From Acidobacteriaceae bacterium (GTDB lineage: Bacteria; Acidobacteriota; Terriglobia; Terriglobales; Acidobacteriaceae), in NCBI GenBank assembly GCA_025352065.1, contig JANXUC010000046.1:1-51505 (forward strand): DNA of 51,505 bases, written 5' to 3'. Both the position numbers and the translations under genes were made by a program. Each line of letters opens with the position of its first letter. Position 1 is the first letter of the stretch. Positions 1-51,505 of this stretch are shown piece after piece. Under the pieces are notes generated by a model. That model was given only the letters and a program-made list of their open reading frames with translations, was not told where the DNA came from and did no database searches.

Positions 1-339
1 CAGGCCGATGGCAAGCACGATGTTCATGAACGGCCCCGCTGCGGCGATCAGAAAACGATGCCAGCGCGGATGTGCCATGAACTCAGCGGGATCGTCGGTG
101 CGCTCGTCCATCGGATTCTCGCCACTCATCTTGACGTAGCCGCCCAATGGAATCAGCGCAACGCGATAGTCTGTCTCGCCCTTGCGGAAGCCGAACAGGC
201 GCGGTCCGAACCCGACCGAAAATACTTCCACACGCACGCCCAGCAGCTTGGCGACAGCAAAATGGCCGAACTCATGGACGATGATCAGGAAGCCCAGAAC
301 TCCAAGAAACGAAAGCGGATATAAAATAAAGGCTGGCAT
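1..339 (-). CDS. rseP: Site-2 (RseP-type) membrane metalloprotease, N-terminal part
   Basis: This is the first 113 codons of an intramembrane zinc protease that cleaves anti-sigma factors or other single-pass membrane proteins within the inner membrane. Reading the minus strand from ATG at 339, the first helix contains HEFGH at residues 22-26, the HEXXH zinc site of the M50 family. It is followed by the family-typical stretch with GGYVKM and a later GPFMN segment. The gene runs off the left edge, so the PDZ domains and the second catalytic motif are not seen. It starts 12 bases after the dxr stop, and uppS-cdsA-dxr-rseP is a widespread gene order, which supports the call. Confidence 0.93.
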   Translation of the reverse strand, partial: MPAFILYPLSFLGVLGFLIIVHEFGHFAVAKLLGVRVEVFSVGFGPRLFGFRKGETDYRVALIPLGGYVKMSGENPMDERTDDPAEFMAHPRWHRFLIAAAGPFMNIVLAIGL

Positions 340-351
340 AGGGTTTGAGAA

Positions 352-1545
352 CTACTTCCTTAAAGCTACTCCGCGCAATTCAGCTCCGCGCAATTCCGTT
401 TGATGCAGCGCGAGGCTCCGCGCCTCGGCATCCACCGCGAGCACTTGAGACATAGACTCCATCGGAGTCGCTTTGGTTTCCTTTAAAACATTCGCAATCA
501 CTTTTGGGATGTCGTTGAAAGCAATACGGTTGTCCAAAAACGCCGCTACAGCCACCTCATCGGCGGCGTTGAGGGCTACAGTTTTGCCTCCCCCAGCCTC
601 CACCGCCTCGTAAGCTAAACGCAGACAAGGGAATTTGGCCATATCCGGAGGCTCGAAGTCTAGATGACGGAGGTTCTCCACCGGGTACTTCAAGTCACTG
701 GGGATGCGGTCCGGGTAGGTTAGTGCATAAAGAATCGGCAGCCTCATGTCCGTCACGGAAAACTGCGCCAGAAACGTGCCATCCACAAACTCGACCATGG
801 AGTGAATGGTCGATTGCGGATGTACAATCACGCCGACTTTGCTCGGTGGGACGTTAAACAGCCGACAGGCCTCAATGACCTCAAACCCCTTATTCATCAA
901 CGTGGCGGAGTCGATGGTGATGCGGCGGCCCATCTTCCACGTAGGATGGTTCAACGCCTGCTCGACCGTGATATTTGCAAACTCGGCAGCAGGAGTTTTA
1001 AGGAACGGCCCGCCCGACGCCGTCAGCCATACCCGCTCGACTTCGCTCATACGCCCCCCGCGCAGGCATTGGTGGACGGCGTTGTGTTCGCTATCGATCG
1101 GCAGCAGCGGTTTGCCTTGTTTGTGCGCCTCGGCGGTAATGAGCTCTCCGGCGGCCACCAGGCATTCTTTGTTGGCGAGACCGATGGACTTCCCCGCGCG
1201 CACGGCTTCGTAGGTCGCTTCCAGTCCAGCGACGCCAACGATGGCGCTGACCACAAAATCCGCTTCGGGAAGGGTGGCGACGCGGACTGTTCCTGCGGAG
1301 CCAGAGACGACTTCTGTGCCGGTCTGCCCAGATTTCTTGAGCTTGGAACGAAGCGTTTCTGCGTCTTCTTCCGATGCCATCGAGATCACGCGCGGCTTCC
1401 ATCGCAGCGCCTGCTCGTAAGCGGCGTCGAGATTCGACCCCGCCGCTAACGAGACGACTTGAAAGCGGTCAGGGAACGACTCGACCACGCTCAGCGTGCT
1501 GCGTCCGATGGAGCCGGTGGAGCCTAGGATGGCGATTTTCTTCAT
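352..1545 (-). CDS. dxr: 1-deoxy-D-xylulose 5-phosphate reductoisomerase
   Basis: The enzyme converts DXP to 2-C-methyl-D-erythritol 4-phosphate with NADPH, the committing step of the MEP isoprenoid pathway, in the cytosol. From ATG at 1545 it is 397 aa, normal for the family. The N-terminus carries the Rossmann signature GSTGSIGRST. The metal-binding stretch DSEHNA, the substrate loop with TASGGPF, and the HPTWKMG and DSATLMNKG motifs are all present. An in-frame upstream start at 1659 would add residues encoded by a dispersed repeat and is rejected. The C-terminus ends in a small tandem repeat (ELRGA, ELRGV) made by a 15-base duplication. It lies directly upstream of rseP and makes precursor for the neighbouring uppS product. 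Confidence 0.96.
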   Translation of the reverse strand: MKKIAILGSTGSIGRSTLSVVESFPDRFQVVSLAAGSNLDAAYEQALRWKPRVISMASEEDAETLRSKLKKSGQTGTEVVSGSAGTVRVATLPEADFVVSAIVGVAGLEATYEAVRAGKSIGLANKECLVAAGELITAEAHKQGKPLLPIDSEHNAVHQCLRGGRMSEVERVWLTASGGPFLKTPAAEFANITVEQALNHPTWKMGRRITIDSATLMNKGFEVIEACRLFNVPPSKVGVIVHPQSTIHSMVEFVDGTFLAQFSVTDMRLPILYALTYPDRIPSDLKYPVENLRHLDFEPPDMAKFPCLRLAYEAVEAGGGKTVALNAADEVAVAAFLDNRIAFNDIPKVIANVLKETKATPMESMSQVLAVDAEARSLALHQTELRGAELRGVALRK

Positions 1546-1574
1546 AGAATCAATGCTAAGTTCGTACGGCCCCT

Positions 1575-1679
1575 TGTCATGCTGAACGCAGTGAGGCATC
1601 CCTATCGCCTCAACACTCCTACCATGAAAGGGATTCCTCGCTGGCGCTCGGAATGACAAATCCTCGGAATGACAAATCC
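1575..1679. repeat. Family A palindromic repeat, degenerate copy
   Basis: An imperfect inverted repeat begins with TGTCATGCTGA and ends with GCGCTCGGAATGACA, enclosing about 60 bases. The right end is duplicated in tandem (CTCGGAATGACAAATC occurs at about 1648 and again at about 1663). It fills the gap between vapC and dxr and is not coding. Related copies lie at 3374, 13450, 15396, 21268 and 33894. No transposase is nearby, so it is probably a non-autonomous element. Confidence 0.75.
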
Positions 1680-1726
1680 ATTGTTAGTTTAGTTTGCCGA
1701 GATTGGCCGCGTCCAATGCGCGAGGT

Positions 1727-2143
1727 CTAGCGCGCCGGAACAATCTCAAACGGACGCTTCCGCCCCGTGCGATAGACCGAGAAATCGCGATGATCCAGCG
1801 TGAAGATAACTTCGATCTCCTCCCGATGCGCCAGATACGCGAGACTAGCGTCGGCGAACTGCGCGCTCATGTCTTCATACCGCTTCATCAAGTCCGCGAT
1901 GAAGCTGGCTTCTTTATCGCTCACTGCGAGCAGGTGCAGGAAGCTTGTGCCGATAGTCCGCAGCAAGCGTTGGACGGCGATCCTATCGCGACGCAGCAAC
2001 CAGAGCGCCTCGGTGATCACGGGCCAGCAGGAAAGCAGAGGCGAGGGAAGGGAATGCAAAGCCTCCACGCAAGCTTCATGGCGATGATCGCCCGCATGGA
2101 AAATCGCGACGAGCGGCCCGGTATCCACCAAAACGCGCTTCAT
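1727..2143 (-). CDS. vapC: PIN-domain ribonuclease toxin, VapC-like
   Basis: A 138 aa PIN-domain protein, expected to be a magnesium-dependent RNase that cuts specific RNAs when released from its antitoxin. Acidic active-site candidates are D7 (in LVDTGPLVA), E45 (in VITEAL), D98 (in QFADASLAYLA) and D117/D120 (in FTLDHRDF), in the order expected for PIN nucleases. Its ATG overlaps the stop of the upstream ribbon-helix-helix gene in an ATGA arrangement, the usual translational coupling of vapBC operons. The pair sits inside the uppS-cdsA-dxr-rseP cluster, suggesting later insertion. The RNA target cannot be read from sequence. Confidence 0.88.
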   Translation of the reverse strand: MKRVLVDTGPLVAIFHAGDHRHEACVEALHSLPSPLLSCWPVITEALWLLRRDRIAVQRLLRTIGTSFLHLLAVSDKEASFIADLMKRYEDMSAQFADASLAYLAHREEIEVIFTLDHRDFSVYRTGRKRPFEIVPAR

Positions 2144-2400
2144 TCAGACTTCCCGAAGCCCTTGAAGTGCTTCGAATTCGTGCTGAGATCTTTCGGCATT
2201 CCGGAACGCTTCGCGCACCCGATCACCCCCGCCGCAACCCCAGCTTCGTAGGCGGAATGCTCGCCAGCCTGTTTTACCAGATACGACTCCAGCGCTTCAC
2301 GAACGATCTCCGATTCGGCAGCACCCTTCATCTGCGACTTCTGACGAAGCCGCTCCCCCAAATGCTCGGGAATGCGGACGGAAATGCGATGATCTGCCAT
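2140..2400 (-). CDS. vapB: Ribbon-helix-helix antitoxin, VapB-like
   Basis: An 86 aa protein starting at ATG 2400. The first 45 residues (ISVRIPEHLGERL, then a KGAAESEIVREALESYL helix) match a ribbon-helix-helix DNA-binding domain. Such domains dimerise and repress their own promoter. The C-terminal half is the likely toxin-binding tail. It is followed with a 4-base overlap by the PIN toxin. An upstream in-frame start at 2523 would overlap the end of cdsA and is not favoured. Autorepression through an operator in the roughly 60-base gap before 2400 is inferred from the family. Confidence 0.85.
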   Translation of the reverse strand: MADHRISVRIPEHLGERLRQKSQMKGAAESEIVREALESYLVKQAGEHSAYEAGVAAGVIGCAKRSGMPKDLSTNSKHFKGFGKSE

Positions 2401-2461
2401 GTCATACGGATAGCATAGTTTGTCTGACAAAGCAAAAGGTACGAGTTGGAGCGCTAAAGGT

Positions 2462-3358
2462 TTATCGCAGGACTTGCCACGCCGAATACAGCCACAACAC
2501 AGGTGCCGCGAAGAGCATCGCATCTATGCGATCTAGCATTCCTCCGTGGCCAGGCAGGATGGATCCGGAATCCTTCACATGCGCGCCACGTTTGAGAACT
2601 GATTCGACCAGATCTCCCAATTGCGCCGCAACATTGAGCAAGGCAGAAAGCAGAATCACCGGACCGATCTCCGCACGCTGCAATCCAAACATGCCATCGC
2701 GCGGTTCAATCAAATGAAGATGGAGCAAGAAGCTACTGATGGCCAGCGCGTAGTGGTAAAGCAGCGTTCCAATTCCGACACTTGCCAGCAGGGAAGCCGC
2801 CGCCCCTTCCCAGGTTTTCCCCGGGCTAACTCGAGGAGACATTTTGTTTCGTCCGATCAACTTGCCGAAGAAGTAAGCAAAAATATCGCCGGACCACACT
2901 ACGAACATCAAATAGATTAATTGGAACGCGCCGGAGTATTGTTGCCGGAGCTGTACCAGCATTGCCATGGGAAGGGCGATGTAAGTGAAAGCAAAAACTG
3001 AAGCGGCAGCGGCAGGGTAGGCCGTGGCCAGATTTTCTCTCTCCATGCCGAAGGTTAGAAAAATAAACGGAGCCAGTGCCGCACAGATGCCAGCGGCGTA
3101 GACGAAAAATGCCGTCGACAGCAAAGGCTTACCGTTACCTGTGTCGAGCGCCAGCAGCAGAAAAAATATGCCTACAAAAATATACGTGCTAATGAAAGAT
3201 GGCTCCACCCCATAGTGTTTTGTGAGTCCCAGAAATTCCCGGATGGCCAGCAGCGCCACGATCCCAGCCACGATCGCGAGCAGCCACACTGGCGCACGCA
3301 GAATCAGCAGCAAAACCAGCGGAATCAAAACTAGAGCGGTGAGAATGCGTTGAATCAT
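2462..3358 (-). CDS. cdsA: Phosphatidate cytidylyltransferase
   Basis: This integral membrane enzyme makes CDP-diacylglycerol from phosphatidate and CTP, the branch point of phospholipid synthesis. The 298 aa protein has multiple hydrophobic helices from the N-terminus onward. Near the C-terminus it has the full family signature: SVLKRGAHVKDSG, then LPGHGGMLDRIDAML, with the conserved K, D, HGG and DR residues. Its start (ATG 3358) is about 250 bases downstream of uppS, the gap being occupied by a family A repeat. In most bacteria with this cluster cdsA is followed directly by dxr; here vapBC intervenes. Confidence 0.95.
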   Translation of the reverse strand: MIQRILTALVLIPLVLLLILRAPVWLLAIVAGIVALLAIREFLGLTKHYGVEPSFISTYIFVGIFFLLLALDTGNGKPLLSTAFFVYAAGICAALAPFIFLTFGMERENLATAYPAAAASVFAFTYIALPMAMLVQLRQQYSGAFQLIYLMFVVWSGDIFAYFFGKLIGRNKMSPRVSPGKTWEGAAASLLASVGIGTLLYHYALAISSFLLHLHLIEPRDGMFGLQRAEIGPVILLSALLNVAAQLGDLVESVLKRGAHVKDSGSILPGHGGMLDRIDAMLFAAPVLWLYSAWQVLR

Positions 3359-3373
3359 AAGTTTCTAAAGTCC

Positions 3374-3577
3374 TGTCATCCTGACCCTGAGCGTTCTTTG
3401 CGAAGGGGAAGGGTCCCTAACTGCTGATGTTGCGATGCCGCTGAGAGGCATTCTCACTGCGAGCCAGCCCCACAGCCTGCGGACGCCGTACGGGTAGAAT
3501 TCCTTGCGACAGTAAATATTGTTCAGGTTGACGGGGATTCCTCTCCTTCGCAAACAACGCTCAGGGTCGGAATGACA
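3374..3577. repeat. Family A palindromic repeat, long copy with about 120-base centre
   Basis: The left arm (TGTCATCCTGACCCTGAGCG, then TTCTTTGCGAAGGGG) and right arm (CCTTCGCAAACAACGCTCAGGG, then TCGGAATGACA) are inverted copies over about 45 bases with a few mismatches. The centre is unrelated to other copies. It lies between uppS and cdsA, separating two genes that are normally close. On RNA it could form a long stem. Confidence 0.8.
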
Positions 3578-3611
3578 ATCTATATTAATGGAACAAATTG
3601 AAGACTCTGCG

Positions 3612-4448
3612 TCAGCGCTTTACCTTGTGCGGACGCGGCTCCGGCACGTGCTTGTCGTTCAGCCCGCCAAATCTCCGCTCGCGCTTCTGATATTCCGCAA
3701 TGGCTTCCAGCAAATGCGTGCCGCGAAAATCCGGCCACAGCGTGTCGGTGACATAAATTTCGGCGTAGGCACATTGCCACAGCAAAAAATTACTCAACCG
3801 CATTTCGCCGCTGGTGCGAATCAGAAAATCCGGATCCGGCAAATTGCGCGTGTAGAGATGCTGCGAGACCGCTTCTTCGTCCACATGCAGGTGCGACAGT
3901 CCACCATTGCGCACAGCTTTTTCGGCCATCGACTTGAACGCATCCACAATTTCCGAGCGCGCGCTGTAATTCAGCGCCAGCGTCAGGACCATGCCGGTGT
4001 TTTTGGCAGTTTCCTCGCGCGCCCACTCCATGCGTTCGTTCACGTCTTCGGGCAACTCGTGGCGGCGGCCAATGTATTCCAGCTTGATGTTGTTCTGATT
4101 CAGCGTGGGCACTTCCATTTTCAGAAAGCGGCTGAGCAGCTTCATCAGGAAGCCGACTTCACCCTTGGGACGCTTCTTCCAATTCTCTTCGGAGAACGCG
4201 TACAACGTGAGCCACGGGATGCCGATACGCGCAGCAGTCTCGACCGTCGAACGCACGGAGGTTACTCCGGCGCGGTGCCCGGCCACGCGCGGCATATGCC
4301 GGCGGCGCGCCCAGCGTCCGTTGCCGTCCATAATGATGGCGATATGCTTGGGGAGTCTTGCCGGATCGAGCTGCGAGAAAATCGCCGCTTCCTTGCGGTC
4401 GAGGCCGGCAGGAGTTGTCGCTTGCAAGGGTAAACCTCGTCCGCTCAT
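3612..4448 (-). CDS. uppS: Isoprenyl transferase (undecaprenyl diphosphate synthase family)
   Basis: A cis-prenyltransferase that condenses isopentenyl diphosphates onto farnesyl diphosphate to give the C55 lipid carrier for peptidoglycan and other surface glycans. From ATG 4448 the protein is 278 aa, slightly longer than typical. Diagnostic motifs are IAIIMDGNGRWARRR (catalytic Asp of the DGNGRWA motif), the GHRAGV stretch, the TLYAFSEENWKR-like region and the DFLIRTSGEMRLSNFLLWQ segment that binds the homoallylic substrate. The longest open frame starts at 4610 but its extra residues are not family-like. It is the first gene of the envelope/isoprenoid cluster. Confidence 0.95.
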   Translation of the reverse strand: MSGRGLPLQATTPAGLDRKEAAIFSQLDPARLPKHIAIIMDGNGRWARRRHMPRVAGHRAGVTSVRSTVETAARIGIPWLTLYAFSEENWKKRPKGEVGFLMKLLSRFLKMEVPTLNQNNIKLEYIGRRHELPEDVNERMEWAREETAKNTGMVLTLALNYSARSEIVDAFKSMAEKAVRNGGLSHLHVDEEAVSQHLYTRNLPDPDFLIRTSGEMRLSNFLLWQCAYAEIYVTDTLWPDFRGTHLLEAIAEYQKRERRFGGLNDKHVPEPRPHKVKR

Positions 4449-4661
4449 GAAGTTACCATAGCGCGATAGGGATGGCAATGCGCGCAGTCGCCTCCTGGCA
4501 AATCTGTTCACCACGGAGACACTGAGCCACGGAGCAGAGCTGGGAAATGGCTGCGGCCCACATTCCAGATTTTGACAAACTAGAAGGAGTGTTCGCGATG
4601 GATTGATCACTCGAGGTATGACGGTATGCTATGAATTAGGAAGCTGGCGGAGTCGGCTCCA

Positions 4662-4682
4662 AAATTCCCAATTTGGGAATTT
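4662..4682. promoter_or_regulatory. Perfect palindrome upstream of the Smr-like gene
   Basis: AAATTCCCA and TGGGAATTT, 9-base arms around a 3-base centre, lie 14 bases before the favoured start at 4697 and within the divergent uppS/Smr gap. Just upstream, GGAGTCGGCTCC (4649-4660) is a second short palindrome. The size and placement fit a dimeric repressor operator, but no cognate regulator is identified. Operator role is inference. Confidence 0.4.
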
Positions 4683-4696
4683 CATGGCGGAGATGG

Positions 4697-5038
4697 ATGC
4701 CAATTCGAATCCTAAATATCGAGCCAGGACGCCCTACACGCGAACAGGCCCTCCTCAGGCTGGCTGAGGGGCTGGCGAACGCTCAGAAGGGCGGTGTGCG
4801 CGTCCTGAAGGTCATACATGGCTACGGCTCGACCGGTCAGGGAGGGGTTCTGCGGTTCGCCGTTCGTAGCTTTTTGAGACAGATGAAGGAAAAAGGCGAA
4901 ATCAAACTATTTGTGAATGGTGAGGACTTTACGACCTCCGACGAGCGGGCTTGGGAGTTGGTGAAGAAAGCTCCCGAAGCGAAAGCAGATCAGGATTTTG
5001 GCAAGAAGAATCGCGGCGTGACGTTGGTATTGTTGTAG
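4697..5038 (+). CDS. Smr-domain-like protein
   Basis: A 113 aa protein (from ATG 4697) resembling a stand-alone Smr domain, the small nuclease or nucleic-acid-binding module found at the end of MutS2. It has an acidic helix containing TREQALLRLAEGL, then VRVLKVIHGYGSTGQGG, matching the HGxGxGxL core, then a helix VLRFAVRSFLRQ. The usual DxHG motif near the N-terminus is replaced by LNIEPG, so nuclease activity is doubtful and DNA or RNA binding is more likely. An alternative in-frame start at 4673 lies inside the palindrome. It is divergent from uppS and followed by a small cysteine protein. Confidence 0.7.
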   Translation: MPIRILNIEPGRPTREQALLRLAEGLANAQKGGVRVLKVIHGYGSTGQGGVLRFAVRSFLRQMKEKGEIKLFVNGEDFTTSDERAWELVKKAPEAKADQDFGKKNRGVTLVLL

Positions 5039-5065
5039 TTTTCCGAGTGAGTTGAGCTAAAACCT

Positions 5066-5090
5066 GGCGAGCAGGAATGCTCGCCCTACA
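5066..5090. repeat. Family B short hairpin repeat
   Basis: GGCGAGCAGGAATGCTCGCC followed by CTACA. GGCGAGCA pairs with TGCTCGCC. The same unit in the same orientation recurs at 5323, so two copies bracket the 63-codon gene between them, and an inverted, slightly changed copy lies at 39873. Confidence 0.8.
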
Positions 5091-5099
5091 CGGGCGTTC

Positions 5100-5291
5100 A
5101 TGAAGCCATCTGAAGATCGGGCGCGGATTGGTTTATGCGCGGACTGCGTGCACGCGAGGCGCGTGGAGTCGGATCGCGGGTCGGTGTTTTTTCTGTGTCA
5201 GCTGGCGCTGACGGATTCGCGCTTTAGGAAGTATCCGCCGCTGCCGGTGCGGTCGTGTGCGGGGTACCAAGAGCGTCCTGCGTCGGATTGA
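5100..5291 (+). CDS. Small four-cysteine protein, probable zinc binder
   Basis: A 63 aa protein of unknown function. It contains C13-x2-C16 (GLCADCVHAR), C33 (VFFLCQLAL) and C53 (RSCAGY), a spacing suited to one structural zinc ion, with many arginines around. No catalytic motif is visible. It lies between two direct copies of the family B hairpin and downstream of the Smr-like gene on the same strand. Nucleic-acid or protein binding is possible but unproven. The ORF is short, so expression is not certain, although the ordered cysteines argue that it is real. Confidence 0.6.
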   Translation: MKPSEDRARIGLCADCVHARRVESDRGSVFFLCQLALTDSRFRKYPPLPVRSCAGYQERPASD

Positions 5292-5322
5292 TTCCACGAA
5301 GTGCCTCTTCACGAAGTGCTTC

Positions 5323-5347
5323 GGCGAGCAGGAATGCTCGCCCTACA
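5323..5347. repeat. Family B short hairpin repeat, second copy
   Basis: GGCGAGCAGGAATGCTCGCC plus CTACA, identical in the hairpin to the copy at 5066 and in the same orientation. It lies after the stop of the 63-codon gene and just before the terminator of the opposing regulator gene. Confidence 0.8.
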
Positions 5348-5354
5348 CAGGCAT

Positions 5355-5384
5355 AAAAAGGCCGGAGCCTTACGGCTCCGGCTT
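5355..5384 (-). terminator. Rho-independent terminator of the XRE regulator gene
   Basis: Read on the minus strand, GCCGGAGCC pairs with GGCTCCGGC around a GTAA loop and is followed directly by TTTTT. It lies about 50 bases after the stop of the regulator at 5438 and points the right way for it. Confidence 0.85.
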
Positions 5385-5437
5385 CTCAGGAGAGGCAGGG
5401 AGGCCCGGATAAGCCCTTGCCTTCAAACACTTAGATG

Positions 5438-5977
5438 CTAGGCGGTGCGACGCGGATGGATGGCCATATCGCGCACTTGACCTAAAATGCTGGTCATCTG
5501 CATGCCGTTGAGTTTGTTGATAAACGGCATCATTTCCGAGACTAAGGGGTCTTCGATCAGTTCCCGAATCTCTTCGTCGCGGTTGCGTTCGCTGCCGGTC
5601 AACAAGTCGGGGATGGTTACGCACAGAGCGCGCGCCAGCCTGTCGAGCGACGACAGGGTTGGGCAGGCCTTTTCGTTTTCAATTTTGGAGACATAGGTGC
5701 GTGGCACGGACATGCGAAGGGCGAGTTGCCGCTGGCTCATTCCACCGCGCAGGCGGAAGGAGCGAATGGAGGCCGCCAGCCGTAAGTGCCCTGGAATGTT
5801 CTCCAAAGCGGGAACGGCGGATGGCATGGTGGCAACGGGTGCGAGTTCTTCCTCGTCCTCATCAAGGGACGTGTGGCAGCGGCGGCATTCATTGTTGGAT
5901 GTGCGGAATTGCACCAAGGCACAGCTATCGCATCGGACAACTTCCCGTGAGTCCACGGGAGATAGAATCGTTGCCAT
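5438..5977 (-). CDS. XRE-family regulator with N-terminal zinc ribbon
   Basis: A 179 aa DNA-binding protein. Residues 16-34 hold CX2C and CX2C pairs (C16, C19, C31, C34) typical of a zinc ribbon. After an acidic linker, residues about 66-122 form a Cro/C1-type helix-turn-helix: GHLRLAASIRSFRLRGG, MSQRQLALRMSVPRTYVSKIE (split helices) and LARALCVTIPDLLTG. The C-terminal tail with MMPFINKLN and a QVRDMAIHPRR end resembles a conserved acidobacterial type. It is transcribed alone, with its own terminator downstream. The combination suggests a regulator that needs metal or a protein partner; the target is unknown. Confidence 0.85.
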   Translation of the reverse strand: MATILSPVDSREVVRCDSCALVQFRTSNNECRRCHTSLDEDEEELAPVATMPSAVPALENIPGHLRLAASIRSFRLRGGMSQRQLALRMSVPRTYVSKIENEKACPTLSSLDRLARALCVTIPDLLTGSERNRDEEIRELIEDPLVSEMMPFINKLNGMQMTSILGQVRDMAIHPRRTA

Positions 5978-6250
5978 TCAGGTTTTGGGAGAACCGTACA
6001 GCACGTCGCAGAGCGTCAACGTGTAGACAGGAAAGACTTTGCAGCATATGGCCTGTGGATGTCAACAAGAATTTCGGTGGAAAACTGGCACAAATAGGCC
6101 ATTTCAGGTACGAAAGACCTACGAAACCCAGTAAAATCACGGTAATGAGCGTATCGAATGACCTCGCGCGACGCAGTGTGGTGTTTACTAACTGGGTTCA
6201 CCCAGTCAGAAAGTCTTAGGAAACATGCGATGCCAGCGCCCGCAGGCTGG

Positions 6251-7864
6251 CTACACCACAACGGCCTCCCGATACTCTCCAAAGACTTTGCGCAAGGTAT
6301 CGGAAATCTCGCCGACAGTTGCGTAGGCTTCCACGGCGGTTAGGATTTGGGGCATCAGATTTCCGCCTGCACGGGCTGTTTCTTCGACGGCGAGAAGCGC
6401 TTCCTGCCAAGGTTTCGGATTGCGTCGTATACGTAACGCTCGTACGCGTTCGATCTGCTTCGGCTCCAGCGCCGGATCGATATGTTGGATCGGTACAGCC
6501 TTTTCTTCGTCCACCTTGAAGCGGTTTACGCCTACGACAACGGCTTCTTCGTGGTCGATGGACTTCTGATATTCATACGCGGCATTCTGGATTTCCTGCT
6601 GCACGTAGCCGCGCTCAATCGCCTTCAGCATCCCGCCCATGGCTTCGATTTTCTCTAAGTAAGCCAGCGCCCGTTTTTCCATCTCGTCCGTCAACGATTC
6701 GATGTAGTACGATCCCGCCAGCGGATCAATCGTATTTGGAACCCCGGTTTCATAACCGACAATCTGCTGCGTGCGCAACGCAATGCGCGCCGCGTTTTCT
6801 GTTGGCAGCGCCAGCGCCTCGTCGAACGAATTCGTATGTAGCGACTGCGTTCCGCCCAGCACTGCCGCCATCGCCTGCAGAGCCGTTCGGACAATATTGT
6901 TTTCCGGCTGCTGGGCCGTCAGAGTCGATCCCGCCGTCTGCGTATGAAACCGCAGCATCCACGACTTCGGATTTTTCGCCTGAAATTTTTCTTTCATAAT
7001 GCGCGCCCACATCCTTCGCGCACATCGGAATTTCGCAACCTCTTCCAGAAAGTTGTTGTGTGCGTTGAAGAAGAACGACAACCGCGGCGCAAACTTATCG
7101 ATATCCAAACCCACCCCGAGAGCAGCTTCTACGTAGGCAATCCCGTCGCCCAGGGTAAACGCAACTTCCTGCACCGCTGTCGATCCCGCTTCACGCATGT
7201 GGTAACCGGAAATCGAAATTGTGTTCCATTCCGGAACATTTTCATTCGTCCAGGCAAACATATCGGTAATGATCCGCATGGCTTGCGACGGCGGATAAAT
7301 ATACGTGCCCCGCGCGATGTATTCCTTCAGGACATCGTTCTGCACAGTTCCAGAAAGCAGACGGATATCCACGCCCTGCCGCCGCGCCACTGCTACATAC
7401 AGCGCCAGCAGAATCGACGCCGTAGCGTTGATCGTCATCGACGTCGAAATCTCCGTCAGGTCAATTCCGTCAAACAGCCGCTGCATATCTTCGACCGAAT
7501 CAATAGCCACCCCAACTTTGCCAACTTCCCCCATGGCCAGCGCGTGATCGGAATCCATTCCAATCTGCGTGGGCAAATCGAACGCCACGGAAAGCCCCGT
7601 CGTACCCTGCGATAGCAAATATTTGTAGCGCTTGTTCGATTCCTCGGCGTCGCCCATGCCCGCGTACTGCCGCATGGTCCACAAACGCCCGCGATACATC
7701 GTCGACTGCACGCCGCGGGTGAAGGGATACTGCCCGGGATAGCCAACCGAATTGTCAGTATTGGAACCAGCCGAATCCGCCGGAACGTAAACAGTTTGCA
7801 CTGGAATGTGCGAAGAGGTTTCTATAAGAGGCGCCGTCGTCGGAATCGTACCTTTATGCTCCAT
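6251..7864 (-). CDS. Methylmalonyl-CoA mutase, large (catalytic barrel) subunit
   Basis: A 537 aa TIM-barrel chain of a B12-dependent acyl-CoA mutase that interconverts methylmalonyl-CoA and succinyl-CoA. Family motifs include [34 protein letters not shown] and [10 protein letters not shown]. By alignment in memory to the Propionibacterium enzyme, Y67 and R185 match the Tyr89/Arg207 pair that reads the methylmalonyl carboxylate, Q175 matches Gln197 and H222 matches His244. This favours methylmalonyl- over isobutyryl-CoA. The C-terminal B12-binding domain is absent, so a separate small subunit must be encoded elsewhere. ATG 7864 follows GGAAGGCAGG; a TTG at 7882 is an alternative. A HAD gene lies 45 bases upstream on the same strand. 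Confidence 0.93.
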
Positions 7865-7909
7865 CGTGGTCCTGCCTTCCAAACTCCCTCGCGAAAGATG
7901 ACGCTTCCA

Positions 7910-8584
7910 TCAAACCGAAAGAGCCATCACTTCATCCGGCATCGGCAAATCAAACTGGTCGCGCACCAGCGGCAGCGTACTCTCGGCCGTCTCGAACACC
8001 AGGCTATGCATCCCCAACCGACGCGCGCCTTCCACGTTATGCGGCTTATCGTCGAGAAACAAAACTTCTTCCGGAGCCAACTGCAACCGAATCAGGCAGT
8101 TCCGGTAAATCTCTTCCTCCGGCTTCACGCTGCGTATGTCGCAGGAGAAAATCATGGGGTCAAACACTGAAAGCCATTTCCGATTCTTGACCAGAAACAA
8201 GCTGACTTCCAGCGGCATGTTGGAGAGCAGCGCGATCCGCACACCAGCCAAACGCAACTGGTCCACCCACCGCAACATCACAGGATTAGGATTGGCCCAG
8301 CCCTCACTGTCAACTCGGTAAAGTTCTTCGAGAACTCGCGGCGTCAGCATTGATGCCTGTGCGCTCGCCACCGACTCCCAGTAAGACTTTCCATTCAAGT
8401 CCGCGCGGTCGTAGGCGAGGCGCGAATTCCAGTAATGTTCGGTGAAAACATCCAGCGGCAAATTGCACAGCCGCGCCATTTCTTCAGTAGCACCGTGTGC
8501 CTGGTTTAGGCTAAGAACATTGCCGTAGTCGAAAACCACGGCTTGCACTTTTATCTTTTCGCTCTTCAAATCGTGAGTCTCCAA
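7910..8584 (-). CDS. HAD-superfamily hydrolase (YihX-like phosphatase)
   Basis: A haloacid dehalogenase-fold hydrolase, likely a small-molecule phosphatase. Motif I is VVFDYGNVL, with the nucleophile Asp followed by Gly instead of the second Asp, as in YihX-like members. Motif II is IALLSNMP, a Lys follows in RSVKPEEEIY, and motif IV is VLFLDDKPHNVEGA. The start is uncertain: no ATG lies between the end of the upstream gene and motif I. TTG at 8584 or GTG at 8548 are the plausible starts; the long frame from 8710 would overlap the upstream gene by 82 bases. It lies between a membrane protein and the mutase on the same strand. Confidence 0.85.
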   Translation of the reverse strand: METHDLKSEKIKVQAVVFDYGNVLSLNQAHGATEEMARLCNLPLDVFTEHYWNSRLAYDRADLNGKSYWESVASAQASMLTPRVLEELYRVDSEGWANPNPVMLRWVDQLRLAGVRIALLSNMPLEVSLFLVKNRKWLSVFDPMIFSCDIRSVKPEEEIYRNCLIRLQLAPEEVLFLDDKPHNVEGARRLGMHSLVFETAESTLPLVRDQFDLPMPDEVMALSV

Positions 8585-8628
8585 ATTTGGCGCTGCTTTC
8601 TTCCAACGAACTTTGTGGCAGGAACCCT

Positions 8629-8964
8629 CTAACCCCGCCGCTTCCGGGCCCGCCAAAACGATGTCACCCCAAAATACACAAACACCAGTATTAGCACCCC
8701 AGCCGCCCAAACTTTGTTCATGTTCACCGGGTCGGCTCCAACTTTATGGTATTCCCGAAAAGCCGCCGTTCCGCCCAGAAGCGCCAAGACAAAGAAAACA
8801 AATCCAGTTACTTCCAGCCACAGGACATGGAAAACTCGCGCAAACGACGACGACGCAGCTCGCGCGCCGGACCAAAGCGCTGCCCCCAACCTGGTGCGCC
8901 CAGCCTGCTGGGTCACCACCCGGGCCGCGAAGCCAATCTTTCTCGCCGTGGATGCATTTCCCAT
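8629..8964 (-). CDS. Small two-helix membrane protein, unknown function
   Basis: A 111 aa protein with two clear membrane segments: residues about 46-72 (VFHVLWLEVTGFVFFVLALL and on) and about 84-103 (VWAAGVLILVFVYFGVTSFW). It has a basic C-terminus (RARKRRG) and an N-terminus rich in small residues. No enzyme motif is seen. It heads a minus-strand run with the HAD hydrolase and mutase. Hydrophobic layout and lack of a better frame on either strand make it likely a real gene. Confidence 0.65.
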   Translation of the reverse strand: MGNASTARKIGFAARVVTQQAGRTRLGAALWSGARAASSSFARVFHVLWLEVTGFVFFVLALLGGTAAFREYHKVGADPVNMNKVWAAGVLILVFVYFGVTSFWRARKRRG

Positions 8965-9061
8965 GGATGAATTCTAACAAGGTCCGGGTTACAATAAATC
9001 ACTTGATTTCCGCTCCCCATCGGAACAAGTTTGGGGCACCTGGCATCTAAAGGAATTGTGC

Positions 9062-9083
9062 GGCGACGGAGTCGGCTCCGTCC
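9062..9083. repeat. Family C short hairpin repeat
   Basis: GGCGACGGAGTCGGCTCCGTCC, where GACGGAG pairs with CTCCGTC. It lies 13 bases before the start of the gene at 9096. A sister copy (GGCGACGGAGTTTGCTCCGTCG) is at 31995, and a shorter core GGAGTCGGCTCC is at 4649. Confidence 0.7.
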
Positions 9084-9095
9084 GGGAGGCAGGAA

Positions 9096-9380
9096 ATGGA
9101 TCAACAACTGAAACGGCTCATGAAGGACCTCGGCGAAGCTATCAACGAATCGCTGGCCGATTCCGATCAGATTTCCGAAGTCGTCTCCCGTATCAAAGAT
9201 GGCGGCTACGATATCTTCCTCGTCCTCGAAGCCACCATCGGCCTCTCCAAACAGGGAGCCAAGCCCGGCGAAAGCGAAATCGAATCCATTACCATGCGGA
9301 CGAATTCCTCGTTGACGCTGAACGATCAGGATCAGAAGTTCCTGAAATCTTTGCGCATTAAGGTCGAGAGCACGGAGTAG
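9096..9380 (+). CDS. Conserved small cytosolic protein, unknown function
   Basis: A 94 aa acidic protein beginning DQQLKRLMKDLGEAI, with an amphipathic helical first half and a possible strand region ending FLKSLRIKVES. No known motif, signal peptide or membrane helix is visible. A good ribosome site (GGAGGCAGGAA) precedes the ATG. It is followed 12 bases later by the secreted HEXXH protein, so co-transcription is likely, but no shared role can be read. Confidence 0.7.
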   Translation: MDQQLKRLMKDLGEAINESLADSDQISEVVSRIKDGGYDIFLVLEATIGLSKQGAKPGESEIESITMRTNSSLTLNDQDQKFLKSLRIKVESTE

Positions 9381-9392
9381 AAACCCAATCGA

Positions 9393-11252
9393 ATGCCATT
9401 GCATAAGCATAAGAAGACACTGTTGCTTCTTGCCGTGCTTGCGCTTGCCTGCACTGGCCTTGCCGACGAAACTCCCTGGCGTGAAGTGCGTAGTCCGCAT
9501 TTCCGCGTGATCACGAATGGCAGCGACAGTGCCGGTCGCCAGGTCGCACGCGAGTTCGAACGGATGCGCGAAGTGTTTGCCTCGCAGTTTCCCACATTTC
9601 GCCTTGATTCTCCGGCACCCCTGTTGATTCTGGCTCCGCAAGACGAGCCCACCACAAAGAAACTATTGCCCCAATTTTGGGCTTCGAAGTTGTCGAAACC
9701 GGCCGGATTGTACTTGCACGGATGGGAGAGGCAGTTTGCTGTCGTGCGCCTCGATGCAGTCGGCTCCGACCGCGTGTCACCCGACAGGTACGCTGTGGTC
9801 TATCACGAGTACGTTCACAGCATTCTTCACTTGAACTTTCGGTGGCTTCCAACTTGGCTGGACGAGGGATTGGCCGAATTCTATGGATACACCCGGTTTG
9901 AAGACAAGAACACCTTCATCGGCGCGCCTCCCCGAAATATCCAAATAATTCGGACTCTGGACTCGCGAGCTTCTCTCCCGCTCGAAACGTTCCTGGCGCG
10001 TCGCGGATCGTTTAGCCACGACGATAGAGACACCGCCATGTTCTACGCTCAAAGCTGGGCGCTAACGCACTACTTGACCCTGGGCCCCGGTATGGAAAAT
10101 GGCGCCCTCCTCTCTCGCTTTTTTGCGGCGATCCAGACTGGTACAGAGCAGAAGAAAGCGTTTCAGGATACCTTTGGCCCGTTCGAGAAAGTGCAGAATG
10201 GTTTCGATCAGTATCTGAGGAGGTTCACTTTTTCCGCAGGAGTCCTTCCTAGTCCTCCTCGATCCGAAGACAAGGCGTACGAATCGCGGATGCTTACCGT
10301 TGCTGAAACGGAATCTGAAATCGCAACTTTCTACGCTGGCACCAACCAGCGGAAGCTCGCCCTGGAACCCGCGCAGAACGCGGTCAAAACTGATGCCAAA
10401 ATCGCGTTGGCGCATGAGACCCTCGGGTCCTTGGCCTTGAACGAAGGCAACGACCAGGAGGCCGTCGGCGAGTTCTCGAAGGCGGTGGAACTCGATCCCA
10501 AGATGTACCTTTCACTTTTCGCCAAAACAATGCTGTCTCCGCTGCCCCATTCGACCACCAAAGCGGACCGCGACAAGTTCCAAGGCGAGCTAATGAAGGT
10601 ACTCGACGTCAATCCCCATTTCGCTCCCGCATTCGTCGAACTCGCAAAGCTGTTCGTCGCGGAGGGAGATCTTCTTCACGCCCTTGCCATGGCACGTGTT
10701 GCCGAGAAGTTTGAGCCCTCCCGCTCCGGTTACCATATTCTGACCGGCCAAATTCTCCTCCGCGCCGGACACCCCGTCGAAGCCAGTTCTGCAGCGGACT
10801 ATGTCGCCAGCCGTTGGTTCGGTCCCGACCATGACGAGGCGATGGAACTCTGGAACAGCGTACCGCCCGCACAGAGAGCTTCCGCGACCCAACCGGATGT
10901 GACCCTAGTCAGCCCTGACCTGCGCACCGCCGAAGGCACAATCAAATCCGTCACCTGCGCCGACCCAATTATGACCCTGACCATCGAGCAAGCTGGTCAG
11001 CCGCTTACCTTCCGCTACGACCTCCACCACGGCATGCTGGGCTACTCCGACACCCTATGGGTTGGCCGATCCCATTTCACGCCCTGTTTCCACACCGTTG
11101 GCGTTCGCGCCGTCGTGCGCTACAAGCCCGCCGCCGACAAGTCCATCACTGGAGATGCGGTGAACATCGGCTTCCGCGACGACCTACCTGCCGCAATTCC
11201 GACGCCCGAAAAAGCGCCCGCCCATGCGGATTCCGCTGCAAATTCCAAATAG
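9393..11252 (+). CDS. Secreted HEXXH protein with TPR repeats (DUF1570-like)
   Basis: A 619 aa exported protein with a signal peptide (LLLLAVLALACTGLADE, cleavage near residue 24). Residues about 31-260 form a peptidase-MA/gluzincin-like domain with H138-E-Y-V-H142 and a downstream WLDEGLAEFYG stretch, whose Glu near 162 is a likely third zinc ligand. From about residue 315 to 480 come TPR-like helical pairs (LALEPAQNAVKTD, AHETLGSLALNEGND, AVGEFSKAVELDP). The tail after 490 is beta-rich and unassigned. Peptidase activity is predicted from the complete zinc motif. It sits 108 bases before a second exported metallopeptidase on the same strand. Confidence 0.82.
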   Translation: MPLHKHKKTLLLLAVLALACTGLADETPWREVRSPHFRVITNGSDSAGRQVAREFERMREVFASQFPTFRLDSPAPLLILAPQDEPTTKKLLPQFWASKLSKPAGLYLHGWERQFAVVRLDAVGSDRVSPDRYAVVYHEYVHSILHLNFRWLPTWLDEGLAEFYGYTRFEDKNTFIGAPPRNIQIIRTLDSRASLPLETFLARRGSFSHDDRDTAMFYAQSWALTHYLTLGPGMENGALLSRFFAAIQTGTEQKKAFQDTFGPFEKVQNGFDQYLRRFTFSAGVLPSPPRSEDKAYESRMLTVAETESEIATFYAGTNQRKLALEPAQNAVKTDAKIALAHETLGSLALNEGNDQEAVGEFSKAVELDPKMYLSLFAKTMLSPLPHSTTKADRDKFQGELMKVLDVNPHFAPAFVELAKLFVAEGDLLHALAMARVAEKFEPSRSGYHILTGQILLRAGHPVEASSAADYVASRWFGPDHDEAMELWNSVPPAQRASATQPDVTLVSPDLRTAEGTIKSVTCADPIMTLTIEQAGQPLTFRYDLHHGMLGYSDTLWVGRSHFTPCFHTVGVRAVVRYKPAADKSITGDAVNIGFRDDLPAAIPTPEKAPAHADSAANSK

Positions 11253-11360
11253 GACGTCGTCGACGCAACGGGCACCTCCAAGGAAACAGGTCCGCAAACG
11301 TCCGATGCGTGTCCTTCCATTTCGATATTCTGAATAGTCCACGCTCGTCATGGAGGCAAC

Positions 11361-13379
11361 ATGCAGACCTCGCGATCTTTTCTTCGCACTGCGGCGCTAC
11401 TCGCGATCTTCGCAATTGCAGCTTTCTTTAGCAGAGCCCCAGCGGTCGCTCAAAACACAAGCGCGAATGACATCGACCGTTCCATCAAGCCCGGTGACGA
11501 CTTCTACCAATACGCCAATGGCAGCTGGCTGAAAATCGCAGCCACACCTGCCAACCCTCCGGGTTACGACACGCGCACCATGCTGCGAGAAAGGACAGCT
11601 CAGCGTGTGCGCGATCTCATTCAAGAAGCGTTCGCGTCCCACTCCGCCAAGGGTAGCGACTCGCAAAAAGTGAGAGACTACTTCGGCAGTTTCATGGATA
11701 TCGACAGCATCGAGGCCAAGAAGCTGACACCACTCGCCGACGAAACCGCCAAAATTTCAGCCATCACAAACAAAACTTCGCTGTCGGCCTATCTCGGCAC
11801 CACGTTAAATGGCGAAGTTGAAGGGCTCATTGCCAACGCCGACCATATTTTCGGCCTGTGGATCAACCAGGGCTTCGACGACGCCGACCACAATGTCGTC
11901 CACCTGTGGCAGGGCGGTCTCGGAATGCTCCAGCGTGACAATTACCTTGACCCCTCATCCCAAATTGCGGAGCTGCGCGCCCAATACCAAGCACACATCG
12001 CTGCGGTCTTGAAAATAGCGGGCGTGGCAGAATCCGAGACCAAGGCGGGGCGCGTTCTTTCGCTGGAAACCCAGATTGCAAAAGCCTTCGCGCCCGACTC
12101 CGACGCTGCCGACGTCTTCAAACAGAACAATCCGTGGAAACGCGCCGACTTCAGCGCCAAGGCCCCGGGCATGGACTGGGACGCCTATTTCGAAGCAGCC
12201 GGCCTCGCACAACAACCCGATTTCATTGTTTGGCAGCCATCAGCCGTAACCGGCGTCTCCGCACTAGTAGCCAGTGAGAGTGTCGAAAACATCGACGCAT
12301 GGAAGGACTACCTCCGGTTTCACCTGGTCGAGCATTACGCCAGTGTCCTCCCCAAGGCCGCACGCCAGCAGACACCAGACCGCAACAAGTTAGCCGTCGA
12401 CGCCACCAACGGCGCTTTAGGCCAGGCGGTCGGCCAGATCTACACGCAACGCTATTTCCCGCCTGCAGCGAAGGCCAAAGCGCAAGCCATGGTCGCCGAT
12501 TTAATCTCCGCATATCGCTCTCGCATTCCAAATCTTGCGTGGATGTCGTCTCAGACCAAGCAAAAAGCCTTGGCTAAACTGGCCGCGCTGGAAGTGATCG
12601 TCGGCTATCCCGACACATGGATCGACTATTCGGCGCTCGACGTGGTGCGCGGAGACGCCTTCGGAAATATGTGCCGCGCGGAAGCCTTTCTTCGTGAACG
12701 CAACCTGGCCAAGCTCCAGCAACCGGTCGATCCCATCGAGTGGCCCATCAACCCGCAAATCCCGGGCGCGTTCATCATGTTCAGCCCCAATGCAGAGTTT
12801 TTCTCCGCCGCCATCCTGCAGCCGCCGTATTTCGACAGCGAGGGCGACACAGCTTCCAACTACGGCTCGGCGGGTGCTGGCATGGCCCACGAAATCAGCC
12901 ACAGTTTCGACCAACTAGGCAATATTTACGACGCCAAAGGCCGTCTCGGCGACTGGTGGACCGCAGAGGACCGAACCGCATACCACGCGGCCGCAGAGAA
13001 GCTAGCGTCGCAATTCGACGCTTACTGCCCGCTCGCCGATCTTTGTGTCAAAGGCAAGCAGGTCTTAGGGGAGAATATCGCTGACCTAGCAGGCTTGCTG
13101 GTCGCGCACGACGCCTACATCCTGTCGCTGCAAGGCAAGCCCGATGCCGTGATCGGCGGACTGAGTGGCGAACAACGTTTCTTCCTGGCCTTCGCCCAGC
13201 GCTGGCGGAAAATCCAGGACGAAGCCGCTCTGCACAAGCAGATCGCAACCGACACCCATTCGCCAGGAAAATATCGCAGCGATACAGTACGCAATGTCGA
13301 CGCTTGGTACAAAGCCTACGACATCGCACCCAGCGACAAGCTCTATATGAAGCCCGAAGATCGGGTTAGGATCTGGTGA
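11361..13379 (+). CDS. M13-family (neprilysin/PepO-like) metalloendopeptidase
   Basis: A 672 aa exported zinc endopeptidase that cuts oligopeptides in the periplasm or outside. The signal peptide is residues 1-31 (AALLAIFAIAAFFSRAPAVAQ region). The DDFYQYANGSW motif near the mature N-terminus is typical of M13. The zinc site is HEISH at 510-514 and the third ligand lies in ENIADLAG (E571). The substrate-binding segment before it reads NAEFFSAAILQPP. GGAGG four bases before ATG sets the start. Downstream lies a large nested palindrome separating it from a convergent amidohydrolase. Confidence 0.94.
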   Translation: MQTSRSFLRTAALLAIFAIAAFFSRAPAVAQNTSANDIDRSIKPGDDFYQYANGSWLKIAATPANPPGYDTRTMLRERTAQRVRDLIQEAFASHSAKGSDSQKVRDYFGSFMDIDSIEAKKLTPLADETAKISAITNKTSLSAYLGTTLNGEVEGLIANADHIFGLWINQGFDDADHNVVHLWQGGLGMLQRDNYLDPSSQIAELRAQYQAHIAAVLKIAGVAESETKAGRVLSLETQIAKAFAPDSDAADVFKQNNPWKRADFSAKAPGMDWDAYFEAAGLAQQPDFIVWQPSAVTGVSALVASESVENIDAWKDYLRFHLVEHYASVLPKAARQQTPDRNKLAVDATNGALGQAVGQIYTQRYFPPAAKAKAQAMVADLISAYRSRIPNLAWMSSQTKQKALAKLAALEVIVGYPDTWIDYSALDVVRGDAFGNMCRAEAFLRERNLAKLQQPVDPIEWPINPQIPGAFIMFSPNAEFFSAAILQPPYFDSEGDTASNYGSAGAGMAHEISHSFDQLGNIYDAKGRLGDWWTAEDRTAYHAAAEKLASQFDAYCPLADLCVKGKQVLGENIADLAGLLVAHDAYILSLQGKPDAVIGGLSGEQRFFLAFAQRWRKIQDEAALHKQIATDTHSPGKYRSDTVRNVDAWYKAYDIAPSDKLYMKPEDRVRIW

Positions 13380-13413
13380 CCCGCCCCCAGATGGCTGGAA
13401 ATGCGTGGATTGA

Positions 13414-13657
13414 CTTAGGCCGCGTTTCATAAATATTAGCCTGCACCCTGTCATTCTGAGAGCCTTTGACTTTATTGTCTGTTCCGAAAACCAACGCTGA
13501 AAACAAACAACTTACGCGCCTAAAAACCGCGTAATTTGAATAAAGTCACAGCCTCGGAGCGCAGCGAAGAATCCCTGTAAACATCCACAGTCGCCAAGGC
13601 AGCAGGGATTTTTCGCTGCGCTCAGAATGACAAATTCGTATTTATGAAACAGCCTTT
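13414..13657. repeat. Three-level nested palindrome between convergent genes
   Basis: Outer arms: TTAGGCCGCGTTTCATAAATA (13415-13435) against TATTTATGAAACAGCCT (13639-13655 region), inverted. Middle arms: a family A repeat, TGTCATTCTGAG at about 13449-13460 and CTCAGAATGACA at 13621-13632, with GCGCAGCGAAGAATCC pairing with GGATTTTTCGCTGCGC. Inside the left family A arm sits a further element of about 96 bases with its own inverted ends. It lies between the stops of the M13 peptidase and the opposing amidohydrolase. Confidence 0.75.
13461..13556. mobile_element. MITE-like insertion inside a family A repeat arm
   Basis: About 96 bases interrupt the family A arm between TTCTGAG and GAGCGCAGCG. 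Its ends AGCCTTTGACTTTATT and AATAAAGTCACAGCCT match as inverted repeats at 14 of 16 positions. A GAG triplet stands on both sides, possibly a 3-base target duplication. The centre holds TTACGCG-CCTAAAAAC-CGCGTAA, a perfect 7-base stem. There is no coding capacity, so movement would need a transposase in trans. Confidence 0.6.
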
Positions 13658-13712
13658 AGTTTCTTCTATTGGAACTCGGCCGCCCGATAGCTATCGCGGC
13701 CCCCCATCACCG

Positions 13713-15347
13713 TCAGCAACACTTTGTCTTCAGAATGTTTTCCGGCGGACCGCTCAGAATGTCTTCCGACAGCACCACAAAATCCGCCAACTTGCCTGCC
13801 GTCAGGGTTCCCTTTACGTTCTCGTCGAAACTGGCATAGGCGCCATCGCGCGTAAAATGCCGCAGTGCCGCTTCCACGGAAATTCGATTCTCCGGATACC
13901 AGCCCCCTGCGGGAGTCCCCTCCGGCGTCTTGCGTGCGACCGCACAGTAAATCCCGCGCAGCGCCTCATGCGAAAACACTGGATGATCGCTGCCAAACGC
14001 CTGCATCGCTCCCGCATCGTCAATCAGTTTGAACGCATTGGCGTGAGAAGCCCGCGCCGGACCTAGCAGTACGGCGTAGTTATTCAACGTTGTGTCATCG
14101 GGATTCGCAAACAGCGCCTGCGTCGAAGCAATCACACCGAGTTGTTTGAAGCGCGGCAGGTCGTCCAATCGAGGCACTTCCATATGCTCCACGCGATGCC
14201 GTCGTCCTGAACTGCCGTTCGTTTTCGCGGCATACTCGAACGAATCCAGTGCCATGTGGATAGCCTTATCGCCAATGGCATGTAGCATGATTTGCAAACC
14301 CGCCTTGTCATACGCGGCCGCAGCCTGATTCAGCTCCTCCTGCGTCCACATGGGAATTCCGGTCCCGCCACCAACATACGGCTCGAACATTGCCGCCGTC
14401 CGCGCATCCACGGTCCCGTCCAGCATGCCCTTGGCGCAACCAAACTTCAGCACCGGGCCCTTAAATTGATCGCGCTGCGATTGAAACAGTTCTAAATCCG
14501 CAGCGTTGGGATTCTTCCTGAACGGAACCGACATGTAGAAGCGAACTTTCATGCCGCCTTCCGCCAACACGCGCAAAAACGCGGATTCGTCGTCTCCCCA
14601 ACCCTGCGAGACTTCCTGCAACGACGTCAGCCCATACGAAGCCGCCTCGTCCAGCGTCTTCTTTAGCGCGAGGTAGCGATCCTCCGCCGAGGGTTCCGGA
14701 ATATGCTCTGCCACCAACCCCACCGCAGATTCCTTCAACTCCCCCGTAAGTTCGCCGTGCGCGTCGCGCTCAATGCGTCCGTTCACCGGATCCGGCGTAT
14801 CCCGCGTGACTCCCGCCAGCGCCAGTGCCTTCGAGTTCGCCACACCCATGTGCCCATCGCGTTCCCAAATAAAAACAGGACGGTCCGGCATCACCGCATC
14901 CAGATATTTCTTCTCCGGCAACTTTCCCGGAAACGCCGAATATCCCCAGCCTCGCCCCGTAATCCATGCCTTCGCCGGATGAGCCTGGGCATAGCGAACC
15001 AACCGCTGCTGCAAATCCGCAACATCGGCAGAGTCCACCAGATCCGCATGATCGCTGGAAGAAAAATGCCAGTGCGCATCATTGAAGCCCGGCACCAGCA
15101 AGCGCCCGTGCAAATCCACGATCGCCGTATCAGCAGCAGCCAGCTTACGAATTTCGGCATTCGATCCGACCGCTAAAAGCTTGTCCCCCCGCACAGCCAG
15201 CGCTTCCGCCAGCGGATGGGCCTCATCGGCCGTCCAGATATTGCCGTTCACAAAAATCCGGTCGGTATGGTCCGCGGCGAAGGCAGGACTAGGCGCGACC
15301 TGTGTCGCCCAAAATAGTGCTGACAGCAGCAGCAAAGGCTTACGCAT
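13713..15347 (-). CDS. Exported YtcJ-like amidohydrolase (amidohydrolase_3)
   Basis: A 544 aa metal-dependent hydrolase of the TIM-barrel amidohydrolase superfamily, subfamily with YtcJ and NfdA. The signal peptide spans residues 1-25 (LLLLSALFWATQVAPSPAFA). The N-terminal beta-sandwich has DRIFVNGNIWT, then LLVPGFNDAHWHF gives the HxH metal pair. Later histidines occur in MLHAIGDKA and HRVEHMEV, and ASFDENVKGTLTAGKLADFVV closes the barrel. ATG 15347 is preceded by GGAG at proper spacing; the longer frame to 15410 reads through a repeat. The substrate is probably an N-acyl, urea-like or ester compound, not resolvable here. Confidence 0.9.
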   Translation of the reverse strand: MRKPLLLLSALFWATQVAPSPAFAADHTDRIFVNGNIWTADEAHPLAEALAVRGDKLLAVGSNAEIRKLAAADTAIVDLHGRLLVPGFNDAHWHFSSSDHADLVDSADVADLQQRLVRYAQAHPAKAWITGRGWGYSAFPGKLPEKKYLDAVMPDRPVFIWERDGHMGVANSKALALAGVTRDTPDPVNGRIERDAHGELTGELKESAVGLVAEHIPEPSAEDRYLALKKTLDEAASYGLTSLQEVSQGWGDDESAFLRVLAEGGMKVRFYMSVPFRKNPNAADLELFQSQRDQFKGPVLKFGCAKGMLDGTVDARTAAMFEPYVGGGTGIPMWTQEELNQAAAAYDKAGLQIMLHAIGDKAIHMALDSFEYAAKTNGSSGRRHRVEHMEVPRLDDLPRFKQLGVIASTQALFANPDDTTLNNYAVLLGPARASHANAFKLIDDAGAMQAFGSDHPVFSHEALRGIYCAVARKTPEGTPAGGWYPENRISVEAALRHFTRDGAYASFDENVKGTLTAGKLADFVVLSEDILSGPPENILKTKCC

Positions 15348-15395
15348 GATTTCTCCGTTCTTCACGATTGGACACGCCTTGGACAATTTTGGATT

Positions 15396-15480
15396 TGTCA
15401 TTCCGAGCACAGCGAGGAATCCCTTTCAAATACCAACAGCCTGTGGCAATTAAGGACTCTTCGCTCCGCGCAGAATGACA
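15396..15480. repeat. Family A palindromic repeat
   Basis: TGTCATTCCGAGCACAGCGA at the left and TCGCTCCGCGCAGAATGACA at the right form the inverted arms, with AGGAATCCC opposite AGGACTC and a loop containing CCAACAGCCTGTGG. It lies between the DinB-like gene and the amidohydrolase (both minus strand). Confidence 0.85.
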
Positions 15481-15503
15481 AGACTGCACGGAACGCGGCT
15501 GCA

Positions 15504-15986
15504 TCAATCAAATTCCCGCTTCGGCGCAGCCTGCTCAAATCCCACCCGCCCCGTAACAATCTCTGCCTCATAATAACTCTCTCCGCGAATCTTAGATCCC
15601 GACAACCGCCGCATCATCGCAATCTGCCCCGTATGCGTCAGAGCATCGGCAATCGGCGCCTGCATCAGCTTCTCCGCAGAGACTTGCACCACCGCATCCG
15701 ACCCCAGGTAATCGTCAAAAGCCTTCAGCGCGCCAAAAAAGCGCTCAATTTCCCTCTCCCAAGCCAGCGGCGCCGAATCGTGCCACTCTCTGCGTCCCTG
15801 CGACCTAGCCAGTGCCCAATCAAACAGATCGCCCATGTGCGCCAGAATCCGCGCCGGAGACTTCACATTCTGACCAGCCTCAAACCCAGCAAAGCTCTCG
15901 GGCGCGCCGCGCAGAGCCTTCCCCGCGCGATAAGCCAAAGCAGCCACGGCATGACGAAGCAATTGACGTTGAGGATCAGATGACAC
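15504..15986 (-). CDS. DinB/YfiT-like four-helix protein
   Basis: A 160 aa cytosolic protein likely of the DinB/YfiT four-helix fold, whose members bind a divalent metal through three histidines and in some cases act as thiol transferases. Visible candidates are the His in ARILAHMGDLFDWAL (about residue 50) and in IADALTHTGQIAMMRRL (about 117). A GTG at 15986 is the start (VSSDPQ read as Met). Function is unknown in detail. The gene stands alone, upstream of a family A repeat and the amidohydrolase. Confidence 0.75.
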   Translation of the reverse strand: MSSDPQRQLLRHAVAALAYRAGKALRGAPESFAGFEAGQNVKSPARILAHMGDLFDWALARSQGRREWHDSAPLAWEREIERFFGALKAFDDYLGSDAVVQVSAEKLMQAPIADALTHTGQIAMMRRLSGSKIRGESYYEAEIVTGRVGFEQAAPKREFD

Positions 15987-16335
15987 TGAACCTACTCTTC
16001 TGAAGATAATTCTGGGGGCAGGCAGAACAAATCGTGCCGCGCTGCCGCAGCTAGTTTAGGGTACCAAAAGGTTCGCAAGCAAATCCGGAACCTCTGGAGT
16101 TCGCCTAGCTTTCACCATGAGCGGGAATCTCTGGCCATGCATTCGAGAAGTGCCGTGATGCGAAGGTTCCTGTCGCATAGATGACGACCGCGCACAAGAT
16201 TACGGCGACTTTCGGATGCTCGTTTCCTGGCTGTGCCGATCCTTTAGTCCCAATAAGAGAATGAAAAGAGATGCAGCAACGCTGGAAGAATTCAGCTGGA
16301 AAAATTCAAAGGAAATGTTCGTTACACCGAATAAA
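15987..16335. other. Gene-free stretch
   Basis: About 350 bases between the DinB-like gene and the cysteine-rich miniprotein. I see no convincing coding frame on either strand. The only structure noted is a weak 6-base hairpin, AGGTTC at about 16069 with GAACCT at about 16093. No RNA gene or known riboswitch was recognised. Confidence 0.5.
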
Positions 16336-16518
16336 CTAGAGGCGCACTTCCACGTCGTGATCGCAGGCTTCGCGGCAGGGTTCGCAATACAGGAGGCCGT
16401 CGGCGCAGAGGCGTATGCCTTCCAGCGCATTGCATAGGCAGCAATATTTGACGCAATCGCACTTCTCCTCCGTGGAGTCGCATTGACTGCATATGAATCG
16501 ACCGTTCAGGGTTGGCAT
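16336..16518 (-). CDS. Cysteine-rich miniprotein (11 Cys in 60 aa)
   Basis: A 60 aa protein starting at ATG 16518. Cysteines at 10, 13, 20, 22, 26, 27, 29, 38, 45, 48 and 52 make up 18 percent of residues, and CX2C (FICSQC, YCEPC) and CXC (CDC) pairs suggest binding of two or more zinc ions or an iron-sulfur cluster. A His near the C-terminus (CDHDV) could also be a ligand. No known family could be named. It is divergent from gcvT about 160 bases away. The strong residue bias argues for a real gene despite its size. Confidence 0.7.
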   Translation of the reverse strand: MPTLNGRFICSQCDSTEEKCDCVKYCCLCNALEGIRLCADGLLYCEPCREACDHDVEVRL

Positions 16519-16680
16519 GGTTCAAATCTAACGCCAGCGCGACGCCGGTTCCAAGTGTCTTTCGTAACTGCTGCGTCAGGCCTGCGGTTTTCTTGTCAGG
16601 CAAAGCAGGCGAGTTTTCCTCAGGCTTGGATTGACCGCGAAAAAATCCGCGTGATACCGTAAAGGGTTCGCTTTCCCGCA

Positions 16681-17850
16681 GTGCCAGCCCTGCTTACCGA
16701 GGCCGTCTTGTCCGTTCAGGAAGCTAGTGCGTCGACCATTCGCAAGACCGCGCTCAACGCCGTCCATCGCCGGATGGGCGCGAAGATGGTGGACTTTAGC
16801 GGCTGGAATATGCCGGTGGAATATCCGTGCAGCGGCGGTTTGGTGGCTGAGCACATGGCGGTGCGCACGGGCGTCGGAATTTTCGACGTGAGCCACATGG
16901 GCGACATTCGCCTGGTGGGGCCGCAGGCGTTGGCCGCCGTCCAACACGTCAGCATGAATGACGCTGCGAAGCTCGCAATCGGGCAGGCACAGTACTCCGC
17001 GCTGCTCTATCCGCAAGGTACGTTCGTGGATGACGTGATCGTGCACCGGCTGGGGGAAGACGACTATTTGCTGGTGATCAATGCTGGTACTCGCGAGAAG
17101 GATTTCGCATGGGTGCGCGACAACACACGCCAGTTCGATTGCAAAGTTACCGACCTTAGTGATGACTACACGCAGATCGCGATTCAGGGGCCGACGGCGC
17201 ATCTGTTGCTGCAGAAACTGACTGATGCGAATCTGCGTGCGGTGAAGAACTATTGGTTCAGTCACGGTGCGGTCTGTGGGTTGGAGAATGTGCTGATCGG
17301 GCGTACCGGGTACACCGGCGAAGATGGCTTCGAGATTTACGTTCCATCGGACGAAGCGACCAGTGCGATGGTTTGGAACAAGGTGCTGGAAGCGGGCAGG
17401 GAATTCGGTGCGGTAGCCTGCGGGCTGGGCTCGCGGAACACGCTACGGCTGGAATCGAAGATGCCGCTGTACGGGCATGAGATTTCTGACACCATCAACG
17501 TTTGGGAAGCTGGTCTAGACCGCTTTTGCAAGATGGAAAAGCCTGATTTCATTGGTCGCGCGGCCCTGGAACAAGCTAAAGCTGCCGGCTTAGCGAAGAC
17601 TTTGGTTGGCTTGGAAACGACAGGCCGCGGCATCGCTCGTGACGGCTATAAGATTCTGGATCCAGCGGGCGCGGAGATTGGGTACGTTACCAGTGGTTCT
17701 CCCGGGCCGTTCGTGAAAAAGAACATTGCTCTTGCGTATGTTCCGCTGGCGTTCGCGACTCTGGGTACGCCGCTGCAAGTGGAAATCCGGGGCCAGGGCG
17801 TTACGGCGCAAGTTATTCCGACTCCGTTCTATAAAAGACCGAAGCACTAG
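16681..17850 (+). CDS. gcvT: Glycine cleavage system T protein (aminomethyltransferase)
   Basis: Transfers the methylene group from the aminomethyl-lipoyl H protein to tetrahydrofolate, releasing ammonia. The 389 aa protein shows the canonical GAKMVDFSGWNMPVEY motif, VSHMGDIRLVGP, and the folate-binding GYTGEDGFEIYV stretch. The C-terminal barrel carries RTGRGIARDGYKI-like and YVTSGSPGPFVKKNIALAYV segments. The start is GTG at 16681, without a strong ribosome site; TTG at 16708 is an alternative. It heads gcvT-gcvH-gcvPA-gcvPB. No glycine riboswitch was recognised in the 160 bases upstream. Confidence 0.96.
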   Translation: MPALLTEAVLSVQEASASTIRKTALNAVHRRMGAKMVDFSGWNMPVEYPCSGGLVAEHMAVRTGVGIFDVSHMGDIRLVGPQALAAVQHVSMNDAAKLAIGQAQYSALLYPQGTFVDDVIVHRLGEDDYLLVINAGTREKDFAWVRDNTRQFDCKVTDLSDDYTQIAIQGPTAHLLLQKLTDANLRAVKNYWFSHGAVCGLENVLIGRTGYTGEDGFEIYVPSDEATSAMVWNKVLEAGREFGAVACGLGSRNTLRLESKMPLYGHEISDTINVWEAGLDRFCKMEKPDFIGRAALEQAKAAGLAKTLVGLETTGRGIARDGYKILDPAGAEIGYVTSGSPGPFVKKNIALAYVPLAFATLGTPLQVEIRGQGVTAQVIPTPFYKRPKH

Positions 17851-17871
17851 ACTTTAATTATCGAGGGGCAT

Positions 17872-18261
17872 ATGGCATATCCGGCGGATCGCAAATATAC
17901 GAAGGAACATGAGTGGGTGATGGCGGATGGCGGTTCTGCCTCGATTGGTATCACGCACTATGCGCAGGAGTCGCTGGGGGACATTGTTTTCGTCGATTTG
18001 CCCAAAGTCGGGTCGGAAATTACAGCCGGAAAGATGTTTGGCTCGGTGGAATCGGTGAAGGCTGTCTCGGATTTGTATGCTCCCGCCTCAGGCACCGTCA
18101 CCGCTGTGAACGACAGCCTTGCAACCACTCCAGAAGCTGTGAACAAAGATGCACACGGCAGTTGGATGCTGAAGATTACGTTGAAAGACGCGGGTGAAGT
18201 CAGTGCACTGCTGTCTGCGGCGGATTACGAAAAGTTCGTGGCGGAAGAAGCAGGGAAGTAG
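17872..18261 (+). CDS. gcvH: Glycine cleavage system H protein (lipoyl carrier)
   Basis: The shuttle that carries the aminomethyl intermediate on a lipoyl arm between the P, T and L proteins. It is 129 aa with the family pattern YTKEHEW at the start, ITHYAQESLGDIVFVDLP, and the lipoylation site K63 inside GSVESVKAVSDLYAP. GAGG lies about five bases before ATG. It follows gcvT by 21 bases and precedes gcvPA by 121 bases, a gap large enough for a second promoter or an RNA processing site. Confidence 0.97.
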   Translation: MAYPADRKYTKEHEWVMADGGSASIGITHYAQESLGDIVFVDLPKVGSEITAGKMFGSVESVKAVSDLYAPASGTVTAVNDSLATTPEAVNKDAHGSWMLKITLKDAGEVSALLSAADYEKFVAEEAGK

Positions 18262-18382
18262 TTTTTCGCTTGGATTCACCTGCAAGAAAACGCGGGTTGT
18301 GGTTTGTCTCACGAGTGCATGATCCCCCACTTGATTGCATCGGTTTGAACACCGACATCGTCTAAAGTAAGTACATAACCTT

Positions 18383-19759
18383 ATGCGCTATCTTCCTAAG
18401 TCACCCACCGACCGCGCCGAGATGTTACGCACGATTGGCGTTGGCTCCATCGACGATCTTTTTGCTCCAATTCCAGCGGAGTACCGCTTGCAGCGCGACC
18501 TCAACATTCCGCGCCAGATGGCGGAATCCGAAATTGTGGATTGGTTTCAGCAGCGTGCTCGAGAAAACGGCGAAGGCTACACCACGTTTCTCGGTGCTGG
18601 CGCTTACAACCACTATCGGCCCGTGATTATTGATGCCTTAGTCTCGCGCGGCGAATTTCTTACGGCTTACACGCCGTATCAAGCTGAAATTTCGCAAGGT
18701 ACATTACAGGCGATTTTTGAATTCCAGAGCATGATCTGTGAACTCACCGGCATGGAAGTGGCGAACGCGTCCATGTATGACGGTTCCACGGCTGCCGCCG
18801 AAGCGATCATGATGGCCGTGCGTGTTACGGGGCGCAGTTCGGCGGTGGTAGCGCGGAGCGTGCATCCGGAATATCAGCAAGTCATCAAGACCTACGCCAC
18901 ACATCAAGGTTTGCCTCTGAGTACGGTGAATTTTGCCGAGAATGGCCGCGTCGATAGGGCTGCATTGGAACATTCCATTACCAGTGACACAGCTTGCGTG
19001 CTGATTCAATCCCCGAATTTCTTTGGCACCATCGAAGATGTTTCCGCCATTGCGGACCTGGTTCACAGCAAAGGTGCTCTGCTGATTGTTTCAATTGCGG
19101 AAGCCATTTCGCTGGGGATTGTGAAGCCTCCCAGTGATGCCGACATTGTGGCGATGGAAGCGCAGTCCTTTGGTGTGCCTCTTGGCTTCGGCGGCCCTTA
19201 TTGCGGAGTGCTGGCGACACGCGACAAATTTGTTCGCCAACTGCCCGGGCGCCTTGCGGGACAGACGACCGACAAGCAGGGCAATCGCGGCTTTGTGCTG
19301 ACGCTAGCTACGCGCGAACAGCATATTCGTCGCGAGAAGGCGACGTCCAACATCTGTACCAACCAGGCATTGGTGGCGCTGATGGCAAATATCTTTATGA
19401 CGGTTTACGGGCGTGTTGGGCTGCGAGAACTCGCTAAACAGAACCTGGCCAAGGCTGCCTATGCCGCGGATCATTTTAGTAAGGAAGCGAAGGTGCTGTT
19501 TGCGGGCGCGCCACGGTTTCATGAATTCGTGGTGCAAACGACGGAAGATCCCAGCGTGCTCAACAGCCGTTTGTTGGGACATAAGATTGTGGGCGGCTTT
19601 CCGTTGAAGCGGTTCTATCCGGAACTGGGCAATGCCGCACTATGGTGCTGCACGGAACTCACGTCGCGGAGTGCGATTGATACGGTATGCGGGCTGCTCT
19701 CTGAGTATGAGGAATCTGCGAAAACGAACGAGCCCCGCATGCAGGAGGTGGCGCAGTGA
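18383..19759 (+). CDS. gcvPA: Glycine dehydrogenase (decarboxylating) subunit 1
   Basis: The alpha half of the split P protein, which with GcvPB decarboxylates glycine using pyridoxal phosphate and passes the aminomethyl group to GcvH. The 458 aa protein starts with [15 protein letters not shown], typical of GcvPA. It has [25 protein letters not shown] and [21 protein letters not shown], all conserved in the split form. It lacks the Schiff-base lysine, as expected. It ends in a GTGA overlap with gcvPB, indicating coupled translation. Confidence 0.97.
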
Positions 19760-21240
19760 GCATTACAAAAGCAACTCGCCACATCAGCCAGAACGAAGGA
19801 TTGATTTTTGAGAAGTCGTCTCCGGGGAAGGCCGCTTGGAAGCTGCCGCCGCTGGACGTTCCAGAAGTGGATGCAGAAAAGCTTTTGGGGTCTTCCGTCA
19901 GAAACGATTTGGGCGAGATGCCGGAAGTGAGCGAGATCGAAATTATCCGCCATTTTACGCGGCTCTCGACTTGGAATTACGCCATTGACCTCGGCATGTA
20001 CCCGTTGGGCTCCTGCACCATGAAGTACAACCCGCGCGTGAATGAGGTTGTGGTGCGGCTGGATCGGTTAGCCAACGCGCATCCGTATGCGCCGGAAAAA
20101 ATTTCCCAGGGTGCACTGCGAATTTTGCGGGTGCTGAGCGATGCGCTGATCGAAATCACCGGCATGGATGCGATTACGCTGCAGCCTGCGGCTGGTGCTC
20201 AGGGTGAAATGACGGGGCTGTTGATGGTCCGCGCGTATCACGAATCCAAAGGCAATGCCCGCAAGAAGATTCTCATTCCGGATTCCGCTCATGGAACAAA
20301 TCCTGCGACAGCGGCCATGGTCGATTATGCCGTGGAGAATCTGAAGTCGAACGAGCAAGGGATGGTGGACCCGGCGGCCTTAGCCGCGCAGATGAATGAT
20401 GACGTGGCTGCGCTGATGTTGACCAATCCGAACACGCTCGGCGTGTTTGAGCACGAAATCGCCAAGATCGCGGATATTCTGCATGCCAAAGGCGGACTGC
20501 TTTACATGGACGGCGCGAACATGAACGCGTTGGTTGGCAAGGCGCGTCCCGGGGATTTCGGCGTCGATGTGATGCACTTGAATCTGCATAAGACGTTTTC
20601 TACGCCGCATGGAGGTGGGGGCCCGGGCTCGGGTCCGGTGGCCTGCAAGCAGATTCTTGAGCCGTTCTTGCCGTCGCCAGTCGTCATTACGAAGCCCGAT
20701 GGCACGCTTGGTTTCGAATATGATCGTCCACAGTCGGTTGGACGCGTGCGTGCGTTCTACGGAAACTTTGGCATGTTCGTGCGGGCGCTGGCTTACATCA
20801 TGGCCAACGGCCCGGATGGGTTGCGCCAGACCACGGAAGATGCCGTGCTCAACGCCAACTACATTCGCAAAGAACTGACCGGCACGTTTGATTTGCCCTA
20901 CTCCACGCCTTCGATGCACGAAGTTGTTTTCAGCGACAAGTTGCAAGGCAAGAACGGCATCAAGACGATGGACCTAGCCAAGCGACTGATCGATTACGGC
21001 TTCCACCCTTATACGACTGCGTTTCCACTGATCGTGCCGGGCGCGCTGATGATTGAGCCGACGGAGAGCGAATCCAAGGAAGAGTTAGATCTGTTTGTGG
21101 AAGCGATGAAGTCGATTGCGCGGGAAGCGGAGAATGAGCCGCAGACGATTTTGGATGCTCCACACAATACGCGGATCTCGCGGCTGGACGAGACAGCGGC
21201 GGCGCGGAAACCTGTGCTGAGATGGAAGCGCCCGAGCTGA
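19756..21240 (+). CDS. gcvPB: Glycine dehydrogenase (decarboxylating) subunit 2
   Basis: The catalytic half of the split P protein. The 494 aa chain includes [35 protein letters not shown] and the pyridoxal phosphate lysine K279 in [15 protein letters not shown]. The start is GTG at 19756, preceded by AGGAGGTG and overlapping the gcvPA stop. A family A palindrome just downstream separates it from the convergent DUF2911 gene and may act as a bidirectional transcription stop. Confidence 0.97.
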
Positions 21241-21267
21241 AGCTGCCGAAAACTCTCCGCTGATCTT

Positions 21268-21353
21268 TGTCATTCTGAGCGCAGCGAAGAATCCCTTTTG
21301 AAGACCAACAGTCTTGATGGCGACAGGGATTCTTCGCTACGCTCAGAATGACA
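21268..21353. repeat. Family A palindromic repeat, best-preserved copy
   Basis: TGTCATTCTGAGCGCAGCGA and TCGCTACGCTCAGAATGACA are near-perfect inverted arms, extended by AGAATCCCTTTTG against AGGGATTCT. The loop contains CCAACAGTCTTGATGGCGAC. It lies between the convergent gcvPB and DUF2911 genes and could serve as a terminator for both. Confidence 0.9.
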
Positions 21354-21390
21354 AGCTAATATCCTAGTTCGATTAACCTCTCAGTCCGAA

Positions 21391-21927
21391 TTACTTCTCC
21401 GAGATTTCCGCCGCAGCGCGCGTCTTCTCCCAATCCAGATAGATGTGGCAGCCCTTGCCCATCTCATGGAAGCTGATGGTGAAGTTTTCCACCGCGGCCG
21501 GTAACGCGCTGACTTCCATCTCCGCGTGCAGCAAATCTTGCTTGGCATCGTAATCCGTGCCCCATTGGCCGGTCTGCTTGTTAATCATGAGTGTCCAGCT
21601 TTTTTCGTTGGGAGTCGTGTACAGCGTGTACTTGCCGGCGGGGACATCTTTCCCGCCAATTGTCAGATTCGCGGTAGTCACGAACGTCGTTGCGTCGTTC
21701 GCGCCGGTGCGCCATTCTTTTCCGAACGGAACGAGTCCGCCATAAATCTTGCGTCCTTTTGCGCGCGGGCTGGAGTAATCGACTGTGATGGTCTTGCCGT
21801 CGGCAAACTTACATTGCGCCGAAGCGGGCGGACTGGGGCGCTTGCTCTTGTCGTCTTGCGCGAAGGAAAGGCTGCTGGCGGTCAATGCGAGTGCGAGCGT
21901 AAGGGAGGTAAAGATGAAACGTTTCAT
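21391..21927 (-). CDS. Exported DUF2911 protein
   Basis: A 178 aa secreted protein of the DUF2911 family, of unknown function. The signal peptide is MKRFIFTSLTLALALTASSL up to about residue 23. The core has VDYSSPRAKGRKIYGGLVPFGKEWRTGANDATTF, here split in evidence as VDYSSPRAKGR, then GLVPFGKEWRTGAN. Further on come VPAGKYTLYT and a C-terminal beta sandwich (ENFTISFHEM). AAGGAG stands before the ATG. These proteins occur widely in Acidobacteriota and Bacteroidota, often several per genome, and may bind ligands at the cell surface; no catalytic site is evident. Confidence 0.88.
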   Translation of the reverse strand: MKRFIFTSLTLALALTASSLSFAQDDKSKRPSPPASAQCKFADGKTITVDYSSPRAKGRKIYGGLVPFGKEWRTGANDATTFVTTANLTIGGKDVPAGKYTLYTTPNEKSWTLMINKQTGQWGTDYDAKQDLLHAEMEVSALPAAVENFTISFHEMGKGCHIYLDWEKTRAAAEISEK

Positions 21928-22105
21928 GAAAAAATCTCCTTGAAAGTCTGTGCAGCGAAGTCTGAGCGGCTAGTTTCTGCGACCTGGGAGTTCGGACAAC
22001 AGGCCGCAATTCACTAGACGAAACATCAGAGAGAAGGTTACCACGGCAGGGCGAACATTTTCCTGCTCGGCAAGGCGTTTTGATCCGCGCGTTTACAATC
22101 GAAGC

Positions 22106-22360
22106 ATGTCCGTTTACGACGAAAAGCGAGAAGAACTAGAGCGTCACGAGTTCATGATGGGCGTTCCTCGCGGCCGCCTTGCTGTGACGCTGGATGCCAT
22201 CACAGACGCCATGGCCTTAGTCGGCCAGCACGGAGTTTATTGTCAAAGCCAGCGGCAGTTGGGCATGCCCGCGATGGATATTCAAGTTGTGATGAAGAGC
22301 TTGAAGGATGCTAAGGAATTGATTCAGGGCGTGATGGAGGAACTGAAAGCTAATGCCTAA
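22106..22360 (+). CDS. Small helical protein, unknown function
   Basis: An 84 aa protein that appears almost entirely helical: YDEKREELERHEF, then RLAVTLDAITDAMALVGQHG, then DIQVVMKSLKDAKELIQGVM. One cysteine (VYCQSQ) is present. There is no signal peptide or membrane helix. It is convergent with the TonB/ankyrin gene, only 10 bases between stops. No family could be named. Confidence 0.6.
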   Translation: MSVYDEKREELERHEFMMGVPRGRLAVTLDAITDAMALVGQHGVYCQSQRQLGMPAMDIQVVMKSLKDAKELIQGVMEELKANA

Positions 22361-22370
22361 CACTGGATTC

Positions 22371-23474
22371 CTAACGGCTCTGGTTGCGGTGCATTACCTT
22401 AGCTAGGAGGCGTTCGATCTCCACAACGTCTTTTTGATTGAGCTCGTCGCATGCTTTGTGGCTAGAGGCAGTCTTGGCTTCTTGCGGCTTTTCCTTGAGC
22501 GGACTTGATCCACAATTAGCTAAATGCAGGTAGTCGAGCGCTGTCCGATTCATCCTGTCCTGGAATGTGGGATCCGCGCCCGCATCGAGTGCCGTCCTTA
22601 CTTCGTCGGAGTCTCCATCGGCGGCGAGGATCATCAGAGTTGTGGTACCGGCTCCGTTTTGTGCGTTGATGTTGGCTCCAGCGCGCAGCAGGCTATCGTA
22701 AAGCCCCCCTCGTGTCGCGGAGACCATGAGAGGCGAGTTTCCAAGGAGCGAGGATTGGTTTGCGTTGGCACCTTTTGCAAGTAAAGCCTCGATGGAATCT
22801 TCATTATTGCTGGCCGCCGCATACATAAGCGCCGTCCACCCGTCGGAGTCAACATCAAGGACACTTGCTCCAGACCGGAGCAATCGCTTAATTCGTGCTA
22901 AGTCCCGCTTAGTAGCGGCACTCATCAGGGATGTAGTTCCAAGCTTGTGCACAGTTTCGTAACATTGGGTGTAAGCGAGTTCCACGAATTCGCGGCCATC
23001 GGGTATGCGACTGGCCTTCGCTGGTTCAGTTGGACAAACAAGCGTCAAAACCGCGTCGGAAATGAGCACAGGAATTGCCCCGACCGTAACGTGATGGAAA
23101 GAATTGAAGACGGTAGGTGGAGGCGAGGAATCCGGATAGTGTGGCGCAGAATCCACCAATTCGTAATCAAAAGTTGTGGCAAGATGCACATCATCCAGAG
23201 ACTCCCGTTTCGGCATTTGGAATCGCCACGTCCAGACTGCGGCCTCTGCCGAGGGCGCCAGCATGGGGTGACCGGAAATGGTTGTCACTGACACAGGTTC
23301 GCCGTTTTGGTTTACCACGAACTCGAGCTTGACTTGCCCTTGAATTCGGGCTTGCCGCGCGAGCGGAGGATAGGTAGGCTGGCCGGACGTTTTCAGGATT
23401 GGTTCGGGTTGCGTCTGCGCTGCGGCGACACTTGTAAGCGCGACAATAATGCATAGAACCCATTGCTTCAGCAT
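22371..23474 (-). CDS. Exported protein with TonB C-terminal-like domain fused to ankyrin repeats
   Basis: A 367 aa protein. Residues 1-19 are a signal peptide (VLCIIVALTSVAAA). Residues about 30-110 match a TonB C-terminal domain: PTYPPLARQARIQGQVKLEF, then NGEPVSVTTISGHPMLAPSA and AVWTWRF. A linker holds one conserved Cys pair region (TLVCPTEP, YTQCYETV). Residues about 190-345 form four ankyrin-like repeats (DSDGWTALMYAAASNNEDS, LLGNSPLMVSATRGG, GAGTTTLMILAADGD). There is no N-terminal anchor helix other than the signal, so it is probably a periplasmic adaptor rather than an energy-transducing TonB. Ligand and partner are unknown. Confidence 0.82.
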   Translation of the reverse strand: MLKQWVLCIIVALTSVAAAQTQPEPILKTSGQPTYPPLARQARIQGQVKLEFVVNQNGEPVSVTTISGHPMLAPSAEAAVWTWRFQMPKRESLDDVHLATTFDYELVDSAPHYPDSSPPPTVFNSFHHVTVGAIPVLISDAVLTLVCPTEPAKASRIPDGREFVELAYTQCYETVHKLGTTSLMSAATKRDLARIKRLLRSGASVLDVDSDGWTALMYAAASNNEDSIEALLAKGANANQSSLLGNSPLMVSATRGGLYDSLLRAGANINAQNGAGTTTLMILAADGDSDEVRTALDAGADPTFQDRMNRTALDYLHLANCGSSPLKEKPQEAKTASSHKACDELNQKDVVEIERLLAKVMHRNQSR

Positions 23475-23582
23475 CGTCTGCGCACCCGCACGGGCGAGGA
23501 TGCCCGCGCCTTCATTCTCTATCTTGCTTTTGGATTATCCGTGCCTTCAGTGTCTTTGTCGTGAATGTGGTGAATCGGGATT

Positions 23583-25379
23583 CTACACAATCCCATACTT
23601 ACCTGTTTCAATCAGTCTCTGTGCCACCAGTTGGCGCAAAGCAATGGTGTTGAATGGCTCGAACTTTGCCAAACGCCGGACGATGGCGAGTTGCGTGCGC
23701 AACATGTCCCCTTCAGCGACTGCGGCGGTAACTTTCTTGGCGGCGGCTTCGATCTTTTCCATGCCTTGGGTCAGATAGATTTGCGTCATCGCGATGGGAA
23801 GCTTGGCCGCGGTCTCGCCGTGAGTCGCTACCAGTTTTTGTGTGCGAAGCAAGCACGATTCCATCGCGTAGGCTTCGATGATCATATCGGCGAGGGCGCC
23901 GACGATTTCCTGCTGATCGACGAGCGCCTGCATGTATTTCTGCGACGCGGCACCCGCAATGAGCAGGCCAAGTTTTTTCGCATTCGCAACAATCGCGCGT
24001 TCGGCGGCTAACGGGCTTTCTGCTTCTTCGCTCATGCTTGGGCCTGACATCACTTCGTCCATCACGCGCTTGATGGCTGGGAGTAAAGCTAGCTGACCAC
24101 TTAGCGCGCGCTTCAGAACGAAGCCTGTAATGATCAGGCGGTTAATTTCGTTGGTGCCTTCGAAGATGCGGTTGATGCGGGCATCGCGGTAGGCGCGCTC
24201 GGCGGGATACTCTTCGACGAAGCCGTATCCGGCATAGACTTGCACGAATTCGTCAACCACATAGTCGAGCATTTCGGACGCCCACACTTTTACGATGGAA
24301 CATTCGACGGCGTATTCCTCTATACCTTTGCGGGCTTGCGTCATGGCATCGGCGGCGGATTTGTCGATTTCGGAGAGCACGCTATCCATCATGCCGACGG
24401 TGCGGTAGACGATCGACTCGCCGACGTAGATGCCGACGGCTTGGTTGGCGAGTTTTTCGCGGATCAAACCGAAATCAGAGATCGGCTTCTCGAAAGCCCT
24501 GCGCTGCTTGGCATAGGCGATGGTCTGATCGACGGCATTGCGCGCGCCTCCGACGGCGCTGGCGCCAAGCTTGAAGCGGCCAACGTTCAGGATGTTGAAA
24601 GCGATGATGTGGCCTCGGCCGATTTCTCCGAGTACATTTTCGACCGGAACCTGGCAATCGTTGAGGACGAGTGGGCAGGTAGACGATCCTCGGATGCCGA
24701 GCTTGTGTTCTTCTTTACCAACTGACAAGCCGGGAAAGTTTTTCTCGACCAGGAATGCGGTGAATTTTTCGCCATCAATCTTGGCAAAAACGGTGAACAG
24801 GTCGGCGAAGGCAGCGTTGGTAATCCACATTTTTTCGCCGTTGAGAAGGTAGTGTTTCCCATCGGGCGAGAGCTGGGCGCGAGCGCGGCAGTTGAGCGCA
24901 TCGGAGCCCGACGTAGCTTCCGACAGAGCATAGGCGCCGACGATCTCTCCGGCGGCAATCTTCGGCAGGTATTTCTGTTTTTGCTGTTCGTTGCCGAAGA
25001 AGACAAGGGGTAGTGTTCCAATTCCGGTATGCGCGCCCCATGTGGTAGCAAATCCGGCATATTTGGCGATGCGGTCGGCGATCAGGCAGGACGTGACCTT
25101 ATCCATCTCCAGGCCGCCGTAGGCTTCCGGGATGTCGACTGTCGATAGCCCAAGCTCGGCGGCCTTCTTGAGCAGATCACGAGAGATGGAGTAATCCTTG
25201 TGTTCCATCTTCTCCGCATTGGGAACGATTTCGTTGTTACAGAAATCGTCGGCCGTCTGCGCGATCAAGCGATGCTGCTCGGAAAAATCTTCTGGCGTGA
25301 AGATTTCGTCCGGACGGCGGTCTTCTATCAAAAAGCTGCAGCCTGGGATACGGGTTTTAGGAGGTACGGTGGTCGCCAA
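23583..25379 (-). CDS. fadE: Acyl-CoA dehydrogenase, FadE type
   Basis: An FAD enzyme that oxidises acyl-CoA to trans-2-enoyl-CoA, the first step of each beta-oxidation round. The 598 aa length with a long C-terminal helical extension matches the Bacillus FadE class (about 594 aa). Motifs include AYALSEATSGSDA, KMWITNAAFADLFTVFA, the RGSSTCPLVLNDC segment, and YAGYGFVEEYPAERAYRDARI followed by IFEGTNEINR. The start is taken as TTG at 25379, right after AGAGGTG and 10 bases past the thiolase stop; the longer frame from 25535 overlaps the thiolase gene in another frame. It is third in the fadN-fadA-fadE order. Confidence 0.93.
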   Translation of the reverse strand: MATTVPPKTRIPGCSFLIEDRRPDEIFTPEDFSEQHRLIAQTADDFCNNEIVPNAEKMEHKDYSISRDLLKKAAELGLSTVDIPEAYGGLEMDKVTSCLIADRIAKYAGFATTWGAHTGIGTLPLVFFGNEQQKQKYLPKIAAGEIVGAYALSEATSGSDALNCRARAQLSPDGKHYLLNGEKMWITNAAFADLFTVFAKIDGEKFTAFLVEKNFPGLSVGKEEHKLGIRGSSTCPLVLNDCQVPVENVLGEIGRGHIIAFNILNVGRFKLGASAVGGARNAVDQTIAYAKQRRAFEKPISDFGLIREKLANQAVGIYVGESIVYRTVGMMDSVLSEIDKSAADAMTQARKGIEEYAVECSIVKVWASEMLDYVVDEFVQVYAGYGFVEEYPAERAYRDARINRIFEGTNEINRLIITGFVLKRALSGQLALLPAIKRVMDEVMSGPSMSEEAESPLAAERAIVANAKKLGLLIAGAASQKYMQALVDQQEIVGALADMIIEAYAMESCLLRTQKLVATHGETAAKLPIAMTQIYLTQGMEKIEAAAKKVTAAVAEGDMLRTQLAIVRRLAKFEPFNTIALRQLVAQRLIETGKYGIV

Positions 25380-25389
25380 GTTACACCTC

Positions 25390-26568
25390 TTAAGAAAGAT
25401 TTTCGAAGATTCCTGCTGCGCCCATGCCACCGCCGACGCACATAGTGACCATGCCATAGCGGGCTTTACGGCGTTGGAGTTCGCGTATGAGTGTGGCGGT
25501 GAGTTTGGCGCCGGTGCATCCCAGAGGGTGGCCAAGAGCGACCGCGCCTCCGTTGGGATTGACGCGTTCAGGATCGAGGCCAGCCTCTTTGATTACCGCT
25601 AAAGACTGCGCGGCGAACGCTTCATTAAGTTCGAAGACGGCAATGTCTTGTAGCTTGAGCCCCGCGAGTTTGAGAGCTTTCGGGATGGCGAATACCGGGC
25701 CCAATCCCATTTCTTCAGGCTTGTATCCGGCGGTAGCGAAGGCGACGTAACGCGCTAACGGCGTGATTTCAAGCTGCCTCGCGCGATCGGCGGACATCAC
25801 GACAGCAGCTGCCGCTCCATCGGACATTTGAGAGGAATTGCCAGCCGTGACCGTGCCTTTCACGTGGAATGCCGGGCGCAGCGCTGCCAAAGCTTCTAGC
25901 GTGGTGTCGGTCCGAGGGCCTTCGTCGACTTTGAAAACTACTTTCACCCGCTTCGGTTTTGAGCCGTTCGGTGTTGTAAAGCTGACAGGCACGGAAACCG
26001 TTTCCTCTTCGAACTTTCCAGCGGCGATGGCAGCGAGCGCTTTCTGGTGGCTACGCAGAGAGAAGGTATCGGCCTCTTCGCGCGTGATGTTGAAACGCTG
26101 TGCCAGACGCTCGGCAGTCAATCCCATGGAGAGATACGCGCCGGGATTGTTGTCGACCAGCCAAGGATTGGGCGCGACTTTGTGGCCGCCCATGGGAATC
26201 ATGGTCATGGATTCCGTGCCGCCCGCGACGATCACTTCCGCTCCGCCCGCCATGATGCGCTCGGCAGCCATTGCAATGGACTGCAGGCCAGACGAGCAGA
26301 AGCGATTAATGGTCATCGCAGAAATTTCAATGGGTAATCCAGCGCGCAGGGAAGCGATACGGGCCACGTTCATACCCTGTTCCGCTTCTGGCATAGCGCA
26401 GCCCAGGATAATGTCTTCAATTTCGCGCGGATCGAGTTGTGGCACGCGTTCGAGCGCCCCCTGGATGGCGATGGCAGCCAACTCGTCAGGACGCGTGGCA
26501 CGGAGCGTGCCTTTGTAGGCGCGTCCAACGGGAGTGCGAACGGAGGATACAAGAACGACTTCGCGCAT
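25390..26568 (-). CDS. fadA: Acetyl-CoA C-acyltransferase (thiolase)
   Basis: Cleaves 3-ketoacyl-CoA with CoA to acetyl-CoA and a shortened acyl-CoA. The 392 aa protein has the acylated C91 in [12 protein letters not shown]347 in [12 protein letters not shown], and the proton-transferring C377 in [16 protein letters not shown] lies five bases before ATG. It sits 95 bases after fadN and 10 before fadE, so it is the middle gene of a beta-oxidation operon like Bacillus fadNAE. Confidence 0.96.
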
Positions 26569-26663
26569 GGAGACTCCTGCTTGTTAGCCTAAACCTAAAA
26601 CCTAAATGACGGCGGATACTGGGTTCGCGGAGCAGGCGCGAAGCTTTTTTATCTCAACCGGCC

Positions 26664-29102
26664 TCAGTTTCTCAATGTCTTTCCGGTCTTGAGCGTGAAC
26701 TGAATCCGCTCTTGTGTCTTTTTTTCTCCGCAGAGGGACTTGAAGGCTTCTCGTTCCAAATCCAGCAAGTATTGCTCGCTAACCGGCGTGCCCGGAGTAA
26801 TGTTGCCGCCGCAAAGGACTTCAGCGATCTTCGTGCCGAGCTTAGCTTCGTGCTCCGTGATGAACTCGCCTTGTCGCATGAAGTAAACGCCCATCTTCAG
26901 TGTTGCAAGCATATTGTCGCCGGGGGCGGGGATGTCGGTTCGTTGGACGGGAGCCTGATAGCCCGCTCGGACGAGTTCTTGAGCGCGGGCTTTGGCGTCG
27001 GCCAAGACGCGTTCACGGTTCATCGTAATGCCGTCGGAATTCGACAGGAAACCCAGTCCGCGCGCTTCGGAGGCGGAGGTCGCTATTTTGGCCGTCGCGA
27101 TAGTTTCGAAGGTCTTCTTCATAGTTTCGACAAGCTCGACCGTCTCGCCGCTTTCGTTCTTGGAGCCCTTGGGTCGGATCGATGCGGCGCTGTCCACCGC
27201 GCGCAGCAGCATTTCCTTGCAGCCACCCCCACCGGGGAGCAGGCCGACTCCGACTTCGACCAATCCCATGTAAAGTTCGGCGTTGGGCTGGCGCGCGGCG
27301 GCGTGCAGGGAGAGTTCGCAGCCTCCTCCAAGCGTCAGGCCGAACGGCGCCGCCACAACCGGTTTTGACGAAAACTTAATCGCCTGCGTCATGCCCTGAA
27401 ATTGGCGGATCGCAAGGTCGACTTCGTCCCACTCGCCTTCCTGAATCGACATGAGCAGCATCATCAAGTTCGCGCCGACGGAGAAATTGGTCGCGTCGTT
27501 GGTGATCACGAAGCCATCGAAACTGTCGCCTGCGCTGTGGGGTTTCAGCGTTTGCGTGATCAGACCAATGATGTCGCCGCCGATAGAGTTCATCTTGGAA
27601 TGGAACTCAATGCAGGCAATGCCATCGCCAAGATCGACCAACGACGCTCCAGCATTCTTCTTGACCACGCCGCGAGATTTCTTCGCCACGGCGACGGACC
27701 AGACTCCCGCGGAAACCTCGACAGGTTTGTAAGCGGCGGAACTCAGATCGAAGTACGCTCGGACGGATGCAGCTTTCGTGTCGTCGGCATACCAGGATGT
27801 CTTGCCAGCGGCGAGTAGTTTCTCGACATTGGCGGCAACTGGCTTTCCCTCAGCTTTCATGCGAGCGACGGAAGCGTCCACTCCCGCGGCGTCCCATAAT
27901 TTGAACGGGCCGAGCTCCCAGTTGAAGCCCATCTCCATGGCGCGGTCGATCTCGACAACGGTGTCGGAGATTTCTGGAACGCGATTCGCGGAGTAAGTCC
28001 AAAGTTCGGAGAGTGCCTGCCATAAGAACTGTCCGGCGCGGTCGGGCTTGGCGCCGCTGCCATCCAGACCCAGCAGCGTCTTTACCCGCGCACCGGTGTC
28101 TTCGATGTTCTTCGCCATGTCGAGAGCAGGAAACTTCGGCTTGGCCTGAACGTGATATTCGAGAGTCTTCCAGTCGATAGTCTGGCGTTCGTCCTCTTTG
28201 CCGTCGCCGCCTTTGACCTTCTTGTAGAAGCCAGCTTTCGTTTTGTCGCCCAGCCATTTGCGATCCAGCATTTGCTGGAAGAAGCCCGGGAGATGCAAAT
28301 CGCTGCGTTCGTCGTGAACATTCTGCGCCATGTTGCTAACCACGTGGCCGACGATATCGAGACCGACCATATCGGTCAGACGAAACGTCGCGGACTTCGG
28401 CCAGCCTACGGCTTGTCCGGTGAGCGCGTCGACTTCTTCGATCGTCAGATCCATCGCCTGCATAATGCGCATCACGTTCAGCATGGAAAAAATTCCGATG
28501 CGATTACCGATAAAATTTGGCGTGTCTTTGGCGCAGACAATACCTTTGCCCAAGCGCGTGTCGCAAAAATGCGCAATGGTGTCGAGGGCGGCGGGGTCTG
28601 TTTCTGGAGTTGGGATTAATTCCAGCAAGCGCATGTAGCGCGGCGGATTAAAAAAATGCGTGCCAAACCAATTACGGCGGAAGTCGTCGTGAAAGCCTTC
28701 CGCAATCTTGGTAACAGGGAGGCCGCTCGTGTTGGTGGTAATGATTGTTCCCGGTCGACGCAGAGCCTCCACTTTACGCAGTAGGGCGCGCTTGAGGTCG
28801 AGATTTTCGACCACCGCCTCGATGATCCAATCCGCTTCCGCAACTTTGCCCAGATCGTCGTCGAAATTGCCGACCGTCACAAGATTAGCCAGCGAAGCTT
28901 CAAAGAAAGCGGCAGGCTTGGATTTCCGTGCAGCGTCGAGTCCGGCTGCGGCGACCTGGCGACGCGACTTCGCGTCGGGAGTCGCGTTGGGCGGAACCAT
29001 ATCAAGCAAGAACGTAGCGATGCCAGCGTTCGCAAGATGTGCTGCAATACGGCTGCCCATGGTTCCAGCGCCTAAGACTGCAACTTTCTGGATTAGCTTC
29101 AT
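26664..29102 (-). CDS. fadN: Bifunctional 3-hydroxyacyl-CoA dehydrogenase / enoyl-CoA hydratase, FadN type
   Basis: Carries out hydration of enoyl-CoA and NAD-dependent oxidation of the 3-hydroxy product. The 812 aa protein has the dehydrogenase first: VAVLGAGTMGSRIAAHLA (NAD fold), FGTHFFNPPRYMRLLELI and the KDTPNFIGNRIG segment. The crotonase domain is second, with FGLTLGGGCELSLHAAA and GLVEVGVGLLPGGGG giving the two expected glutamates. This domain order is that of FadN rather than FadB/FadJ, where hydratase is first. AGGAAGAG precedes the ATG. A small exported protein ends 15 bases upstream, and fadA and fadE follow. Confidence 0.95.
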   Translation of the reverse strand: MKLIQKVAVLGAGTMGSRIAAHLANAGIATFLLDMVPPNATPDAKSRRQVAAAGLDAARKSKPAAFFEASLANLVTVGNFDDDLGKVAEADWIIEAVVENLDLKRALLRKVEALRRPGTIITTNTSGLPVTKIAEGFHDDFRRNWFGTHFFNPPRYMRLLELIPTPETDPAALDTIAHFCDTRLGKGIVCAKDTPNFIGNRIGIFSMLNVMRIMQAMDLTIEEVDALTGQAVGWPKSATFRLTDMVGLDIVGHVVSNMAQNVHDERSDLHLPGFFQQMLDRKWLGDKTKAGFYKKVKGGDGKEDERQTIDWKTLEYHVQAKPKFPALDMAKNIEDTGARVKTLLGLDGSGAKPDRAGQFLWQALSELWTYSANRVPEISDTVVEIDRAMEMGFNWELGPFKLWDAAGVDASVARMKAEGKPVAANVEKLLAAGKTSWYADDTKAASVRAYFDLSSAAYKPVEVSAGVWSVAVAKKSRGVVKKNAGASLVDLGDGIACIEFHSKMNSIGGDIIGLITQTLKPHSAGDSFDGFVITNDATNFSVGANLMMLLMSIQEGEWDEVDLAIRQFQGMTQAIKFSSKPVVAAPFGLTLGGGCELSLHAAARQPNAELYMGLVEVGVGLLPGGGGCKEMLLRAVDSAASIRPKGSKNESGETVELVETMKKTFETIATAKIATSASEARGLGFLSNSDGITMNRERVLADAKARAQELVRAGYQAPVQRTDIPAPGDNMLATLKMGVYFMRQGEFITEHEAKLGTKIAEVLCGGNITPGTPVSEQYLLDLEREAFKSLCGEKKTQERIQFTLKTGKTLRN

Positions 29103-29117
29103 GCGGTTCTCTTCCTT

Positions 29118-29573
29118 TTACTTCGGCAGCGTATCGACTGCCCAGTCGTTCTTGCCAGGGTTGGCGACTACGATCTTGGTGAATTTTCTGTGAACTTGTT
29201 TCGATTCCACGTCCGTCTGCAGAAGGACTACAGGGAACTCGTATCGGCTATTTCCGAGCGGGCGGCCGCGCACAATTTCAAAGGCTCGCTGAGAAGCGCC
29301 GCTAAAGAGAGTGTCGATGCCCGCTTCGGAGCTCTTGTGTTTGGCACGGTCCGTGAGTAGCGACAGCCCAGCTTCCTGGTCGTTGCTTTGCCAAGCAGCC
29401 AAGAAGCGGTTGGCTGTGGCGAGTGCAGCAATGTAGTTCGCATCAACCGCACGTGCCTGTGACTTGTGCTTCGTTGCCCAAGAGAGTGGGGAGCACGTGA
29501 GCGCGATTGCAATCGCAAGGCACAGAACTGTGCGAGACTTCCTTGGTGATATGCAAGATGCGGAGATGCCCAT
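29118..29573 (-). CDS. Exported small protein upstream of fadN, unknown function
   Basis: A 151 aa protein with a probable signal peptide (TVLCLAIAIALTCSPLSWA, residues about 15-33). The mature part has a helical segment with NYIAALATANRFLAAWQSND and beta segments (RYEFPVVLLQTD, FTKIVVANPGKNDWAVDTL) that resemble an NTF2-like, SnoaL/DUF-type accumulation of helix then sheet. This is only a visual impression. It lies 15 bases before fadN and 17 bases after the transporter gene, so it is probably read with them. Confidence 0.65.
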   Translation of the reverse strand: MGISASCISPRKSRTVLCLAIAIALTCSPLSWATKHKSQARAVDANYIAALATANRFLAAWQSNDQEAGLSLLTDRAKHKSSEAGIDTLFSGASQRAFEIVRGRPLGNSRYEFPVVLLQTDVESKQVHRKFTKIVVANPGKNDWAVDTLPK

Positions 29574-29590
29574 GATTTAATTTAGTTCTA

Positions 29591-30313
29591 TTATGAGATC
29601 AGTTTAGCCAGAATAAACGCCGCGCCCGCTGCAAGTCCGCCAATCACGACTGTCTGCACCGCGCCTCGCATTGGCGAAGTCCCTGTGAAGCGCCCTTTAA
29701 TGAATCCAAAGATACCGAGTGCGGCAAGAGTAACGATGGCGGAAAGTATCAGGCCCTTCGTCGCGGTGTTGACGATCATGTAAGGCGTGAGCGGGATGAA
29801 CCCTCCGGCGACGTACGCGAGCGCGATGGTCGCCGCGCTCGTTACGGCGCGCTTGGGGTCGGGTTCTTCCAAGCCCAGCTCGAACTTCATCATGAAGTCC
29901 ACCCAGGCTTTTGGGTCGCGAGCCAAGCCCTCGACCACGTGCGACGCTTCCTGCTCGGTTACAGCATAGGACTGAAAGATCCGGCTGATTTCCGCTTTTT
30001 CTTCTTCTGGAATTTCAATAACTTCACGCTCCTCGCGCGAACGTTCTTGCACGTAGTGTTCAGCGTCGCCACGGGCAGCCATGTATCCGCCGAGGCCCAT
30101 AGCGATGGACCCAGCTGCAATTTCGGCGAGGCCGCCGATTATGATCAAGTGATTCGGACTGACGGTGCTGAAAAGTGGGTTCGAACTGACAGCGCCTGAA
30201 AGTCCCGCGGCCAACGCAAAGGGGACGGTCAGTCCGTCGGCCATGCCGATCACCACGTCGCGCACGAAATTGCCGGATGTAAAGTGCTGCTCGGAATGGA
30301 TACCACGGGGCAT
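29591..30313 (-). CDS. VIT1/CCC1-family iron/manganese transporter
   Basis: A 240 aa membrane protein of the vacuolar iron transporter family, which moves Fe2+ or Mn2+ across membranes. The family signature is near the N-terminus: VRDVVIGMADGLTVPFALAAGL. It is followed by EIAAGSIAMGLGGYMAARGDAEHY, then a cytosolic acidic/helical metal-binding insert (SREEREVIEIPEEEKAEI), and three C-terminal helices ending AAGAAFILAKLI. ATG 30313 follows AAGGAG at good spacing; the frame to 30334 is an alternative. It lies between a Nudix gene and the small exported gene, same strand. Confidence 0.9.
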   Translation of the reverse strand: MPRGIHSEQHFTSGNFVRDVVIGMADGLTVPFALAAGLSGAVSSNPLFSTVSPNHLIIIGGLAEIAAGSIAMGLGGYMAARGDAEHYVQERSREEREVIEIPEEEKAEISRIFQSYAVTEQEASHVVEGLARDPKAWVDFMMKFELGLEEPDPKRAVTSAATIALAYVAGGFIPLTPYMIVNTATKGLILSAIVTLAALGIFGFIKGRFTGTSPMRGAVQTVVIGGLAAGAAFILAKLIS

Positions 30314-30388
30314 TGGGAATCTCCTTCGGTTCAACTTTTCGTCCTAAACTTAGGACTTCTGAGTAATTGCGTTGCGAAAGCTTTCGTA

Positions 30389-30877
30389 CTAAACCTCCGA
30401 AAGTGCTTCCAAATATTTCTGCGCTCGCCGAACTACCTGGCGCTCTCCTCCGTACGCTAACTTCTTCGGCGCTTCCTCAAGCGGCAGCCAAAGGGCTTGA
30501 CGAACTTCCACGCGCATTGCGTCAGAGACATCGTCGATGCGGCCTGCTTCGTAGCGCATCAGGTAGAAGCTGACGATCTTGAAAACGCGAGCGCCGTCTC
30601 CCCAGTTTCTGACGTAGGAGTACTTACTGTCCACGAGTTTGGCGAGGTGCCGCGCGGTGATTCCTGTCTCTTCTCGAACCTCGCGCAGAGCCGCTTCCAA
30701 CGGTGTTTCACCGGGATCGACGGTGCCCTTCGGGAGACAAAGTGTCACTTTCCGCATACGCTTTTTGTTAGTTTGCGGGGCGGAATCCTCCTTGAAATGT
30801 GGCTCAATAACCGCCACACACCAGATTCCGGCCTTACGCCGGATCACTACGCCACCCGCGGAGAACTCACGCACCAT
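30389..30877 (-). CDS. Nudix hydrolase
   Basis: A 162 aa hydrolase of nucleoside diphosphates linked to another moiety. The Nudix box is complete at residues 51-73: G51, E57, R65-E66-V67, E69-E70 and G72 in GTVDPGETPLEAALREVREE followed by TGI. A second conserved segment is FSAGGVVIRRK at the N-terminus. The substrate is not predictable; diadenosine polyphosphate or ADP-ribose types share this layout. It is the first of a minus-strand run leading to the transporter and the fad genes. Confidence 0.9.
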   Translation of the reverse strand: MVREFSAGGVVIRRKAGIWCVAVIEPHFKEDSAPQTNKKRMRKVTLCLPKGTVDPGETPLEAALREVREETGITARHLAKLVDSKYSYVRNWGDGARVFKIVSFYLMRYEAGRIDDVSDAMRVEVRQALWLPLEEAPKKLAYGGERQVVRRAQKYLEALSEV

Positions 30878-31130
30878 CTTCCCAAGTTAGCAGCGATTAA
30901 GGAGTTCGTCATCTTTGGGGAATTGGACCTGGCGGTCGGATGGGCGGGAGTCACCTCTCAGCTTTGCGATCGTCACGTCCGGCCATGTCTTCTTGGCATA
31001 GAAGGTGCAAGAAGTTTACGAAGCGAAGCTCGGTTCATCGGGGAGGTCCATCCGGTGGAGAGACTACGGCGCGTAGCGCGCCCGGTTCGAGCCTTCGGCA
31101 GGGAATTGGCTCGCGGACCCGGAATCCGGG

Positions 31131-31896
31131 TTGCGGGCATCGGTGTACCTGAAACGCCCAGGCCTCGCCCTCGGCGGCGGGTTTGCGCGTGGAATCGCGC
31201 ACATTTGCGTGCTCAAGGTGCTGAAAGAGGCGCGGATTCCGGTGCAATGCATTGCTGGCACGAACGGCGCGTTATTGGCGCGGCCTACTGTAGCGGGCTT
31301 TCAATCGCGGAAATGGAAGAGATTGCGTCTCGCATCCGCTCGCGGCATCTGGCGCGATGGACCGTCTCCAAGCTTGGGCTGGCCAGCAACGAGCGCATGG
31401 GCGGTTTACTCCACAAGATTCTGAAACACAAATCCTTTGATGGCCTGAAGATTCCTTTGGCGGTGACGGCCACGGATTGCGCAACTGGCGAGGGTGTCGT
31501 CTTCCGCGCGGGATTGCCCTCGGCTTCTCTGACGCGGTGCGCGCGGGCTGCGCTTACCCAGGAATGTTTCAGCCTGTCGCGATTAACGGGCGTCATTTTG
31601 TGGACGGAATGTTGGTGCCTTCGGCGCCGGTGCGAGCCATGGGCGTGAGTCATGTGTTAGCGATTCATTTGAGGACCGGTGCGCAATCGACGGGGCCGCA
31701 AACGATGTTCGACGTGATTGGACGCAGCTTCAACTTCGCTCTTGATCGAAGTGCGGGAACCTGGAAGGCTGCCAGCGATTTGGTCGTCGAACCGGACATG
31801 ACCGACTTCGCCTACGACGACTTCGTCCGCGCTGGCGAAATGATTCGCGTTGTCGAGTTGGCAATGCGGCAAGCGCTCCCGCAGGTGAAAGCGTGA
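31131..31896 (+). pseudogene. Patatin-like phospholipase, broken by two frame changes
   Basis: Patatin-like lipid acyl hydrolase pieces occur in three frames. Frame from 31131: [20 protein letters not shown] (oxyanion loop), then [16 protein letters not shown]. Continuation in another frame from about 31270: [16 protein letters not shown] through FDGLKIPLAVTATDCATGEG. Third frame from about 31500: AYPGMFQPVAINGRHFVDGM, keeping the Asp of the DG dyad motif, to the stop at 31896. The nucleophile motif GxSxG reads GTNGA, so the serine is lost, with about four bases apparently missing there. The start codon would be TTG at 31131. Gene decay is more likely than assembly error because the active site itself is changed. 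Confidence 0.8.
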
Positions 31897-31994
31897 TTCG
31901 CGGCGGAGAAATCCGTCGCGCGGCCGCTTGCAAGCGTGCAGTTAGCACTAGCGGAACCACTGCTCTAGCGAGTTTTGGAAGAATTAGATCGTGT

Positions 31995-32016
31995 GGCGAC
32001 GGAGTTTGCTCCGTCG
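31995..32016. repeat. Family C short hairpin repeat, second copy
   Basis: GGCGACGGAGTTTGCTCCGTCG; GACGGAG pairs with CTCCGTC. It lies between the patatin pseudogene and the toxin remnant, and matches the copy at 9062 in orientation and size. Confidence 0.7.
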
Positions 32017-32032
32017 GGGTTAGGCTCCAGCC

Positions 32033-32284
32033 TCATCTTCGGTCTTTCCAGTACCTCGGGCGTCGATGGCCGTGAGCCACGGCCCAAACAAGTAGATGAG
32101 AGGAAAAATCCCGGTACACGATGCTGAACGGAAACTGATGAAGGGCATACTTTCTGCAGTCGCGGAAATACACTGGCCAACGGTCGGGAGCCTCACGAAT
32201 TCGCGCAACTGCTTGTTCGAAAATAGTTTCGAAGTTAGAAGCTGCAACCATGCTGCGATCCCGATACCAGATGAGTGCAGTCAA
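32033..32284 (-). pseudogene. ParE/RelE-type toxin remnant lacking its N-terminus
   Basis: An 83-codon frame with the C-terminal two thirds of a ParE-like toxin: IWYRDRS, then ARIREAPDRWPVYF, then FPFSIVYRDF and LLVWAVAHGHRRPRYW. These match the usual ParE pattern (R..PYSIVYR..... VLAVAHGRR.P.YW). Normal family members begin about 15-20 residues earlier; here an in-frame stop lies three codons before the first TTG. The frame begins inside the end of a truncated antitoxin reading frame (32281), as if one deletion removed the antitoxin tail and the toxin head. Toxicity is unlikely. Confidence 0.75.
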
Positions 32285-32355
32285 GTATATTCAGCTCGTT
32301 CCTTATCCGGCAAAGCCAGCACTTTCTTCAGCAATTCCTGAGCTTCTTGCAGCAT
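32281..32355 (-). pseudogene. Truncated antitoxin of the ParDE-like remnant
   Basis: From ATG 32355 only 24 codons remain (with QEAQELLKKVLALPDKERAE) before TGA at 32281. This matches the N-terminal helix of short addiction-module antitoxins that normally run to about 70-80 residues with an ERAELA...LL...SL continuation. The frame then runs directly into the toxin remnant, consistent with a deletion of roughly 150-200 bases across the junction. The size is an estimate from typical family lengths. Confidence 0.6.
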
Positions 32356-32416
32356 TAGCGAATTATACCTCGCATCGATCCACGTTCAACCCATACTGCG
32401 GAGCCCTTTGGATTCA

Positions 32417-33865
32417 TTAGGCCGTGCCACGTTCCACAACCAGCGTTTCTTCCAAGATGCGCTTCCAAGCGCGCTCGACATGGCGTTCGGTCGTATTGGT
32501 CTGGCCCACACAGAAGCGCAGCGTGAATTTTCCATCCAGTTTCGTGTGCGTCAGGTAAAGGTCGCCGCTGCGGTTCAGGCGGTCCATCAAAGCCTGATTC
32601 ACCACGTCGCCTCCCCGGTGCCGGAAGCACACTAGATTCAGCGGCACGGGTGCGGCGAGTTCGAAGCGCGGATCGATCCGTATCCATCCAGTCAGCTTGT
32701 GTGCCAGCCGCACATGTTCCCGAACGTGGTGCTGCAAGCCCTCGATGCCGTAGTGTCGAATCACGAACCACAGCTTCAATGCGCGGAAGCGGCGTCCCAA
32801 TTGGATATGCCAGTCGCGATAGTCGAACACCGCGCCGGATTCGGTGGCTTGGTTCTTCAAATATTCAGGCAGGACGCTGAGCGTCTGGATTAGGGTTTTG
32901 CGGTCGGCAACGTAAAAAGCATCGCAGTCGAAATTCGTGAACATCCACTTGTGCGGATCGAAACAGTAGCTGTCGGCGTACGCAAGGCCGTTCTGAATCC
33001 AGCGGAACTCAGGGCAGAGAGCCGCAGTGCCGGACATTGCGGCATCCACATGAAACCACAGCCCGTACTGCTGACAAATAGTGCCAATAGCGTCGAGTGG
33101 GTCCATCGCAGTGGAAGAGGTTGTTCCAGTCGTGGCACACACGAAAAACGGAATCAAACCGGCGCGCTTATCTTCCTCAATACGTTGAGCCAGCTCGTCG
33201 GGCTTCATAGCGAAGTTCTCATCCACAGAGATAAGCCGCAGGTTGCCGCGACCGAGACCCGCAATCATGATCGCTTTTTCAATCGAAGAGTGCGCTTGGG
33301 TGGAGGTGTAGCCCACCAGCTTGCCGTCGCATCCGCTTTGGTTGCTGGCGAAGTTGGTGGCACGTTCCCGGGCTGCGAGAACGGCGGTTAGCGAAGCCGT
33401 CGAAGCAGTGTCCTGGATGACGCCGCCCCCTGCGCTGGTCGAAAGAAACTTTTCCGGCAGGCCCAGCATTCCAGCCAGCCAGTCCAATATATGTGTTTCA
33501 ACTTCAGTACAGGCCGGGCTGGTCGCCCAAAGCATGCCTTGGACACCAAGTCCGGAGGAAACCAAATCGCCCAAAATCGCAGGCGCGGAGGCGTTGGCAG
33601 GGAAGTATGCGAAAAAGTTTGGCGATTGCCAATGCGTGATGCCCGGGAAGAGCTTGGCTACATCACCGAGAATCGCGTCGAAGGGTTCTCCTTGTTGCGG
33701 AGGCTCTGCTGGCAAGAGTGCGCGAATCTCCCCCGGTTTTGCCTGCGAGAGAACAGGGAATGTCTCAACCCGCTGCTGATAGTCGGCGATCCAGTCGATG
33801 ACGACATGGCCGTGCCGTCGAAATTCTTCCGGACTCATGTGAAAAGTCTTTGGTTCAGGCAACAT
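32417..33865 (-). CDS. Group II pyridoxal-dependent amino-acid decarboxylase (aromatic amino-acid type)
   Basis: A 482 aa enzyme of the AADC/DDC family that removes the carboxyl of an aromatic or related amino acid to give an amine. Pyridoxal phosphate lysine is K306 in CFDPHKWMFTNFDC; H192 (TQAHSSIEKA) stacks on the cofactor and D274 (WFHVDAAMSG) binds its ring nitrogen. TSPACTEVETHILDWL is typical. The mobile-loop Tyr is kept in LPEYLKN before FDYRDWHIQLGRRFRALKLW, which argues for decarboxylation rather than the aldehyde-forming variant that carries Phe there. AGGAGG sits right against ATG 33865; the ATG at 33838 fits the family start better. The exact substrate is unknown. Confidence 0.9.
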   Translation of the reverse strand: MLPEPKTFHMSPEEFRRHGHVVIDWIADYQQRVETFPVLSQAKPGEIRALLPAEPPQQGEPFDAILGDVAKLFPGITHWQSPNFFAYFPANASAPAILGDLVSSGLGVQGMLWATSPACTEVETHILDWLAGMLGLPEKFLSTSAGGGVIQDTASTASLTAVLAARERATNFASNQSGCDGKLVGYTSTQAHSSIEKAIMIAGLGRGNLRLISVDENFAMKPDELAQRIEEDKRAGLIPFFVCATTGTTSSTAMDPLDAIGTICQQYGLWFHVDAAMSGTAALCPEFRWIQNGLAYADSYCFDPHKWMFTNFDCDAFYVADRKTLIQTLSVLPEYLKNQATESGAVFDYRDWHIQLGRRFRALKLWFVIRHYGIEGLQHHVREHVRLAHKLTGWIRIDPRFELAAPVPLNLVCFRHRGGDVVNQALMDRLNRSGDLYLTHTKLDGKFTLRFCVGQTNTTERHVERAWKRILEETLVVERGTA

Positions 33866-33893
33866 GCCTCCTCGTCGAAGTGCTCTTTAAGCT

Positions 33894-33972
33894 TGTCATT
33901 CCGAGCGCCAGCGAGGAGTCCCTTTCGCCGCGAGGGTGCTCGCAAGGTAGGGTTGCTGGACTCAGTATGACA
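33894..33972. repeat. Family A palindromic repeat, eroded copy
   Basis: TGTCATTCCGAGCGCCAGCGAGGAGTCCCTTT at the left (given in parts: TGTCATTCCGAGCG, then AGGAGTCCC) against GACTCAGTATGACA at the right. The right arm has lost most of its inner match. It lies between the decarboxylase start and the methyltransferase stop. Confidence 0.7.
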
Positions 33973-33977
33973 ACTGC

Positions 33978-34742
33978 TCATGATAGACGCCCGAAAAACA
34001 CACGCGTCCAATACTCGAAAGCTACTTGACCATCGGTATGGCAGCGACGGAAAAGCTCGTCCAGTTCGTGTCTCAGGGGCTCGTAATTGGCATCGCCCGG
34101 CTGCGGCGTGTAAGAAGACGAGAACACGCGGCCTTCGAGTGCCGGTAAATCAAATGTCTGGCGCATCGGGAAAGTGGCAACCTCATAAGACGAGGGCGTA
34201 AAGAATTCCCCGATGATCTCAGTCGTGCGCTCGTGGCGGACTTCCGCGTAGTCGGTTCCATATTGCAGGAGCAGCTTCTCGTAGGCGACGAGGAAGGGCG
34301 TACTGTGCGTGATGCGCTCATTCCACAGCAACACAACCCAGCCGCCAGGCTTCAAGATGCGTTGAAACTCCCGGCGCGCTCCCATGCGGTCAAACCAATG
34401 CGCAGCTTGCGCAGCAGTCACAAAATCGACGCTGTGATCTGTGAGTGTCGTGGCTTCTGCAGTGCCTTGGATGGCGCGCAAGCGAGGAAAGTTTGCCAGA
34501 AATGTTTCCCCAACCTGCCGCATTTCCGCGTTGGGCTCGATGCCAGCCACGGAATTACCGTTTTCCAGCAGCAACCGTGTGAACAGTCCTGTTCCAAATC
34601 CGACATCCGCAATATGCGCGGATGGAGTCAAACCGCATTTGTCACGCAGCAAATCCAATATCTCAGAAGGGTAGCCGGGGCGGTAACGTACGTAGTTGTC
34701 AACGCGGCTGGAGAATCGCGTGGTGGCATCCGATGCGGGCAT
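33978..34742 (-). CDS. Class I SAM-dependent methyltransferase
   Basis: A 254 aa cytosolic methyltransferase of the Methyltransf_11/25 type. It starts with FSSRVDNYVRYRPGYPSEIL, a common acidobacterial and actinobacterial opening. SAM motif I is AHIADVGFGTGLFT, the acidic ribose contact is in VAGIEPNAEM, and the post-motif region is VDFVTAAQAAHWFD. The C-terminal part (FSSSYTPQPGD) is conserved in this subgroup. The acceptor is not predictable. It is transcribed away from the peroxiredoxin-like gene. Confidence 0.87.
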   Translation of the reverse strand: MPASDATTRFSSRVDNYVRYRPGYPSEILDLLRDKCGLTPSAHIADVGFGTGLFTRLLLENGNSVAGIEPNAEMRQVGETFLANFPRLRAIQGTAEATTLTDHSVDFVTAAQAAHWFDRMGARREFQRILKPGGWVVLLWNERITHSTPFLVAYEKLLLQYGTDYAEVRHERTTEIIGEFFTPSSYEVATFPMRQTFDLPALEGRVFSSSYTPQPGDANYEPLRHELDELFRRCHTDGQVAFEYWTRVFFGRLS

Positions 34743-34849
34743 GTAACTAGTTTAGTGCGAAGCGAGCGAATCCGCGACCGTTGAAAGAGTACAATCAGCA
34801 TTTTTAGGGCTCGTGATCATAGGGTTGCGAGGCGATTGCGAGAGGACGT

Positions 34850-35335
34850 ATGAATCTGTTGTCGGTGGGGGAACTGGCTCCCGATTTCGAATTGCCCGCG
34901 CTGATCGGCGGCGTCAAGCGCAGGTTTCGCTTGAGCAGCCAGCGCGGGAAGAAAAATGTCTTGCTTGCGTTCCATCCTTCGAACTGGTCGGAAGCGTCGC
35001 GAACACAATTCACGGCGTATCAGGCGGAGGCCGAGAAGCTGCGCACTCGGAAGACGGTTGCGGTCTCTGTTGGTGTCGATTCCATCGTGAACACCACGGC
35101 GTGGGAACGTGAAATCGGACCGCTGGACTTTCCCATGTGCTCCGATTTTTGGCCGCACGGGGAAGTTTGCAGTCTATTCGGGGTCTTGCGTCAAGAGGAG
35201 CCTTCACGCGGGGCAAGTGATCGCGCAATTTACGTGGTCGACCAGCATGGGAAAATTGTCTTCGGCGAAAGCTATGGGCTGGAAGATGTGCCGAATCTGG
35301 ATGCGACGCTCGATTTCCTGAGCGGCCTTTCGTGA
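34850..35335 (+). CDS. Peroxiredoxin-fold protein lacking the peroxidatic cysteine
   Basis: A 161 aa thioredoxin-like AhpC/TSA protein. GELAPDFELPAL and NVLLAFHPSNWSEAS match the peroxiredoxin core, and FPMCSDFWPHGEVCSLFGV and DRAIYVVDQHGKIVFGE follow. The catalytic site PxxxT/SxxC reads PSNWSEAS, with Ser at 50 where the peroxidatic Cys should be. Two cysteines occur at non-standard positions, C97 and C107, in the loop that is usually FPLLSDFWPHG. Classic peroxidase chemistry is therefore unlikely; a redox sensor, a disulfide switch between C97 and C107, or a decayed enzyme are possible. Confidence 0.82.
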   Translation: MNLLSVGELAPDFELPALIGGVKRRFRLSSQRGKKNVLLAFHPSNWSEASRTQFTAYQAEAEKLRTRKTVAVSVGVDSIVNTTAWEREIGPLDFPMCSDFWPHGEVCSLFGVLRQEEPSRGASDRAIYVVDQHGKIVFGESYGLEDVPNLDATLDFLSGLS

Positions 35336-35405
35336 AACGTCGTCCGTGACTTACCTGTGAAATCTGTTTACCGCGTTCGGGCATCAGCAAGAGAAATCAT
35401 CCAAA

Positions 35406-37583
35406 ATGAAAACACCTTCAACTTCAATCTCGACAATATCTGCGTTGCTTTTACTCTGTCTGTTTCCTCAACCCGGAATAGGCGCCGAAAAGAAAGCCAT
35501 CCCCGGCCCCGCGGATTTGCTTGGCTTTCGCGATGCCGCAGCGGAGAGAAAGATCGAAGCAAAATTTCTCTCTGTGCCCGATCCGGCGCTGGCGGAACTC
35601 CATCTGCGTACTTTGACGCAGGCTCCGCATATGGCTGGCACGGTCGAAGACAAGGCAACCGCCGACTATGTCGCAAAGAAGTTCCGCGAAGCTGGGCTGG
35701 AAACCGAAATCGTCGAATACCGCGTGTGGATGAACTATCCACTCGAAGTCAGCGTGGATGTGACGGCTCCCGCCAACGTCACGATGCATGGTCCAACTCC
35801 GGAACACGTATCGGTGGATTCTTTTCAGGACGATCCGCGCGTGAGTATCGCGTTCAACGGCATGTCGCCGTCCGGCGATGCCGAGGCCGAAGTGGTCTAT
35901 GCCAACTACGGTGCGCCGGAAGACTACGAACGTCTGGAGCAGTTGAAGGTCGACGTGCGCGGCAAGATCATTCTGGCGCGCTATGGCAAGAACTTTCGCG
36001 GAGTGAAGGCTCTGGTGGCCCAGGAGCGCGGCGCGGCCGGGCTTATCATCTATTCCGATCCAGTCGATGATGGCTTCAAGCGCGGCGATTCTTATCCGCT
36101 AGGGCCTTGGCGTCCGGAGTCTGCCGTGCAACGCGGTTCGGTAGGCTACATGTTTTTCTTCCCAGGCGACCCAACCACGCCGGGAGTCGCCTCCACTCCC
36201 AATTTGCCGGACAGTAAGCGTGTTCCATATACGGAATCTATGCAGCTGCCGCGCATCCCGGTTACGCCGCTTTCTTACCAAGATGTCCGCACGATTCTTG
36301 AGCAGATGTCCGGCCCGGCCGTGCCGCAAGAATGGCAAGGCGCTGGGCCTTTCACGTATCACGGCGGCCCGGGGCCAGTCCGTGTCAAGATTCATCTTAA
36401 ACAGGATTACCAGTATCGAACCATATGGGATGTGATCGGGCGTGTGCGCGGCACCGACTCTCCCGAGGAGTGGGTGGTTGGCGGCAATCATCGCGATGCT
36501 TGGGTCTATGGCGCAGTCGATCCGAACAGTGGAACTGCCGCCATGCTGGAAACCGTGCATGGACTCGGCGAATTGCTGAAGACTGGCTGGCGCCCGAAGC
36601 GCAGCATCGTCTTCGGAAGTTGGGACGCCGAAGAAGAAGGACTGATTGGGTCAACCGAGTGGGGCGAGCAGTTCGCGCCAGAACTCGAGCACGCGGTGGC
36701 TTATCTCAACATGGATGCCGCAGTTTCCGGCCCAGACTTCAGCGCCTCTGCCGTGCCGAGCCTCAAAGAATTCATCAGGCAGGTGACCCGCGATGTGCCC
36801 AGCCCAGTTGGAGGAAGCGTCTACAGCACCTGGCGTGCCACGGTGGAGGGTAAGGCGACCACTGCGCGACAGACAGACGCCATCGGAGGCACGACCCGGC
36901 CTCCGGCGGCCCAGTTACAGTCAGACGTTCCACTCGGGGATTTAGGCAGCGGATCGGACTATACCGTTTTTCTTCAACATCTTGGCGTGCCCTCGACGGA
37001 CGTAAACACCAGCGGCCCCTATGGCGTGTACCACTCGGCTTTCGACAATTTTGACTGGTTCAAGAAGTTCGGCGACCCCAGCTTTAAGTACGAACAGCAA
37101 ATGGCTCGCGTCTTTGGCCTGGAAGCTCTCCGCCTCGCCGATTGCGACGTCCTCCCCTTGGACTACGAAACCTATGCCAAAGAGATTGGCGTCTATCTTC
37201 AAGATGCCGCCGCGAAGGCTGACCGGAAGTTCGGCAAAGGCGCGTTAGATTTTCACAAGGCCGAAGAAGCGGCAGTCCGCTTTGCCAAAGCCGGTGCTTC
37301 CGTGATGAAAAGGCAGCGTCTCGCGCCGAAAGATGCCGGAAATATTAATCGGGCACTCCGCGAGTCCGAACGGGCGCTGCTACTACCGGAAGGCCAGCCG
37401 GGGCGGCCCTGGTTTCGCCATGCCATCTATGCCCCGGGCCGCTATACGGGATATGCGGCGGTTGTAATCCCGGGCGTAAATGAGGCTTTGGACAAGGGAG
37501 ATCGCGAGCTTGCGCGGCAGCAAGCCATCGCCTTGGCGACGGCACTTAACCGGGCGGCGGGAATACTGGAAGCCGTGCATTGA
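35406..37583 (+). CDS. M28-family carboxypeptidase, glutamate carboxypeptidase II-like
   Basis: A 725 aa exported zinc peptidase related to glutamate carboxypeptidase II/PSMA, releasing C-terminal residues (often Glu) from peptides. Signal peptide residues 1-27. Residues about 115-330 form a PA domain (GKIILARYGKNFRGVKAL, AAGLIIYSDP). The M28 domain has metal ligands H362 (GGNHRD), D372 (VDPNSGTAAMLE), E409/E410 (SWDAEEEGLIGSTEW), an Asp in LNMDAAVSG and H543 (YHSAFDNF). The C-terminal region is the transferrin-receptor-like dimerisation domain (RAAGILEAVH end). A conserved hypothetical with its own frame follows 270 bases later. Confidence 0.93.
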   Translation: MKTPSTSISTISALLLLCLFPQPGIGAEKKAIPGPADLLGFRDAAAERKIEAKFLSVPDPALAELHLRTLTQAPHMAGTVEDKATADYVAKKFREAGLETEIVEYRVWMNYPLEVSVDVTAPANVTMHGPTPEHVSVDSFQDDPRVSIAFNGMSPSGDAEAEVVYANYGAPEDYERLEQLKVDVRGKIILARYGKNFRGVKALVAQERGAAGLIIYSDPVDDGFKRGDSYPLGPWRPESAVQRGSVGYMFFFPGDPTTPGVASTPNLPDSKRVPYTESMQLPRIPVTPLSYQDVRTILEQMSGPAVPQEWQGAGPFTYHGGPGPVRVKIHLKQDYQYRTIWDVIGRVRGTDSPEEWVVGGNHRDAWVYGAVDPNSGTAAMLETVHGLGELLKTGWRPKRSIVFGSWDAEEEGLIGSTEWGEQFAPELEHAVAYLNMDAAVSGPDFSASAVPSLKEFIRQVTRDVPSPVGGSVYSTWRATVEGKATTARQTDAIGGTTRPPAAQLQSDVPLGDLGSGSDYTVFLQHLGVPSTDVNTSGPYGVYHSAFDNFDWFKKFGDPSFKYEQQMARVFGLEALRLADCDVLPLDYETYAKEIGVYLQDAAAKADRKFGKGALDFHKAEEAAVRFAKAGASVMKRQRLAPKDAGNINRALRESERALLLPEGQPGRPWFRHAIYAPGRYTGYAAVVIPGVNEALDKGDRELARQQAIALATALNRAAGILEAVH

Positions 37584-37852
37584 AGGATTGCGATCTCCGG
37601 GCTGCTGCTGCGGTCGCTAGGGGAAAAGGGACGACCCGCGACAAGTTATTGAAAAAAATGCCTTCAGCCCTCCAACTTCCCAAAAATACAGGACATACCC
37701 TATTGCGCTTCGGCTGGCGCGGGCCCAAAGTTGAAGAGTGCCTGTTCCGGAATTTGCTTGCAGTCGAACTGGTTTGGAGTAAGCTGTCTGCAATAAGCCA
37801 GTCATCCCCTGTGGATTTTTGGCGAACCCGAAAGCTTTGGTATCAAACTCAC

Positions 37853-39025
37853 ATGTCTGGGATGCCGCTTGCCCGTATCTACGCGTCGTCGGTAGAAGAA
37901 GCCGAGCCGCTCCGCGCCGATTTGTTCGCGCGCGGCTACAACGTTCAAGTCGTTTTTCCTGATGCGGAACTCACGGAGCCGGCGGATCTAGAATTGCGTC
38001 TCGAGCACTGCTCGCCTGCTCAAGCGATTGCCCGCGTCGAGGCCGTTAGCGGGTCTCCATCGCGCTGCGTGTTTATCACTCCTTCGAGGATTCCCCAGCG
38101 CGACTTAGTTTTGATTGAGATGACCGTGGCTGCCGCTGGCACGGAGAGCCGTCACCCTCAATACGTTCCGGACAGCCTACTCGTTGCGAATCTGGCGATA
38201 GCCGGACTGGTTGTACCGCCAGTCGAGGCCCGAGCTGAGAAGGTGAATCCGCCTCCGCTGGTTGTTCTACCGTTCCCAGCCAGTGAGACTGCCGCAACCT
38301 ACGGTGCGGCTCCGGCCCAAACGGATCGACGCAGTCCGAGCAAGGACTTAAGTAAGCAGAACAACGATGACTGGGACAAGGTTGTGGGCGCAGAAGTCAC
38401 TGCTTTCCTTGCCCACGCTCCCCGTGTCGAGCCAGCAAAGTTTTTCCCGGAAAGAATCCTGAGCGATATCCAGCGTTCGCAGCTGAAGTCGCGGATACAG
38501 AAGTATTGGGAGGGTATGGCTCTGGTTGGCGTGGCCTCGGGCATCCTGATGCTGCTGTATATCAGTTGGCATGTCGGTCCTTCGCAGCCTACATCGGGCT
38601 CCCTGCATGCGGCGGCGTCAACCGAGTCCCCAGTGGCACCTGTCCAAGAGCCTGGGGTGCGGGACGTGACTCCCGCGCCTTCCCCAATTCGACAATCGGT
38701 CGCTGACCAATCCGCTGGCCAATCCATGGTGCGAGCAACGGGTGATCCAAAGCTTGCAGATCAACTGATTGCGCGGGATACGGTGATACACGTCGTAGTT
38801 CCGACGAGGAGGGCTTTGATCGCAGTGCCGATTTCGTCCGCCGGGAACGTTCTTGTCTCGAAGGTTGCGGCAGACAGAACCACTCCAATTCAGAGCCGCC
38901 CGTTTCAGAACAATCCGTTTCGCAGCAATCCGGTTCAGAGCAGTTCAGCTGGGCCGGGTCCGCTTCAAAAGCAGTTTCTAACCAGTCGGCCTGCTCCGAT
39001 TAAGAAAATCACCGACCTAAATTAG
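37853..39025 (+). CDS. One-TM protein with disordered C-terminal tail, unknown function
   Basis: A 390 aa protein (ATG 37853; the frame is open back to 37580 but the extra residues do not look coding). Residues 1-75 form a compact globular domain (PLARIYASSVEEAEPLRADL, then YNVQVVFPDAE and RLEHCSPAQAIARV) resembling a response-regulator-sized or single-strand-type fold. A long linker follows, then one TM helix (GMALVGVASGILMLLYISWH, about residues 222-243) and a Pro/Ser-rich extracytoplasmic tail with near-repeats (PFQNNPFRSNPVQSS). No enzyme motif. It may be a signalling or envelope-coupling protein; this is not a named family. Confidence 0.65.
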   Translation: MSGMPLARIYASSVEEAEPLRADLFARGYNVQVVFPDAELTEPADLELRLEHCSPAQAIARVEAVSGSPSRCVFITPSRIPQRDLVLIEMTVAAAGTESRHPQYVPDSLLVANLAIAGLVVPPVEARAEKVNPPPLVVLPFPASETAATYGAAPAQTDRRSPSKDLSKQNNDDWDKVVGAEVTAFLAHAPRVEPAKFFPERILSDIQRSQLKSRIQKYWEGMALVGVASGILMLLYISWHVGPSQPTSGSLHAAASTESPVAPVQEPGVRDVTPAPSPIRQSVADQSAGQSMVRATGDPKLADQLIARDTVIHVVVPTRRALIAVPISSAGNVLVSKVAADRTTPIQSRPFQNNPFRSNPVQSSSAGPGPLQKQFLTSRPAPIKKITDLN

Positions 39026-39122
39026 GGGAACTATATACTTGACATACCGCGAGCAAGGGTCGAGGCTGCGCTCAAACAAATTCTCCGCAATGCAAAATTC
39101 TGACAACACGAGGTACGAAATA

Positions 39123-39821
39123 ATGAGCACATTCGCGCAACTCCGCGATTGCGGCGAAGACCCAATAGTCATATTTGAAGAACTATTCCATACGGCACTT
39201 GGAAAACTGCTCCCTGAACTTGCCAAAGCACCGTGGTATGTCCGCGAGCGGGAAGTAGTGAACCTGTTCGTGTTTGGTCACCTGATTCCGCAATTTCAAA
39301 AGAAGAATCTGGACATCAGCCAACTCGGCATCGAGGTGGCCGTACAGAAACTTCCCAAGATTATCGTAGCAGAGAGTGACGGAGCGAAGTCCTCGAAACA
39401 AGCAAGGGAAATGCTTGGGAGGTATGCAGATATCGTGGTGTGGCCTCACGCCGAAGCAACGCTCTGGCAAACATGCAAGCCGCTCGTCCAAGTCGAATGG
39501 AAACACATTAGCTGCCGTACAGAGAGACCGCCCGATATAAAAAAAGGTCACGAGGATGACATCCGCCTGTTGCAGCACAACCGGAGTTTGGTTTGTGTGA
39601 GCTATGCGGTTCTCACGGAGTGGCACATGGATCAGCGAGAGCGGTACGTCGAGGTCTCCTGTAAACGGATTGGAGTGGTGAAAGAGTCGGGGGACTTCTG
39701 GTCCCGTAAAGTTGCGGCCACGTGTTCCGAGAGCGAAATTGCAGTATTGCAAGGGCCCCACGAGAAGGTACGATCAAGGCCGCAGGCGTGCCCGGTTTGC
39801 ATTCCCCAACCCAGCGCGTAG
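39123..39821 (+). CDS. Orphan protein with PD-(D/E)XK nuclease-like residues
   Basis: A 232 aa protein from ATG 39123 (AGGT eight bases upstream; the open frame extends to a TTG at 39039). Numbered from 39039, a helix with E72 (VREREVVNLFVFG) is followed by strands with D131 (GRYADIVVWPH) and E153-W-K155 (LVQVEWKHISC). The E...D...ExK order is the core of PD-(D/E)XK nucleases. The rest has KKGHEDDIRLLQ and C-terminal cysteines. No methyltransferase, antitoxin or recombinase partner is adjacent. It may be a solitary defence or repair nuclease or a decayed one. Codon choice seems less GC-biased than its neighbours, by eye only. Confidence 0.5.
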   Translation: MSTFAQLRDCGEDPIVIFEELFHTALGKLLPELAKAPWYVREREVVNLFVFGHLIPQFQKKNLDISQLGIEVAVQKLPKIIVAESDGAKSSKQAREMLGRYADIVVWPHAEATLWQTCKPLVQVEWKHISCRTERPPDIKKGHEDDIRLLQHNRSLVCVSYAVLTEWHMDQRERYVEVSCKRIGVVKESGDFWSRKVAATCSESEIAVLQGPHEKVRSRPQACPVCIPQPSA

Positions 39822-39872
39822 CACCCGTATGCGGTATGCCAAGTATATAATTCCCGAAATTAGAACCGCCAG

Positions 39873-39895
39873 TGTAGGGTGAGCATTCCTGCTCG
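39873..39895. repeat. Family B short hairpin repeat, inverted and diverged copy
   Basis: TGTAGGGTGAGCATTCCTGCTCG, the reverse complement of the copies at 5066 and 5323 with one arm base changed. It lies between the orphan nuclease-like gene and thiC, near both stops (convergent). Confidence 0.7.
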
Positions 39896-39911
39896 AAGCT
39901 TTTGAACTTGC

Positions 39912-41483
<1,572 letters not shown>

Positions 41484-41610
41484 TTAAGTTTTCTATGGCG
41501 ATTATACGCTGCGGTTGCGAAGGGAAAGATGTGGTGTATTGTGTAGATGCTGAAAACCGGGGCCGTTACTGGTAAGAATGGTGCGCGCGAAGAAGCGCGG
41601 GTAAAATCAT

Positions 41611-42819
41611 ATGTTCATGCCAGCCCTAAATCCAGAGATTTTCGAATGGGCGCGAAAAACTGCCGGATTGTCACTAGATGAGGCAGCTCACGCGATAGAC
41701 CTGAAGGAAGCTCGGGGGGTGTCCGCGCGTGAGCGACTGGCGGCATTCGAGACGGGCAAGGACGAACCTTCCAGGCCTCTGCTGCTAAGGATGGCCAAGG
41801 CTTATCGCCGCTCACTCCTCGTTTTTTATTTAGAACGGCCTCCAAGAATCGGCGACCGGGGCAAGGACTTTCGGATACTGCCTGGGGGTGAGCCGCCTCT
41901 CTACAATCCTGTCCTTGATGCGCTGATCCGAGATATTACAGCGAGGCAGAGCGTTATTAGGGAACTGCTTAAGGAAGCTGAGGCAGAACCCCTGCCATTT
42001 GTTGGTTCGGCGACGATGGACATCGCGGTACCTGCGTTGGCTGAGCGCATCGCGCGACAAATCGGCTTCGATTTGGGAGAGTTCCGACATAAAGATTCCG
42101 TAGACGACGCTTTTGGATATCTGCGTTTCAGGGTGGAAGACGCTGGCATCTTCGTACTTCTTCTGGGAAACCTTGGGAGCCACCACACCAACATTTCCGT
42201 CGACACCTTCCGTGGTTTCGCGATGGCAGACGCAATAGCTCCTATAGCAATCATCAACGACAACGATGCTAGGTCCGCATGGTCGTTCACTGCATTGCAT
42301 GAGGTGGTCCATCTTTGGCTCGGCGATACCGGCGTGAGTGGTTGGGCAACCGAGTTAGCGACAGAGCGGTACTGCAGCGATGTCGCAGCAGAAATACTAC
42401 TTCCTTACGGAGAACTCGACGAACTTGCGCGCATAGGCCGTCTATCGTTCGGCAAAGTAGTGGAGGCAGTAAGTAAGTTCGCCGGAAAACGCAAGATCAG
42501 CCGTGCGATGGTGGCGTATAGGGTGTTTCGAAACGGGCTTATTGGGCGCAAAACGTGGGGCGAACTGAAAGAGCGATTCAGACAAGACTGGCTTGTACGT
42601 AAGGAACGAGAGGCCCTCAAGCAATCCAATAGGGAGGGTGGCCCCAGCTACTACGTCGTGAGGCGACATCGGATCGGAAGAGCCCTTTTGGACCTAGCCC
42701 AACGCTCCTTGGGGGAAGGCCAGTTGACGTATACGAAGGCAGGGCAAATCCTCGGAGTTCGTGCTAGGAATGTCGAGCCACTCCTGGCGGTTGAGTTTCC
42801 TCGTCGAGGGAGCAAATAG
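41611..42819 (+). CDS. XRE antitoxin-like regulator with ImmA/IrrE metalloprotease domain
   Basis: A 402 aa two-domain protein. Residues about 7-75 are an XRE helix-turn-helix (IFEWARKTAGLSLDEAAHAI, then RERLAAFETGKDEPSRPLLL). Residues about 210-300 hold the ImmA/IrrE (COG2856, DUF955) zinc protease with H230-E-V-V-H234 in FTALHEVVHLW and a later Glu in ELATERYCSDVAAEILLP. The rest is helical. In families with this layout the protein usually represses the operon and neutralises a toxin. Its stop overlaps the GTG start of the PIN-like gene by one base, so the two are translationally coupled. It diverges from thiC. Confidence 0.88.
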   Translation: MFMPALNPEIFEWARKTAGLSLDEAAHAIDLKEARGVSARERLAAFETGKDEPSRPLLLRMAKAYRRSLLVFYLERPPRIGDRGKDFRILPGGEPPLYNPVLDALIRDITARQSVIRELLKEAEAEPLPFVGSATMDIAVPALAERIARQIGFDLGEFRHKDSVDDAFGYLRFRVEDAGIFVLLLGNLGSHHTNISVDTFRGFAMADAIAPIAIINDNDARSAWSFTALHEVVHLWLGDTGVSGWATELATERYCSDVAAEILLPYGELDELARIGRLSFGKVVEAVSKFAGKRKISRAMVAYRVFRNGLIGRKTWGELKERFRQDWLVRKEREALKQSNREGGPSYYVVRRHRIGRALLDLAQRSLGEGQLTYTKAGQILGVRARNVEPLLAVEFPRRGSK

Positions 42820-43325
42820 TGTTATACCTGCTTGACGCCAACATTCTGATTACTGCCGCGAACACTTACTACGACATCAGCCGGGTGCCCGAATTTTGGG
42901 GCTGGCTGCATTACCAAGCAACGGCTGGGCGGGTGAAAGTTCCAATCGAAATGTATGAAGAAGTGCTTGAGGGGCGACAACAGGACGACGAGCTACTCGA
43001 CTGGGTGAAGAGGGACAAACATCGTGAGGCGCTTGTCTTGAACGAGACACCAAACCCGGAGCTAGTGCGCCGCGTCGTAGCGGAGGGTTACGCCAACGAT
43101 CTTACCGATGACGAGATCGAAAGCATTGGGCGTGATCCCTTCTTGATTGCCTACGCCTTTGAGAACGCGGAGCGGTGCATCGTGACCACAGAAGTGTCTA
43201 AGCCTAGCCGACAACGCCACAATCGGCATGTCCCGGACGTGTGTAAGAGTCTGAAAGTATCGTGTTACGGACCTTGGCAGCTGAACCGAAAATTGGGCTT
43301 CAAAACAGGTTGGTCGCAGGAATAG
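42819..43325 (+). CDS. DUF4411 PIN-like toxin
   Basis: A 168 aa protein of the DUF4411 type, a divergent PIN-fold ribonuclease family. Acidic candidates are D6 (MLYLLDANILITAAN), E44/E47 (VPIEMYEEVLEG), D106 (IGRDPFLIAYA) and E125 (TTEVS). The C-terminal HVPDVCKSLKVSC and LNRKLGF match the conserved tail. GTG at 42819 overlaps the TAG of the upstream gene. The pair is likely a toxin-antitoxin module: the XRE-ImmA protein as antitoxin, this as RNase toxin. It lies beside a truncated housekeeping gene, suggesting acquisition with rearrangement. Confidence 0.85.
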   Translation: MLYLLDANILITAANTYYDISRVPEFWGWLHYQATAGRVKVPIEMYEEVLEGRQQDDELLDWVKRDKHREALVLNETPNPELVRRVVAEGYANDLTDDEIESIGRDPFLIAYAFENAERCIVTTEVSKPSRQRHNRHVPDVCKSLKVSCYGPWQLNRKLGFKTGWSQE

Positions 43326-43346
43326 AATCTAAGCTCGGCGGCAGGT

Positions 43347-43364
43347 ACAGAATAGCTGTTCTGT
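43347..43364. terminator. Hairpin after the XRE-ImmA/DUF4411 operon
   Basis: ACAGAATAGC pairs with GCTGTTCTGT (9 of 10), flanked by GGCGGCAGGT and GTTTGCCACC that extend the pairing imperfectly. It lies 21 bases past the toxin stop and before the opposing pyrophosphatase fragment. There is no strong T-run, so it may be a pause or a bidirectional stop. Confidence 0.4.
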
Positions 43365-43390
43365 GTTTGCCACCATGTCGTTGTTAATAC

Positions 43391-43615
43391 CTAGTGCTTG
43401 CCCTTAAATCCCTTCCTCTGCTGCTGGCTATACCGACGCAACGCTTCCTCAATAATCGGATACGCTTCCCCCGCCGGACGAATCTCGTCCACTTCCACGG
43501 CTTTGCCTTCTAGCAGTTTGTAGTCCTGGAAAAAGCGGCGCAGCATCAGCGCGCGGTGTGACGGCATCTCTGCGGCTTCACGGTAGGAGTTGAACTCGGG
43601 GTCTTCGGTGGCCAC
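43391..43615 (-). pseudogene. ppa: Inorganic pyrophosphatase, 3' fragment
   Basis: About 75 codons match only the C-terminal part of family I inorganic pyrophosphatase: ATEDPEFNSYREAAEMPSHR (here ATEDPEFN, then MPSHRALMLRRFFQDYKLL), then EGKAVEVDEI and AYPIIEEALRRYSQQQRKG. The catalytic DxDPxD region, normally about 80-100 residues upstream, is missing. The frame stays open to about 43668 but the added residues (RKYGERPVCLRIIV) are not family-like, so the break is near 43616-43640. A full-length gene is expected elsewhere, because this enzyme is essential. The fragment ends facing the toxin operon. Confidence 0.8.
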
Positions 43616-44048
43616 AATAATACGAAGACAGACGGGACGTTCCCCGTATTTTCTTAAGCAGCTCTCCCGCCCTCATCTAAGGTTACCTTCAATGCAGTGC
43701 GCCCCAGTAGAACTGGACACGGAAGCTAGATTCACTTGGGCGAGGGTTCCCGGCCGCGATCAATTGGATTGCCCAATAGTTGGCATTTGTGGTTCAAATG
43801 ACGTGCGCAAGAACCCCACCCGCCAAAATCCAACAATCTATTTCGATGGATTCGCTCGAATGTAGTATGCTTTGCATGCTTCTCGGCCCCCATTTTAATT
43901 TGCACCGCGCGAGTGAGTCTTACAAGAAACTGGCCCCTTTGTTAGTAAGCCAGCCCGTTTAGCCGCACCAGCAAGCCGCACCAGGAACGACAGCCATCAG
44001 AACGATTGCTGTGCCAGAAGTGGTGTACACGAAACGGAGACAAAATCC
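43616..44048. other. Gene-free rearrangement scar
   Basis: About 430 bases between the pyrophosphatase fragment and the radical SAM gene. Short frames on both strands show no family features. A GGTTCAAAT string at about 43792 resembles a tRNA T-loop, but no acceptor or anticodon stem can be built around it. The last 60 bases before 44049 are the leader of the radical SAM gene, with ACGGAGAC as its ribosome site. No terminal inverted repeats were found. Confidence 0.55.
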
Positions 44049-45602
44049 ATGCGCATTTTGCTTTACAACCCTGATAACGGGGTGACCCGCAACTACATGC
44101 CGCACCTCTGGATGTTCCTGCTCGAGGCGCTGACTCCCGTCGGACACGAAGTTCTCCTGGTCGACGGCAACGCCCGGCCGATGAACGAGGCCGAAATCGC
44201 ACAGTATGTGCTGGACGAAAAGATTGGTCTGGTCGGCATCGGTGCCATGACGCGCATGATCGCCAAGGCATACCGCGTTGCTGACGCTATACGGGCCGTA
44301 GGCGTCCCCGTGGTCATGGGGGGACCCCACGTCACGGAAATGGCTGACGAAGCCCTAGGGCGTGACGGTGGGCCCCGCCACGCCGATGCTGTGGCGCTCG
44401 GCGAGGCCGATGCTACCTGGCCGAAAATTGTAGAAGATGCCGCTCGCGGCCAGCTCAAAGAGGTCTATGAGCCGGTGGATGATGCAGGCAAAGAGCTTAA
44501 GCCTTCCTTGAAGGAATATCCGGTTATTCCTTGGGACAAAATCAACCTGAAGCAGTTCAATTTGATTCCCAAAATGGCATCGGGCTGGCTGCAAAAGCTT
44601 GGCGGCGGCTGGGGCTCGTTCCGAATTATCCCCATGGAGTCTGGGCGCGGCTGCCCGTATGGTTGCGAATTCTGCACGGTGACCGGATTCTTTGGCGACT
44701 CGATTCGGTTTCGTACTAACGAGAGTGTTGTCAATGAGTTGCTGCTCTTGAAGGCTCGCGCGAAGAGTGAAGGTGGCCAGATTGCAGTCTTCTTTATTGA
44801 CGACAACTTCGCTATCAACATCAAGCGCACTAAGTCTTTGCTGCGCGACATTATCGCTGCGGGCGCACAGGTCAATTGGGTGGCTCAAATTAGTGCTAAC
44901 TTATTGCGAGATGAGGAGTTAGTCGATCTGATCTCGGAGTCCGGCGGCAAATGGGTGTTCATTGGCATGGAATCCATCGATCCGGCCAACCTTGCGAGTG
45001 TAAACAAGGGCTTTAACAAACCTGGGGAGTATGCGGCTGTACTTGATCGCCTGGCACAGCGCAACGTCTTCGCGATCACGTCGTTTATTTTTGGCATGGA
45101 CAATGACACGGTCGGATGTGCCGAACGTACGCTGCAGCAGATTCGGACGTGGCCGCCAGGGCTGCCGATTTTTGGACTGCTGACGCCGCTGCCAGCTACG
45201 CCGCTGTACAAGCGTCTGGAGGCTGCGGGTCGGTTGACGCGTCCGAAGCATTGGCAGGAGTTTATTCCGTTTGCGATGGCGCATACGCCGCTGAAGATGT
45301 CGATTGAAGAAGCGCACAACGAGGTCAGGATTGGTTGGGACGCTTGTTATAGCCCGGAAGCCATTGCTAAATCCGTTGAGTTGATTAAGGACAAGCCGCT
45401 GGGCTACCGCCTGAATATCTTCGTAGCGCGAATGTTTTTCCGTGGTATTTACTTTCCGCAAATGGGTGTGTGGGACTGGATGAAGCTGATTTCGAAGAAC
45501 CGGCGTGCAATTTTCGGTTTCCTGAACGAAGGCTTTTTCGGCGGACGCCGCAAGAAGCCGGAGAGCGGGATGCCGCCGAGCGTGACATCGGAAGCTGCAT
45601 GA
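44049..45602 (+). CDS. B12-binding-domain radical SAM protein
   Basis: A 517 aa iron-sulfur enzyme. Residues about 1-140 form a cobalamin-binding-like Rossmann domain (RILLYNPDN, GHEVLLVDG, PVVMGGPHVTEMADEA, ADAVALGEADATWP). The radical SAM cluster is C202-x3-C206-x2-C209 in GRGCPYGCEFCTVTG. Downstream are VFFIDDNFAINIKRTKSLL, GGKWVFIGMESIDPANL and GMDNDTVGCAERTL. The C-terminus (IFVARMFFRGIYFPQMG, WDWMKLISKNRRA) could attach to the membrane surface. Such enzymes methylate or rearrange unactivated carbons, for example in lipids or natural products. GGAG lies about 10 bases before ATG. The gene ends 118 bases before the MFS/spermidine synthase fusion. Confidence 0.9.
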   Translation: MRILLYNPDNGVTRNYMPHLWMFLLEALTPVGHEVLLVDGNARPMNEAEIAQYVLDEKIGLVGIGAMTRMIAKAYRVADAIRAVGVPVVMGGPHVTEMADEALGRDGGPRHADAVALGEADATWPKIVEDAARGQLKEVYEPVDDAGKELKPSLKEYPVIPWDKINLKQFNLIPKMASGWLQKLGGGWGSFRIIPMESGRGCPYGCEFCTVTGFFGDSIRFRTNESVVNELLLLKARAKSEGGQIAVFFIDDNFAINIKRTKSLLRDIIAAGAQVNWVAQISANLLRDEELVDLISESGGKWVFIGMESIDPANLASVNKGFNKPGEYAAVLDRLAQRNVFAITSFIFGMDNDTVGCAERTLQQIRTWPPGLPIFGLLTPLPATPLYKRLEAAGRLTRPKHWQEFIPFAMAHTPLKMSIEEAHNEVRIGWDACYSPEAIAKSVELIKDKPLGYRLNIFVARMFFRGIYFPQMGVWDWMKLISKNRRAIFGFLNEGFFGGRRKKPESGMPPSVTSEAA

Positions 45603-45719
45603 GCGAAGCTGCTAAAAATTTGTTGCTGTGATTGCGTCAAGGACTGCTAGCTGGACGAAGGCAGTAGATTGAACGTCCAACCACCGGGTCTTCTCAAATC
45701 GAGCTAGGAGGACCAGGAT

Positions 45720-47883
45720 TTGGCATGGTTCTTTGTTTTCTTCTTTATTTCAGGGTTCTGTAGTCTTCTCTACGAACTTATTTGGCTTAGGCTGTCGATG
45801 GCGCAGTTTGGCGTCACGACAGCCCTTACCTCGATCGTCCTTTCCGTATTCATGGCTGGCCTGGGCTTGGGTTCCTGGTTCGCTGGCGGTTTTATTCGCA
45901 GCCAGGGAGACGGGTTCAGGTTTCCCCCCTCTGCGTTTGTATGCCGTGCTGGAATTGTTGATTGGGTTTTCCGCGTTGGCTGTGCCGGCTGAGCTGGTGT
46001 GGGGACACCGCTTCATGGAGAGGCTGTCCGAGCGGTCTCCTCTTTCTTCTGGAGCTGACTACTTGATTGCCGGGCTCTGGCTCGCGGTGACCGTAATTCC
46101 GTGGTGTGCCTGCATGGGCGCGACGATTCCGGTTGCCATGTGCGCGATACGCAGAATGGCTGGGGATTCGTCTCGATCCTTTAGCTTTCTTTATCTTGCA
46201 AATGTGCTGGGCGCGGTTGTGGGATCGTTTCTGCCGCTGTTGCTGATTGAGCCACTGGGTTTTCATGCGACGCTGCGGATCGGCGCCGGTCTGAACCTAT
46301 TGATTGCGGCTGGGGCGTTTGCGCTTTCTCTGAGCCCCCAAGCGAACCAAAAGCCTGCCGTGACTGAAGCTACCGCTGTGAACTACGCAGCCAATGCCAG
46401 CTTCGGTGTACTGGTCCTCTTATTCACAACTGGTCTGGCCACCATGGGCATGGAGCTGGTTTGGATTCGCCTATTCACGCCGTACGTGGGGCCTGTCGTT
46501 TACTCCTTTGGAATGATCATGGTGGCCTACTTGCTGGCCACTTTTGCGGGATCTCAGTTTTATCGCTACTGGAGCCGGCAGCCGAGGCAGGAAAGTTTGC
46601 TGACCTGGATCTCGCTGGCGCCGCTGGGATTGTTGCCGCTGTTTACCGCAGATGCACGTATTCCGCTGCATTTGGTGGCACGTGTTTTTGTGGGCGTAAT
46701 GCCCTTTGCTGGCATGATCGGATTTCTAACGCCGATGCTGGTGGAGCGGTGGTCGGACGGCGATCCTGACCGAACGGGTCGCGCCTATGCGGTGAATATT
46801 GTGGGCTGCATCTTAGGTCCGTTGGTAAGCGGGTTTCTGCTGTTGCCCTTTATTGGCGAGCGCATGGCGATGATGCTGCTTTCGGTACCGTGGTTCGTGA
46901 TGGCGTTTCGTAGAGGGAATGCTCCCAGACTGCAACCGTTTGCACGCGTCCTGGCCTACGGTCTTGTTGCAATAGCGCTGGTTATTTTTGTAGCGACGAA
47001 GGATTACGAAACACAATTTGCTGTGCGCTCCGTGCTGCGCGATTCAACGGCTACCGTGATTGCCATGGGTACGGGTGATCAGAGACGTTTGCTGGTGAAC
47101 GGGCAGGGCATGACCAAGCTCACGCCGATTACAAAGATGATGGCGCACATGTCGCTGGCTTCGCTGGACCACACGCCGCACAACGCGCTCATTATTTGTT
47201 TTGGAATGGGAACGACTTTTCGTTCCGTGATGTCGTGGGGGATTTCCGGGACTGCCGTAGAACTGGTTCCTAGCGTGCCGAAGCTGTTCGCCTACTACCA
47301 TTCCGATGCAGCGGCCGTGGCAGCATTGCCGCAGGGGCACATCGTGATTGATGATGGGCGCCGCTTCCTGGAGCGCTCGCCGGAGAAGTTTGACGTCATC
47401 ATTCTGGATCCGCCACCGCCTGTGGTGACGGCTGGATCGAGCCTGCTGTACTCGCAAGATTTCTATGCGGTGGCTAAGCAGCGACTGGAGCCGGGAGGTA
47501 TTCTGCAACAGTGGTTGCCAGAGGCCGACAATGCCACGCAGTCGGCGGTCGCGCGGGCGGTTCGGAATTCCTTCCCTTATGTTCGTGTGTTTCAGGGGAT
47601 CGAAGGATGGGGCTGGCATTTTCTGGCTAGCGAGCGTCCTATTCCTGAAAGAACGGCGGCGGAACTGGTGGCCCGCATGCCTGCCAGTGCGGTGCGGGAC
47701 ATGATGGAATGGGGACCGGGAAAGACTCCAGAGGAGCAGGTGAATTTTCTTGTATTACATCCGTCGTCGCTCGGCGCAGTGATCGCGCTTTCTCCGACCA
47801 CGGTTGCGTTGCAGGATGACCGGCCGATTAATGAGTATTTTTTGTTGCGGACGCCGTTTGATAGGTTGATGGATATGCAGTGA
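45720..47883 (+). CDS. Membrane/spermidine-synthase fusion protein, frameshifted at a C6 run
   Basis: A fused protein of about 720 aa: multiple membrane helices followed by a spermidine-synthase-like Rossmann domain. Frame one (TTG 45720, AGGAGG eight bases before) gives FFISGFCSLLYELIWLRLSM and FMAGLGLGSWFAGGF, the true N-terminus. Just after, at CCCCCC 45924-45929, the reading must move by one base (one C fewer) to continue as RLYAVLELLIGFSALAVP and on to 47883. The cytosolic domain shows TGDQRRLLVNGQGMT, ALIICFGMGTTFR, VELVPSVP and FDVIILDPPPP. Whether the extra C is a mutation, an assembly error or a slippage switch cannot be told. The aminopropyl-transfer substrate is unknown. Confidence 0.8.
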
Positions 47884-47890
47884 AGGGGAA

Positions 47891-47926
47891 GCAGATTCCT
47901 CACGATAAAACCGTTCGGAATGACAA
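47891..47926. repeat. Short repeat related to family A ends (GCAGATTCCTC...TTCGGAATGACA)
   Basis: GCAGATTCCTCACGATAAAACCGTTCGGAATGACA (in parts: GCAGATTCCTC, then CCGTTCGGAATGACA). A sister copy at 50986 has the same ends around GGGCTGAAGCCC. These look like half-copies or a sub-family of the larger palindrome, sharing only its GGAATGACA end. Confidence 0.6.
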
Positions 47927-47962
47927 TCTATTTAGAGGTTTTCAATAACTTGTCGGGCTTTG

Positions 47963-47996
47963 CCCGATGCCCAGGCGAGGGCGACTGGGCATCGGG
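47963..47996. terminator. 12-base perfect hairpin between convergent genes
   Basis: CCCGATGCCCAG pairs fully with CTGGGCATCGGG around a 10-base loop. It is placed between the stop of the fusion gene (47883) and the stop of the opposing aminopeptidase (48009). There is no T-run, so it may act as a bidirectional barrier or RNA stabiliser rather than an intrinsic terminator. Confidence 0.5.
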
Positions 47997-48008
47997 AATG
48001 TCGTTGTG

Positions 48009-49364
48009 TTACTTGCCTGCCATGGCCCGTTCTACCGCGTCTGCCGTGCGGGGCAAGCTGGCAGTTAGTTGGATCAGTTTGCCGTTCTGGTCGACATAAA
48101 ACATGTCTTCGATGCGTACGCCGAGTTTTTCCTCTGGAATGTAGATGCCGGGCTCAATTGTAAACACCATTCCCGGTCCAAGCGGGATGTCGTAGTCACC
48201 GTCGTCGTGAACATTCAATCCGACATAGTGACCGAGGCCGTGAATGAAGTACTTGCCCAGGCTCTCTCCGTGCAGGTCTTTGCCGTGAGTGTTGATGTAG
48301 TTTTTGGCGACAGTGTTCAGAGTGTTGGGAGTTTCGCGGCCCAGGGTTGACGTGCCCGACTGGAATGCCGCCATGGCAGCTTGTTGCGCTCCTAGAACAA
48401 TGTCGTAGATCTCACGTTGGCGGGCAGAGAACTTGCCGTTGGCGGGCAGGGTTCGCGTGATGTCGGTGGCGTACATGGAATACTCGCCGGCGGCATCGAT
48501 GACGACCGTATCGTAGGGATGGACGGTTCCGGAATTCTCCGAGTAGTGCAGTATGGTTCCGTTGAATCCGGCGCCGACGATGGGCGCGTAGGAATCGCGT
48601 TCGCAACCGCGGCGCTCCCATTCGTAGCGCAGGATGGCGCCGACCTCGCGTTCGGTCATGCCCGGCTTGATCTCATGCATGACGGCCAGGTGCGCTGCCA
48701 TAGAAGCTTCGGTGGCTTCTTTGATGAGCGCAATCTCACCTGCATCTTTAACCGTTCGCAGAGAAGCGAGCAGAGGCTTGGCGTCTACGGTTCGAACCCG
48801 TGCTGAAATCGCGCGGGTACGCTTCAGCCAGTCGAGAAGCCCGGAAGAGGAGGTAACTTCGCCGGGAGCCGCGAGTTCGGTGTAAACCTTGTCGCCGACC
48901 GTCAACAGCTTTGGCAACTCTTCATCGAGTTTGGAGAGGGATTCGACACGATCAAACCCAGTGATGGAGGCAGCGTCCGGACTGTCAGGCCCGAGTTTGG
49001 GGCCGGTCCAGCGCTCGCCCACCATGTCACGCGGCAGAAGGAGCAGGATTTCGGTATAGGCGCGAGCGGGCTGCTCGTCTTTGGCGTCGCGAGCAGGCGC
49101 AATTAACACAGCGGCACCGGGCTCAGCCCAGCCGGTGAGGTAGTAGAAGTTGTCATTCTGGCGGAAGCCGTGCAGAGCATTGGGTCCGTCGCCTTCGATG
49201 GCGGCAAAAATGAGCGCGGCGCCTCCGTTCAGCTTCTTGGCGAGAGCTTCGCGGCGAGCGCGATAGTCGGCGCTGGGCTGGCGGTCGATGGCCAGTGCAG
49301 GCAGGCTGAGGACGGCGCTGCAAAGGGAGCTGAGCAGGACAGCGCAAAGCAGGAGTTTTCGCAT
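48009..49364 (-). CDS. Exported Xaa-Pro aminopeptidase (M24B)
   Basis: A 451 aa metallopeptidase that removes an N-terminal residue before proline. The signal peptide is residues 1-26 (LLCAVLLSSLCSAVLSLPALA). The aminopeptidase P N-terminal domain includes FRQNDNFYYLTGWAEPGAA. Dinuclear metal ligands lie in VVIDAAGEYSMYATDITRT (two Asp), GLGHYVGLNVHD (His), FTIEPGIYIP (Glu) and VRIEDMFYV (Glu). The export signal is unusual for PepP but common in Acidobacteriota, so it probably works in the periplasm on peptides made by the other secreted peptidases here. Confidence 0.93.
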   Translation of the reverse strand: MRKLLLCAVLLSSLCSAVLSLPALAIDRQPSADYRARREALAKKLNGGAALIFAAIEGDGPNALHGFRQNDNFYYLTGWAEPGAAVLIAPARDAKDEQPARAYTEILLLLPRDMVGERWTGPKLGPDSPDAASITGFDRVESLSKLDEELPKLLTVGDKVYTELAAPGEVTSSSGLLDWLKRTRAISARVRTVDAKPLLASLRTVKDAGEIALIKEATEASMAAHLAVMHEIKPGMTEREVGAILRYEWERRGCERDSYAPIVGAGFNGTILHYSENSGTVHPYDTVVIDAAGEYSMYATDITRTLPANGKFSARQREIYDIVLGAQQAAMAAFQSGTSTLGRETPNTLNTVAKNYINTHGKDLHGESLGKYFIHGLGHYVGLNVHDDGDYDIPLGPGMVFTIEPGIYIPEEKLGVRIEDMFYVDQNGKLIQLTASLPRTADAVERAMAGK

Positions 49365-49394
49365 GGATCGAAATTGTACCGCAAAGAGGCGGGA

Positions 49395-50096
49395 CTACAT
49401 CTTTTGCAGCACGCCTTCCAGTTCATCCAGCTTGGAGATTTTGGGAACATCGAGATCGGCGTAGGTTCCAAGACGGTCGGCGAGGATGGCCCGCATGCCG
49501 ACCTTTTGAGCGCCGAGGAAATCAATAGAGTAAACATCGCCGATGTACACACTTTCTTCCGGCGCGGCGCCAATGGATTTGAGTGCAAGATGAAAAATTT
49601 CGGGTGACGGTTTCGCGTGTCCCACGACGCCGGAGTCGGTGACGGTACGGAAGAAGCGGGACACTTCCAAGTGTTTCAACAGCCGGGTCATGGTTCCGTC
49701 GGAGTTGCAGATGACCGCCAGTTCGTATTTCGAAGCCAGGCGTTCGAGGATGGCGGGTGTTCCCGGAGCCATGCAGGTCCAATTGCGGGCGCTGCGCCAC
49801 TCGAAAGTGATCTCCGCCAAGAGCGCGTCATCTTGCACGCCCAGCCATCCCATGAGCTTGGACAGGAAGATTCGCCAGTACTCGGCGTCGGGATTCAGGC
49901 GCGAGCCGGAGAGATTGATCAGGTCCATTACACGGCGCGCTTCAATTTCTGCGTTGCGCAACTGCTCATCGGTTGGGTGAAGTCCGCGCTTGGTCAAAGG
50001 ATGCAGCGTAACCGCTAAATCCGCATAGGTCAGGGTGTTTCCAATATCGAAAAAGACGGATTTGAGGCGCGGTTTCATCCATTCCAAGGCTAGCAT
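49395..50096 (-). CDS. HAD-superfamily hydrolase
   Basis: A 233 aa (227 from the inner ATG at 50078) cytosolic phosphatase-type protein. Motif I is SVFFDIGNTLTYAD, the nucleophile Asp followed by Gly. The cap domain is helical with DLINLSGSRLNPDAEYW. Motif II is LAVICNSDGTM, motif III Lys is in VVGHAKPSPEIFHLAL, and motif IV is SVYIGDVYSIDFLGAQKVGM. The organisation matches subfamily IA. It lies 30 bases upstream of the aminopeptidase on the same strand; substrate unknown. Confidence 0.87.
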   Translation of the reverse strand: MLALEWMKPRLKSVFFDIGNTLTYADLAVTLHPLTKRGLHPTDEQLRNAEIEARRVMDLINLSGSRLNPDAEYWRIFLSKLMGWLGVQDDALLAEITFEWRSARNWTCMAPGTPAILERLASKYELAVICNSDGTMTRLLKHLEVSRFFRTVTDSGVVGHAKPSPEIFHLALKSIGAAPEESVYIGDVYSIDFLGAQKVGMRAILADRLGTYADLDVPKISKLDELEGVLQKM

Positions 50097-50377
50097 GCGA
50101 AAGCGGAATATGGCAGTATTGTTTCATATACAGAAGTAATCGCAAGACCGAACTGGAGAGACTACCCGTCGGTGGGGTGGGTGGCACGAACGAGTGGGGC
50201 ACTTGTGGAGGATGGCCGTAGGGATTGATCAGTTTGGCGCTAAATCGCGAGTTAGGCCCCAGACTGTTTGCTGAATCGCGCTGGTTTTAGGATGTAAGTT
50301 TTCGTTGGGAGAAAGTTTCGCCGACGAGGCTTAGACGGAAGTCACACTTCGCGCCCTTCCGGTATACTGAGAAAGTC

Positions 50378-50896
50378 ATGTCCGTGATCAAAGACATTAG
50401 CGAAGTTGCCAAGGGGATGGGCATCACCTTTATGGAGATGTTCCAGCCTACGGTTGTCGAGAATTATCCCGATGGCCCGGGTATTTTTAAGGGCGCGAAG
50501 TTTCAGGAACGGTTTCGCGGCATGCACGTGTTACAGCGCGACGAAAACGGCCTGGAAAAGTGTGTAGCCTGCTTCTTGTGCGCGGCAGCTTGCCCTTCGA
50601 ACTGCATCTATATTGAGGCTGCGGAGAATACGGCTGAGAAGCGCGTGTCGGGCGCTGAGCGTTACGCCGAGGTCTACAACATCGACTACAACCGCTGCAT
50701 CTTCTGCGGGTATTGCGTAGAGGCTTGCCCGACGGATGCTATTACTCATGGCCACGGCTTCGAAGTGGCAACTTTCAATGTGGGGGCGTTGGTGTATCGC
50801 AAAGAGCAGTTGTTGGCCATCAAACCGGCGCAAATGGGCGACAACGCCGTCTTCAACAAACAAGAAATGGAAACGCAACGCGTTTTGCCTGGATAA
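50378..50896 (+). CDS. nuoI: NADH-quinone oxidoreductase subunit I, solitary copy
   Basis: A 172 aa ferredoxin-like subunit that holds two [4Fe-4S] clusters (N6a/N6b) of the peripheral arm of complex I. Cluster ligands are C62, C65, C68 and C72 (KCVACFLCAAACP), and C107, C110, C113 and C117 (RCIFCGYCVEACP). The N-terminal helix segment (VAKGMGITFMEMFQPTV, residues about 9-26) fits the membrane-touching part of NuoI. No other nuo gene is adjacent, so the gene is separated from any nuo operon or is a paralogue. A TATACT box about 20 bases before the ATG may be its promoter. Confidence 0.93.
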   Translation: MSVIKDISEVAKGMGITFMEMFQPTVVENYPDGPGIFKGAKFQERFRGMHVLQRDENGLEKCVACFLCAAACPSNCIYIEAAENTAEKRVSGAERYAEVYNIDYNRCIFCGYCVEACPTDAITHGHGFEVATFNVGALVYRKEQLLAIKPAQMGDNAVFNKQEMETQRVLPG

Positions 50897-50915
50897 GACC
50901 GGATATGAGTTTTGC

Positions 50916-50949
50916 CAAAGCCGGTCCGTTCGTGGACCGGCTTTGTTGT
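50916..50949 (+). terminator. Terminator hairpin after nuoI
   Basis: CAAAGCCGGTCC pairs with GGACCGGCTTTG around GTTCGT, followed by TTGT. It lies 20 bases past the nuoI stop. The stem is strong and perfect, while the T-run is short. Confidence 0.75.
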
Positions 50950-50985
50950 ATCTGCGGAAATTGCGAGTAGCGAGTAAGAACAAGA

Positions 50986-51022
50986 GCAGATTCCTCAGGG
51001 CTGAAGCCCTTCGGAATGACAA
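50986..51022. repeat. Short repeat GCAGATTCCTC...TTCGGAATGACA, second copy
   Basis: GCAGATTCCTCAGGGCTGAAGCCCTTCGGAATGACA (in parts: GCAGATTCCTC, GGGCTGAAGCCC, TTCGGAATGACA). GGGCT pairs with AGCCC. It sits in the leader of metH, about 70 bases before its start. Confidence 0.65.
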
Positions 51023-51093
51023 ATTAGAATTCAGTTTGGCAGAGAGAGCCGAAAGCTGAGAGGCGACAGCCAGGTGTTGCGTCAGGAGTTTTT

Positions 51094-51505
51094 TTGTCCG
51101 ATTTTCTAAAACTTGTGCAAGAGCGTGTCGTCATCTACGACGGCGCGATGGGAACGAATGTTGAGTTGAGGGAACCCTCTCTGGATGACCGGTGGGGGCA
51201 CGACAACTTTAACGAAATTCTAGTACTGACCCGTCCCGACATGATTCGGGACATTCATGCTTCGTTTCTCGAAGTAGGGTGCGACGTGATTGAAACGGAT
51301 TCGTTTCAGGCGACGCGCATTGTCTTGGCCGAGTACGGTCTACAAGATCGGACGGCGGAGCTGAATCGAAAATCGGCGCAGCTTGCAAGGGAAGTAGCAG
51401 ATCAGTTTTCAACTCCGGGGCATCCGCGGTTTGTGGCCGGGTCGATGGGCCCGACGACCAAGCTGCCCTCGCTGGGCCACATTAGTTTTGACGAGATGGA
51501 AGCGG
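51094..51505 (+). CDS. metH: Methionine synthase, B12-dependent, N-terminal part
   Basis: The first 137 codons of a homocysteine S-methyltransferase domain that transfers the methyl from methyl-cobalamin to homocysteine. Seen residues: VVIYDGAMGTNVELRE, GHDNFNEILVLTRPD, GCDVIETDSFQATRI and FVAGSMGPTTKLPSLGH, all typical of MetH N-termini. Zinc-ligand cysteines lie further on, beyond the window. The start is TTG at 51094, with AGGAG six bases upstream; no ATG in frame precedes the conserved core. The gene is cut by the right edge, so the B12 and folate domains are not seen. Confidence 0.9.
   Translation, partial: MSDFLKLVQERVVIYDGAMGTNVELREPSLDDRWGHDNFNEILVLTRPDMIRDIHASFLEVGCDVIETDSFQATRIVLAEYGLQDRTAELNRKSAQLAREVADQFSTPGHPRFVAGSMGPTTKLPSLGHISFDEMEA

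Follow-up and report, generated by a model that had tools for sequence, protein, structure and literature searches.

An IS1182-family insertion sequence and its 94-base MITE very probably insert at one fixed point of a REP-like repeat in an Acidobacteriaceae genome

REP-specific ISs, palindrome-targeting IS1182 elements (PMC5678879, PMC4923244) and an IS1182-type MITE (PMC11578231) are all known already, to go by the parts of these reports available to us. The ISs reported to target REP sequences are ISPpu9, ISPpu10, ISPa11, ISRm22, ISRm19, ISPsy8, IS1397, ISKpn1 and IS621, which resemble the elements described here in using one exact point of the REP. They belong, however, to the IS3, IS110, IS4, IS256 and IS5 families and not to IS1182, and no MITE that shares their target is described in the available portion of that account (PMC1525189). 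IS1272 and TnSha1, of the IS1182 family, match our elements in transposase family, 16-base ends and insertion into palindromes (PMC5678879, PMC4923244, as far as their available text goes). In contrast, IS1272 as described in the accessible part of PMC5678879 replaces varied hairpins without a duplication, whereas in 13 of 14 copies we find a 5-base duplication at a fixed REP site. MITEPye1 of Paracoccus yeei likewise has IS1182-like ends and short direct repeats, although its repeats are 4 bases long, it lies between genes in 1 to 3 copies per chromosome, and no REP target is mentioned in the available text (PMC11578231). Small repeats nested in one another are also known, from the pneumococcal BOX, RUP and SPRITE elements; unlike these, to judge from the portion of PMC10969869 at hand, the landing site of the inner element here is fixed to the base. 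We found no description of a REP-specific IS1182 element in the open-access literature searched, which is weak evidence of absence.

The locus that we describe lies in the window, by which we mean the whole stretch of 51,505 nucleotides analyzed, from the genome of an Acidobacteriaceae bacterium (G000; 183 contigs, 98.5% complete). We are confident, though short of certain, that an IS1182-family IS and its 94-base MITE insert in this genome at one fixed REP point with a 5-base duplication, and that the MITE was the last to arrive in the window. The features are as follows.

13415-13418, no strand: TTAG, left flank of the outer element and possible target duplication (from sequence; 4/4 match with the right flank)
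13419-13435, plus strand: left end of the outer element, GCCGCGTTTCATAAATA (sequence, inverted pair)
13449-13460, plus strand: first 12 bases of REP unit 1, TGTCATTCTGAG, of which the last 5 are the left duplication copy, CTGAG, at 13456-13460 (sequence, end listing)
13461-13554, plus strand: 94-base MITE with the ends of the IS1182-family IS, differing at 4/94 bases from nine identical copies (genome search, copy comparison)
13555-13559, plus strand: right duplication copy, CGGAG, with one mismatch to CTGAG (end listing)
13557-13577, plus strand: remainder of REP unit 1, GAGCGCAGCGAAGAATCCCTG (sequence, inverted pair, REP pattern)
13603-13632, minus strand: REP unit 2, the uninterrupted inverted partner of unit 1 (inverted pair, REP pattern)
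13639-13655, minus strand: right end of the outer element, TATTTATGAAACAGCCT (sequence, inverted pair, end pattern)
13656-13659, no strand: TTAG, right flank of the outer element (sequence, flank comparison)
21268-21353, no strand: intact REP doublet without a MITE (inverted pair, REP pattern)

The initial annotation had claimed palindromes nested within palindromes, and an inverted-pair search of the window found all of them, as three nested inverted-repeat layers within 13419-13655. An outer pair of 12 nt (100%, 13424-13435/13639-13650) encloses the family A arms, which pair over 24 nt (92%, 13554-13577/13603-13626) and over a second stretch of 15 nt (93%, 13449-13463/13618-13632); the ends of the inner element pair over 17 nt (88%, 13460-13476/13539-13555). 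The fold of the 237-nt stretch is one nested hairpin at -52.9 kcal/mol versus a shuffle mean of -24.8 (z -7.9), with 0 of 200 shuffles as good. Two convergent genes flank it: the M13 peptidase gene stops at 13379 and the reading frame of the amidohydrolase gene at 13713. At the 3' end of the amidohydrolase gene, a 15-base stretch occurs twice (TCAGAATGTTTTCCG/TCAGAATGTCTTCCG), 24 bases apart, within 13730-13768 of the window. Other REP doublets in the window, at 1575-1657 and 15396-15480, are more or less decayed, while that at 21268-21353 is intact.

The inner element had been described as about 96 bases long, with 16-base inverted ends, a 7-base stem and a GAG triplet on both sides. Its 7-bp stem is indeed present in the predicted fold (z -3.6, 0 of 200 shuffles as good), but the element spans 94 bases (13461-13554), with 14 of 16 positions shared between its two ends. 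The GAG on both sides is real, yet it forms the end of a 5-base duplication, CTGAG/CGGAG, and not a 3-base one. A search for further copies, which had been proposed as a means of refuting the idea of a mobile inner element, yielded 13 other matches in the genome, so the idea survives. With the window's own copy counted, G000 thus contains 14 matches, of which nine are identical over 94/94 bases, two are at 96-99% identity and two are cut by contig ends. A second MITE subfamily is represented in G000 by one match at 86% identity. At E 0.01 there was no match in 60 other genomes, 36 of them from the same family. Given nine identical copies in G000 and none in those 60 genomes, the 94-base element appears to be recently multiplied and narrowly distributed. 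It has the properties of a MITE: it is short (94 nt), lacks a transposase, carries the ends of a resident IS and is present in several dispersed copies.

That resident IS was recognized from the pattern of the ends, AGSCTGTGACTTTATT, which occurs at 40 sites in G000 at ≤2 mismatches compared with 4 in a reversed control. One pair of sites, on a different contig from the window, bounds an IS of 1535 bases (G000:C109:46897-48431), and several other sites lie at contig ends. The two ends of this IS are 16 bases long with one mismatch between them. Its 462-aa product scores 310.6 bits against the NCBIfam IS1182 model NF033551, above the cut-off of 270, and contains the transposase domains PF05598 (DUF772) and PF01609 (DDE_Tnp_1). 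ISPse1, a benchmark for IS1182, has ends near 16 bp and a size near 1.6 kb (PMC3281130), and the IS is like it in its 16-base ends and 1535 bp. By these features we classify the IS as a member of the IS1182 family. It is the only complete assembled copy, and 12 bases separate it from a contig end. G000 has five left IS ends and five right ones; together with the contig ends they suggest five copies, of which the assembly has fragmented four. A search of plasmid records gave no match at 1e-60. Because the likeness between the MITE and the IS is confined mostly to the 16-17 end bases, the MITE is not a simple deletion of the 1535-base IS. Nevertheless, the two have ends and target in common, which suggests that the MITE is probably moved in trans by the IS1182-family transposase.

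The target is the REP-like unit that makes up the family A arms. G000 holds 111 such units at ≤3 mismatches, as singlets and inverted doublets, compared with 0 in the reversed control; together they occupy about 2.8 kb of 4.25 Mb. At ≤2 mismatches, the unit is present in 28 of 61 genomes, its own included, and in 0 of 14 from the sister family f2. Each unit is a hairpin with an ATTCY/RGAAT stem, tandem G.A mismatches, a GC/GC step and a GNA loop. Columns were counted in 100 of the 111 units, and since the search pattern fixes most columns, only positions 8 and 20 are unbiased: these read C-G in 60 units, T-A in 32, C-A in 6 and T-G in 2. The tandem G.A mismatches are found in 96 and 94 of the 100 units, the first stem pair is A-T in 95 and the second is T-A in 99. 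Variants in relatives (GTCATCC..GGGATC and GTCATGC..GCATC) are again complementary. The CGTC-tagged REP superfamily is similar in having a TGTC variant of the tag, an A-T stem opening, singlets and inverted doublets and no linked transposase, in the available part of its description (PMC3733652), and family A shares the tag and opening, as TGTCAT..AT. However, the superfamily is described there with a loop of 4-5 bases and a CCA tail, whereas family A has a 3-base GNA loop (seen in the fold of two unit types), tandem G.A mismatches and a CCC/CCT tail, mostly CCC; its host lineage, Acidobacteriota, is outside the phyla given for the CGTC repeats in that part (PMC3733652). A full-text literature search with four REP letter strings gave no bacterial-repeat title among the matches listed.

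Examination of the IS and MITE ends revealed that 38 of 39 adjoin the same REP site at ≤2 mismatches, 20 of them next to TGTCATTCYGAG and 18 next to the complementary half of the unit. The 39 ends are the 40 pattern sites, minus two 2-mismatch sites (C80:93872 and C93:47511) that were set aside unread, the reversed control having had 4 such 2-mismatch sites, plus one end (C51:1959) that the pattern had missed because of a one-base insertion. Next to the remaining end, an IS end on contig C29, the REP is reduced to CGCTCAG (9/19 mismatches). In the 14 copies with two ends, the 5-base duplication, reading CYGAG, is exact in nine, has one mismatch in four, including the window's copy, and is absent from one (L014). 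All 20 of the AGC-starting ends in G000 point toward the TGTCATTC side, and all 19 AGG/AGT ends point the opposite way. No clear partner unit is found downstream (≤7 mismatches) in 7 of the 11 two-ended copies of the MITE, and thus a REP doublet would not be required as a target. The exceptional copy, L014 (G000:C109:14928-15021), has the outer 12 bases of the REP unit on both sides, AGC at both ends and no direct duplication. This arrangement resembles a REP doublet in which the element has taken the place of the tip, which is a hint at most, since a misassembled join or recombination between similar ends would also fit.

A relative order of insertion, with the inner element last, had also been proposed for the window, and our data support it. 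With 13 other copies in the genome and 38 of 39 ends at one REP site, while 111 intact REP units exist, the inner element would have arrived later than the REP. The accompanying idea of one element family inserting into another holds for the insertion itself, but the AGGCTGT-like sequence on which kinship of the outer and inner ends was based is weak evidence. That likeness is limited to the window's two right-hand ends, because genome-wide the outer end is most often AGCGTGTTTCATAAATG and the inner ends read AG[C/G/T][C/T]TGTGACTTTATT. As both end sequence and flanks differ, the outer and inner ends appear to belong to different end families.

Outer ends occur at 27 sites in G000 at ≤3 mismatches, compared with 10 in the control; within these sites we found REP in 15, another hairpin repeat (GGGCTAAAGCCC type) in 7 and nothing evident in 5. 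The motif TTTCATAAAT is upstream of 16 of 104 REP units (the distinct units for which sufficient flanking sequence was available) and the reversed motif of 0 of 104. Because the outer ends recur with REP, other hairpins or nothing inside, we consider the outer pair to be the end of a separate family of hairpin-carrying elements, as judged by its sequence, whose enzyme was not found among the genomes searched. Across 61 genomes at ≤2 mismatches, with 30 sites taken as loci, no pair at IS distance had matching flanks; one pair 4 kb apart (G028:C27) was judged by its flanks alone. The flanks are often TA or YTAG, with TA in register on both sides in 8 of 19 candidate pairs, counted by eye. A clean duplication (TTAG/TTAG, 4/4) is found only in the window among these 19, so that target duplication by the outer elements is weakly indicated. 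Ends like the outer pair also enclose unrelated hairpins elsewhere (L188, L191 and L194 in G007, L179 in G009 and L185 in G044), for example GGAACCCGGCTTGTTGCCGGGTTCC. The outer end sequence and flanks presumably point to an IS5- or IS630-like enzyme.

A joint reading, in which a single hairpin serves three mobility systems, is conceivable, though we regard it as rather unlikely. A DDE transposase cutting next to TA would carry hairpin cassettes with AGCGTGTTTCATAAATR ends, which occur in several genera and enclose unrelated hairpins, and this would be one way in which REP doublets lacking their own transposase spread. The IS1182 transposase would then use the REP hairpin as a landing pad, giving a 5-base duplication for an element whose two ends differ in kind and replacement of the hairpin tip for one whose ends are alike, as in L014.

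Use of the REP site extends to a relative of the IS. A search of 299 genomes of the class with the IS protein recovered, in addition to the protein itself, two relatives at 70% identity. One (G327), from another genus of the same family and with one stop codon, lies between GTCATC-CTGAG and CTGAG-CGGAGCG in a genome with 373 such REP units (control, 1). Its ends, CGG and AGC, are in reversed orientation relative to those in G000, and the duplication can also be read as 8 bases; consequently, the end polarity seen in G000 would not be general. The other (G176) has one recognizable end, beside GCTTCGCTTAG, which resembles a REP half, and its other end was not found. Four distant relatives in the class (41-42%) have other targets, which by eye are palindromes for L125 and L126 and not for L127 and L128. 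L125 (G197) interrupts CCCTCGCGCTTGCGCGAGGG at its center and is flanked left and right by GCTT, which looks like a duplication of the loop. When genome contigs were scanned with the IS protein as the sole query, six relatives at 38-47% identity came up, in planctomycete and chlamydia-like records, which are too distant for a test of the target.

Since the MITE has the same place and orientation in all 11 two-ended copies of the window's subfamily, one might suppose that a single insertion occurred, after which the MITE and the REP were copied around the genome together. We consider this very unlikely. The nine letter-identical MITEs lie in nine different REP sequences, which differ on average at 5.9 of the 38 flanking bases (range 2-9), and in variant units the stem arms on either side of the insert are still complementary: ATTCT..AGAAT, ATTCC..GGAAT (L008) and ATGCT..AGCAT (L009). 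Nine different REP sequences with complementary halves argue for independent landings in intact units. In addition, the IS and the second MITE subfamily (86%), the latter reversed in L015, are at the same point, as is the related IS in another genus (G327). REP differences beside identical MITEs largely refute composite amplification; comparison of the copies shows common ends, site and duplications and, as far as such a comparison goes, independent insertions.

Alternatively, the elements could replace the tip of any hairpin without duplication, with the REP being hit as the commonest hairpin in the genome. This is how IS1272, of the same family, behaves in staphylococci according to the available parts of PMC5678879 and PMC4923244; L014 would fit such an event, and two of the four distant IS1182 relatives (L125 and L126) are in palindromes by eye. 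Yet a direct duplication with a complete REP unit around it is found in 13 of 14 copies, leaving L014 as the only copy with neither duplication nor hairpin tip, and it may be a recombinant or an assembly error. Furthermore, the site is a fixed point within the unit and not the hairpin tip, no doublet is needed, and no insertion into an unrelated hairpin was seen among the copies in this genome. We therefore judge stem-loop replacement highly improbable. Movement of the whole nest by a Y1 tyrosine transposase of a REP/RAYT (REPIN) system is hardly credible: REPINs are mobile in the form of REP doublets (PMC3116915, in its available part) and the genome has 7 Y1_Tnp matches, but in 0 of 7 cases did the fetched flanks contain a REP unit or either an outer or an inner end, so that a RAYT link was rejected, and the MITE ends and duplications are of DDE type.

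Thus, we favor insertion by the IS1182 transposase, which, acting in trans, would join the 16-base ends to TGTCATTCYGAG^CGNAGCGARGAATC of the REP-like palindromic unit. Most likely, it would excise or copy elements bounded by its ends and join them at the REP with a 5-base stagger. In the window, the target would have been the left unit of a REP doublet already inside the outer element at 13419-13655, the doublet with its outer ends having come first and the MITE last. As the insertion position is fixed, we infer that this particular repeat is recognized by its sequence and/or its hairpin. Both hairpin and duplex recognition are plausible, because IS1182 elements have a taste for hairpins in the available accounts (PMC5678879, PMC4923244) and the unit is itself a hairpin.

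The window locus taken singly has a modest meaning, as an ordinary nested insertion between convergent genes. At the level of the family, our results would add IS1182, by sequence, to the families with a REP-specific member. They also provide a natural series of about 20 insertions into one 25-base site by one IS and two MITE subfamilies, and such a series could separate recognition of sequence from recognition of the hairpin. How REPs can spread when they have no dedicated transposase is a question posed in the available part of PMC3733652, and the outer elements are relevant to it. Finally, because the repeat is neutral and often located between genes, the REP target may serve as a safe harbor that lets the MITE multiply.
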